Source: Synergistaceae bacterium (GTDB lineage Bacteria; Synergistota; Synergistia; Synergistales; Aminobacteriaceae). Taken from it: a stretch of DNA of 44,010 nt. How positions within the stretch are numbered: the first letter of the stretch is position 1; the number at the start of each line of letters is the position of its first letter. The position numbers were made by a program, and so were the translations under genes. Positions 1 to 44,010 of the stretch are shown here, piece after piece. The stretch is taken from the NCBI GenBank assembly GCA_017446055.1, contig JAFSRQ010000117.1:1-44010 (forward strand), in the 5' to 3' direction. The notes below the pieces were generated by a model. That model was not told where the DNA came from. It saw only the letters and a program-made list of their open reading frames with translations, and searched no databases.

Positions 1-536
1 TAGTCCCTGAATGCCCCCGACAGGTTCACCTTGCCGTCAAACTTGCAGCTGTCGATAGTGCCGCTCTCCATGTAGGCAGAAATTCCGCCCGCATAAATAG
101 TGATGGACTTGTTGAGCGTCGCAAGCCTGATACTGCCAGTAACAGAAAGATCCTTCACCACACCGCCCTTGATGTAGCCGAACAAGCCTGCGTAATTCTC
201 ATCCGAGCGGGCAATAGCTATAGTTATTGTGTGGCCGTTGCCGTCAAGCTGTCCCCGGAATGGGTACGAGCTGTTGACACCGATGGGCTTCCAGTCCTTA
301 TAGCCGCTAAGGTCTAAGTCAGCCGTCAGCTTGTAGTACCTGCCCATTGAGATTGTGCCGTCGTTGATGTCATCCCTGGCCTTGATGAGTGTTGCGACCG
401 AGTTAATCTCCCATGCTGAGTCCTCATCGTAGCCTTCAAGAAGATAGCCATCACTGCCGTAAACCACAGCCGAAGCCACCGCCGCTGACCATGCCACAAG
501 AACAACGGCCAGCAAGAACGAAATCAGCCTCTTCAT
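1..536 (-). CDS. Secreted surface protein, N-terminal part (cut by window edge)
   Basis: An open frame runs from ATG at 534-536 to the left edge without a stop, about 178 codons. AAGGAGG lies upstream on the minus strand (about 549-555). The protein begins with a signal peptide (MKRLISFLLAVVLVAWSAAV) followed by VVYGSDGYLLEGYDEDSAWE. The rest is a GLUG-like region with short repeats of the type GLFGYIKGGVVKDLSVTGSI. It closely resembles the first 200 residues of the giant protein encoded at 1333-7719, including the WEI(N/D)S...LIK.RDDI and YY(K/R)LTAD(L/I)DL motifs, so the two are paralogues. Such secreted beta-rich repeat proteins are usually surface or adhesion proteins, but that role is inferred. 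The full length and C-terminus are outside the window. Confidence 0.85.
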   Translation of the reverse strand, partial: MKRLISFLLAVVLVAWSAAVASAVVYGSDGYLLEGYDEDSAWEINSVATLIKARDDINDGTISMGRYYKLTADLDLSGYKDWKPIGVNSSYPFRGQLDGNGHTITIAIARSDENYAGLFGYIKGGVVKDLSVTGSIRLATLNKSITIYAGGISAYMESGTIDSCKFDGKVNLSGAFRD

Positions 537-609
537 GATTATGATGCCTCCTTAAATTTTGTGATTGATGTATGTTCGTGGATAATCGGTATTGTACTAC
601 ATTGGCGTG

Positions 610-641
610 AAAAAAATCCCCCAGCTTTTCATGGCCGGGGG
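610..641 (-). terminator. Rho-independent terminator after the 206-aa gene
   Basis: On the minus strand an 8-bp stem (CCCCCGGC/GCTGGGGG, one G-U pair) with a short loop is followed by a run of T. It lies just downstream of the stop at 651. Confidence 0.8.
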
Positions 642-650
642 CTGTCTGCT

Positions 651-1271
651 TTATGACTGGGGTTCTACTATGATACTGACGTTCAGGGCAGACTTCCGCG
701 ACCTGCTGTTGGCATTCTCCGCAATCACTGAAAGTTTGTACTCACCTGCTCTTCTTGGCGTGCCGTAAAGGACTCCTGTGTCTGTGTCCAGCATGAGACC
801 TTCAGGAATATTCCCGGAGTATGACCATATCACTTCAAGCGGGCTTTCTGTAAGCTCAAACTGGAAATGTGCCGGAACACCAACCGCAAATTCCAGCGTT
901 ATGCCTTCCTCAGCCGCGAACACCGGACGCACAGCCCTGACAGTCATATTCATCGTCCTGCTGTATGACTGCCCTGACTCATCATCCGGGCCATTGGTGA
1001 TTGTTACTGTTACCCTGCCGCTGAATATCTCCTGCGGTATTCCTGAAACCGTACATACTTTCCCGTTGTCTCTCACAGTGTATTCGAGTCCGTAAGGCAG
1101 TCCGTCAATGTCCCACTCTATCGGTGTTACGCCTGTAGCAGTAAGCTCCGACCTGTAAGCGGCTCCCTCAGTCCCAGACTCTAATGTGCCGTAAAGCATT
1201 GGCCTTGTCCCACCAGCCGAAGCAGTCCCTGAAACCACAGCGGCAATAACCAGCGCGATTAACTTTCTCAT
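651..1271 (-). CDS. Short secreted protein with two Ig-like (He_PIG-type) domains
   Basis: 206 aa. A signal peptide (MRKLIALVIAAVVSGTASAG) is followed by two Ig-like domains of the 'putative Ig' type: about residues 22-110 (TPIEWDIDGLPYGLEY, then ...SGIP) and 112-203 (EVIWSYSGNIPEGLMLDTDT, then GVLYGTPRRAGEYKLSVIAE). Both align with the last two Ig-like repeats (15 and 16) of the giant protein just upstream in the same direction, so this gene looks like a signal peptide joined to a copy of that C-terminal pair. The ATG has a good site (GGAGGTCAAG). A terminator of the upstream gene lies directly before its RBS, so it needs its own promoter or readthrough. No catalytic motif is visible. A surface-associated or binding role is only inferred. 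Confidence 0.85.
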   Translation of the reverse strand: MRKLIALVIAAVVSGTASAGGTRPMLYGTLESGTEGAAYRSELTATGVTPIEWDIDGLPYGLEYTVRDNGKVCTVSGIPQEIFSGRVTVTITNGPDDESGQSYSRTMNMTVRAVRPVFAAEEGITLEFAVGVPAHFQFELTESPLEVIWSYSGNIPEGLMLDTDTGVLYGTPRRAGEYKLSVIAENANSRSRKSALNVSIIVEPQS

Positions 1272-1285
1272 CTTGACCTCCGTAA

Positions 1286-1315
1286 CAAAAAGCCCCCCGG
1301 TTTCAGGCCGGAGGG
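1286..1315 (-). terminator. Rho-independent terminator after the giant Ig/LRR gene
   Basis: On the minus strand CCCTCCGG and CCGGGGGG form an 8-bp stem with one wobble pair, followed by CTTTTTG. It sits between the stop at 1333 and the RBS of the next gene. Confidence 0.75.
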
Positions 1316-1332
1316 TAATGCGGTAATTTCCG

Positions 1333-4300
1333 CTAGTCCTTGATTCTTACAGCTATAACAGGCTCGTAGATGACTCCGGGTTCAAGCCATGCGCTTACCG
1401 TTACAGTGTAGCTTTCCGGGACTCTCTCGATTGTTTCGCCGCTGTCATCGAGGAAGATTGCGTTGTCCGAGTCGCTGTCGTCGTTCTCTCCGTCAGGGAA
1501 TGAATGCCACACGAGCAATCCTCCTTCAGGCGCGGCCATGTCAAGCGAGACCGTGAACTCATACATGCCGGACTCTTCGACCTCCACAGCAGGAAGGACA
1601 GCCGCAACTATTTCGCCGGAATTTGCGATTTCAGCCATCATGTCAGTGGTGAGTTCTCCGCGCTCGTAGTACGCAATGCCGTTGACGAACTCAGGCTCTT
1701 GCTCCTCCGGGTCATTCGCAGGCGCAGGAGTCGTGTCATCCGTTATCACCATTATGATGTTCAGTGCCTTCTTTGCTGACAGCTTGTTGGCGTTCTTGGC
1801 GATAACCGTGAAGACAAACCTTCCTGTCTCATTCGTAGTCCCGTAGAGGCGGCCATTGTCAGTGTCAAACGTGAAACCTTCAGGAAGATTGCCGAGGCAT
1901 TCCCAAGTTACCGCAACAGGCTTTACTGACAGCTTGAAGTCGAAATCAATCGGCACTCCGGCTTTCCATGTCGCCAGCTCTATAGCTCTCGTCTCGAACT
2001 GAGGCTTGAGTGCCTTGATGGTCAGCTTCATTTTCTTGCCTATGTACTGTCCATCGCCTGAGCCGTTGTCGATTCTCACGTCTATCTTGTCGCTGAATGC
2101 CTTTAGCGGTGTTCCTGAGATAGTGCAGGTTTCACCCGTAGGACTCTGCTCATAGTCGAGGCCGTCAGGGAGTCCGTCAATATCCCACGTTATAGGTGTT
2201 ACTCCTTTAGCCTTGAGCGTTGATGTGTACGGTACACCCTCGCTGCCCTTCTTGAGAGTGCCCTTGATCTTGGGTGTTACTCCCTGAACCTTAAGCTCAT
2301 ACTCACCAACAACCTCTACAGCTCCGTTGCTGGCTATGATGGTCAGATCGTAGTCGTCAACTTCTGTGGGTTTGCCGGAGAATTTGCCCCTGTTGAACTT
2401 GATTCCCTCCGGCAGATCTCCCACAATCGTCCATTCCGTAGCCTTGAAGTTTACCAGCTTGAGCGTGAACGCATACTTCTTGTTCCACTTCGCCGTCTTC
2501 AGCGTGTCAGACTTGAATGACGGTGTTCCGCTCTTTACTCTCAGGCTGAATGACTTTGTCGTACGCCCCAGACTGTTTTCCGCAACGAGCCTGAATGTGT
2601 ATGTCGTAGCACTCCCCATAACAGCCCCGGAAATGAGTCCGCCCTCGTCAAGCTTCAGCCCTGTCGGAAGCGGGTTAGAGCCTTCCGCCAATGACCACTT
2701 CACATCGGTGCCTTCTGCTGACAGCTGGTAGTTGTACTCCTCGTAGATATAACCGTCGGGAAGCCTGGCTGTTGTCGTTATCGCGGGCGGGTTGAGGTCG
2801 TACACAGTAATCGTGAATGGCCGTGATACCTTATCCGCTACGTTTGAGGCAGTAAGCGTGAATGTGTACTGTCCCTTCGCCGCTAATGTCCCGGAGATAG
2901 TGCTGTTCTCTGTGTTCAGCGTCAGGCCGTCAGGGAGCGTTCCCTCAGTTACGGAGATGGTTACGGGCTTTGTCCCGGTCGTCTCAATGAGCGCGCTGTA
3001 TTCCCTCGTTACGTAGCCGAACTGCTCACCCCTGATTCTGAGTGTCGGAGCTGTACCCTCGATGAAAATCGTGAAGTCTTTGCTGTCAACACCTGCTGAG
3101 TTTGCCGCGGTCAGCCTTACGTCGAATGAGCCTGACACAGTCGGAACACCGCTGATTATTCCGTCAGCATTAAGTGTGAGTCCTCTGGGAAGAGTGCCGA
3201 TGTTGTTCCATATCATTGGCGCTGATCCTTCAGCCTCAAGCGTGAAATCATATGATGTGTTAATCATGGCCGAAGGAAGAGCCTCAGTTGTGATTGACGG
3301 CACTGAAGCCCTGATTGTGAGGGCGCGCCTTCCGCTTGACATTCCTGCTATGTTGGAGGCTGTTACGGAGAAGTTGAAGCTCCCGGCCTCTTCCGGCGTT
3401 CCGTAAATCCTGCCTGAGCTGACATCAAGCGACAATCCTTTAGGCAGTGCTCCGAATATGCTCCATGTTATCGGTGATGTGCCGTCCGCTGAAAGAACAG
3501 TGCTGTACTCAACTCCTACAGAGCCTTCCGGGAGCGTGTCGAATGATGCTGTCGACGGAGCTATGCCGTTCACTGTCAGTGCTAACGTCTTCACCGCCGC
3601 TCTCGACTCGCCTGCCGCGTTTGTGGCCTTCACGGTGAGCTGGAACACGCCCGCCTCTGTCGGTATGCCTGATATAGTCCCGGATTCTGACAGGGTGAGT
3701 CCTGCGGGAACATCGCCTGACACAGACCACGTTATCGGAGCTGTTCCATCTGCCGAAAGCACCGCACTGTAAGACTCATTGACCTTCGCCGCCGGAAGGA
3801 ATGCCGTTGTGATCTTCGGGGCAACTACTACAGACTGCTCAACCTCAAGCGTGAATGTCTTGCTGTCAGTGCCGTAGCTGTTGGACGCAATCACCGAGAA
3901 TGTGTAGCGTCCCTGCATCGTTGGAGTGCCTGAGAGAGTCCCGCTGTCGAATGTAATTCCGTCCGGGGGATTTCCAGACCAGTCCCACGTTATTGGCTCG
4001 CTTCCTGTTGCCGTGAATGTTGCAGTGTAGTACTCATTCGCCCGGCCTTTGTCGATGCTCACTGTAGTGATTGATGGTGCATCACCGTTCACCTTCAGCG
4101 TGTAGGTCTTCTCATCGCTGCCGAAGTCGTTCTCAGTCTTGAGCGTGAATGTGAATGTCCCTTCCTCCGCTGGTGTACCTGACAGTGTGCCGTTGTCGTT
4201 GAAGATCACCCCTTCAGGAAGCGTGCCGGAAAATTCCCACGTGTACGCGCTTCCAGCTACAACAGTGAAGCTAGCTCCGTATGGAGTCCCGATATGAGCA

Positions 4301-7300
4301 TCAGGGATTGACGTTGTCGTTATCGTCGGCGGAACGTCTTCAACCTCCATCTCATATGTGCATGAGTCAGAGCCTGCCGAGTTGGTTACTGTTACTGTTA
4401 CCGTGTAAGGTCCGGGAAGTGTGAAACGCCTGCTTGACCCTATTGTGCAGTGGAAGCCTTCTGTACCTATCTCAGTCCAGACAGAATACCAGCACTCACT
4501 GGGAAGCCCCGTTACTGTCCATTCCAGCGGCGCAGTGCCTGTAACGAGAATATCAGCATTGTAACGCTCTCCGACTTTGCCGTTCGGGATTGTCTGTGTG
4601 GTAATGCTCGGTTTCTCTGCTGTTACTGCAACAGGACTGTTTACGGTGATGGTAAGCTCCTTCGATGTCTCAAGCTCTCCGTCAGTGTCATCACTCTCAG
4701 CAGCGGCAATTGCTGTGAACGTATAATCCCCGGTTGCATCAGGAGTTCCTGAGATTACGCCCGTATCAGGGTCGATGTCCAGCCAGTCGGGCAGATCGTC
4801 AGCGTCCCACGTTACAGAAGTCTTGCTGAGAGCTTCGAGCCTTGTGGAGTAAAGGTTGTCCTGAATGGCCGCAGGGAGAGTCTCCGTAACTATTTCCGGT
4901 TTGTCTGACGGGTAAATGAAGACAATCATCTTGCTGGGGTCGTCAGCTCCGTTAAGGTTATAGCCTGAAGGCATCGCGAAGCCTGTATTGTACTCGTATA
5001 TCACGCATTCGGGGAGCGAGTAGAAGGTTGCCTTTCCTGTGTCGGGGTCAAAAGTCTCTGCATAGCTCGCGCCGTATCCGCGTACGCTGTCGGTGAATAC
5101 GTTTGCGAGATTTTCGCCGAGTATGCCGGAAATGTCAGCAACATAATACGGACTGTCGGCATATTTCTTCACGTCAAGCCCTGTGAGGTTCTGCGGTGAG
5201 AGGCTCAGGTTTGACGGGTTCAGGTTTACGTTTGCGCTGAGGTCGAGTGCCGGAATCTTGTTGCCGTAGCAGCTGAGATCCACAAGTGCCGTGTTACTGC
5301 TCAGGTCTAGCTCTTCAAGCTGGTTGTCGCGGCAGCACAGAACACGCAGCTGGAGATTTGCCGAGAGATTAAGCTCTGTTATGCGGTTGGCCTGGCACCA
5401 GAGAACTTCAAGCTCAGTATTCCCGCTAAGGTCTAACTCCTCAAGCCTGTTGTTGTCGCAGTGAATGGTCTTGAGCGCGGTGTTATTGCTGAGGTCTAAC
5501 TCTTCGAGCTGGTTGTTGTCGCAGTCAAGGTATGTCAGCTTATTGTTCGCCGACAGGTCAAGCTCGGTCAGATTGTTCATCCAGACAGTAAGGTTAGTCA
5601 GCTCTGTGAAATACTCGATGCCCTTCACTGAAGCAATCCCCATGTTGTAGACGTTGATGTAGGTTACCGCGTTCAGTTCGTCAGAGTCTAGCCACATATC
5701 ACCGTCGGTGTCAAGGTTGCTGCTGACGTATGACCTGAAGCTGTCATCCGGGAAATGAGCCGCGTCAATCGGAATCCCGTCAAGCTCGGAGATGTTCAGC
5801 GTGAATGTCCGGGAGTCCTGGCCGCCCTCATTTGTAGCGGTAACAGTAACGGATAAAGTCCCGGAGGCTGTCAGAGTCCCGTAAATCAATCCATCTGACG
5901 TGGCACTAAGTCCATTGTACAGTCCGTCAACAGTCCACGTAACAGGCGTATCACTCTCGGCTTCGAGCTGGTATGAGTATGGCTTGTTGAGTCTTCCGTC
6001 AGGCAGAGAGGACGTAACTATTTCCGGCGGATTTGACTCTGACCCGTTCACCGTGAGGACGAATGTTTTGACCGTGCTGTAATTTCCGTTCTTCACCGTA
6101 ACCGGGAATGAGTATGTCCCTGCTGTCGTAGGAGTTCCGCGTATATAGCCGCTTGAGTCCATTTCGAGTCCGCCAGGGAGATTCTCGGCTGACCACACCC
6201 ACGCAAGATATGAGGGCAGGTTTTCGCCGTACACATAGAACCATGCAGTGTAGTATTCTCCGGCTGTAGCTTCAGGCAGAGTGGAGTCTGTGGTGATTAC
6301 GATTGTCGGAGCCATAACATCAAGCGTGAAGAGTGTGTAGTCTTCCCCGGCAGAGTTGGCCGCGTAAATCCCGAACGAGAAGCTGCCCACCTCTGAAATA
6401 GCACCATAAAGCACACCGCTGGAGCTGAGTGATACTTCTGCAGGAAGCGTGCTGCCTTCTTCAGTCCTCCACTTTATAGGCTCTGTGCCGTTTGCCTGGA
6501 GCTGAATGCTGATGATGTCCCCCAGAACGAACTGACCCAAGTATGACGATGACGTTATTGCAGGGGCTATAGTGTTGTCGGTTACTGTGAGGAAAAATTC
6601 GCGCGTGTCATATGTCGACTCGTTAGCGGCACTCAGGGTGAATGAGTACGTGCCTTCCTTTGTGGGAGTGCCTGAGACAGTATCCCCCGCAAACGTCAGT
6701 CCTTCCGGAAGTTTCCCGGATGTGAGCGACCAGGTTATAGGAGTCGTTCCTGACGCAGTGAAAGTAGTGGAGTATGACTGACCGACAAAGGCTTCACCGA
6801 GTAATGACGCTGTCGTTATTGACACGGCCTCGATGGTCTCGTCGCTTGGGTCATCACCGCCGGGGGCTACATCGGAATTTCCGTAAACCCTTCCGCTTGT
6901 GCCGTCCCTGTAGCCGTAAATCCTGTTCTGCTTGATGCCGGCCTCAAGAGTTACGCGCGAGTAGTTGTTGCTGATCTCGTTCCCTGAATTGTAGTCAGTG
7001 AAGTAGCCGATAATGCCGCTTGCGTATGAATGCTCTCCCGGTGCTGAGGATTTGATCTTTGTGGACGAGTCTTTTCCGCCGACCTTGCAGTTTGTGATTA
7101 CCGTTTCGTCCCAGCGGTTTGCTCCGGCAATGCCTCCTACAAGCATATCGTAGGTATCTGAATGTGTGCCGGTGATTGTTCCGTCAAACGTACAGTTTTC
7201 GACACGGCCACCGAGAATGTACGCTACGATTCCGCCGACGTAAGAACTGTAGCCTCCTGACCAAGCATAGCCTGTGTTCCTGTTTGAGACCGCTACCCTG

Positions 7301-7719
7301 CCTGAGACTTTCAGGTTCTTGATTGTTCCTCCGCTCATCACCCCGAAAAGCCCGGTGTAAGTCTGGTTCGTCCGGGCAATGTACACGGTGATTGTGTGGT
7401 TTCCGCCGTCAAAAACGCCGTTGAAGGGAGTCTTGTTGTAGTTCCATTCGTCTTCGTCCGGGCCTATAGGTATCCAGTCCCTGTACTCCCTAAGGTCGAT
7501 GTCTGCTGTCAGGCGGTAATATTTCCCGGTGTTGATCTTGCCGGAGTAAATATCATCGCGGACTTTGATGAGGGTTTCGGCAGAGTCGATTTCCCACGCA
7601 TGAGCCTCATCGTAGCCTTCTGTCTCGTAGCCTGCCTGACCGTAGACAACCGCGAACGCACTCGAAGCGGCAAGCATGATGACCAATAACGCCGCCGCCA
7701 ACTTTCTTAGAGTACGCAT
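1333..7719 (-). CDS. Giant secreted multidomain protein: GLUG-like region, Ig-like repeats, EF-hand-like loop and LRR
   Basis: About 2128 aa when started at the ATG at 7717-7719, which has AAGGAGG upstream. An ATG 25 codons earlier lacks an RBS and precedes the signal peptide (MRTLRKLAAALLVIMLAASS). Domains from DNA position: a GLUG-like region (residues about 100-270); four Ig-like repeats (about 295-650); an EF-hand-like loop DTDGDMWLDSDE (about 670); six or seven 21-residue leucine-rich repeats (about 675-840) of the form LDCDNNQLEELDLSNN; twelve more Ig-like repeats (about 940-1990); and a C-terminal domain of about 130 residues. Ig repeats share PxITTxxLPxGxxGxxY, ITWxxxGxLPxGLxL and SGTPTxxGxYxFTxxAxN. 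No LPXTG motif or C-terminal membrane anchor is seen. It is probably a surface adhesin or stalk protein (inferred). Confidence 0.9.
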   Translation of the reverse strand: MRTLRKLAAALLVIMLAASSAFAVVYGQAGYETEGYDEAHAWEIDSAETLIKVRDDIYSGKINTGKYYRLTADIDLREYRDWIPIGPDEDEWNYNKTPFNGVFDGGNHTITVYIARTNQTYTGLFGVMSGGTIKNLKVSGRVAVSNRNTGYAWSGGYSSYVGGIVAYILGGRVENCTFDGTITGTHSDTYDMLVGGIAGANRWDETVITNCKVGGKDSSTKIKSSAPGEHSYASGIIGYFTDYNSGNEISNNYSRVTLEAGIKQNRIYGYRDGTSGRVYGNSDVAPGGDDPSDETIEAVSITTASLLGEAFVGQSYSTTFTASGTTPITWSLTSGKLPEGLTFAGDTVSGTPTKEGTYSFTLSAANESTYDTREFFLTVTDNTIAPAITSSSYLGQFVLGDIISIQLQANGTEPIKWRTEEGSTLPAEVSLSSSGVLYGAISEVGSFSFGIYAANSAGEDYTLFTLDVMAPTIVITTDSTLPEATAGEYYTAWFYVYGENLPSYLAWVWSAENLPGGLEMDSSGYIRGTPTTAGTYSFPVTVKNGNYSTVKTFVLTVNGSESNPPEIVTSSLPDGRLNKPYSYQLEAESDTPVTWTVDGLYNGLSATSDGLIYGTLTASGTLSVTVTATNEGGQDSRTFTLNISELDGIPIDAAHFPDDSFRSYVSSNLDTDGDMWLDSDELNAVTYINVYNMGIASVKGIEYFTELTNLTVWMNNLTELDLSANNKLTYLDCDNNQLEELDLSNNTALKTIHCDNNRLEELDLSGNTELEVLWCQANRITELNLSANLQLRVLCCRDNQLEELDLSSNTALVDLSCYGNKIPALDLSANVNLNPSNLSLSPQNLTGLDVKKYADSPYYVADISGILGENLANVFTDSVRGYGASYAETFDPDTGKATFYSLPECVIYEYNTGFAMPSGYNLNGADDPSKMIVFIYPSDKPEIVTETLPAAIQDNLYSTRLEALSKTSVTWDADDLPDWLDIDPDTGVISGTPDATGDYTFTAIAAAESDDTDGELETSKELTITVNSPVAVTAEKPSITTQTIPNGKVGERYNADILVTGTAPLEWTVTGLPSECWYSVWTEIGTEGFHCTIGSSRRFTLPGPYTVTVTVTNSAGSDSCTYEMEVEDVPPTITTTSIPDAHIGTPYGASFTVVAGSAYTWEFSGTLPEGVIFNDNGTLSGTPAEEGTFTFTLKTENDFGSDEKTYTLKVNGDAPSITTVSIDKGRANEYYTATFTATGSEPITWDWSGNPPDGITFDSGTLSGTPTMQGRYTFSVIASNSYGTDSKTFTLEVEQSVVVAPKITTAFLPAAKVNESYSAVLSADGTAPITWSVSGDVPAGLTLSESGTISGIPTEAGVFQLTVKATNAAGESRAAVKTLALTVNGIAPSTASFDTLPEGSVGVEYSTVLSADGTSPITWSIFGALPKGLSLDVSSGRIYGTPEEAGSFNFSVTASNIAGMSSGRRALTIRASVPSITTEALPSAMINTSYDFTLEAEGSAPMIWNNIGTLPRGLTLNADGIISGVPTVSGSFDVRLTAANSAGVDSKDFTIFIEGTAPTLRIRGEQFGYVTREYSALIETTGTKPVTISVTEGTLPDGLTLNTENSTISGTLAAKGQYTFTLTASNVADKVSRPFTITVYDLNPPAITTTARLPDGYIYEEYNYQLSAEGTDVKWSLAEGSNPLPTGLKLDEGGLISGAVMGSATTYTFRLVAENSLGRTTKSFSLRVKSGTPSFKSDTLKTAKWNKKYAFTLKLVNFKATEWTIVGDLPEGIKFNRGKFSGKPTEVDDYDLTIIASNGAVEVVGEYELKVQGVTPKIKGTLKKGSEGVPYTSTLKAKGVTPITWDIDGLPDGLDYEQSPTGETCTISGTPLKAFSDKIDVRIDNGSGDGQYIGKKMKLTIKALKPQFETRAIELATWKAGVPIDFDFKLSVKPVAVTWECLGNLPEGFTFDTDNGRLYGTTNETGRFVFTVIAKNANKLSAKKALNIIMVITDDTTPAPANDPEEQEPEFVNGIAYYERGELTTDMMAEIANSGEIVAAVLPAVEVEESGMYEFTVSLDMAAPEGGLLVWHSFPDGENDDSDSDNAIFLDDSGETIERVPESYTVTVSAWLEPGVIYEPVIAVRIKD

Positions 7720-7815
7720 AAGCTGTAACCTCCTTGTGTAAAATTTTTGCGGAGTAAAAATAAGGAATGAATATAATTTTACTACAAGCAGCAAGTAATT
7801 ACAGAGTTATGCGGA

Positions 7816-9159
7816 TTACTCGCCCCTCATTTCACGCAGTGCGCTCCAGGTGAAAGGCACAGCAAGAAGGAATGTCAGGCCGTCAGCAACAGGCTGTGCA
7901 GAGATTATCCCCGTCAGCCCGAAGAACTTCCGCCCGAAGTGCAGAGCAAGTGCCAGCATGAATCCCTGCCTTGATGCCGCCAATGTAGTAGCCCGGATTG
8001 TCCTGCGTGTGTTCTGCAAGTACATGTTCGAGATAGTAACGAAGCTCACAGACCAGTACACGAGGCACTCATAGCGCAGAGCCTGCGAGCCCAACGCGAT
8101 AAGCTCAAGGTCATCGGGACGGAAGAGCGCGATTATCCTCTCAGCGAAGGCATATCCCGCTATGCTCAGGGAAGCGCAGTAGACCGCCGTAACTCCCACG
8201 CTGAACCAGAAAGCACGCCTCACACGCTCATATTTCCCCGCGCCGTAGTTGAAGCCGCAGACAGGCTGGAATCCCTGGCCGAAACCCAGCACTATAGACG
8301 TCGCGAACATGGTTACACGGAAAACGATGGACAGTGCCGCAATCGCCGTATCACCGTAAGCACCCGCAAGCTGATTCATGTATGCCATCGAGATGCTTGC
8401 GAGTCCCTGCCGCCCCAGTGAGGGAAGCCCCCCCGCCGCAATCTCACGGTAATGTGCCAGTGTAGGCCGGAAGTTTCCCAGCCTCAGAGGGATTCCGTCC
8501 CGCCTGCCTGAGAGTGTCAGAAGAAGCATGAAGCTGACGAACTGAGAGATCATAGTAGCAAGAGACGCGCCCGCAACACCCATCCCGAAAACGAATATGA
8601 ACACGGGATCAAGAATGATATTCAGCAATGCCCCCGAAGTTATACCCAGCATTGAGACAAAAGCATTCCCCTGAAAACGCATCTGGTTGTTCAGCACGAA
8701 CGATGACATGATGAACGGCGTACCGATTAAGATATACCTGAAGTAAGCCCGCGCATAAGGCAGTATAGTATCAGTAGAGCCTAGAATGTGAAGGATGTCG
8801 TCCATGAACACGAAGCCCAATGCCGCAATCATTATCCCGGTGAGGAGCGAGGTGAAGAATCCTGTTGACGCTATAAGCTCCGCGCTCCTGCGATCCCTTG
8901 CCCCCAATGCCCGCGAGATATAGTTTGCGCTTCCCTGGCCGAAGAAGAATGCAACCGCCTGGATGAATGCCATGTACGAGAATATCACGCCGACTGCCGC
9001 GGGGGACTGGACATCTATCCCGGCAACGTAGTATGTATCGGCCATGTTGTATATCGCGCTGATCATCATTGTGATTATTGACGGGACTGCGAGACGAAGC
9101 ACTAACTTGCTTACGGGGTGGGTAGTCATTAATGTGTATTTTCTGTCTTGAGAGTTCAT
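7816..9159 (-). CDS. MATE family multidrug/toxic compound efflux transporter
   Basis: About 447 aa from the ATG at 9157-9159, which has CAGGAGGC 10 bases upstream. A longer frame from 9186 has no RBS. The pattern is typical of MATE transporters: two bundles of six membrane helices, opening with LVLRLAVPSIITMMISAIYN-MADTYYVA and repeating FGQGFQPVCGFNYGAGKYER in the second half. These proteins exchange Na+ or H+ for cationic drugs or metabolites across the inner membrane, but the substrate cannot be read from sequence. It is divergent from the sugar transferase at 9232, with only about 70 bp between the two starts. Confidence 0.93.
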   Translation of the reverse strand: MNSQDRKYTLMTTHPVSKLVLRLAVPSIITMMISAIYNMADTYYVAGIDVQSPAAVGVIFSYMAFIQAVAFFFGQGSANYISRALGARDRRSAELIASTGFFTSLLTGIMIAALGFVFMDDILHILGSTDTILPYARAYFRYILIGTPFIMSSFVLNNQMRFQGNAFVSMLGITSGALLNIILDPVFIFVFGMGVAGASLATMISQFVSFMLLLTLSGRRDGIPLRLGNFRPTLAHYREIAAGGLPSLGRQGLASISMAYMNQLAGAYGDTAIAALSIVFRVTMFATSIVLGFGQGFQPVCGFNYGAGKYERVRRAFWFSVGVTAVYCASLSIAGYAFAERIIALFRPDDLELIALGSQALRYECLVYWSVSFVTISNMYLQNTRRTIRATTLAASRQGFMLALALHFGRKFFGLTGIISAQPVADGLTFLLAVPFTWSALREMRGE

Positions 9160-9231
9160 CGAATAAGCCTCCTGATAATGCTTCATGATATACTAGCAAA
9201 AATTCCATGAAAGGCGTATATCATTGGCAAG

Positions 9232-10539
9232 ATGGGACATCAGAAAAATTTTACCAGAATCATTGCTGCCATATTCCAGGCGGTAATTGACGCTATAATC
9301 TTCCGATTGAGTTTCTGGCTCACAGTTTCTTTCTTCATGGCTGGGAGAATAACCAGAACCCTCACGCCGGAAGCCAGTACATTTTTCACAGGCACTATGC
9401 TTGCTGTCTTCTACTTCAACTCGCTGTACTCCTTCAAGACTTGGCTTTTGTGGGACGAGATGAAAGCGGTTCTGAAATCCTCATTCCTGATTCTTCTGGT
9501 TGTAGTACTCTTCCTTTACTCACAGAAATTCGAGATTTCACGCTTCATGCTTTCGGCCGGGATAATAATCTTCATCCCCTTGTGCATAACATCACGCTAC
9601 ATCTTCAGGAGGGCGGCATTTGCTCTCGGCATTCTGTCAACAAACATAATCATACTCGGCGCGGGAAGGACGGGTGAAATTTTCGCGGAGAAGATAACCG
9701 ACAACCCTTTCACGCTCGGCCATGTCTCCGGCTTTCTTGACGATGACGAATCGAAGCAGGGACTCACAGTCGCGGGCTTCAAGGTTCGGGGTACGCTCGA
9801 AGATTTCCCGGTGATTTGCGCCAAAGAGAGAATAGACGAGGCAGCAGTGGCAATATCGACTGCATCAAGGAGCCTCCTGACGCACATACTTGACATCGTG
9901 GAGTTCCACGTGAGACAGGTACACTACATCCCAGATATGTACATGCTCACAACGTTCTCGTCATCAATCAGGGACGTTGACGGAATGCCGGTAATCTCAG
10001 CGTCCCAAGGACTCCTGAATCCAGTGAACAGGGCGGTGAAGTCTTTTGCCGATTACACCGGGGCACTGGCGGCTCTGGTCATATTGTCGCCCGTGATGGT
10101 ATATTCAGCCCTCAAGGTCAGGAAGAAATACGGCGGGCAGATATTCTCACGTCAGAAACGCTCAGGGCTTGACGGACATGTGTTCAGCCTCTGCAAGTTC
10201 AGGACATCAGGACGTGGGAAGACTGGCAGGAGATTCAGACGGTCATACATTGACGAGTTCCCCCAGCTGTTTAACGTTCTGAGGGGTGAAATGTCCATTG
10301 TAGGACCCAAGGCTCTCACGCCTGAGGATATGCTTCATGTTTACGGGGAAGATACAGCGCAGAAAATTTCGGCGGTGAAGCCTGGCATAACTGGTTTCTG
10401 GCAGATAAGCCTGCGCGAGAACGACAAGAGAATATGCGGTGAAATGAACCTGTACTACATCCGCAACTGGTCATTGTGGCTTGACCTAGTGATACTCATC
10501 AAGACAATCTTCATCATACTGTTCAGATCGAGGCAATAA
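9232..10539 (+). CDS. Polyprenyl glycosylphosphotransferase (undecaprenyl-phosphate sugar transferase, WbaP/WcaJ-like)
   Basis: 435 aa. Family members move a sugar-1-phosphate from a nucleotide sugar onto undecaprenyl phosphate, starting capsule, O-antigen or exopolysaccharide units at the inner membrane. The N-terminal third has four or five membrane segments. A nucleotide-binding-like domain follows (IIILGAGRTGEIFAEKI, about 140-157), then the catalytic domain with its membrane helix (about 280), the KFR motif and the Asp-Glu dyad in YIDEFPQLFNVLRGEMSIVG (about 340). The stretch between KFRTS and the dyad is only about 15 residues, roughly 20-30 shorter than usual. The start is uncertain because the ATG has only a distant GAAAGG. 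It probably works with the rhamnose genes and flippase elsewhere in the window (inference). Confidence 0.9.
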   Translation: MGHQKNFTRIIAAIFQAVIDAIIFRLSFWLTVSFFMAGRITRTLTPEASTFFTGTMLAVFYFNSLYSFKTWLLWDEMKAVLKSSFLILLVVVLFLYSQKFEISRFMLSAGIIIFIPLCITSRYIFRRAAFALGILSTNIIILGAGRTGEIFAEKITDNPFTLGHVSGFLDDDESKQGLTVAGFKVRGTLEDFPVICAKERIDEAAVAISTASRSLLTHILDIVEFHVRQVHYIPDMYMLTTFSSSIRDVDGMPVISASQGLLNPVNRAVKSFADYTGALAALVILSPVMVYSALKVRKKYGGQIFSRQKRSGLDGHVFSLCKFRTSGRGKTGRRFRRSYIDEFPQLFNVLRGEMSIVGPKALTPEDMLHVYGEDTAQKISAVKPGITGFWQISLRENDKRICGEMNLYYIRNWSLWLDLVILIKTIFIILFRSRQ

Positions 10540-10572
10540 AAAAAAAACTCCCCCCGTCAAATCTGGGAGGAG
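10540..10572 (-). terminator. Rho-independent terminator after the Lys-tail secreted gene
   Basis: On the minus strand CTCCTCCC and GGGGGGAG form an 8-bp stem (one wobble pair) followed by nine or more T. The same DNA lies right behind the stop of the convergent sugar transferase gene but lacks a T-run in that direction. Confidence 0.8.
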
Positions 10573-10596
10573 CTATGACTTTCCTTCAGCGTTAAA

Positions 10597-11178
10597 CTAG
10601 CTGCTCTTCTTCGCGCGGACGACCCTTTTCGCCGGGACTGTGCTGGATGATTTCTTTGTGGTTGTGGCTTTCTTTGCGGGGGCTGCTTTCTGCTCTGTCG
10701 CTGCAACTTTGCCGACTGCGTACTGAGCGGCCTTAGCGGGGGTTGAGCCTGCAACTGCTGAGAGGGCGATCCAGTCTTTCTTTGCTGACTCGGAGCTGTC
10801 ATCGTATACAGTGCCGTGAATCTCATTGCCGAGCATGTCATAGTGGCGGACGTAGGTCTGGGCGAACTGCTTTCCGTCCGGGGTGTACTCGTAGCCGTAT
10901 TCAGTGAAGTAGAGGCTTCCGGCTTTCTCAGGGGAGAGGCCGAACTTTGACATAAGAAGCTCTATTGTGTCATTCTTCATTGTCGCGTTCGTGTAGTATT
11001 TGCGTGAGACCGCGAAGGGTACTCCGTTTGCGTCCTTGCCGTAATCGAGGATGTACCACGTCATTTTGTTTTTGTCCTGTCCGAGAGCCTTCTGTTTCGC
11101 GGCATCCCATGCGAATGAGGGAACAGCCATAACGGCGACGAGTCCGATGATTAACGCGCATACTGCAAATTTCTTCAT
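10597..11178 (-). CDS. Secreted protein with a Lys/Ala/Pro-rich basic tail
   Basis: 193 aa from the ATG at 11176-11178. A GTG four codons earlier sits only two bases after GAAAGG, so the ATG is preferred, although its spacing is long. A signal peptide (MKKFAVCALIIGLVAVMAVP, ending SFA) precedes a folded domain of about 120 residues rich in Tyr (YILDYGKDANGVPFAVSRKY). About 45 residues of histone-H1-like sequence follow (ATEQKAAPAKKATTTKKSSS), ending RAKKSS. I do not recognise the domain. The basic tail could bind acidic polymers such as cell wall, exopolysaccharide or nucleic acid, which is speculation. Gene and terminator form a single unit. Confidence 0.85.
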   Translation of the reverse strand: MKKFAVCALIIGLVAVMAVPSFAWDAAKQKALGQDKNKMTWYILDYGKDANGVPFAVSRKYYTNATMKNDTIELLMSKFGLSPEKAGSLYFTEYGYEYTPDGKQFAQTYVRHYDMLGNEIHGTVYDDSSESAKKDWIALSAVAGSTPAKAAQYAVGKVAATEQKAAPAKKATTTKKSSSTVPAKRVVRAKKSS

Positions 11179-11245
11179 GATGTTACGCACAGCCTTTCGT
11201 GTGAAATTATGACGGTTATTGTAGCACAGAAAAGTTTTTATGCTG

Positions 11246-11272
11246 TTGCGGATTTCTCAGTGCGTGTACAAT
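11246..11272 (+). promoter_or_regulatory. Possible promoter for the secreted paralogue pair
   Basis: TTGCGG (11246-11251) and TACAAT (11267-11272) are separated by 15 bp, upstream of the gene at 11314. Spacing and -35 are imperfect, so this is a weak call. Confidence 0.3.
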
Positions 11273-11313
11273 AATCACATTCAGGAAATCAACAGGAGGA
11301 TGAAATATTCAGC

Positions 11314-11913
11314 ATGAGGAAAATCTTTTGTGTGTTGCTTCTGGTTACGGCGTTATGTGTGTCTTGTTCGGCGGAAGAAATCAGCGGGGACGTGAAGCAT
11401 GACCCTTCCGGGAATATCATCGACATGAAGAGTCCTGAGAGCCTGCGAATAATCTACCTGGGCACATTCCGCCCGGAGGAGAAAGAAGTATCCCCGGATG
11501 AGATTGCTGACGACGGGATATTCTCGGTCTTCATGGTAAAGTCGGACAAGGACACTCCGCTTCAGCTCGATGTGAGGGACGGCTACGACACCCGTACCAA
11601 CAAATTCAGCTGGAGGAACAATGCGCCGTGGGGATATATCGCCGACATAGACACTAACGGCAACCCACGCGACATTCTCGCAACTTTCTGGGTTCGCGTA
11701 ACATTCTGGCACAACCTTCCCTTCAAGTACGGCAGATACCCGGTAATAGCCCGGATCGGCTTCCTCATCAACGGCAGTGAGCTTACGTACAAGAGGATAC
11801 GCCCGAAATCGTGGGAGGACTGGAAGAAGATTGAGCCGAGAATCCTTGAGCTTGAAGAGAACGAGAAGGAATGCGACTTCACTCTTGATGAGCTGTCAAA
11901 TGAGGGGAAATGA
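11314..11913 (+). CDS. Secreted protein of unknown function, paralogue A of a tandem pair
   Basis: 199 aa with an N-terminal signal sequence (MRKIFCVLLLVTALCVSC, then SAEE). The Cys before SAEE could be a lipidation site, but the lipobox is not canonical. The mature protein shares an ordered set of motifs with the next gene: LGTFR, DGIFSVFMVKSDKDTPLQLD, TNKFS, WGYIADI, TNGN, FWVR, LPFKYG, RIGFLING and KRIRPKSWEDW. I do not recognise the family. AGGAGG lies 14 bases before the ATG, a long spacing. It is three bases upstream of its paralogue and surely co-transcribed with it. The conserved Trp/Tyr-rich core suggests a small beta-fold (inference). Confidence 0.85.
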   Translation: MRKIFCVLLLVTALCVSCSAEEISGDVKHDPSGNIIDMKSPESLRIIYLGTFRPEEKEVSPDEIADDGIFSVFMVKSDKDTPLQLDVRDGYDTRTNKFSWRNNAPWGYIADIDTNGNPRDILATFWVRVTFWHNLPFKYGRYPVIARIGFLINGSELTYKRIRPKSWEDWKKIEPRILELEENEKECDFTLDELSNEGK

Positions 11914-11916
11914 CAC

Positions 11917-12558
11917 ATGAGAAAACTTCTTGCGGCTCTGGCGATACTGGGAGGGCTGGCGGTCTCAGCATATGCCAGCGAGGGAATAAGCGTTGACGTA
12001 CCCACGCCGGGAATCTCGGAGTACATCATACAGCGCGACATGGGCAGCTCGATAGGCTTCCGTACGGATGACGGATTGACGGTGCTTTATCTTGGGACGT
12101 TCAGGGCAAAGCAGCCGGAGCCATCCCCTGAATCCCCTGACGCTGAAGTGAAGCCTGACGAAGGGATATTCAGCGTTTTCATGGTGAGGTCAGACAGGGA
12201 TACCGCGCTGAAACTCGATGTGCTTGAAGGAGTCGATGCCCACACAAACAAGTTCAGCTACAGGAGCGGGGACTGGGGATATATTTCCGACATCATGACG
12301 AACGGAAACTCACGGAACATTTCGGCGGGCTTCTGGGTTCGCGCAACATTATGGCATGTTCTCCCGTTCAAGTACGGCGACCGTCCGCTGATTTCGCGCA
12401 TAGGCTTCGTGATTAACGGCTACAGCATAAACCTCAAGCGCATAAGGCCGGCTTCCTGGGGGGACTGGGTATATGTTGAGCGGGAATACGCAGTGCCTCT
12501 TGAGGAGGACAGGAAGAGGATTGAGTTCGAGGTGTTCGACGTGAGGCCGGAAAAATGA
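11917..12558 (+). CDS. Secreted protein of unknown function, paralogue B of a tandem pair
   Basis: 213 aa. A signal peptide (MRKLLAALAILGGLAVSAYA) is followed by a region of about 55 residues not shared with paralogue A, including a Pro/Glu-rich stretch (KQPEPSPESPDAEVKPDEG). The shared core then follows: GIFSVFMVRSDRDTALKLD, TNKFS, WGYISDIMTNGN, FWVRATLWH, LPFKYGDRP, RIGFVING and KRIRPASWGDW. GAGGGG lies before the ATG within the end of the upstream gene, so translation of the two is probably coupled. Function unknown. The pair probably arose by tandem duplication and has since diverged. Confidence 0.85.
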   Translation: MRKLLAALAILGGLAVSAYASEGISVDVPTPGISEYIIQRDMGSSIGFRTDDGLTVLYLGTFRAKQPEPSPESPDAEVKPDEGIFSVFMVRSDRDTALKLDVLEGVDAHTNKFSYRSGDWGYISDIMTNGNSRNISAGFWVRATLWHVLPFKYGDRPLISRIGFVINGYSINLKRIRPASWGDWVYVEREYAVPLEEDRKRIEFEVFDVRPEK

Positions 12559-12565
12559 GGGGGCG

Positions 12566-13363
12566 TGTGAAATTTACGGGCGCAGGATAGAGCTTTTCCT
12601 CGTGAACGGGACTCCTGACAGCATAATCACAGCAAGCCTCTCGAACTGGAACGGTGAAGCGGGGAAATCCAGAGTTACGCCCGTGATGACCTGAGCAAGG
12701 CCGGAGTGTATTTCCTCTTCTGCAATGATGACGGCAGCAACTCAGTGTACATCGGCGAGTCAGAAGACATGCTTGAACGACTCCGTCAGCACCTGAAAGA
12801 GTATCAGATCGGCAGTGAAAATTTCTGCTGGAACACCGTTGTAGCTTTTACAGGCCAGTATCTCAGCAAGGCGTTAATCCGTTACCTTGAGGGAATGCGG
12901 AAGGTACAAAGTCCTCATGAAGAATACATACGGCAGGACGGTCTTTAAGGAGTCGGAAAAAGCTGTGAGGGTCGAGTTCATGGACAACGTAAGGCTGATT
13001 ATCGCCACACTGAGCTATAACGTGTTCGCGCCCTTGCAGACAGAGACGGAGAAGAGGCAGTATTTCTTCTGCCGCATGAAAAGTTCCGGGGCTGACGCAA
13101 AAGGCTTCGTGAGTCCGGGAGGCTTCACGGTGCTGAAAGGGTCAAGGCTGTCTGATTATGTCGGTCAGTCTATGATTGACGGAAAGCACACAAGCTACTA
13201 CAGGCTGAGAGTTCAGCTTGAGGATGACGGGACTGTTTCAGGGAAAAGATTTTGCCGGGACTACGAGTTCAGGTCGCCTTCTGCGGTAGTGCGTGGGCAT
13301 TCGTCAAACGGAAATGCTGACTGGAAGACTGAAGACGGCGTGAGGCTCAAGGATATTCGGTGA
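12566..13363 (+). pseudogene. Broken GIY-YIG nuclease family gene with a C-terminal DUF4357-like part
   Basis: Pieces of one protein lie in three frame segments. 12584-12680 encodes RIELFLVNGTPDSIITASLS and NWNGEAGKSRVTP with no start codon in its frame. 12685-12948 encodes DDLSKAGVYFLF, then SVYIGESEDMLERLRQHLKE, the GIY-YIG core with GVY and YIG motifs. From about 12893 the frame changes again and runs to 13363 (CGRYKVLMKNTYGRTVFKES, then FYKL-free C-terminal sequence containing SSGADAKG). Compared with the usual RYLENRF...R.GRY join, about six to eight residues are missing at the second break. Intact relatives are single-domain or restriction-associated nucleases of uncertain role. With no start and two frameshifts, this copy is almost certainly dead. 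Confidence 0.8.
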
Positions 13364-13369
13364 GTTATG

Positions 13370-13399
13370 ACCCTGCTTCGGATTCATTCGGGGCGGGGT
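13370..13399. terminator. Imperfect inverted repeat, possible bidirectional terminator
   Basis: ACCCTGCTTCGG (13370-13381) and CGGGGCGGGGT (13389-13399) can pair imperfectly between convergent genes. There is no T-run on either side, so termination is only possible. Confidence 0.25.
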
Positions 13400-13400
13400 A

Positions 13401-14024
13401 TCAGTCCCACAAGTCATGAAAGTATCTCACGAACAGAGTGAACGCCTCATCCTTGCAATTCCCGCGGTAGTCGGCAATCTTCCTGTCCTCGTCAAAATAT
13501 TTGTCGCACATCTCTCTGTACTCTGGAAGCTCGTTTGCAAAGTGTACTCTGAGGCCATGTCTCTTTTCGGCTTCATCTTTCTCCGCGTCAGTCAATAATT
13601 TCTCACCGAGCAGGCCGTATTTCTCTGTGAACTCTGCCTGTATTCTGTCATACTCTGCCTCGTACGGGTTGCGCCTTGTGCAGGTGTCCTCTGAAGCTTC
13701 ACGGAACAAGAATATCATGCGGTCAAGTATCTTTGTCCATTTCTCGTGGCATGTCTCTTCCGTAGTTCCATCTGTAACAGGGCTTCCGTGCCTAGTGTCC
13801 CGGTACTCCTCAAGCATACGCGGCATCACGTCAAGAAACCAAGCGTCTATGTTCCACAAGTCCCGGCAACAGTAACCGAACCTTGCCCGCTGGTATGTGC
13901 ATCTCACGTCCTCCCAGAGCTGCCGGATTACCCCCAGAATATTGCCGCTCCTCCAAGCGTAACGGTAATTCTCACTATCGAACGGTCTCCATATGCCCCA
14001 CATTCTCACTTTATCGCCTGCCAT
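13401..14024 (-). CDS. Hypothetical protein rich in Trp, Tyr and charged residues
   Basis: 207 aa, cytoplasmic, with no signal peptide or membrane segment. It contains FGYCCRDLWNIDAWFLDVMP (about 50-69) and WTKILDRMIFLFREASED (about 95-112). These resemble hypothetical proteins often carried by phages and mobile regions of Firmicutes and other gut bacteria (from memory, uncertain). The second half is charged and helical. Its ATG lies inside the last codons of coaD (14-base overlap), so it is probably translated by coupling. The RBS is weak (GAGAG). Function unknown. Confidence 0.7.
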   Translation of the reverse strand: MAGDKVRMWGIWRPFDSENYRYAWRSGNILGVIRQLWEDVRCTYQRARFGYCCRDLWNIDAWFLDVMPRMLEEYRDTRHGSPVTDGTTEETCHEKWTKILDRMIFLFREASEDTCTRRNPYEAEYDRIQAEFTEKYGLLGEKLLTDAEKDEAEKRHGLRVHFANELPEYREMCDKYFDEDRKIADYRGNCKDEAFTLFVRYFHDLWD

Positions 14025-14499
14025 CGTAACGCTCTCTCAGCCTCTCATACACCCCACGCGGCACGACATCTCTCACAGTCCCGCCAAAGTGGAATATTTC
14101 CCTCACGCTTGAGCTGGACACGTAGGAATATTTCGGGTCAGTAACGATGAAGAACGTCTCAATTTCAGGCGCAAGCTGGCGATTCATCAATGCCATCTGG
14201 AACTCGTACTCGAAATCCGACATTGCCCGGAGTCCTCTCACAATCACTCCGGCTTTCTTCTGCCTCACATAGTCCACAAGGAGACCGTTGAAGCTGTCGA
14301 CCGTGATATTCCCCACATGGCCGAGAGCCTCACGAGCCATAACACAGCGTTCCTCGACAGTGAAGGCTGAAGTCTTGCGCTCATTCACGAGGACGCTCAC
14401 GATGACTTCGTCGAACACAGCCGCGGCACGTTCAGCGATGTAGATATGGCCGTTGGTGATCGGGTCAAACGAGCCGGGATATACAGCGGTAACTTTCAC
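14011..14499 (-). CDS. coaD: Phosphopantetheine adenylyltransferase
   Basis: 162 aa, the normal family length. It transfers AMP from ATP to 4'-phosphopantetheine, the penultimate step of coenzyme A synthesis, in the cytoplasm. The nucleotidyltransferase signature is clear: YPGSFDPITNGH (residues 7-18, with the (T/N)xGH motif), RGLRAMSDFEYE (about 88-99) and YSYVSSSSVREI, the ISSTxxR-like motif near residue 124. The start is GTG (14497-14499), two bases after the stop of the upstream gene. It follows a secreted-protein gene and overlaps the next gene, forming one operon. Confidence 0.95.
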   Translation of the reverse strand: MKVTAVYPGSFDPITNGHIYIAERAAAVFDEVIVSVLVNERKTSAFTVEERCVMAREALGHVGNITVDSFNGLLVDYVRQKKAGVIVRGLRAMSDFEYEFQMALMNRQLAPEIETFFIVTDPKYSYVSSSSVREIFHFGGTVRDVVPRGVYERLRERYDGRR

Positions 14500-14501
14500 G
14501 G

Positions 14502-14963
14502 CTAATCCCTGTACAGGTGAAGGAATGAAGGATATGTGTACTTCACGTTAGTGCCAGAGGAATAAATCACGCGCCCGTTGTCCAGAGCCTTGCCCGCCTT
14601 GCCTAACGCAACCTTCGTGTGGAATGACACGCACCTTGCCTTGTAGCCTTCCAGGACGGTGAATATTGACCCCTTCGGAAGCTCATCTATGACCCAATAT
14701 TTCTCGTCCTGCCGGAAAGCTGCCCTGTGTTCCTTCTGGGAGTACCTGCCCTCCCTCTCCATCCATGAGGCATAGGGGGGAGTCGCGTCCATGCGAAGCT
14801 GAATGTTTGCGCGGGAAGCAAAGGGGTCATTAATCCTTCTGGTGCTCCAGTCTTCATAATCTTCATCAAAGTCGCCCTCGTATTCGTTGCCGTAAGCACA
14901 AACAGCACACAGCGAGAATGCCAGCGCAAGAATCACAATCGCATATTTCCGTGAAACACGCAC
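14502..14963 (-). CDS. Small secreted protein of unknown function
   Basis: 153 aa, starting at GTG 14961-14963 with GGAGG nine bases upstream. A signal peptide (about MRVSRKYAIVILALAFSLCA, then VCAYG) is followed by an acidic segment (EYEGDFDEDYEDW) and a domain of about 90 residues containing YWVIDELPKGSIFTVLEGYK and VIYSSGTNVKYTYPSF. Family not recognised. It lies directly before coaD and 49 bp after the MATE gene, in the same direction. A periplasmic or exported location is inferred from the signal peptide. Confidence 0.8.
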   Translation of the reverse strand: MRVSRKYAIVILALAFSLCAVCAYGNEYEGDFDEDYEDWSTRRINDPFASRANIQLRMDATPPYASWMEREGRYSQKEHRAAFRQDEKYWVIDELPKGSIFTVLEGYKARCVSFHTKVALGKAGKALDNGRVIYSSGTNVKYTYPSFLHLYRD

Positions 14964-15012
14964 AACTTACCGCCTCCATTGTTCTTGGGGAATGTGAACT
15001 TTATTTTACAGG

Positions 15013-16341
15013 TCAGACTTTGCTGTGTAAATATTTGGGACTGAATATGATTCTCCCGTACATTATGACCGTCTGCAACAGCGACAGCAGTTCGGCCATA
15101 GGCAACGCCCACACAACCCCGTACTCGCCCGCAAAGTAATTCATCACGAACATCAACGGCATGTACAGCACGCACTGACGGCAAACGCTTAAGATGAACG
15201 ACGCACGCCCAGCCCCCATAGCCTGCAAAGCGTTCACGAACACGAAGAACACCGCGAACAATATACTGCTCGACAGCTTCATTCTCAGGAACTGAACGGC
15301 ATACCCGAAGGCCTCCGGGTCATTCACGAACATAGCCACGATATTCCGCGAGAACACAAAGCACCCCGCCACCATCGCCAGAGTCAGTGCAACCGTGAAC
15401 TTCAGCGCGAACATCAGGAATGCCCGGTACCTGTCCCAGTCCTCCGCGCCAATGCTGAAGCCCAACAACGGCTGAATACCCTGCCCAGTACCCATAGCAA
15501 CAAGGCACGCTAGCTGCTCAATCCTCATGGCCACGCCCGCCGCCGCCACAGCCATATCACCGTAAGCGGACATCAGCGAGTTCATCACCATCTGCGAAAT
15601 GCTCATCAGCCACGGGTCAAGGCACGCAGGAATCCCAATCGCCAGGACTCCCGCCGCAATACCGCCATTAACCCGGAATTTTCTGGGGCTGACACTCAGC
15701 GAGGATTTCCCCAAGACGAAATAGCCCGCGTAATACATTGCTCCTATCACTATGCTGACGGACGTAGCTATTGCCGCGCCTGTTATCCCCCAGCCGAACC
15801 AGAGAATCATCACAGGGTCGAGAATGACGTTGAGCATGTTCCCGAAAATCTGCCCGGTCATGGCGGCTGAAGCGTGATTTTCCGCCCGCATTATTCCCCC
15901 GCTTGCCATGCTGAAGAGGATAAACGGTGTAGAGGCCACTACGATTGACAGGTAGCTATAGGCCAGCTTGAACGTCTCAGGGCTTGCACCGATTGCGCGT
16001 AATATCCTGTCGATGAAGAACATGAAGACGACAGCCACAGCAACGCCCGTGAGTATGCTTCCCCACACACAGAACGAAGCTATATTGTCGGCGCGTTCAG
16101 TCTGTCCTGCTCCGAGAGAGCGCGAGATGAAGGACATTCCTCCGGCCATGAAGATTATTCCGAGAGCGATTAGCACCATGAAGATTGGCGAGGCTAGGGA
16201 GACTGCCGCGAGCTGCAAGGGGTCTCCAGTCTGGCCGATGAAGAACGTATCAGCGAGGTTGTAGATCATGAGCATGATCTCGATGATGATTGCCGGGATT
16301 ATGTTGGAGACTGCCTGACGGGTTACGGATTGCTGGCGCAA
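15013..16341 (-). CDS. MATE family efflux transporter (second copy)
   Basis: 442 aa with about 12 membrane helices and MATE hallmarks: IEIMLMIYNLADTFFIGQTG near the N-terminus, and GTGQGIQPLLGFSIGAEDWD at the matching place of the second half. It is divergent from the copy at 7816-9159. The most likely start is TTG at 16339-16341 with AAAGGA about 11 bases upstream. No in-frame ATG or GTG lies between it and the first helix. It sits 34 bp behind rsmD in the same direction and may be co-transcribed. The substrate cannot be inferred. Confidence 0.9.
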   Translation of the reverse strand: MRQQSVTRQAVSNIIPAIIIEIMLMIYNLADTFFIGQTGDPLQLAAVSLASPIFMVLIALGIIFMAGGMSFISRSLGAGQTERADNIASFCVWGSILTGVAVAVVFMFFIDRILRAIGASPETFKLAYSYLSIVVASTPFILFSMASGGIMRAENHASAAMTGQIFGNMLNVILDPVMILWFGWGITGAAIATSVSIVIGAMYYAGYFVLGKSSLSVSPRKFRVNGGIAAGVLAIGIPACLDPWLMSISQMVMNSLMSAYGDMAVAAAGVAMRIEQLACLVAMGTGQGIQPLLGFSIGAEDWDRYRAFLMFALKFTVALTLAMVAGCFVFSRNIVAMFVNDPEAFGYAVQFLRMKLSSSILFAVFFVFVNALQAMGAGRASFILSVCRQCVLYMPLMFVMNYFAGEYGVVWALPMAELLSLLQTVIMYGRIIFSPKYLHSKV

Positions 16342-16375
16342 AATATCACTTGTCCTTTCGGGGGTAATGGGAGGA

Positions 16376-16906
16376 TTATAGCATTTGCAGGAACGTTAGG
16401 CAGGTCTCGCCGTATTCGCGTGTTGATGTTACTGTGAGATTGTGAGGGTTGACGGTGAGTGTTACGGGTTCTCGCGCTGAATGCTCAATCACCATGACAG
16501 TATCAGGCATGAACAGGGCATCCAGTCCGGGAATTGACGGGAGAGTCTCGCACCAGCCGGAATTGTATGGAGGGTCGGCGAATATGACGGTGAACTTCAT
16601 GCTGCGTTTGACGAGCCACGTTACCGCCCGCCTCACTTCCAGCGACAATATTATGTTGGCTGGTGTTGCTGGTGAGTCTATATCATCTGAGTTATTCATG
16701 ACATCAATCTTGCGCCGTATCTCGTCAGCACGACTCTTCACGCCCTCAACGAACACGCACCACCCTGCTCTCCGCTTCATGGCCTCAAGTCCGACTCTCC
16801 CTGTCCCGGCGAAAAGGTCAAGGAACATCCCCCCTTCAACCCTATCACCGAGTATGCTGAAGAGTGCCGACAATACCCGCCCGGAAGTAGGACGCACATC
16901 CTTCAT
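16376..16906 (-). CDS. rsmD: 16S rRNA (guanine966-N2)-methyltransferase RsmD
   Basis: 176 aa. RsmD methylates G966 of 16S rRNA in the small subunit using S-adenosylmethionine. Seen: RPTSGRVLSALFSILG at the N-terminus (matching RPTxDxVREALFNIL), the SAM motif LDLFAGTGRVGLEA (about 29-42) and the catalytic DPPY (about 110). The protein starts almost at RPT, so the 20 or so residues that usually precede it (MRIIGGxxKG) are missing. The ATG overlaps the TGA of trmB (ATGA), which fixes the start and suggests translational coupling. The missing N-terminus may be a genuine lineage feature or a start lost during evolution. Confidence 0.9.
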   Translation of the reverse strand: MKDVRPTSGRVLSALFSILGDRVEGGMFLDLFAGTGRVGLEAMKRRAGWCVFVEGVKSRADEIRRKIDVMNNSDDIDSPATPANIILSLEVRRAVTWLVKRSMKFTVIFADPPYNSGWCETLPSIPGLDALFMPDTVMVIEHSAREPVTLTVNPHNLTVTSTREYGETCLTFLQML

Positions 16907-17844
16907 GGCCGGGACAGTCTTTCAGCCGCATCACTGAGAGCCGACCTCACCGCCGGAGTCAGGAATGCCAGCGTGGTCTTGTCGAGCCTCAGAAGGTAGC
17001 CGTCATCCTTCGGCGCAACGTGAATGTAGAATTTCTGCTCGTACTCGTCATCGCTCGTCAACGTCTCAAGAAGGTACGTATCACCGTCAGCCTCACTAAA
17101 TGTCCGCCCGAACTTCCAGAATGATTTTCCCCAGCCCCCGCGCCCCTCAGTGTTGCGCAATCCGGCCATGTCAGCCGCCGTTACCTCACGCGGAATCCTT
17201 ATGTGCATGTCTCCTCCTGTTACCCTCCGTTCTGCCGTGAACGCCCCCGATTTCCTGAACGTCACGCGGTAAATGCTCCTGCCTTCAGCCAGCCACTTGC
17301 GCTCGTATTTCGTGGTTATCTCCCGTTTTGGGTTGACCGTGAAATCTTCCGCCGCCAAAGCCTCGTGCTGCCCCAGAACGTCCCACACCTCGCGGGCGTA
17401 AGGCTCATCATCCGTAACCATCACGAACGTTCCCGAAACTTTCAGCACAGCCGCGAGTCCGTCAGCAAAATCTTTAGCCGTAACACGTTTATGCGCGTCA
17501 GCATTCTTCGACCATGGACACGGGAAATGCATCATGATTTTCTGTAGGGACTCATCCGGGAACAGCTCACGCAGCATGTACCTTGCATCTGTGTTGACTA
17601 GGCGCAAATTATCGAGGCCGTAAGCACGCCGGGCACAACGCAATACGCAAGCCTGTGAGATTTCCACGCCGTAAAGCAGAATCTCCGGGTTGTTCATGGC
17701 GTACTGCACCGTAAATTCTCCGTTGCCGAAGCCGATTTCCAGCTCTGTTTTTGTGCTGACGGGAAGAAACTTGCCGCTCTCAGGAGTGATTATCACCTTG
17801 TACTGCGGGCGGGCTTGTGTGGTTGCCAGTGCTAGAATGTCCAT
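16903..17844 (-). CDS. trmB: tRNA (guanine-N7-)-methyltransferase TrmB with a C-terminal extension
   Basis: 313 aa against roughly 210-240 for common TrmB. It makes m7G46 in tRNA from S-adenosylmethionine. The core (1 to about 200) has the SAM motif EIGFGNGEF (36-44), GVEIS (59-63), NTDA (84-87), HFPCPWSK (106-113) and MVTDDEPYA (about 142). The usual motif is PDPW, so the otherwise conserved Asp is Cys109 here. An extra domain of about 105 residues follows (FRKSGAFTAERRVTGGDMHI onward), reminiscent of long TrmB forms in some deep-branching phyla. It overlaps the phosphohexomutase gene by 13 bp and rsmD by 4 bp, so all three are one operon. Confidence 0.9.
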   Translation of the reverse strand: MDILALATTQARPQYKVIITPESGKFLPVSTKTELEIGFGNGEFTVQYAMNNPEILLYGVEISQACVLRCARRAYGLDNLRLVNTDARYMLRELFPDESLQKIMMHFPCPWSKNADAHKRVTAKDFADGLAAVLKVSGTFVMVTDDEPYAREVWDVLGQHEALAAEDFTVNPKREITTKYERKWLAEGRSIYRVTFRKSGAFTAERRVTGGDMHIRIPREVTAADMAGLRNTEGRGGWGKSFWKFGRTFSEADGDTYLLETLTSDDEYEQKFYIHVAPKDDGYLLRLDKTTLAFLTPAVRSALSDAAERLSRP

Positions 17845-19214
17845 GTGAAGTCAGGCAGTCCCTCAGCTAACACGCGTTCCTTCACGTCCTGCATTATGCG
17901 TTCGAGTGCTTCAGGCGTTCTCCCCTCACAGCGCACGACCATAACGGGCTGAGTGTTTGAGGCGCGGATTAGTCCCCAGCCGTCAGGGTACATGATTCTG
18001 ACTCCGTCAATGTCGCTGACTTGATACTTCTCGCGGGCCTTCTGTGTGATTCGCTCGGTTACCTGGAATTTCTCATCGTCAGGGCAGGGGATTCGGATTT
18101 CTTCTGTTGACGGGTACAGCGGAATCGACATCATGCGGCGTGAAAGCGACTCTCTTCTCTCGGACATTATGCGGAGGAGTCTCCCTGAAGCGTAGAATGC
18201 ATCATCATGGCCGAAGAACTCATCAGCGAAGAACATATGCCCGGAATATTCGCCCGCGAACAAAGCCCCGACCTCCCGCATTTTTGCCTTTATGACTGAG
18301 TGGCCGGACTTCCAGAAGAAGGGTTTTCCGCCGGATTTCTCCGCTACTTCAGGAAGAACCATGCTGCATTTCGGCTCAACGAGGACAGCCGCGCCCTTGT
18401 GAGTTCCGAGTATCTCCTTCCAGTAGAGAGCCATCAATCTGTCCCCGAATATCACATCGCCCCTGTCGTCAACAACTCCGATTCTGTCAGCGTCCCCATC
18501 GTAAGCAAAACCAACGTCAGCACCTTCTGCCCTGACTCTTGCTATGAGGTCTTGTAGGTTCTCGCGCTTCTGGGGGTCTGGGTGGTGGTTGGGGAAATGT
18601 CCGTCCGGCTCATCGTACAGCGACACGACATCACAGCCGAGCATCTCGAAGTAGCGTCTTGCCGTGAGACCCGCCGCGCCGTTTCCTGAGTCGCAGACAA
18701 CCTTGAAGCGTTTTGTGAACGGGAGCGTGAATTTTGACACCAGCATAGACAGGTATTCGTCATCAATTTTGGCGTGAGTGAGCTTGCCGTTGCCTGACTC
18801 GAAATTCCCGGACTCGGCTATCGTGTGAATGTTGCGCACCTCAGGCCCCCAGAGAGTCCCGCGCTCAAAGCACAGTTTCAGGCCGTTCATGTCTGGTGGA
18901 TTATGTGAGCCGGTAATCATGACTCCTCCGTCGACGTTGAAGCGTATCAAGCTCCAGTAAAGCATCGGCGTTGTAACAAGCCCAACGTCAACCACATCAA
19001 GCCCCGCCGACAATATACCCTCAGTCATGGCCGCCTTGATTCTTGGTGTCGAGAGCCTCGCGTCCCCCCCGATAGTTACGCCTGAACTCACGCCCGCACG
19101 TATCAGCCACGACGCATAAGCCCGGCCGATTGCCCTCACGGTTTCATCGGTAAGCTCCTTGTCCGCAATGCCGCGTATGTCATACTCACGGAAAATGTTG
19201 ACTGGTATCGTCAT
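17832..19214 (-). CDS. Phosphomannomutase/phosphoglucomutase (alpha-D-phosphohexomutase)
   Basis: About 460 aa from the ATG at 19212-19214, preceded by GAAAGGAG. A longer frame from 19262 lacks an RBS. It interconverts hexose-6-phosphate and hexose-1-phosphate, feeding nucleotide sugar synthesis. All four loops are present: FREYDIRGIA at the N-terminus, the phosphoserine loop TGSHNPPDMNG (about 100), the metal loop DGDADRIG (about 240), the sugar loop GEYSGHMFF (about 321) and the phosphate loop RASNTQPVMVVRCEG (about 418). It heads an operon with trmB and rsmD. It could supply glucose-1-phosphate to RfbA encoded at 26805 (inference). Confidence 0.95.
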   Translation of the reverse strand: MTIPVNIFREYDIRGIADKELTDETVRAIGRAYASWLIRAGVSSGVTIGGDARLSTPRIKAAMTEGILSAGLDVVDVGLVTTPMLYWSLIRFNVDGGVMITGSHNPPDMNGLKLCFERGTLWGPEVRNIHTIAESGNFESGNGKLTHAKIDDEYLSMLVSKFTLPFTKRFKVVCDSGNGAAGLTARRYFEMLGCDVVSLYDEPDGHFPNHHPDPQKRENLQDLIARVRAEGADVGFAYDGDADRIGVVDDRGDVIFGDRLMALYWKEILGTHKGAAVLVEPKCSMVLPEVAEKSGGKPFFWKSGHSVIKAKMREVGALFAGEYSGHMFFADEFFGHDDAFYASGRLLRIMSERRESLSRRMMSIPLYPSTEEIRIPCPDDEKFQVTERITQKAREKYQVSDIDGVRIMYPDGWGLIRASNTQPVMVVRCEGRTPEALERIMQDVKERVLAEGLPDFTWTF

Positions 19215-19238
19215 ATTATGTCTCCTTTCCTGTAACAA

Positions 19239-19274
19239 CAAAAACGGGGAACTGACTCTCACGCCTGCTCCCCG
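19239..19274 (-). terminator. Rho-independent terminator after gntP-like gene
   Basis: On the minus strand CGGGGA and TCCCCG pair around an 18-base loop, followed by GTTTTTG. It separates the permease from the phosphohexomutase operon. Confidence 0.65.
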
Positions 19275-19295
19275 CTGTGAATTTCCCTGCTGCGT

Positions 19296-20660
19296 CTACA
19301 GCATGAACGTCGAAATTCCGTATATCGCCAGCACAGCAACGACTCCCTGAATCAGCGTCGCCATTGTCTGAGCCTTGTACGCCGTGTTGAGATCCATATC
19401 GCTGAACTGAGTCACGACCCAGAAGTACGAGTCGTTTGCGTGGGACACAACCATTGCGCCGCTACCGATTGCGAGGGTAGCCAGAACACCGCCCATAGGT
19501 GAGCCGAGTCCGAGTGATGCCAGCATGGGGGCGATAATCTGGGCTGTTGTTACGATTGCCACCGTCGACGAACCCTGAGCTGTCTTCAACGCCGCCGCTA
19601 TGATGAACGGAAGGAATATCCCGAAGTTGTAGCTTGAGAGTGCCTCGCCGATGTAGTTGCCGACTCCTGAAGCCGCGATGACTGCACCAAGTCCACCGCC
19701 CGCCGCCGTAATCATGATGATGTTCGCGCCGTCCTTGACCCCCGCGCCAATCCAGCCGTTTGTTACCTCCTCAGTGAACGGAGCGAGGAAGAAGCACAGC
19801 ACGACTCCTATCGACAACGCTATAACGGGGTTGCCCAAGAACGACGAGACGATGAAGAGGGTTGATTCTTTTCCGCCGATTTTCGCGAGGGTTGAAGGGT
19901 AGCTGATGAATGAGCTGAACGCGATTAGGATTAACGGTATCAGTATGGGCGCGAATGACTTGAAGGCTGACGGAAGAGTCCCGTACTTCGCTTTGAGTTC
20001 CTCGTACGAGCCGCCTTCCTCCGTGTTTGTGTCGAACGGGACAGGGAGCTTCGGCCCGGCGATGAGAGCATAGATGTATCCTGCAAGCACTGACACAATC
20101 GAGACCGCTATACCCCACATGATGACCATTCCGAGATCCGCTCCGAGCTCATTAGCCGCCGCTATCGGGCCGGGTGTCGGGGGGACCAGGGTGTGAGTCG
20201 CGTAGAGACCTGTCGACAGAGCTATTGCCATTGTGGAGAGGCTGACCTTGCTTCTTCTGGCAAGCGACTTGTTGAGGGACGAGAGGATGACGAAGCCTGA
20301 GTCGCAAAATACGGGGATTGATACTACCCAGCCTATGAGGGACATTGCGAGGGCAGGACGTTTTTCGCCGACTACCTTCAAGACCGAATCAGCCATCGTG
20401 AATGCCGCGCCGGATTTCTCCAGCATAGCCCCGATTATCGTACCCAGAAGAATCACGATACCGATTCCCCTGCAAGTCCCCCCGAAACCGTTAAGGATGG
20501 TGTCGAGGACTTTCGCGGGTGCCATTCCGACCGCCAGCCCCATAGCCAGAGCCACAGCGAACAATGCCACGAACGGATGGAACTTCATCTTGGAGATGAG
20601 AAGCACCATGAGGATAATTGCCACAACGAGAATTACCACGAGCATAGAACCCTGTACCAT
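19296..20660 (-). CDS. GntP family gluconate:H+ symporter-type permease
   Basis: About 454 aa from the ATG at 20658-20660, which has AGGAAGGAG upstream. A longer frame to 20831 has no RBS and overlaps the divergent gene. It is highly hydrophobic, with about 12-14 helices. Family-typical segments include VCDSGF-like VFCDSGFVILSSLNKSLAR, THTLVPPTPGPIAAANELGA and GSGAMVVSHANDSYFWVVTQ. GntP members import gluconate or related hydroxy acids with protons. The exact substrate is unknown, since no gluconate kinase or sugar-acid enzyme lies beside it. Divergent from the acetyltransferase fusion gene. Confidence 0.93.
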   Translation of the reverse strand: MVQGSMLVVILVVAIILMVLLISKMKFHPFVALFAVALAMGLAVGMAPAKVLDTILNGFGGTCRGIGIVILLGTIIGAMLEKSGAAFTMADSVLKVVGEKRPALAMSLIGWVVSIPVFCDSGFVILSSLNKSLARRSKVSLSTMAIALSTGLYATHTLVPPTPGPIAAANELGADLGMVIMWGIAVSIVSVLAGYIYALIAGPKLPVPFDTNTEEGGSYEELKAKYGTLPSAFKSFAPILIPLILIAFSSFISYPSTLAKIGGKESTLFIVSSFLGNPVIALSIGVVLCFFLAPFTEEVTNGWIGAGVKDGANIIMITAAGGGLGAVIAASGVGNYIGEALSSYNFGIFLPFIIAAALKTAQGSSTVAIVTTAQIIAPMLASLGLGSPMGGVLATLAIGSGAMVVSHANDSYFWVVTQFSDMDLNTAYKAQTMATLIQGVVAVLAIYGISTFML

Positions 20661-20686
20661 TGTGAGGAAAACTCCTTCCTGAAAAT

Positions 20687-20714
20687 TTGTGTGTGAATGG
20701 AAATCATGTAGAAT
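20687..20714 (+). promoter_or_regulatory. Possible promoter for the acetyltransferase fusion gene
   Basis: TTGTGT (20687-20692) and TAGAAT (20709-20714) are 16 bp apart, in the gap between divergent genes and upstream of the ATG at 20748. Confidence 0.35.
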
Positions 20715-20747
20715 TATAGCAATCCACACGAAAGGTGATACAGCCGA

Positions 20748-21818
20748 ATGAATGAACGTATGAAGATGACCGCCGGGGAACTCTACAACCCTGCTGACGA
20801 GGAACTGTACACGCTTAGGACGAAGGCGCACAGGCTCTGCATGATGTACAACCAGCTATACGACACGGACGAGGATGAACGCTACAGGATACTTCACGAG
20901 CTTCTGCCGTATTCAGACCGCGAGGCGTATTTCCAGGGACATATCTTCTTCGACTACGGGATAAACATTCACATCGGGAAAAACTTTTACGCCAACTTCG
21001 GGACGACGATACTTGATGTCTGCCCGGTGAGAATCGGCGACAATGTCATGCTCGGAACGAACGTATCACTCCTCACTCCCATGCACCCCCTGCGCTGGCA
21101 GGAACGCAACGCCCGGCCTGACGCTGACGGGAACATGATTCAGCTTGAGTACGGGAAGCCCATAACGGTTGGTAGCAACTGCTGGATTGCCTCAAACGTA
21201 ACCGTAACAGGAGGGGTAACGATTGGGGACGGGTGCGTGATAGGTGCGGGGAGCGTGGTTACGAGGGACATTCCGGCGGGTATGCTTGCGGCTGGGAATC
21301 CTTGTCGCGTAATCCGGCCAATCGAGAATGACGGGGCATTGTCAGGGCGGGAAGATGCTGAAACAGTGCATTACTGGCTGTATGCGCCGGGCCATAATGC
21401 ATGTATGTGGGAAAATTTCTACTCGCACGGTGTCATGGGAATAGGCTGGGGTGAACTCGGCGATCTGAATGCATATCCCGACATGAAAGCTATACATGAG
21501 AAACTCTGTGAAGCCTATGGTGATGACTCATACATGAACATTTCGCTTGCTTTGTGGCAGTTTTCGCATGACCTGAAGCCCGGTGATGTGGTCTTCGCCA
21601 AAAATGGACGCTCTGAGATTGTCGGCATGGGAATAGTTGAGTCTGGTTACGAATTTTGCGGCAAAGGTGAATCTGGCTATGCTTCTCACGTCCGCAAAGT
21701 CAGGTGGACTCATAAAGGGAATTGGCCTATACAACAAACGCTGCCCATGAAGACCCTGACAGATATAACCAGCTGCACGGACTATGTGAGAATAATATCC
21801 GCACTCTTCCGTTCGTAA
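20748..21818 (+). CDS. Maltose/galactoside O-acetyltransferase-like protein fused to a McrB-N-like (EVE-like) domain
   Basis: 356 aa. Residues 1-190 form a complete Maa/NodL/LacA-type sugar acetyltransferase: an N-terminal Mac segment (MTAGELYNPADEELYTLRTK), hexapeptide-repeat turns and the catalytic His in LLTPMHPLRW, ending at AAGNPCRVIRPI. After a linker of about 14 residues, residues 204-356 form a different domain: HYWLYAPGHNACMWENFYSH, then GVMGIGWGELGDLNAY, LALWQFSHDLKPGDVVFAKN, RKVRWTHKGNW and KTLTDIT. This matches my memory of the N-terminal domain of McrB-type AAA+ restriction proteins, an EVE/YTH-like fold linked to modified-base reading. No AAA+ part follows. The second part is visibly more AT-rich. 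The RBS is GAAAGG. The two parts are seen directly; their joint function is unknown. Confidence 0.8.
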   Translation: MNERMKMTAGELYNPADEELYTLRTKAHRLCMMYNQLYDTDEDERYRILHELLPYSDREAYFQGHIFFDYGINIHIGKNFYANFGTTILDVCPVRIGDNVMLGTNVSLLTPMHPLRWQERNARPDADGNMIQLEYGKPITVGSNCWIASNVTVTGGVTIGDGCVIGAGSVVTRDIPAGMLAAGNPCRVIRPIENDGALSGREDAETVHYWLYAPGHNACMWENFYSHGVMGIGWGELGDLNAYPDMKAIHEKLCEAYGDDSYMNISLALWQFSHDLKPGDVVFAKNGRSEIVGMGIVESGYEFCGKGESGYASHVRKVRWTHKGNWPIQQTLPMKTLTDITSCTDYVRIISALFRS

Positions 21819-21830
21819 TCTTCATTAGGG

Positions 21831-21865
21831 AAAAAAAATGACCTCCCTGAAATTTTGGGGAGGCC
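21831..21865 (-). terminator. Rho-independent terminator at the end of the rseP-ispG operon
   Basis: On the minus strand GGCCTCCC and GGGAGGTC form an 8-bp stem followed by ATTTTTTTT, just after the stop at 21874. It also lies directly behind the convergent fusion gene. Confidence 0.85.
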
Positions 21866-21873
21866 GTGAGTTA

Positions 21874-22497
21874 CTAGCTTCCAGTTCTGCGGAACATGCC
21901 TAGAAGTTTGTCCGTTATGTCAAGCCTTGTGCTTGTGGCTGTTACCTGATAGCAATATTCACCCTTGATGCACACTGCCTGCTTCTGATACAAAGGTACA
22001 CCTTTAGCTTTTGCCGTAACAATAATGCCGGGATATTTCCTGCCTGTGAAAGTTACGTTTGCCCGGTCTATCTTTACGTCTGTGTATCCCATTTCGCTGT
22101 ATGCCTGTGATAATTTGCCGGAGATTTGCCTTATGAGCGCGTCAAGTTCCTCATTGACGGACTCGGAGACAACAGCACTCCCCATCACTCCCAAGTTTGT
22201 TATCTCTATTGTTACGATTGCTGTATTATCAGCCGTAACAGCACAGAAGGACGGAACTTTGCCGTTTGTGAGTTCTGCCAATGTAGGCGAGGCAGACATA
22301 ACTACCCCGTTAAGCCTTGCGATTTCCCTGCGCGATAATATCTTCCAGTTTTCGCCGAAATACGCTCTGACTCCCAGCGACTGGTTAGTGTACATTCCGT
22401 TCCTGACCCTGCCGATTATGTAGCTCTCATCCGCCGCAAAAGCCGACTGGCACAGCAGAAGCGCAAGAACAATGAGAACAGCGCGAAACTTCCTCAT
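21874..22497 (-). CDS. Secreted protein, PsbP/DcrB-like size and layout
   Basis: 207 aa from the ATG at 22495-22497, four bases after the ispG stop and preceded by GGGGATAAGG. A longer frame from 22584 lies inside ispG and lacks a signal peptide. A signal peptide (MRKFRAVLIVLALLLCQSAF) is followed by a domain of about 175 residues with YFGENWKILSRREIARLNGV and TFTGRKYPGIIVTAKAKGVP. The 'exposure of a small exported alpha/beta protein' layout (FxxxWxxxS near the start) recalls the PsbP/Mog1/DcrB fold, but the match is weak. Last gene of the rseP-ispG operon. Function unknown. Confidence 0.8.
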   Translation of the reverse strand: MRKFRAVLIVLALLLCQSAFAADESYIIGRVRNGMYTNQSLGVRAYFGENWKILSRREIARLNGVVMSASPTLAELTNGKVPSFCAVTADNTAIVTIEITNLGVMGSAVVSESVNEELDALIRQISGKLSQAYSEMGYTDVKIDRANVTFTGRKYPGIIVTAKAKGVPLYQKQAVCIKGEYCYQVTATSTRLDITDKLLGMFRRTGS

Positions 22498-22501
22498 GAC
22501 C

Positions 22502-23551
22502 TTATCCCCTTTCCCCGCCGAAAAACTCCGGCAGCACCGCTTCAAGCTCGCTGAATTTGTATTCCCCGCAGGATTTCCCCTCACGGAACAATACCGCCCC
22601 TCCCGGAGTCCCTGCGATTCCGAATTTCGCGTGCCTGGCTTCCTTCGGGCCGTTGACCTCGCAGCCCATAACCGCCACGCTCACACCGTCCGGCAAATCC
22701 GCAAGCATAGGCTCAACGATCTTCACCAGCCTCATGACATCAGCCCGCCTCCGTCCGCAAGTTGGACACGAAATCAGGTTTACCCCTCTCGTGCGAATCT
22801 CAAGTGCCTTCAGAATCTCGTAGCCGACTCTAACTTCGCGTTCAGGCTCATCCGTCAAAGACACCCGCAAAGTGTCCCCAATCCCCCGCATGAGCAACGC
22901 AGAAATACACGCCGACCCCTTCACGACTCCCCCGTCGCCCGGCCCGGCCTCAGTGAGTCCAATATGCATGGGGAAATCAGGATACGCCGCCGCGATAAGC
23001 TCATTAGCCCTGACGCATTCGGGAACACTTGAGGATTTCGCCGACAATATTACGTCCGTGAAATTCTGCGACAACAACAATTCCGCCTGCTCACGCACCG
23101 CGATGAAGAGAGCTTCTGCACGGTCTCCTTTTGCCGCGTCAAGCTGGGACTGTGAGACGCTTCCACCGTTTGCGCCGATTCGAATCACGACACCTGAATT
23201 TTTCGCGCAAGATATTACGTCATTGAGGCGGTTCAATGGCATGTTGCCGGGATTTATGCGGATTGCCCTGCACCCTGCCTCCATCGCAAGAATCGCAAGC
23301 GCAGGGTCAAAATGAATGTCCGCCATAATCACGAGCCTTGTCGACCCCACGAGAGCGCGCAAATCGTCAGCAAACTTCGCGTCAGGAAGCGCAGCCCTCG
23401 CCATCTCGCACCCGCAGGCTATGAGCCTCTCACACTGCGCAAGGCACTCCTCCCTTTTGTCGAGCGAGACCTTGAGCATACTCTCAACACGCACAGGAGC
23501 ATTCCCGCCGATTGTGAGTCCGTTAATGCTGACCTGCCTTCTGCTGTTCAT
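22502..23551 (-). CDS. ispG: 4-hydroxy-3-methylbut-2-enyl diphosphate synthase (IspG/GcpE)
   Basis: 349 aa. IspG carries out the penultimate step of the MEP isoprenoid pathway, converting MEcPP to HMBPP with a [4Fe-4S] cluster. The TIM-barrel half ends near residue 250. The cluster ligands are visible as SCPTCGRR (about 263-266) and MGCEVNGPKEARHAKFGIAG (Cys about 297), with GTPGGAVLFREGK after them. The segment usually reading QSMTNTDTRD reads ESMLKVSLDKREE here, a clear departure from the family consensus. The ATG has AAGGAGG seven bases upstream, overlapping the stop of rseP. Isoprenoids made here also supply the undecaprenyl carrier for surface glycans. Confidence 0.94.
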   Translation of the reverse strand: MNSRRQVSINGLTIGGNAPVRVESMLKVSLDKREECLAQCERLIACGCEMARAALPDAKFADDLRALVGSTRLVIMADIHFDPALAILAMEAGCRAIRINPGNMPLNRLNDVISCAKNSGVVIRIGANGGSVSQSQLDAAKGDRAEALFIAVREQAELLLSQNFTDVILSAKSSSVPECVRANELIAAAYPDFPMHIGLTEAGPGDGGVVKGSACISALLMRGIGDTLRVSLTDEPEREVRVGYEILKALEIRTRGVNLISCPTCGRRRADVMRLVKIVEPMLADLPDGVSVAVMGCEVNGPKEARHAKFGIAGTPGGAVLFREGKSCGEYKFSELEAVLPEFFGGERG

Positions 23552-23563
23552 GTCATGGCCTCC

Positions 23564-24616
23564 TTAATGCGTAAGGAACAAGTTGTACACGTCCTTGCAG
23601 GTAACAAGAATCATCAGCGAAATCAGCACCACGAAGCCAGCCGTGTGTATCCAGTTCTCGACCTTCTCAGGGAGTCTCCGGCGCAAAATCATTTCCAGAA
23701 GCACGAAAAGTATCCTTCCTCCGTCAAGTGCGGGTATGGGGAAAAGATTCAGGATGCCGAGATTCAGCGCGATGATTGAGATGAACGAGATGAATCCCCA
23801 CAAGCCTGACCTCATAGCGTGGCCGGACATTGACGCGATTCCCACAGGCCCGGTAACGTCCGCTTCCTGATAGCCCATGACAAGCTCGGCGAGTCCCCGG
23901 AGCATTAAGACTGTCATCCTGTAGGTGTAACTTGCCGAGTTCCTGAGAGCGGAGAATATTCCGTAGCGCACATATGACGGTGATATACCGAGCATGGGCC
24001 TGCCGTATTCTTTGTTGTCGGGGACGTTCACGGTGAGGGTCAATGTTTCGCCGCCGCGCTTGATTCCGACTGTTACCGACTCATTCTTCCCGGCCTCAAC
24101 GCGAATCTTCTCGGACATTTCGCGCCACCTGCTGACTGACTCGCCGTTGACGGATTGAACCACATCGCCGACCTGGATACCGGCCTGCTCTGAGGGGAAG
24201 CCGGGCATGATTTCGCCGATTCGTGTGCTGTTCATGTCGAGTACCCCATGGCCCCAGAGGAAAACGGCCATGAGTAGAACCGCAAGAAGAATATTGAACG
24301 CAGAACCGTTAAGGAGAATGAGAAATCTTTTCCACGCGGATTGTTCGTTGAAGCCCCGCCCGGAAATCACTGACTCTCCCTCGTCCTCCTCATTCATTCC
24401 GGCTAAACGACAGAAGCCGCCCACGGGGAACGCCCGCCACGACCAAAGCATCCCTGATTTGTCCCTGCGCTGAAGAATCACCGGGCCCATTCCGAACGCG
24501 AACTCGTGAACCTGAACGCCCAAGATTTTAGCGGTGATGTAGTGGCCGTACTCATGGACGATAACGCAGACGGCTATAACGATTACGAACGCGATTATAC
24601 TCACAAGCAAATGCAA
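23564..24616 (-). CDS. rseP: Site-2 metalloprotease RseP (RIP family)
   Basis: 350 aa. This intramembrane zinc protease of the inner membrane cleaves anti-sigma factors and leftover signal peptides. Seen: the HExxH zinc motif in IVHEYGHYITAK (21-25), a PDZ domain (EIMPGFPSEQAGIQVGDVVQ onward, about 135-210) and the C-terminal NLFPIPALDGGRILF motif (about 293-307) supplying the third ligand, plus flanking helices. The best start is TTG at 24614-24616, 11 bases after AAGGAG. No sigma/anti-sigma pair is seen nearby. Directly upstream of ispG, an order common in bacteria that keep rseP with isoprenoid genes. Confidence 0.94.
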   Translation of the reverse strand: MHLLVSIIAFVIVIAVCVIVHEYGHYITAKILGVQVHEFAFGMGPVILQRRDKSGMLWSWRAFPVGGFCRLAGMNEEDEGESVISGRGFNEQSAWKRFLILLNGSAFNILLAVLLMAVFLWGHGVLDMNSTRIGEIMPGFPSEQAGIQVGDVVQSVNGESVSRWREMSEKIRVEAGKNESVTVGIKRGGETLTLTVNVPDNKEYGRPMLGISPSYVRYGIFSALRNSASYTYRMTVLMLRGLAELVMGYQEADVTGPVGIASMSGHAMRSGLWGFISFISIIALNLGILNLFPIPALDGGRILFVLLEMILRRRLPEKVENWIHTAGFVVLISLMILVTCKDVYNLFLTH

Positions 24617-24629
24617 GCTGCAAACACTC

Positions 24630-24658
24630 CTTATGTGTGATGGAAATTTTCACATAAG
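24630..24658 (-). promoter_or_regulatory. Perfect inverted repeat over the rseP ribosome binding site
   Basis: CTTATGTG (24630-24637) and CACATAAG (24651-24658) form an 8-bp perfect dyad with a 13-base gap. On the minus strand the 3' arm ends in AAG, which is the start of the AAGGAG site of rseP. It could be an RNA hairpin that hides the site or a protein operator. Confidence 0.45.
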
Positions 24659-24669
24659 TATACAGCAGA

Positions 24670-25758
24670 TTATTTGCGGCGTGGCATTCTAATGTGAAGC
24701 AGTATCAGTATGTGAACAATAAATATTGTCAGCTTGGTTGTAATTTTCCTGCCCTTGCGCTTGAAGTAATATTTCCACGCTGATTTGCGCAAGTGTTCTC
24801 TGAGCCTAGCATATGCTGCTGGGGTTATGGGCGTTCTATTGGAGAATATGCACTTCACGGCAAAATAATAATTCCTAGCTTCGATTTGTTCCGCGACCTT
24901 TGGAGGGAGATTCGGCAAAGAAAGTATTTTTTCAGATACTTCAATATTGCGCGGGTAACCTTCAGGGTTGCGGTTTCTCAGAATTTTCCCTGCCGCTTCT
25001 GAAGATGAGCTTGGAAAATAGCAGTAAAGGCAGTAATTCAGGTGGCAGGCTCGCATCTGTCCGTTCTTGAGCAGCATTGACACAAAATAATACTCATCCT
25101 CATGCATGACCAAAGACTCATCATATTTCACGCTCTGGGCAAATTCCTTCTTTACGGCCTTATTCCATGAATACCCTTCTGTCATATTGTCAGTAAAAAT
25201 TTTCATCATGACTTCTTCAGCGTTGAACAATTCCCCGTCAGCCTCACTCATTGCTTCGACATCATATACAGGCCAGCCGCTTTTGGGCATTCCGCGGAAG
25301 AGACTGTATATCATCATATCCGGGCTGCCGAAGACTTCAGCCGCTTTCGTCAGTGCCGCTATCAGCTGGGGGGACACTAGATCGTCCGTGTCACAGAATG
25401 CGACATATTCCCCCCTGCACATTTCGAGGGCGATGTTTCGGGCGTGGCTGACTCCGTGATTGCTGGTGTGTGTTACTCGGATGAAGGGATATTTGGCGGC
25501 GTATGAGTCGCAGATTGCCCCGGTCTTGTCGGTTGAACCGTCATCTGTGATGAGTATCTCGTAGTTGCGTTCGGGGATGTCCTAGTTGATGAGGCTGTCT
25601 AGGCAGCGGGCTATGCAGGCTTCAGTGTTGTAGGCTGGAACTATGATGCTGAATTTCGGGCATAAGTGGGCGTTGGGCGTTGGGCGTTGGGCGTTGGGCG
25701 TTGGGCGTTGGGCGTTGGGCGTTGGGCGTTGGGCGATTTTAGCGGAATATTCTGACAC
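24670..25758 (-). pseudogene. Family 2 glycosyltransferase interrupted by an in-frame TAG
   Basis: One frame continues from GTG 25756-25758 (GGAG nine bases upstream) to 24670, broken only by a TAG at 25582-25584. Before it lie PKFSIIVPAYNTEACIARCL and DSLIN; after it DIPERNYEILITDDGSTDKT, GVSHARNIAL and GEYVAFCDTDDLVSPQL, which are the GT-A nucleotide-binding and DxD motifs of GT2 enzymes. Relatives read SLINQDIP, so a CAG-to-TAG change explains the stop. The C-terminal part (about 200 residues) ends in a hydrophobic, basic tail (HILILLHIRMPRRK). The first 23 or so residues come from a heptamer repeat and are not native to the fold. TAG ends other genes here, so recoding is unlikely. Probably inactive, about 360 codons. 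Confidence 0.8.
25668..25730 (-). repeat. Heptanucleotide tandem repeat at the 5' end of the glycosyltransferase gene
   Basis: Nine perfect copies of GGGCGTT (plus strand) are followed by a partial tenth copy. Read on the minus strand they encode repeats of Gln-Arg-Pro-Thr-Pro-Asn-Ala. Because 7 is not a multiple of 3, each gain or loss of a unit shifts the reading frame. Confidence 0.95.
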
Positions 25759-25912
25759 TGTCAAATGCTCCTTTCTTGGGTGAATGAGGTCATTATAGCA
25801 GACAAATAGTATTATCCCCAGCGTTTATGACATTGCAGGGAACATGGAGGCTCTGAGGATTGGGGAGGGGATTAACGGCGCGTGAAAATTTCGCGTGAAA
25901 AGACAACAAAAT

Positions 25913-26132
25913 AGACAAGGCTTGTGCTATAATATTCATCACCTAAACAAAATATCTGCACACGGCTGTGTGAGGATATACCTCTAGCCTTCCTTGTCGC
26001 TAGTAATTATAGCATATGGCAAGAAAAGCGTGAAATAGTTGTGTGCAAAAATTTTTGGTTTCGTTGGCTGGCTGTGGGCGCGGAGTCGGTAGAAACACAG
26101 TAACCGCATGGAATAATGAAGGAGGAAAAATC
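25913..26132 (+). promoter_or_regulatory. Leader of the first pilin-like gene, related to the leader at 30663
   Basis: No gene is seen between 25759 and 26132, and nothing notable between 25759 and 25912. The leader holds AGACAAGG, a TATAAT (25928-25933), a small hairpin CACAC-GGCT-GTGTG (25959-25972), an ATTATAGC...GGCAAG block that roughly inverts the start of the element (26006-26023), and AAATAGTTGTGTGCAA (26033-26048). The same elements occur in the same order before the pilin gene at 30903. The SD is GAAGGAGG. Likely a promoter plus a structured 5' untranslated region. Confidence 0.6.
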
Positions 26133-26672
26133 ATGAGGAAATCAAGAAAAGGTTTCACATTAGTCGAGTTGTTGATAGTCGTTGCAATTATGGCAACACT
26201 CACGGCGGCAATGACAATGGCAGTATCAGGGTCAACGGCAAAAGCAAAAGCGTCAACGATAGCCTCAAACGTGAATGCGTGCAGGAATGCGGCGATGGCA
26301 TACTCTGTAACAGAAGGCGCAGATAATATTGCGAGCCTGACAGCGGATGATGTACTTTTCGCGAAATTACCGGCATGGAAAGATTTCAACGATACCCACA
26401 ACAAGATAAAGTATGCGGCTGTAACTGGGACTGAAGGTACAGGGCCGGAAAAATGGGCAATAACGGTAGACTTCTCCGGAGATGGTGAGAAAGACGCAAT
26501 CGTTGATGCACTGCAGGAGATAAACGGTTACAATAACTCGTATTCTTCAGCGACTGATACGGGAACTGCTATATTGGCAAGGAACACAGAAACGGACTCT
26601 ACTAAGCCTAGCAATGGTAAATACAAGTTCAAAGTAACCCTTCTCAGCGGAAAAATAGAAGCCTCAAGCTAA
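26133..26672 (+). CDS. Type IV pilin-like / pseudopilin protein (first copy)
   Basis: 179 aa from the ATG at 26133, with GAAGGAGG upstream. A longer GTG frame from 26043 puts about 30 residues before the pilin signal and is rejected. The class III signal is clear: RKSRKGFTLVELLIVVAIMA, with cleavage by prepilin peptidase expected between Gly and Phe and Glu at mature position 5. The long N-terminal helix is followed by a globular domain (SSATDTGTAILARNTETDST, KYKFKVTLLSG). No pilus assembly genes (pilB, pilC, pilD) are nearby, so assembly machinery must be elsewhere. A single-gene unit with its own terminator. It could be a major or minor pilin, or a secretion or competence pseudopilin. Confidence 0.9.
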   Translation: MRKSRKGFTLVELLIVVAIMATLTAAMTMAVSGSTAKAKASTIASNVNACRNAAMAYSVTEGADNIASLTADDVLFAKLPAWKDFNDTHNKIKYAAVTGTEGTGPEKWAITVDFSGDGEKDAIVDALQEINGYNNSYSSATDTGTAILARNTETDSTKPSNGKYKFKVTLLSGKIEASS

Positions 26673-26708
26673 CAATATAACACTCAGCCAACAAAACCTA
26701 TGCGCAAA

Positions 26709-26749
26709 GAGAGTCCCTAACGCCTATTAACGGGGGCTCTCTTCTTTTA
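26709..26749 (+). terminator. Rho-independent terminator of pilin cassette 1
   Basis: GAGAGTCCC (26709-26717) pairs with GGGGGCTCTC (26732-26741), followed by TTCTTTT. It is nearly identical, together with CAACAAAACCTATGCGCA before it, to the terminator at 31476. Confidence 0.85.
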
Positions 26750-26804
26750 TGTATGCCCGCGCTGATACAATATAGCCACACAAACATTCAGGAGGACTCA
26801 AACC

Positions 26805-27698
26805 ATGAAGGGAATCGTACTCGCAGGCGGAAGCGGCACACGGCTCTACCCGCTCACCCTCGTAACATCAAAGCAGCTGCTCCCCGTCTACGACAAGCCC
26901 ATGATATATTACCCCGTCTCAATCCTAATGCAGGCGAAAATCCGCGACATTCTCATAATCTCAACACCTGACGACCTGCCCCGCTTCGAGAAATTGCTGG
27001 GGACTGGCGAGCGTTTCGGCGTGAAATTCTCGTACAAGGTACAGCCCTCGCCCGACGGACTCGCGCAGGCATTCATTCTCGGAAAGGACTTCATCGGCCA
27101 TGACACAGTAGCAATGATTCTCGGCGACAACATATTTTCCGGGCAGGGACTCTCACGCAGGCTTCACGAGGCGGTCAGCAACGCGGAATCCGGGAAGGGC
27201 GCGACAATCTTCGGCTACTATGTCGATGACCCTGAGAGATTCGGCATCGTTGAGTTCGACTCACACGGGCGGGCTGTCTCAATCGAGGAGAAGCCGTCAT
27301 CCCCCAAAAGCAATTACGCCGTAACAGGACTCTACTTCTACGACAACAGGGTGATCGAGTTCGCCGAGTCCCTCAAGCCCTCAAAGCGCGGTGAGCTGGA
27401 GATAACCGACCTCAACCGCATATACCTTGAGCGGGGGGAGCTGAACGTTGAGCTTCTCGGGCAGGGCTTCACGTGGCTGGACACCGGGACTCATGAGAGC
27501 CTCGCGGACGCAACGAACTTCGTCAAGACTCTTGAGACCCACCAGCACAGGAAGATTGCCTGCCTTGAGGAAATCGCGTACTTCAACGGCTGGATTACAC
27601 GTGAAGAAGTCCTGAAGGTAGCCGAGTCTCTCAGGAAAAATCAGTACGGGCAGTATTTGCTTGATGTTCTGGAAGGGAAGTATATCGATGCAAAGTAG
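26805..27698 (+). CDS. rfbA: Glucose-1-phosphate thymidylyltransferase
   Basis: 297 aa, the usual length. It makes dTDP-glucose from glucose-1-phosphate and dTTP, the first step of dTDP-L-rhamnose synthesis. The nucleotide-binding motif [13 protein letters not shown] (residues 6-18), [43 protein letters not shown] and [10 protein letters not shown] are all family signatures. AGGAGG lies upstream of the ATG. The end overlaps rfbD by 11 bases. A TACAAT near 26766 may be part of its promoter, but no good -35 is seen. Confidence 0.97.
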
Positions 27699-28593
27699 AG
27701 TGTTAATCACAGGCGCAAACGGTCAGTTAGGCCGGGACTTAGTGAGTGAGCTTACCGGGCGCGGGGTTGAGTGCGTCGCCTCGGACATTCAGCCGGGCTT
27801 CATGGGTAGCGAATCCTGCGAGTATGTCCCCCTCGACATCACAGACACTCAGGCGGTCTCAGTGGCCATAAGGGAGTCAGTATGCCAGCGGGTGATACAT
27901 TGCGCGGCGTGGACGGCTGTTGACGCGGCTGAAGATGACGCTAACAGGCCGAAAGTTTACGCCATCAATGCGGCAGGCACGGAGAACATAGCGAGGGCTT
28001 GCTCTGAAACTGGAGCGGCCATGACGTATATCAGCACGGATTATGTTTTTGACGGAACCGGGACGAAGCCGTGGATTCCTGACGACACGTCGTATTCCCC
28101 GCTGAACTATTACGGTGAGACGAAGCTTCTCGGCGAGCTGGCAGTGAGGAAATACCTTCGTGATTTCTTCATCGTCAGAATCGCGTGGGTGTTCGGCAAG
28201 AACGGCAATAACTTCGTGCGCACAATGCTGAAACTTGCCCGGACACATGACACGCTCCGGGTCGTGAATGACCAGATTGGCACGCCGACATACACGCCTG
28301 ACCTGGCCCGGCTTCTTGCTGACATGAACGCCACGGACAAGTTCGGTGTCTACCACGCCACGAACGAGGGCGGATATATTTCGTGGTACGATTTCGCGCG
28401 GGAAATATTCTCTCAGGCAGGGGTGAACGTCAACGTGATTCCCGTAACAACTGCTGAATATGGGCTGTCAAAAGCAAAGAGGCCGTACAATTCCCGGCTG
28501 GACAAAAGCAAGCTGAGTGAGGCGGGATTTGAGCCTCTGCCTGACTGGCGGGACGCATTGAGGAGGTATCTAGCAGAATATGAGTCAGATTAG
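27688..28593 (+). CDS. rfbD: dTDP-4-dehydrorhamnose reductase
   Basis: About 301 aa from the ATG at 27688, which follows GGAAGGGAAG and lies inside the end of rfbA. A frame starting 27 bases earlier has no RBS. It performs the last step of dTDP-L-rhamnose synthesis, reducing dTDP-4-keto-L-rhamnose with NAD(P)H. The Rossmann motif GANGQLG (about 8-14), the STDYVFDG segment and the [10 protein letters not shown] active-site Tyr/Lys are present, as are [14 protein letters not shown] and [10 protein letters not shown]. Overlaps rfbC by 14 bases, so translation is probably coupled. Confidence 0.96.
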
Positions 28594-29137
28594 CGTTGAG
28601 CATGATGTTGCAGGAATAAGCGGGCTGTGTGTGATTACACCGACTGTTCACGGCGACAAGCGCGGCTATTTCACGGAGACGTACAATCACCGCGACATGG
28701 CCGAAGCCGGGCTGGATTATGACTTCGTGCAGGACAACCAGAGCAGCAGCACGGCAGGAGTCTTGAGGGGCTTGCACTTCCAGATTCATTATCCCCAGAC
28801 GAAACTTGTGCGTGTGATTCGTGGGGCTGTGTACGATGTTGCTGTTGACGTTCGCAGGGGAAGTGAGACCTTCGGGAAGTATTACGGGATAATCCTGACT
28901 GAGGACAACCACAAGCAGCTTCTCATACCGAAGGGTTTTGCGCACGGCTTCCTTGTGCTGTCGGACTTCGCTGAGTTCTGCTACAAGTGTGACGATTACT
29001 GGCACCCAAACGATGAGGGCGGAATAATCTGGAATGACCCGGACATAAATATTGCGTGGCCGGAAGTGAACGTGCCGCTGAACATCATAGAACGAGACAG
29101 CAAACTTCCCGCGCTGAAGGAGGCTGTATTGCCGTAA
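28580..29137 (+). CDS. rfbC: dTDP-4-dehydrorhamnose 3,5-epimerase
   Basis: 185 aa. It epimerises C3 and C5 of dTDP-4-keto-6-deoxyglucose. The cupin motifs are present: DKRGYFTETYNHRDM, FVQDNQSSSTAGVLRGLHFQ with the catalytic His, GAVYDVAVDVRRGS and the Asp/Tyr motif FCYKCDDYWHP. The last codons (LKEAVLP, 29114-29137) contain AAGGAGG, which resembles the SD of rfbB. The tandem array begins at the stop codon itself (CGTAAC). Confidence 0.97.
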   Translation: MSQISVEHDVAGISGLCVITPTVHGDKRGYFTETYNHRDMAEAGLDYDFVQDNQSSSTAGVLRGLHFQIHYPQTKLVRVIRGAVYDVAVDVRRGSETFGKYYGIILTEDNHKQLLIPKGFAHGFLVLSDFAEFCYKCDDYWHPNDEGGIIWNDPDINIAWPEVNVPLNIIERDSKLPALKEAVLP

Positions 29138-29601
29138 CAGCAGCAGGCTTCACCGGGACATGTGGCGTTGTGTCTCATAGATGGGACAAGTTGCATGCGA
29201 AGGGGGCTGTATCGTGAAAGCACCCGTAACAGCAGCAGGCTTCACCGGGTTGTATGGCGTTATGTCTCATGGCGGGGACAAGTTGCACGCTAAGGGAGGC
29301 TGTATCGTGAAAGCACCCGTAACAGTGGCAGGACTTCACCGGGACATGTGGCGTTGTGTCTCATGGCGGGGACAAGTTGCACGCTAAGGGAGGCTGCATC
29401 GTGAAAGCACCCGTAACAGTAGCAGGTTTCACCGGGCTGTATGGCGTTGTGTCTCATAGATGGGACAAGTTGCATGCGAAGGGGGCTGTATCGTGAAAGT
29501 AATCGTAACAGCAGCAGGCTTCACCGGGTTGTGTGGCCGGGGGTGTCTCTGCGCAAACGAATATATCACATTAAAGGAGGTCATATTACCGTGAAAATCA
29601 T
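29133..29601 (+). repeat. Tandem array of rfbB-start-like modules between rfbC and rfbB
   Basis: Four units of 92-94 bp (starting at CGTAACAG at 29133, 29225, 29318 and 29412) plus a divergent 98-bp unit (29504) precede the matching point in rfbB (29602). Each unit ends in an SD (AAGGGGGC or AAGGGAGGC), GTG and AAA, then CGTAACAGxxGCAGG, so the junction imitates the rfbB start. GTG-start frames begin at 29214, 29307, 29401 and 29493. The frame from 29401 ends at TGA 29494-29496, overlapping the GTG at 29493. The frame from 29493 ends at TGA 29592-29594, overlapping the rfbB GTG at 29591. No larger gene fits this 450-bp stretch. Confidence 0.9.
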
Positions 29602-30574
29602 CGTAACAGGCGGGGCAGGTTTCATAGGAAGCAACTTTATCTTCCACATGCTGAATCATCACCCGAAGGACGAAATTCTCTGCGTCGACAAGCTCACATA
29701 CGCCGGAAATCTCGCTACCCTGAAGGAAGTTATTGCTGACGGGAGAATCTCGTTCTTCCACATGGACATCTGCGACCGCGGGAGGGTGTACCAGCTTTTC
29801 GAGCGCGAGCGGCCTGACGTTGTCGTGAACTTCGCGGCTGAGTCTCACGTTGACCGCTCCATCAATGACCCGGGAATTTTCCTGTTCACCAACACTCTTG
29901 GGACTGGGGTATTGCTCGATGCCTGCGTGAAGTACGGCATAACACGCTATCACCAAGTCAGCACGGATGAAGTATACGGAGACTTGCCGCTTGACCGCCC
30001 GGATTTGTTCTTCAGGGAGGACTCGCCCATACGCACCTCGTCGCCCTATTCAGCCTCGAAAGCCGGAGCTGATATGCTGGTGCTCGCGTATCACAGGACG
30101 TACAATCTGCCCGTGAGCATTTCCCGGTGCAGCAACAACTACGGGCCGTATCATTTCCCGGAAAAGTTAATCCCATTGATGATAATCAACGCTCTTCACG
30201 ACAGACCGCTTCCTGTTTACGGGCAGGGTATAAACGTCCGGGACTGGCTGTATGTCGAGGATCACTGCCGTGCGATTGACGCTGTGATTCATGATGCTGA
30301 CTCAGTCGGGGAGGTCTACAACATCGGCGGGCATAACGAGATGAGGAACATCGACATTGTCCGGCTGATCTGCGCGGAGCTTGGGAAGCCTGAGAGCCTG
30401 ATTGAGTTTGTGACTGACAGGAAGGGGCATGACCTGAGATATGCGATTGACCCGACGAAGATATACCTGCGGTTAGGGTGGAGACCTGAGACGAGATTCG
30501 CTGACGGAATCAGGAAGACTATACGCTGGTACGTGGAGAATGAGTCTTGGTGGCGGCCATTGGTGAAGGACTGA
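29591..30574 (+). CDS. rfbB: dTDP-glucose 4,6-dehydratase
   Basis: 327 aa from GTG 29591, with AAAGGAGG upstream. The frame stays open to 29441, but that stretch is repeat array and is not homologous to the family. It converts dTDP-glucose to dTDP-4-keto-6-deoxyglucose with NAD+. Signatures: IIVTGGAGFIGSNFIFHML (3-21), NFAAESHVDRSI, the STDEVYGDLP active site, YSASKAGADMLVLAYHRTY with Tyr/Lys, and SNNYGPYHFPEKLIPLMI. It is the last gene of the cluster, which here has the order A-D-C-B, and is separated from rfbC by the repeat array. Confidence 0.96.
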   Translation: MKIIVTGGAGFIGSNFIFHMLNHHPKDEILCVDKLTYAGNLATLKEVIADGRISFFHMDICDRGRVYQLFERERPDVVVNFAAESHVDRSINDPGIFLFTNTLGTGVLLDACVKYGITRYHQVSTDEVYGDLPLDRPDLFFREDSPIRTSSPYSASKAGADMLVLAYHRTYNLPVSISRCSNNYGPYHFPEKLIPLMIINALHDRPLPVYGQGINVRDWLYVEDHCRAIDAVIHDADSVGEVYNIGGHNEMRNIDIVRLICAELGKPESLIEFVTDRKGHDLRYAIDPTKIYLRLGWRPETRFADGIRKTIRWYVENESWWRPLVKD

Positions 30575-30586
30575 GGCGACAAAATA

Positions 30587-30625
30587 ACCTCCCGGCTTCT
30601 GTGTGTTGTCGGGAGGTCTTTTTTT
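30587..30625 (+). terminator. Rho-independent terminator of the rhamnose operon
   Basis: ACCTCCCG (30587-30594) and CGGGAGGT (30610-30617) form a perfect 8-bp stem, followed by CTTTTTTT. Confidence 0.92.
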
Positions 30626-30662
30626 GTTCAGCACGAAAAATTTATATGCGGGCATAACAAAA

Positions 30663-30902
30663 AGACAAGGTTTTATGTTATAATTTTTTTATCGCGAAGA
30701 ACTGCACATGACGTGCATAAACATATTACCCTGTCTACGTGAAATTATATCACATAGCAAGGCAAGTGTTAAATAGTTGTGTGCAATTTTTCTTATTTCC
30801 TCGAAACTTGATGTTGAAGGCTTGCAGTAACCATTCTGCATAAGGAAGTTATCTGAGATAGGCGCGGATAATACAGTAACAATACACAGGAGGAAAATAG
30901 CA
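30663..30902 (+). promoter_or_regulatory. Leader of the second pilin-like gene
   Basis: No gene fits here. In order: AGACAAGG (30663-30670), TATAAT (30679-30684), a hairpin TGCAC-ATGAC-GTGCA (30703-30717), AATTATATCACATAGCAAGG (about 30743-30762) and AAATAGTTGTGTGCAA (30771-30786, 16 bases identical to 26033-26048). The hairpin stem differs from the one in the first leader but lies at the same place. The SD is AGGAGG. Confidence 0.6.
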
Positions 30903-31439
30903 ATGAAGAAGGTAAGAAAAGGATTCACGCTCGTGGAACTGTTAATCGTCATAGCAATAATAGCACTGCTCGGCTCAATGGGCTTGGTGTCAGGGAAGGA
31001 AGCCAACAATATAGCCGAGGCGCAGAAGATAGTCGAGAACTTCCACATCATCAGCTCGGCAATGGAGATGTACTACGCGGACAACAACGTTGCAATTGCG
31101 AAGGGGACGAATCCCTACGATGCTTCTAGTCTGCCCGGCACAATCAAGACAGGACTCGCGGCGTATATGAAGGACACAAGCCTTCTGGATACTACCGAAA
31201 CCGCAGGGAAATACGCAATCTCTGTGAGCGGCAATCAGTGGTGGCTGTGCTATACGCTGGATGCAGCAAACACGAAACTGGCAAACATTCTCGCCAACAA
31301 AGCGGTGCAGGAAGGATTCAGGAAATCAGCTGTGGATAATGATGATGTGCCAGATACTTCAGAAGGTGCCGCCGAGGATGCCACTGTCACGAATATTTAC
31401 GAAAAAGACGGAGATAAGCTTTACCTGAGAGTCCGCTAA
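30903..31439 (+). CDS. Type IV pilin-like / pseudopilin protein (second copy)
   Basis: 178 aa. The class III signal KKVRKGFTLVELLIVIAIIA has the expected Gly/Phe cleavage point and Glu5. After the helix the sequence differs from the first copy: FHIISSAMEMYYADNNVAIA, QWWLCYTLDAANTKLANILA, then an acidic segment (VDNDDVPDTSEGAAEDATV) and EKDGDKLYLRVR at the end. The N-terminal helix, leader and terminator are shared with the first copy, while the globular part has diverged strongly. No assembly genes adjoin it. A pilus subunit or pseudopilin; the type cannot be told. Confidence 0.9.
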   Translation: MKKVRKGFTLVELLIVIAIIALLGSMGLVSGKEANNIAEAQKIVENFHIISSAMEMYYADNNVAIAKGTNPYDASSLPGTIKTGLAAYMKDTSLLDTTETAGKYAISVSGNQWWLCYTLDAANTKLANILANKAVQEGFRKSAVDNDDVPDTSEGAAEDATVTNIYEKDGDKLYLRVR

Positions 31440-31475
31440 CTACACGAACAAGCCACCAACAAAACCTATGCGCAT

Positions 31476-31513
31476 GAGAGTCCCCAACGCCTATTACGGG
31501 GGCTCTCTCTTTA
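31476..31513 (+). terminator. Terminator of pilin cassette 2
   Basis: GAGAGTCCCC (31476-31485) pairs with GGGGGCTCTC (31498-31507), followed by a short T-rich stretch that touches the stop of the convergent araC-type gene. Near copy of the terminator at 26709. Confidence 0.75.
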
Positions 31514-32377
31514 TGTCAGCAGAGTATCTTTCCCGTCCTTGTGGCTGTTCCTCCATTCACGCGGTGAAATTCCGTAGATGTTCCTGAACGCCCGCGAAAA
31601 ATGCATCTGGTTCTCATAGCCTACTGACGCTCCGATCTCGTTAATCGTTCTGTCCGTCATAACCAGCATCTCGGCAGCCTTGATCATTCTGTAGCTCATC
31701 AGGAATCTCTGAGGCGACTTACCCGTAGACAGCCTGAATATTTTCCCGAAGTAGCTCCTGTTGAGCCTGAGTGCCTGCGCTATTTCCTCAACCGTAACAT
31801 CCCGGTGATAGTTGCTCTCTATGTAGGATATTGCCTCGCGTATGTAGAAATCCCGGAGGCGGCTCGTGATGACTCTCCCGGCGTTTTCGGCAGAGCGTGT
31901 CAGGCAGTCCATGAACATGTACAGGTGTCCGATAAGCTCAAACGGTGAGGCTGTGCTGTTGTCGACAATGCAGAGCATCTCATCGCGCAGTTTCTCTCTG
32001 AGGTCTGGGAAACGAGTCCTGTACACCGGCTCTTCATGAGTGAATCCGGCGGTCTCAAGTGCCTGTTTCACCCTCAATCCGTCAAACTCAAGCCAGGTAT
32101 ATTCCCACGGGTTATTGATGTCTGCTACGTACATGCTGACCTGCTCAGGGTATATCAGGAAGCCTTCACCAGCGTTGATTCTGAATGTGCTGGTATGTCC
32201 GTGAACGTCATCGGAATAGAGAGTCCCGCGTCCATTGATGACGTAGTGAAAGAGGTAATGATTCCTTCTTGCCGGGCCGAATGAATGACCGGGCTCGCAT
32301 GCTTCCTGTCCGAATTGGTAGAGTCCCAAGTCAACAAAGCTGTGATTAGGGAATATCGAGAATTTGACTTTATGCAT
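31511..32377 (-). CDS. AraC family transcriptional regulator
   Basis: 288 aa, the usual length. The N-terminal cupin-type sensor domain (about 1-165: NHYLFHYVINGRGTLYSDD, GEGFLIYPEQVSMYVADINN) resembles the sugar-sensing domain of MsmR/RafR-type regulators. The C-terminal DNA-binding domain (about 185-280) has two helix-turn-helix motifs: VEEIAQALRLNRSYFGKIF, and INEIGASVGYENQMHFSRAF, then RNIYGISPREWR. The ATG has GGAG eight bases upstream. It is divergent from the importer and alpha-galactosidase operon, so it most likely activates that operon in response to an alpha-galactoside (inference from context). Confidence 0.93.
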   Translation of the reverse strand: MHKVKFSIFPNHSFVDLGLYQFGQEACEPGHSFGPARRNHYLFHYVINGRGTLYSDDVHGHTSTFRINAGEGFLIYPEQVSMYVADINNPWEYTWLEFDGLRVKQALETAGFTHEEPVYRTRFPDLREKLRDEMLCIVDNSTASPFELIGHLYMFMDCLTRSAENAGRVITSRLRDFYIREAISYIESNYHRDVTVEEIAQALRLNRSYFGKIFRLSTGKSPQRFLMSYRMIKAAEMLVMTDRTINEIGASVGYENQMHFSRAFRNIYGISPREWRNSHKDGKDTLLT

Positions 32378-32540
32378 TGTACCAGCTCCGAGTATATGCA
32401 GAATTTCAGATGATATGCAAGCATTAGGGTAAATAATAGCAGATATTGTACCATTCGTGAAAATGTGAGTCCGCTATAAAATAACAATCGCTTAATTTTC
32501 CCAACCAACAAAAATTTAACGTGAAGGAGTCTGCATACAC
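32378..32540. promoter_or_regulatory. Divergent control region between the AraC-type gene and the ABC operon
   Basis: ATATGCA occurs twice, at 32394-32400 and 32413-32419, 19 bp apart on the same strand. ATTGTACCA occurs at 32376-32384 and 32445-32453. A -10-like TATAAA lies at 32475-32480 without a good -35 at normal spacing, which fits an activator-dependent promoter. Boxes are candidates for the AraC-type protein. Confidence 0.4.
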
Positions 32541-33641
32541 ATGGCAGGATTATCGCTTCAGCATATCTGGAAGAAGTACCCCAACGGTTATGAGGCCGTG
32601 AAAGACTTCAACCTCGAAATTGCCGACAAGGAATTCATCATCTTTGTCGGGCCTTCAGGGTGCGGGAAGTCAACCACCCTCCGCATGATAGCCGGGCTTG
32701 AGGACATCTCGTCAGGCACGCTCAAAATCGGCGACCGCGTCGTGAATGACGTTGAGTCAAAAGACAGGGATATTGCGATGGTTTTCCAGAACTACGCGCT
32801 CTATCCCCACATGACGGTGTACGACAACATGGCCTTTGCCCTCATGCTCAAGAAGACACCCAAGGACGAGATCGACAAGGCAGTGCGTGAGGCAGCTAGG
32901 ATTCTGGAGCTGGAGAAAGTCTTAGACCGCAGACCGTCCCAGCTCTCAGGAGGACAGAGACAGAGAGTCGCAATGGGCAGGGCAATAGTCCGCAACCCGC
33001 AGGTCTTCCTCATGGACGAGCCTCTGAGTAACCTTGACGCGAAGCTCCGTGTACAGATGAGGGCAGAAATCGCCAAGCTTCACGACAGGCTCGGAGCAAC
33101 GATAATCTACGTTACCCACGACCAGACAGAAGCAATGACTCTCGGAACGCGAATCGTTGTCATGAAGGACGGAATAGTCCAGCAGGTAGCCTCGCCGACA
33201 GTACTCTACAACAAGCCCGATAATATCTTCGTGGCAGGCTTCATCGGGTCGCCTCAGATGAACTTCATCGATGCCAGGTTTGACGGCAACGACCTTATAG
33301 CCGGAGGGACTAGCTTCGAGATACCGAATGAGAAGGTTGACGTTCTCCGCGAGAAAGGCTACACGGGCAAGACTGTCATCATGGGAGTCCGTCCTGAGAA
33401 TGTCTATGACGCTAAGGCCGAAGCACTCTGCAAGCTGACTGCTCCGTTCAAGGCAAAAATCACAGTGTTCGAGTTACTCGGCTCTGAGGTGCAGCTCTAC
33501 TTTGACTTCGCAGGGGCTTCAATGTCGGCAAAAGTAGGCCAGTCAAGCAGGGCAGCAGTCGGAGATGTGATGAGCTTTGCGTTTGACATGGACAAGATTC
33601 ACGTGTTCGACAAAGAAACCGAGCAGGCCATCATTCATTAG
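32541..33641 (+). CDS. Sugar ABC transporter ATPase (MsmK/UgpC/MalK type)
   Basis: 366 aa, the length of the MalK subgroup. It hydrolyses ATP for carbohydrate import. Walker A GPSGCGKSTT (about 36-45), Q-loop VFQNYALYPHMTVYDN, signature LSGGQRQRVAMGRAI, Walker B VFLMDEPLSNLDAKLR and the H-loop IIYVTHDQTEAMTL are intact. The C-terminal regulatory OB-type domain (about 240-366) includes GVRPENV. AAGGAG lies 11 bases before the ATG. First gene of an importer operon with its own ATPase rather than a shared one. Confidence 0.96.
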   Translation: MAGLSLQHIWKKYPNGYEAVKDFNLEIADKEFIIFVGPSGCGKSTTLRMIAGLEDISSGTLKIGDRVVNDVESKDRDIAMVFQNYALYPHMTVYDNMAFALMLKKTPKDEIDKAVREAARILELEKVLDRRPSQLSGGQRQRVAMGRAIVRNPQVFLMDEPLSNLDAKLRVQMRAEIAKLHDRLGATIIYVTHDQTEAMTLGTRIVVMKDGIVQQVASPTVLYNKPDNIFVAGFIGSPQMNFIDARFDGNDLIAGGTSFEIPNEKVDVLREKGYTGKTVIMGVRPENVYDAKAEALCKLTAPFKAKITVFELLGSEVQLYFDFAGASMSAKVGQSSRAAVGDVMSFAFDMDKIHVFDKETEQAIIH

Positions 33642-33652
33642 GGGGCGGGAAA

Positions 33653-34894
33653 ATGAGACGCTTATTATTGGGACTGGCGTTAGTGCTGTGCCTCAGTGTG
33701 TCAGCATTCGCCGCGCCTGTTGAGATTGAGCTCGTCCACTACAAGCAGGAAGCCTACGAGATATTCAAGCAGCTTGAGGAGAAGTTCAACGCCACGCACA
33801 CGGATATACACGTCCGCTTCTTGTCGCCTGCTGACGCTGTAACCATCATGAAGACGAGATTTATCCGCGAGAATTACCCGGACATCATCGGCATCGGCGG
33901 GGATATGGACTTCTCGAACTTCCAGGACGCAGGGCTTCTTGCTGACGTGTCAGACTATCCCGGACTCGCGAAAATCAAGCCCGCATACATTGACATCATC
34001 AACGGCCTCAAGTTCCTTCCTGAGCCGGGTACATACGGAGTTCCCTTCATGGCCAACGCCGCAGGGATTCTCTACAACCGCGACATGTTCAACCAACACG
34101 GCTGGAAGATTCCCGACTCATGGCCGGAGTTCATCAAGCTCTGTGATGACATACAGGCCGCAGGAATCAGACCGCTCTACTTCGGCTACAGGGACACGTG
34201 GACGACATTAGCCCCGTGGAACGCTCTCGCTGTCGGAATTGCTCCCGCCGATGTCTGCCAGCAGGTCAACGAGGGAAAGACTACATTCACGGAGCAGTAC
34301 AGGGAAGTTGCCGAGAAGATTCACGCCCTCCTTAAGTACGGTGAGGAAGGCCCGTTCGCATACAGCTACAACGATGCCTGCACGGCCTTTGCGAGGGGAG
34401 AGTCGGCCATGTACACGATAGGAAGCTACGCAGTCCCGCAGATTCTCTCGGTCAACCCAAACATGAACATCGACTCGTTCGTCTTCCCCGCAAGAGACGA
34501 GCCCGGAGCTCAGACCCTCAACAGCGGAGTCGACCTCATGTTCTGCGTTCTTGAGGAATGCCCCAACAAGCAGGCCGCCTACAAGGTTATCGACTTCCTT
34601 CTTGAGCCGGAGAACATACAGATGTACGTTGACGCTCAGAACGGAGTCCCATGCTCAAAGGGTGATTTCAGGCTTGCCCCTATGCTTGACGGGATGAAGC
34701 ACTACATTGACGCGGGGAAAATGGCGGACTACCACGACCATCATTATCCGTCAGAGATGGCCGTTGACGCTCAGATTCAGACTTACCTTCTGAACGGGGA
34801 CATTAACGCGTTCCTTTCACGTTTCGACTCTGACTGGGTACGCTACAACAGAGACCTCATCAGCAAGGTCAAGAAGTACAACGCTTCACACTAA
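33653..34894 (+). CDS. Sugar ABC transporter substrate-binding protein (family 1)
   Basis: 413 aa. A signal peptide (MRRLLLGLALVLCLSVSAFA) with an AxA-like cleavage site and no lipobox suggests a soluble periplasmic protein. The mature protein begins VEIELVHYKQEAYEIFKQLE and has the fold pattern of oligosaccharide-binding proteins: YPDIIGIGGD, GTYGVPFMANAAGILYNRDM (about 125-144), GWKIPDSWPEFIKLCDDIQA, FARGESAMYTIGSYAVPQIL. Substrate is probably an alpha-galactoside such as raffinose or melibiose, judged from the linked GH36 enzyme. GGGGGCGGGAAA lies before the ATG. Confidence 0.95.
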   Translation: MRRLLLGLALVLCLSVSAFAAPVEIELVHYKQEAYEIFKQLEEKFNATHTDIHVRFLSPADAVTIMKTRFIRENYPDIIGIGGDMDFSNFQDAGLLADVSDYPGLAKIKPAYIDIINGLKFLPEPGTYGVPFMANAAGILYNRDMFNQHGWKIPDSWPEFIKLCDDIQAAGIRPLYFGYRDTWTTLAPWNALAVGIAPADVCQQVNEGKTTFTEQYREVAEKIHALLKYGEEGPFAYSYNDACTAFARGESAMYTIGSYAVPQILSVNPNMNIDSFVFPARDEPGAQTLNSGVDLMFCVLEECPNKQAAYKVIDFLLEPENIQMYVDAQNGVPCSKGDFRLAPMLDGMKHYIDAGKMADYHDHHYPSEMAVDAQIQTYLLNGDINAFLSRFDSDWVRYNRDLISKVKKYNASH

Positions 34895-34911
34895 CGAAAG
34901 GAGGAATATTC

Positions 34912-35766
34912 ATGAAGAGTCAGAATGAGAGAGCGCGCACGTTCCTGATGATTGCAGTCCCGATACTGCTTCTGTTCTTCGCGTTCAACACGCTGCCGCT
35001 CATCAAGGGCTTCATGTACAGCTTCACGAACTTCCGGGGCTACGGCACAAAATTTGACTGGGTAGGCTGGAGGAACTACATCGACCTGTTCACGGACTCG
35101 CGGGTCGGAAATTCCTACTGGTTCACGTTCAAGCTGGCACTGGTGGCGACGATACTCATCAACATACTGAGTCTGATTATGGCACTCGCCCTCAACGCAA
35201 AGATACGCTTCAAGAGCTTTCTCCGGGGAATGTACTTCATCCCGAACATTCTCGGAGCATTGGTCGTCGGCTACATCTTCAGCTACATATTCACGTACAT
35301 CCTTCCGGCCATCACAAGCACTGCAAGTATGCTCGCGAACAAGAACCTTGCCTGGATTGCGATCGTGATAGTGTGCGCGTGGCAGTCAATCGCAATGAAC
35401 ACGCTGATATACATTTCGGGCTTGCAGACTGTCCCGGAGGATGTCTACGAGGCAGCTTCCCTTGACGGCGCGACAGGCTGGAATCGTTTCAGGTATATCA
35501 CGTTCCCGCTGATTATGCCGTTCTTCACCATCAACATGGTGCTGTGCATGAAGAACAACCTGATGGTGTTTGACCAGATCATGGCACTGACGAAAGGCGG
35601 CCCGGCTCAGAGTACCGAGTCTATCTCCTTCCTCATCTATAACAACGGCATGGGCGGGGGGCAGTTCGGCTTCCAGAGCGCAAACGCCGTGATATTCTTC
35701 ATCGTCATCGTGATAATCTCAGTGCTTCAGCTCAAGTATCTCAACAAGAAGGAGGAACAGCTCTAA
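34912..35766 (+). CDS. Sugar ABC transporter permease (MalF/UgpA type)
   Basis: 284 aa with six predicted membrane helices. The EAA loop that docks on the ATPase is visible as EDVYEAASLDGATGWNRFRY (about 180-199). The first helix region reads MIAVPILLLFFAFNTLPLIK. AAAGGAGG lies before the ATG, 17 bases after the substrate-binding gene. Forms the membrane channel with the next gene. Confidence 0.95.
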   Translation: MKSQNERARTFLMIAVPILLLFFAFNTLPLIKGFMYSFTNFRGYGTKFDWVGWRNYIDLFTDSRVGNSYWFTFKLALVATILINILSLIMALALNAKIRFKSFLRGMYFIPNILGALVVGYIFSYIFTYILPAITSTASMLANKNLAWIAIVIVCAWQSIAMNTLIYISGLQTVPEDVYEAASLDGATGWNRFRYITFPLIMPFFTINMVLCMKNNLMVFDQIMALTKGGPAQSTESISFLIYNNGMGGGQFGFQSANAVIFFIVIVIISVLQLKYLNKKEEQL

Positions 35767-35768
35767 TC

Positions 35769-36620
35769 ATGGCTAATCAGGAAATCAAGGCCACCGAACG
35801 CTTCAACTGGCCTGTAACAATATTGCTACTGCTCGGACTGTTCACGGTTCTTTTCCCGCTCTACATGACAGTGATTATCGCCTTCAAGCAGCCCAGCGAA
35901 ATGACAAACAGCGTAATCGGCCTCCTTTCGTTCCCAAAAGAATGGAGTCTCGACAACTTCCGCGAGGCAATGAGGGTAACGGACTTCTGGCGTTCACTCT
36001 TCAACAGCTTCCTCATCACGGGCATCACAATGGTAATCTCAATCATCGTACACTCGCTGATGGGATATGCCGTTGCCCGCAACATGGGGACGAGCAAGTT
36101 CTACCGCTTCAGCTACTTCTACATAGTCAGCGGAATGTTCGTGCCTTTCGCGATACTGATGATGCCGCTCGTGAAGCAGACAGCGCAATTGCACATCGAT
36201 AACATGTTCGGGGTAATCATTCTGTACGTGGTGTTCTACATGCCGATGAACGTGTTGCTCTACGCGGGCTACCTGAAGAATATTCCGATTGCGCTTGAGG
36301 AGGCGGCACATGTTGACGGTGCTTCAACGTGGACAACGTACTGGAAGATAATCTTTCCGCTGATGTGGCCAATGCACGCGACTGTTGCGGTTCTTACGGC
36401 TCTGGGGACGTGGAATGATGTCATGACCCCGCTCGTGATTATGTCGGGTTCAGGGATGACTACGCTTCCTCTTGCACAGCTGACGTTCCAGACTCAATTC
36501 GGGACGAACTACAACCTAGCGTTCGCGTCATACCTGCTGGCACTGCTGCCTATGCTGATATTCTACATTGTCGCTCAGAAACAGATCATTAACGGGGTAA
36601 TCAATGGTGCGGTAAAATAG
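35769..36620 (+). CDS. Sugar ABC transporter permease (MalG/UgpE type)
   Basis: 283 aa with six predicted helices. The EAA loop reads ALEEAAHVDGASTWTTYWKI (about 176-195), and GTWNDVMTPLVIMSGSGMTT follows in the last third as in MalG-type subunits. It starts two bases after the previous permease stop, with AAGGAGG within the end of that gene. Completes the importer. Confidence 0.95.
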   Translation: MANQEIKATERFNWPVTILLLLGLFTVLFPLYMTVIIAFKQPSEMTNSVIGLLSFPKEWSLDNFREAMRVTDFWRSLFNSFLITGITMVISIIVHSLMGYAVARNMGTSKFYRFSYFYIVSGMFVPFAILMMPLVKQTAQLHIDNMFGVIILYVVFYMPMNVLLYAGYLKNIPIALEEAAHVDGASTWTTYWKIIFPLMWPMHATVAVLTALGTWNDVMTPLVIMSGSGMTTLPLAQLTFQTQFGTNYNLAFASYLLALLPMLIFYIVAQKQIINGVINGAVK

Positions 36621-36653
36621 TCAGCAAAAAATTCTGGCGAGGACAAAAAATTT

Positions 36654-38831
36654 ATGGCAATAACATTCGATGAGGGACGGAGAATTTTCACCCTCACCAC
36701 AAGAAACACAACGTATCAGATGATGGCAGATAGCTTCGGTTATCTGCTTCATCTCTATTACGGGGCAAAGACAGCGGGCTTCACAGACTGGGGGCTTACG
36801 TTTGCTGACCGTGGATTTTCCGGGTCTCCATACGAGTTAGGCAGGGACAGGACGTATTCGCTTGACGCATTGCCGCAGGAGTTCCCGGTTCAGGGCACGG
36901 GGGATTACAGGAGTCCCATGCTCATTGTGAGAGACTCAGAGGATACATACGGCGCGGATTTGCGTTACTCCGGCCATGAGATTACGGAGGGCAAATACTC
37001 ACTACCGGGACTGCCTGCTGTTTACGCCAACCCCGGCGAGGAAGCGCAGACTCTCACGGTAACTCTCAGCAATAATCGCTTAGGTCTCAGCGTGAAGCTA
37101 TTGTACGGAGTAATACCCGGTAAGGACATAATCACAAGGAGTGTCATCGTCCGCAACAATGGCAGCAAGCCTTTCACAGCCGAGAAACTCTACAGCTCAT
37201 GCCTTGACTTCACGCACGGAGATTTTGACCTGATTACGTTTCATGGCCGCCACACTCTAGAGCGTCAGTACCAGCGTCAGAGACTCAATCACGGCTCGTA
37301 CTCAGTCGGCAGCAGGCGGGGAATGTCGTCCCACCAGTACAGCCCCTTCGTGATACTCGCTGACCATGACGCAACAGAGACTCACGGACGCTGCTGGGGA
37401 ATGAATTTCGTCTACAGCGGGGGATTCTGCGCAGAGGCAGAGCTTGACCAGTACGGACAGACGCGGGTCATTATGGGACTCTCACGGGAGAAGTTCTCGT
37501 ATGGACTTGAGCCGGGAGAAGAGATTGCCGGGCCGGAAGTGATTATGACGTTCAGCAGCGAGGGACTCGGAAAACTCACGCACAGCTTCCACGCCTGCAT
37601 ACGCGAGAACATCTGCCGGGGGAAATTCCGGGACTCCCCCCGCCCAGTCGTCCTCAACACTTGGGAGGCTCTGTACTTTAACTTTGACGGCAGGAAGATT
37701 CTTGACGCGGCAGAAAGCGCAAAGGCTCTCGGAGTGGATATGCTGGTTCTTGATGACGGATGGTTCACGAACAGGAACAATGATGCTCAGGCTTTGGGTG
37801 ACTGGTCTGCTGACGAGGGGAAATTAGGCTGTACGCTCGGTGAATTGGTGAGCAGGGTCAAGGCTATTGGGCTGGATTTCGGGATATGGGTTGAGCCTGA
37901 AATGATCAGCGAGGACAGCAGGCTTTACCGTGAGCATAGAGACTGGGCCATGATTATACCCGGTGAGAAGCCAGTACTTGGACGCAACCAGCTTGTGCTT
38001 GACCTTTCACGAATGGACGTAAGGGAGTACATCATCCAGTCAATGCGCGGAATCCTCAATGAGGGAGTAACCTATCTCAAGTGGGACTACAACCGCTCAA
38101 TCGCCGAGCTTTATTCACACTCAGGGAGCAATGGAAAACTCGCGTACAAGTACATTCTCGGACTCTATGAGATTCTGGAGCGCATAACGTCAGAATACCC
38201 CGGCGTACTCATCGAGGGTTGCGCGGGCGGAGGAGGACGCTTTGACGCCGGGATGCTGTACTACACTCCGCAGATTTGGTGCAGCGACAACACAGACGCT
38301 CTTGACAGACTCACGATACATTACGGGACATCATTCGGCTTCCCTATGAGCGCGGTTGCCGCACACGTCTCGACATGCCCCAATCACCAGACAGGAAGAA
38401 TCACACCCCTCAAGGCACGCTATACCGTCTCAATGACCGGGGCGTTCGGATACGAGCTTGACCCCCTGAAGCTGACTGATGACGAGAGGCGCGAGATTTC
38501 CGGGCAGATTCGGCAGTACAAGCTGGACCGCGAAATCATCACCGAGGGACTCTATTATCGACTGAGCAATCCTGAGAGCGATAACTATTGCGCGTGGGAG
38601 TATGTCTCTCATGACGGAAGCAAGGCACTAATCAGCGTGGTAATCCCACAGAATCACGGGAACATGCCAGTGATCTACATTACACCGAGGGGACTCACTC
38701 ACGGGGCGTTCTACAGGGATATTGAGAGCGGGAAAATCTACCCTGCTGATGCCCTGATGGACTCAGGTTTCCCGGTTGACATGCCAAAGAGCGATTACGA
38801 GTCCTTCACATTCAGGCTTGAGAGAATGTGA
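36654..38831 (+). CDS. Alpha-galactosidase, glycoside hydrolase family 36
   Basis: 725 aa, normal for bacterial GH36 enzymes. It removes terminal alpha-1,6-galactose from raffinose-type sugars and melibiose. The N-terminal beta-sandwich holds YGAKTAGFTDWGLTFADRGF-type sequence. The barrel holds NTWEALYFNFD, LVLDDGWF, FGIWVEPEMIS, the nucleophile Asp in YLKWDYNRSIAE (about 480) and the acid/base Asp in WCSDNTDALDRL (about 546), then HQTGRITPLKARYTVSMTGA. No signal peptide, so the substrate is cleaved in the cytoplasm after import by the adjacent transporter. The end overlaps the convergent MATE gene by 20 bp. Confidence 0.97.
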   Translation: MAITFDEGRRIFTLTTRNTTYQMMADSFGYLLHLYYGAKTAGFTDWGLTFADRGFSGSPYELGRDRTYSLDALPQEFPVQGTGDYRSPMLIVRDSEDTYGADLRYSGHEITEGKYSLPGLPAVYANPGEEAQTLTVTLSNNRLGLSVKLLYGVIPGKDIITRSVIVRNNGSKPFTAEKLYSSCLDFTHGDFDLITFHGRHTLERQYQRQRLNHGSYSVGSRRGMSSHQYSPFVILADHDATETHGRCWGMNFVYSGGFCAEAELDQYGQTRVIMGLSREKFSYGLEPGEEIAGPEVIMTFSSEGLGKLTHSFHACIRENICRGKFRDSPRPVVLNTWEALYFNFDGRKILDAAESAKALGVDMLVLDDGWFTNRNNDAQALGDWSADEGKLGCTLGELVSRVKAIGLDFGIWVEPEMISEDSRLYREHRDWAMIIPGEKPVLGRNQLVLDLSRMDVREYIIQSMRGILNEGVTYLKWDYNRSIAELYSHSGSNGKLAYKYILGLYEILERITSEYPGVLIEGCAGGGGRFDAGMLYYTPQIWCSDNTDALDRLTIHYGTSFGFPMSAVAAHVSTCPNHQTGRITPLKARYTVSMTGAFGYELDPLKLTDDERREISGQIRQYKLDREIITEGLYYRLSNPESDNYCAWEYVSHDGSKALISVVIPQNHGNMPVIYITPRGLTHGAFYRDIESGKIYPADALMDSGFPVDMPKSDYESFTFRLERM

Positions 38832-40158
38832 GCATGCCGGAGCGTCTCTTCTGCCAGCGGAAATAGTACAGAGTCATGCTCAGTGCGCACAGTATCCACC
38901 CGGCCGGGTAACCGAAGCCAACAACGTACACATTGCCCGGTATCAGCCTCGTAATCACAGCAAGGTACGCCTGACGGAAGAACACGTGAGTGCACAGAGT
39001 GATTATCATGGGCATACGCGAATTTCCGTCCCCCCTGAGATAGCCCGACAAGATTTGCGTGAAGCATGTTATTACGGCAATGGGAGTACACATCCTGATG
39101 AAGAGAGTCCCGTACTCTATGACCTTTGAGTCAGGGCTGAAGAATGATGACATCAGCGGCGCATTCACGCAGAGAGTCGCAGAAATTGCTGACGAAATCA
39201 CAAGCATCATGGCCAGAGCTGTCCACGTACCAGAGATAGCCCGGCCATGCTTGCCCGCTCCGAGATTCTGCCCCGTGAAGACCGTTACCGCCTGCCCCAT
39301 GCTCTGAATCGGAAGCATCATGTACTGGTCGAGCTTCATGTACACCCCCCAGCCCGCAATATATGCCGTCCCGAAAACGTTGATATACCCCTGCACAAAG
39401 ACATTCGAGAACGCGACAACCGCCATCTGAATCCCAAACGGTAACCCTATCTTCAGAATCATCCGGGCAATGTCCCGGTCTATTCGCCATTTCCCCGACA
39501 GCCTCGCCGATTTCACCACCGTAAACACGACAAGGCACGCCGACAACGCCTGAGCCGCTATAGTCGCAATTGCCACGCCAGCGATACCCCAGCCGATTTT
39601 CACGAACCACAAATCCAGCGCGATATTGAGGACACTGCACACTATCAGGAAGAACAGTGGCCTCCGAGTATCGCCCATTGCCCGCAAAATTGCCCCGCCT
39701 ATGTTGTAGAAGAGAAGCCCGGATATTCCCCCGAAGTAGATTTTGAGGTACAGATCCGCCTCGTCGATAACGTCAGGAGGTGTTGACATCCTTTCGAGGA
39801 AGAAGCGCGACAAGCTAACCCCGAAGAGAGTCAGCAATACACAGCCTGTGAGCGTCAGAATGAGTGATGTCTTGATGGACTCGGTGAGTCTCTGACGGTC
39901 ATTCGCGCCAAAAGCCCGGCTGATTACGACTCCTGCTCCTGTTGCAGTGCCGTTGAAGAAGCGCACCAGCATTCCGCAGATGTGAGTCGTTGCGCTGACG
40001 GCGGCAAGTGCTGACACTCCCACGTAACGCCCGACTATCACGCTGTCCGCAGTATAGTAGAGCAGCTGTAACAGGTTCTCCAGCAACAGCGGCCATGTGA
40101 ACATAAGAAGCACCGTCCATATACGTCCGCTTGTCATGTTGAACTCGTAACGCCTCAA
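38812..40158 (-). CDS. MATE family efflux transporter (third copy)
   Basis: 448 aa with about 12 helices. Seen: LLMFTWPLLLENLLQLLYYT, ADSVIVGRYVGVSALAAVSA, RAMGDTRRPLFFLIVCSVLN and the second-half repeat SMGQAVTVFTGQNLGAGKHG. It is closer to the DinF/NorM-like MATE proteins of gut Firmicutes than to the other two copies here (impression). The start is TTG at 40156-40158, eight bases after GGGG, or ATG seven codons further in; the choice is open. It follows the flippase gene by 13 bp and is co-transcribed. Its stop lies inside the end of the alpha-galactosidase gene. Confidence 0.9.
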   Translation of the reverse strand: MRRYEFNMTSGRIWTVLLMFTWPLLLENLLQLLYYTADSVIVGRYVGVSALAAVSATTHICGMLVRFFNGTATGAGVVISRAFGANDRQRLTESIKTSLILTLTGCVLLTLFGVSLSRFFLERMSTPPDVIDEADLYLKIYFGGISGLLFYNIGGAILRAMGDTRRPLFFLIVCSVLNIALDLWFVKIGWGIAGVAIATIAAQALSACLVVFTVVKSARLSGKWRIDRDIARMILKIGLPFGIQMAVVAFSNVFVQGYINVFGTAYIAGWGVYMKLDQYMMLPIQSMGQAVTVFTGQNLGAGKHGRAISGTWTALAMMLVISSAISATLCVNAPLMSSFFSPDSKVIEYGTLFIRMCTPIAVITCFTQILSGYLRGDGNSRMPMIITLCTHVFFRQAYLAVITRLIPGNVYVVGFGYPAGWILCALSMTLYYFRWQKRRSGMLTFSQA

Positions 40159-40171
40159 TGTATTTCCCCCC

Positions 40172-41623
40172 TTAACGTATGAACTTGCCCTTGATGTAGC
40201 CTAAGACACTGGCGGAATATTCCGTGAAGAATTTATCCCTCAGCGCGAAAAGCACCGCGAAATATATTCCTGCTCCCGTGAAAATCATCGTGAATGTGTG
40301 TATTGCTGACGGGGACAGTTTCCCGCCCATGAAGAGCAATGCCGCAAGCATGATTATCCCGGCCATGATGTAGTTCCTGCCTGACGATAATATTCTCATA
40401 ATGCTCAACTCACGGCGTATCATGTGAAGCTCGACAACCGCAATCAATCCTTCTGCCGCCACTGAAGCCATCATTGCACCGTAAGACTTGAACAGCCGTA
40501 TCATCACTATGTTCATGAGGAAGTTCACCGCCGCACCGATAATCACTGCCCGCGTGTAGAGATTCTGCCGTCCTGTAGGGATGAGATACTGCGACCCTGT
40601 TGCGTGGTTGAAGCCTATTACGATAAGAAGCAGGCTCGAAATCTTGAGCAGTCCCGCTACTTTCTCATAGCCCGGCCCGAAGAACCAAGGCACAAAGTTA
40701 TCCGATATTCCCATAAGCCCGAAGCATAAAGGCACAGAGAGAAACCACACGAAATTGTAGCTCCTGTACATGTAGAAATTTATTGTCTCACGGTCATTCC
40801 TGCCGAAAAGATAGCCTATCCTCGGAATCATTACACCCCCAAGCGATATTATCAGGGGAAGAACGGCGCGTGAAATCTTCATTGACTGCTCATAATATCC
40901 GTTCTCGAATCCGTTCTCCGTGAAAAATCCCAGCATTGACTTGTCCAGAAGCGTGTAGACCTGTACAGCTACCGTAGGAAGAAAGAATGACAGAACCGTC
41001 TTGATGTTCCTGAAAGGGTGAATGTTACTGAAATCGGGTCTCTTGATGTAGGCGGGAAGGTATGCGCACATTGCCACTGCTCCGGCCAGGTTGAAGAGTA
41101 TCAGTCCGAGAACGTAAAGCGGAAGGTCAGACTTTGTTTTCACGAAGAGGAAAATAAACACTATCCCGGCGATTCTGATGATTAGATTCCTCAGCACTAT
41201 TTTCCCGAACTCCTCAAGCCCTGCGAAGAACCAGCCTACAGTGAACACAAGGCATGTAATATTCAGCGAGTAAATCAGGAATATATCCCGGTAAGATTCC
41301 ATGAATGACAACGCGAAAAGAAAGTACAAAGCCAACGCTATCACCGTATTTATCGCACGGAGAAAGAAAGTCTCCCAGAAGACTGCGCTCCTTTTGTCCG
41401 GGTCATCACGGCAGTATGATATTTCGCGCTGGCCGTAGCTCCCTGTACCCATGTCCGCGAAAATCACGAAGTACTCAGCGACAGAAGCCGCAAAACTCGC
41501 AGTGCCGATACCGTCAGCCCCCAGAACCCTCGAAATATACGGGGCTGTGATCAGGGGCGTAAGAACCGTAAGGACATTGTACGCGGCGTTGTAGAAATAG
41601 TTTCTCCTGATACTTTTGCTCAT
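40172..41623 (-). CDS. Polysaccharide flippase (Wzx/RfbX family)
   Basis: About 483 aa from the ATG at 41621-41623. A longer frame to 41671 adds 16 residues without an RBS; the chosen ATG also lacks a clear one. It has about 14 helices and opens MSKSIRRNYFYNAAYNVLTV then LTPLITAPYISRVLGADGIG, typical of Wzx/RfbX proteins that flip undecaprenyl-linked repeat units across the inner membrane. Also GYYEQSMKISRAVLPLIISL and FVPWFFGPGYEKVAGLLKIS. It likely serves a surface glycan whose start enzyme (sugar transferase) and rhamnose donor genes are elsewhere in this window. No polymerase gene is seen beside it. Confidence 0.92.
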   Translation of the reverse strand: MSKSIRRNYFYNAAYNVLTVLTPLITAPYISRVLGADGIGTASFAASVAEYFVIFADMGTGSYGQREISYCRDDPDKRSAVFWETFFLRAINTVIALALYFLFALSFMESYRDIFLIYSLNITCLVFTVGWFFAGLEEFGKIVLRNLIIRIAGIVFIFLFVKTKSDLPLYVLGLILFNLAGAVAMCAYLPAYIKRPDFSNIHPFRNIKTVLSFFLPTVAVQVYTLLDKSMLGFFTENGFENGYYEQSMKISRAVLPLIISLGGVMIPRIGYLFGRNDRETINFYMYRSYNFVWFLSVPLCFGLMGISDNFVPWFFGPGYEKVAGLLKISSLLLIVIGFNHATGSQYLIPTGRQNLYTRAVIIGAAVNFLMNIVMIRLFKSYGAMMASVAAEGLIAVVELHMIRRELSIMRILSSGRNYIMAGIIMLAALLFMGGKLSPSAIHTFTMIFTGAGIYFAVLFALRDKFFTEYSASVLGYIKGKFIR

Positions 41624-41694
41624 AGGAATATTTTCTGCTACGTAAAAAGTGTAATGTTGTGCTGAGTACAACTTTTTCGAGATTTGCTCGTTCT

Positions 41695-41865
41695 TTCCTC
41701 ATTGCTGAGACATTTCCTGCCCCTGTTCGCTTGTGCTACTTAGGTTGTTACGGCAGTCCAGAGGCTTTGACTTCCCATGTTACACACGGTAGCCGCATTG
41801 CTACGGATTGGTGATACCTGTCCAGCACACTGACATTACGCAGCAGTCTAATCCTCCCTTTTTCT
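41695..41865 (-). other. Noncoding stretch with a possible transposon-end relic
   Basis: No complete gene is seen from 41624 to 42055. On the minus strand, 41852-41748 reads IRLLRNVSVLDRYHQSVAMR then LPCVTWEVKASGLP and a stop. This reminds me of the tail ends of TnpB-type genes of IS605-like elements, which often leave such remnants with a guide-RNA-like 3' end. No RuvC, zinc-finger or terminal hairpin was found. Low-confidence reading. Confidence 0.25.
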
Positions 41866-41992
41866 TTCTGTCAAGCGTACTTTCAGAAACAGACTATTTC
41901 ACGACTCCATAATTTTTTTTACTATCTGGATATTGCTCCTGACATGATGATTCTCTGACTGGTTAATTATCCTATATACCGCAAAATTTTTC

Positions 41993-42020
41993 TTGCATTA
42001 ATCGATTTGTCCGCTATAAT
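41993..42020 (+). promoter_or_regulatory. Probable sigma-70 type promoter of clpB
   Basis: TTGCAT (41993-41998) and TATAAT (42015-42020) are 16 bp apart, 36 bp upstream of the clpB ATG. No CIRCE-like inverted repeat is seen. Confidence 0.6.
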
Positions 42021-42055
42021 TAGTCAGACTTAGTTAAATGGAGTGAGATATTACT

Positions 42056-44010
42056 ATGGACATTAACAGGCTGACACGAAAAAGCCAGGAGGCACTGAAC
42101 GCTTCACAGGCTATAGCGTCAGAATACAATCACCAGCAAGTAGACTGTGAGCATTTGCTGTATGCCATGCTCCGGGATTCCGACGGGCTTATACCGCAGC
42201 TGCTCCAGAAGATGAATATAGATACCCGTGAAATCACAAAGGCAGTCGATGAAGAGCTGTCGAAATTGCCCCGCGTAACATTCTCAGGAACAGAGCAGGG
42301 TAAAATCTACATCACCCAGAGGCTTGAACGATTATTCGCACGCGCTGAGGAAAGAGCAAAATCCCTCAAGGATGAATACATTTCGGTTGAACATCTATTC
42401 ATGGCCATGCTTGAGGAAGGCACTAACACCCCCGCCGGAAGAATATTCTCCCGCTTCGGCATCACCGGGGAGAAATTCCTGCGGACGCTTAACGATGTAC
42501 GAGGCTCACAGAGAGTCCAGAGCGCAGACCCTGAAGCAACGTATGAGGCACTGGAGAAATATGGCCGGGACTTAGTGCAGGCAGCCCGTAACAACAAACT
42601 TGACCCTGTAATCGGACGCGATGACGAAATACGCAGGGTGATACGCATATTGTCCCGCAAGACCAAGAACAACCCCGTCCTCATAGGCGATCCCGGTGTC
42701 GGAAAGACCGCAATCGTTGAGGGGCTAGCTCAGAGAATAGTACGCGGAGATGTCCCAGAAGGACTCAAGGAACGCACAGTATTCGCTCTGGACATGGGTT
42801 CGCTTGTGGCGGGGGCAAAGTACAGGGGGGAATTTGAGGAGAGACTCAAGGCCGTGTTGAACGAGGTCAAGAACAGCGACGGGAGAATCATTCTGTTCAT
42901 TGACGAGCTTCACACTATAGTCGGGGCGGGCGCGGCGGAGGGTGCTGTTGACGCGGGTAACATGCTGAAGCCGATGCTGGCACGGGGGGAATTGCACTGC
43001 ATCGGTGCTACCACGACTGACGAATACCGCAAGTACATCGAGAAAGACGCGGCACTTGCCCGGAGATTCCAGCCCGTTGACGTTGAGCAGCCATCAGTAG
43101 AAGACACTATATCGATACTCAGGGGGATTCGCGAGAAGTTGCAGGTACACCACGGAGTCGCAATCAGGGACAATGCTCTTGTTGCGGCGGCGGTATTGTC
43201 GAACAGGTACATCACGAACCGCTTCCTCCCGGACAAGGCTATAGACCTCGTTGATGAAGCCTGCGCTATGATTCGGACGGAGATAGACTCTCAGCCCTCA
43301 GAACTTGACGCGGCTGCCCGGAAAGTTATGCAGCTCAAGATTGAGGAAGTCTCACTGAAACACGAAGAAGACGAAGCCAGCAAGGAACGCCTTAAAGTGT
43401 TGCAGAAAGAGCTTCAGGAGGCCGAGTCGGAAGAAGAGACTCTCAGGACACAGTACGAGAACGAGAAGAAAGCTATTGCTGACATACAGAGTTTCAGGCG
43501 GCAGATTGAGGAGACCAAAGCGAAAATTGACGAGGCGCAGAGAAATGGCAACTGGGAATTAGTCTCAGAGTTGCAGAACGGCGAGCTTCCGAGACTGAAG
43601 CGCGTATTGGCCGGGCAGGAAGCAAAACGCTCTGACATCCTCAAAGGCTCGGACGACAACAAACTTCTGCGTGTTGAAGTTACTGATGACGAGATCGCCG
43701 ACATAGTATCAAGGTGGACAGGAATCCCGGTAACAAGACTCCTTGAGGGCGAGCGGGAAAAATTGCTGAAGCTGGACGAGATTCTCCACAAGCGCGTGAT
43801 AGGCCAGGACGAAGCAGTGAGTCTCGTTGCTGATGCTGTGTTACGCGCCAGAAGCGGCATCAAGGATCCCAAGCGGCCAATCGGCTCATTCATCTTCCTC
43901 GGGCCTACTGGTGTCGGCAAAACTGAGCTGGCCCGGACACTGGCTGAAGCTCTGTTCGACTCTGAGGACAACATGATACGTATAGACATGAGCGAGTACA
44001 TGGAGAAGCA
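42056..44010 (+). CDS. clpB: ATP-dependent disaggregase ClpB, N-terminal three quarters (cut by window edge)
   Basis: An open frame from ATG 42056 (GGAGTGAG upstream) runs to the right edge, about 651 codons of an expected 860. ClpB is the hexameric AAA+ chaperone that resolves protein aggregates with DnaK. Seen: the N-domain (1 to about 150: [34 protein letters not shown]), NBD1 with Walker [12 protein letters not shown] (about 212) and Walker B ILFIDELH, the pore loop [10 protein letters not shown], the coiled-coil middle domain (about 415-530), and NBD2 starting with [20 protein letters not shown] and Walker [11 protein letters not shown] (about 618). The middle domain distinguishes it from ClpA and ClpC. 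Confidence 0.97.

What the first reader, a model, noticed from the sequence alone, without database searches (positions are those of the whole stretch)
20748..21818. Sugar O-acetyltransferase fused to a McrB-N-like (EVE-like) domain
A full Maa/LacA-type acetyltransferase is joined in one frame to a domain that I recognise from the N-terminus of McrB-type restriction AAA+ proteins (WYAPG.NA..W..FY..GIMGIGW.ELGDL and LALWQF...KPGDVVFAK). Such domains are thought to read modified bases. The restriction motor is absent. The second part is more AT-rich, so it looks acquired. Either a chance fusion to a McrB fragment, or a new protein that couples acetyl transfer to binding of a modified nucleic acid.
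Basis: partly seen in the sequence, partly recalled or inferred. Interest (0 to 1): 0.65.

Follow-up and report, generated by a model that had tools for sequence, protein, structure and literature searches.

The report
McrB restriction remnant fused to acetyltransferase
A bacterial sugar acetyltransferase gene has run into the leftover front piece of a defence gene (McrB) that once sat just downstream, so the odd two-part protein most likely records the decay of a restriction system rather than a new kind of enzyme.

Summary
The open reading frame is real: residues 1-193 are a complete Maa/LacA-type sugar O-acetyltransferase and residues ~196-354 are a complete EVE/YTH-like domain whose relatives, wherever enough sequence was read, are the specificity domain of McrB GTPases followed by McrC. 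The origin is visible in the genus: in G022 the same maa-ispG interval holds an intact mcrB-mcrC operon starting at the end of maa; G027 and G023 hold broken copies there; other species have only maa, often followed directly by the terminator. In the window the AAA+ motor and mcrC are gone, the maa terminator follows the domain, and the maa/mcrB junction (out of frame in the three relatives) is in frame. The fusion occurs in 1 of 43 genus, 83 family and 188 phylum genomes. Best explanation: a McrBC relic fused by deletion and a junction change to a still-functional Maa. The domain itself is undamaged (29/29 near-invariant positions kept, no stop), which fits either very recent truncation or retained base binding; these could not be separated. 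A purpose-built acetyltransferase guided by a modified base is not supported, but not excluded.

The parts
20748..21326 (+). Maa/LacA-type sugar O-acetyltransferase part (residues 1-193); ends at the point where the relatives stop (RVIxxIE*)
   Evidence: Pfam Mac + Hexapep, NCBIfam maltose O-acetyltransferase; stand-alone 184-199 aa in the 19 relatives of the genus read in detail
21327..21365 (+). Former maa/mcrB junction, 39 nt (13 codons), now in frame; holds an out-of-frame ATG in the old stop region (AATGAC) and a possible in-frame TTG start
   Evidence: Spacing to the conserved V-H-Y-W codons is 44, 40 and 49 nt in G022, G027, G023 (out of frame) and 39 nt here
21333..21809 (+). EVE/YTH-like domain = specificity domain of McrB, complete, without motor
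   Evidence: 45-51% identity to McrB specificity domains; PADLOC PDC-S02 1e-14; AF2 + Foldseek
21801..21830 (+). 3' deletion junction: McrB linker (ISALF) runs into RS-stop (TAA 21816-21818) and then at once into the terminator; motor and mcrC missing
   Evidence: Sequence and comparison with G022
21828..21864 (+). Native maa terminator-like hairpin (AAAAAATGACCTCCC...GGGAGGCC), found directly after maa in G003/G040/G030 and after mcrC in G022
   Evidence: DNA comparison
19299..20696 (-). Flank: GntP-family permease, divergent neighbour of maa in the relatives
   Evidence: Pfam GntP_permease 1.4e-100; conserved synteny
22502..23551 (-). Flank: ispG/gcpE, convergent neighbour; far side of the variable interval
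   Evidence: Pfam GcpE 4.2e-108; 87% identical to ispG of G022

Best explanation
The second half is the relic of an EVE-type McrBC (type IV restriction) operon that sat immediately downstream of maa, between maa and its terminator. SHOWN: intact, decayed and empty states of this site in related species; the domain is McrB-derived; motor and McrC are absent. INFERRED: in this lineage a deletion removed the McrB motor and all of mcrC, and a small indel or stop loss at the maa/mcrB boundary put the two frames in register. The gene is then translated from the maa start as one 356-aa protein. The Maa part probably still acetylates sugars as the usual trimer; the EVE part hangs on the C-terminus, may still bind a flipped modified base, and has no motor or nuclease to act through. 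It is most likely passive baggage on its way out.
For: G022:C13 carries maa, then mcrB (EVE + AAA_5) and mcrC (PF10117), then the same terminator and ispG. G027 has the same operon with stops and deletions, G023 a shorter stub. The 19 relatives read in detail have a stand-alone Maa with a stop at the fusion point. In G003, G040 and G030 the terminator follows maa directly, as it follows the EVE part here. Junction phase 39 nt here against 44/40/49. No McrC anywhere in the held genome; no motor or McrC in the window. The fusion is in 1/43, 1/83 and 1/188 genomes of genus, family and phylum. Other relatives with readable context (3 genome contigs, 8 viral contigs, G011, G022) are motor-bearing McrB; plasmid hits are annotated AAA ATPase or DUF3578 proteins, the one checked having mcrC next door.
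Against: The domain shows no decay: no stop, 29/29 near-invariant positions kept, while functional McrBs deviate at 0-5 in a leave-one-out count. Its branch (0.62) is close to functional ones (up to 0.58) and below the G027 pseudogene (0.99). The cut falls neatly at the domain boundary. The window domain does not group firmly with G022/G027 in the tree, so descent from the very same operon is likely by position but not proven by phylogeny. The nearest relative by Maa, G004, has neither mcrBC nor a remnant.
Confidence: 0.8

Rival explanations
1. Retained reader: after loss of motor and nuclease, the EVE part is kept because it still binds a modified base (phage or own), giving a trimeric Maa with three EVE heads that acts as a decoy, sensor or competitor; acetylation itself is unrelated.
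For: Domain fully intact: 29/29 near-invariant positions, no stop, not accelerated in relative-rate comparisons; predicted fold complete. Under neutrality, an intact frame with at most one core change has a probability of about 1% at 0.05 substitutions per site.
Against: Single genome; a recent deletion explains the intactness equally well: the bound d<~0.04 is small beside dS 0.46 to the nearest held species. GC3 is lower than in most neighbouring genes, as expected if codon selection is relaxed, though this is weak.
Confidence: 0.1
2. Purposeful two-domain enzyme: EVE guides acetyl transfer to a modified nucleic acid or to a sugar-modified base.
For: EVE domains are fused to GNAT-like acetyltransferases in a recognised class (PMC7641849), so an acetyltransferase-EVE pairing is not absurd.
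Against: GNAT and hexapeptide (left-handed beta-helix) acetyltransferases are unrelated folds (general knowledge); Maa is stand-alone in the rest of the genus; the mcrBC operon at the same site explains the fusion without function.
Confidence: 0.03
3. Assembly or base-calling artefact at the junction: maa ends and a separate EVE stub begins out of frame, or (less likely) a longer mcrBC was collapsed.
For: One draft genome (149 contigs, 85% complete); the phase of the junction rests on one assembly.
Against: Both flanks and the order gntP-maa-EVE-terminator-ispG agree with the synteny of relatives, so a chimeric contig is unlikely.
Confidence: 0.07

Closest known systems
EVE-McrB / McrC type IV restriction systems (Bell et al. 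2020, PMC7641849; Bell et al. 2024, PMC11090510)
   Same: The second domain is the same domain as in these McrBs, 45-51% identical; related species carry the whole operon at this locus
   Different: No AAA+ GTPase motor, no McrC; fused in frame to Maa
Maltose/galactoside O-acetyltransferase (Maa/LacA, hexapeptide family)
   Same: Complete Mac cap and hexapeptide repeats; 82-93% identical to stand-alone Maa of the nearest relatives
   Different: Extra C-terminal 163 residues; scores 173 bits against the equivalog cut-off of 314, so the substrate is not assigned
GNAT-EVE (often PIN-GNAT-EVE) proteins described in PMC7641849
   Same: An acetyltransferase with EVE at its C-terminus
   Different: GNAT is a different fold; those proteins form a recurrent class, this one occurs once; no PIN domain
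EVE-HNH endonuclease VcaM4I (PMC7897488)
   Same: Foldseek matches its structure; model for 5mC/5hmC base flipping
   Different: No nuclease here; its pocket residues P24/W82/Y130 were not mapped onto this domain
PADLOC PDC-S02 candidate defence proteins
   Same: Their N-terminal ~110 residues align to the EVE part (1e-14)
   Different: The rest of PDC-S02 proteins is absent

Membership tests
Maa/LacA hexapeptide O-acetyltransferase | Mac capping motif plus hexapeptide left-handed beta-helix repeats | tested here: met
   Pfam Mac 3e-16, Hexapep 8.5e-13, both over cut-off
Maa/LacA hexapeptide O-acetyltransferase | Equivalog-level match to maltose or galactoside acetyltransferase | tested here: not met
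   173 of 314 bits and 154.6 of 347 bits: family yes, substrate unassigned
EVE/YTH-like (PUA superfamily) domain | Fold match to EVE/YTH structures | tested here: met
   AF2 pLDDT 88.4; Foldseek PH1033 5.1e-4, YTHDF2 5.1e-4, VcaM4I 1.3e-3, prob 0.99-1.00; TM-scores only 0.36-0.52
EVE/YTH-like (PUA superfamily) domain | Pfam EVE or YTH sequence match | tested here: not met
   No Pfam family at E<1 for the domain
EVE/YTH-like (PUA superfamily) domain | Binding of a flipped modified base | not testable with these tools
   Needs a binding assay; core residues conserved
McrB (type IV restriction) | AAA+ GTPase motor | tested here: not met
   ORF ends at the linker; no motor in the locus
McrB (type IV restriction) | Specificity domain homologous to those of McrB | tested here: met
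   Same domain in McrB of Sanguibacter, Actinomyces, Methanobrevibacter, G011, G022 and viral contigs
McrBC system | Adjacent mcrC (PF10117) | tested here: not met
   None in the window or the held genome (85% complete); present in G022 and decayed in G027
GNAT-EVE fusion class | GNAT acetyltransferase domain | tested here: not met
   Hexapeptide family, no GNAT match

The most novel reading that the evidence does not exclude
A host has domesticated the reader domain of a broken restriction system by fusing it to a trimeric sugar acetyltransferase, making a multivalent binder of modified nucleic acid (decoy, sensor, or acetyltransferase directed to sugar-modified phage DNA).
Probability: 0.06. 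Interest if true: 0.7.

Novelty: new member of a known kind. Interest (0 to 1): 0.22.

Why it matters
It shows, in one genus, intact, decayed, fused and empty states of one McrBC site: a worked example of how a defence operon placed behind a housekeeping gene can leave a two-domain protein that looks like a new invention. It is a caution for guilt-by-fusion inference and for domain-architecture surveys. If the reader domain proved functional, it would be an example of domestication of a restriction specificity domain.

Tried and rejected
Pfam, NCBIfam and PDB sequence searches gave nothing for the second domain: a limit of profile sensitivity, not evidence against EVE; the weak CntK, ribosomal S5 and pelota matches were treated as chance. 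The first structure prediction with 8 sequences was poor (pLDDT 69) and was repeated with 15 (pLDDT 88). The phage collection gave no relative. A search for motor or McrC remnants elsewhere in the window gave only short weak matches, e.g. at 42662-42742 and 43892-43969 (E 0.006 and 0.19), not counted. A chimeric contig was considered and rejected on synteny. The R-to-M change in the GRG motif first looked like decay, because R was invariant in the first 8 relatives, but K and C also occur there in viral McrBs, so it is not counted.

Full report
OBSERVATION. The frame 20748-21818 (+) codes for 356 aa without interruption. Residues 6-54 and 139-173 match the Pfam Mac and Hexapep models, and the best NCBIfam model is maltose O-acetyltransferase over residues 2-190, below its equivalog cut-off. 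Residues from about 196 on match no Pfam or NCBIfam family and no PDB sequence. A contig-wide search nevertheless found the same domain, 45-51% identical, in Methanobrevibacter, Sanguibacter and Actinomyces. In L003 and L005 it is the N-terminal part, and in L002 an internal part, of a protein with a Walker-A AAA+ motor, followed by a McrC-like gene.

FOLD. With an alignment of 15 relatives the domain is predicted with mean pLDDT 88.4. Foldseek returns PH1033 (an EVE-family protein by general knowledge), YTHDF2 and other YTH domains, MJECL36 and the EVE-HNH nuclease VcaM4I, at E of about 5e-4 to 1e-3 and probability 0.99-1.00. TM-scores of 0.36-0.52 are modest, so the assignment is to the EVE/YTH group and not to one member. 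PADLOC's PDC-S02 candidate defence models also match it at 1e-14.

THE SITE IN THE GENUS. A close Maa (E below 1e-60) was found in 38 of the 43 held genomes of the genus; in the 19 relatives read in detail it is stand-alone, 184-199 aa. The EVE domain occurs in 6 of 43 genomes. In four of them it lies directly behind maa: G022, G027, G023 and the window. In G022 there is an intact operon: mcrB (EVE + AAA_5) whose frame overlaps the end of maa, then mcrC (PF10117), then the terminator hairpin and ispG. In G027 the same operon is present with an in-frame TAG, frameshifts and deletions in mcrB and mcrC; in G023 only a short stub with a large internal deletion and a TGA remains. In G003, G040 and G030 the hairpin AAAAAATGACCTCCC...GGAGGCC follows the maa stop directly; in the window the same sequence follows within about 10 nt of the EVE stop. 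G011 and G009 carry McrB with this domain at unrelated places.

THE JUNCTIONS. From the equivalent maa codon to the conserved V-H-Y-W of the domain there are 44 nt in G022, 40 in G027 and 49 in G023, all out of frame with maa, and 39 in the window, in frame. At the 3' end the McrB linker stops at ISALF-RS-stop. The motor and mcrC are absent from the window, and McrC is absent from the held 2.39-Mb genome, which is 85% complete. A deletion plus a small change at the gene boundary explains everything seen. The order and exact number of steps are inferred.

HOW OLD, AND IS IT KEPT? The domain is undamaged: it agrees with the functional consensus at all 29 positions that have at most one exception in 14 other McrB domains, whereas those domains themselves deviate at 0-5 positions in a leave-one-out count. 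Its tree branch is 0.62, against 0.14-0.58 for functional rows and 0.99 for the G027 pseudogene, and relative-rate comparisons with G022 are not significant. A simple neutral simulation (assumed indel rate, so rough) gives about 9% probability of such intactness at 0.03 substitutions per site and 1% at 0.05. The nearest held species, G004, is at dS 0.46 for maa, so a truncation late in the lineage suffices and no selection need be invoked. Recency and retained function cannot be separated with one genome.

DISTRIBUTION. The fusion is found once: 1 of 43 genomes in the genus, 1 of 83 in the family, 1 of 188 in the phylum. All eight viral-contig relatives carry the motor, one of them cut by the contig end. 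Plasmid relatives are annotated as AAA-family ATPases or DUF3578 proteins, and the one examined is followed by an annotated mcrC. No phage record matches. On the Maa tree the four occupied sites are scattered and need four changes. So either an old insertion was lost many times, or the site is swapped by recombination through its conserved flanks; the latter is my inference. The scan of public genome contigs used exact peptide seeds and would miss distant fusions.

LITERATURE. EVE-McrB is the commonest EVE architecture in defence, in nearly 300 genera (PMC7641849). The same paper describes a GNAT-EVE class; the word 'hexapeptide' does not occur in it. VcaM4I shows how an EVE domain flips 5mC/5hmC (PMC7897488). 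The most likely activity of an intact domain is thus modified-base binding, but this is inference by homology here.

VERDICT. The most likely explanation is a McrBC relic fused to a working Maa (0.80). A retained reader (0.10), an assembly or base error (0.07) and a purpose-built enzyme (0.03) remain as rivals. The finding is an ordinary evolutionary accident in an instructive setting, hence the modest interest score.

Noticed in passing
21874-22584 (-): 236-aa ORF with a signal-like N-terminus and no Pfam match, between the fusion and ispG; distant homologues (29-30% identity) lie behind maa in G012 and G035 too, so this interval hosts variable cargo.
   Followed up: partly
L033 (G004:C64), between maa and ispG: The nearest relative by Maa has neither mcrBC nor the usual terminator after maa but about 1.1 kb of other sequence with broken frames: another occupant of the same variable interval.
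   Followed up: partly
1333-7794 (-): 2153-aa protein with 12 He_PIG Ig-like repeats and PKD, LRR and GLUG matches: a large repeat-rich surface-type protein.
   Followed up: no
7819-9186 (-) and 15016-16341 (-): Two MatE-family transporters about 6 kb apart.
   Followed up: no
L002 3741-6359: The Methanobrevibacter McrB holds two EVE-like copies, one at the very N-terminus (25.7% identical to the window domain) and one next to the motor.
   Followed up: no
L058 2269-4776 (viral contig): This McrB carries a further insert of about 100 residues between the EVE domain and the motor (YWWLNANPKIWSF...), which looks by eye like another EVE-like domain.
   Followed up: no
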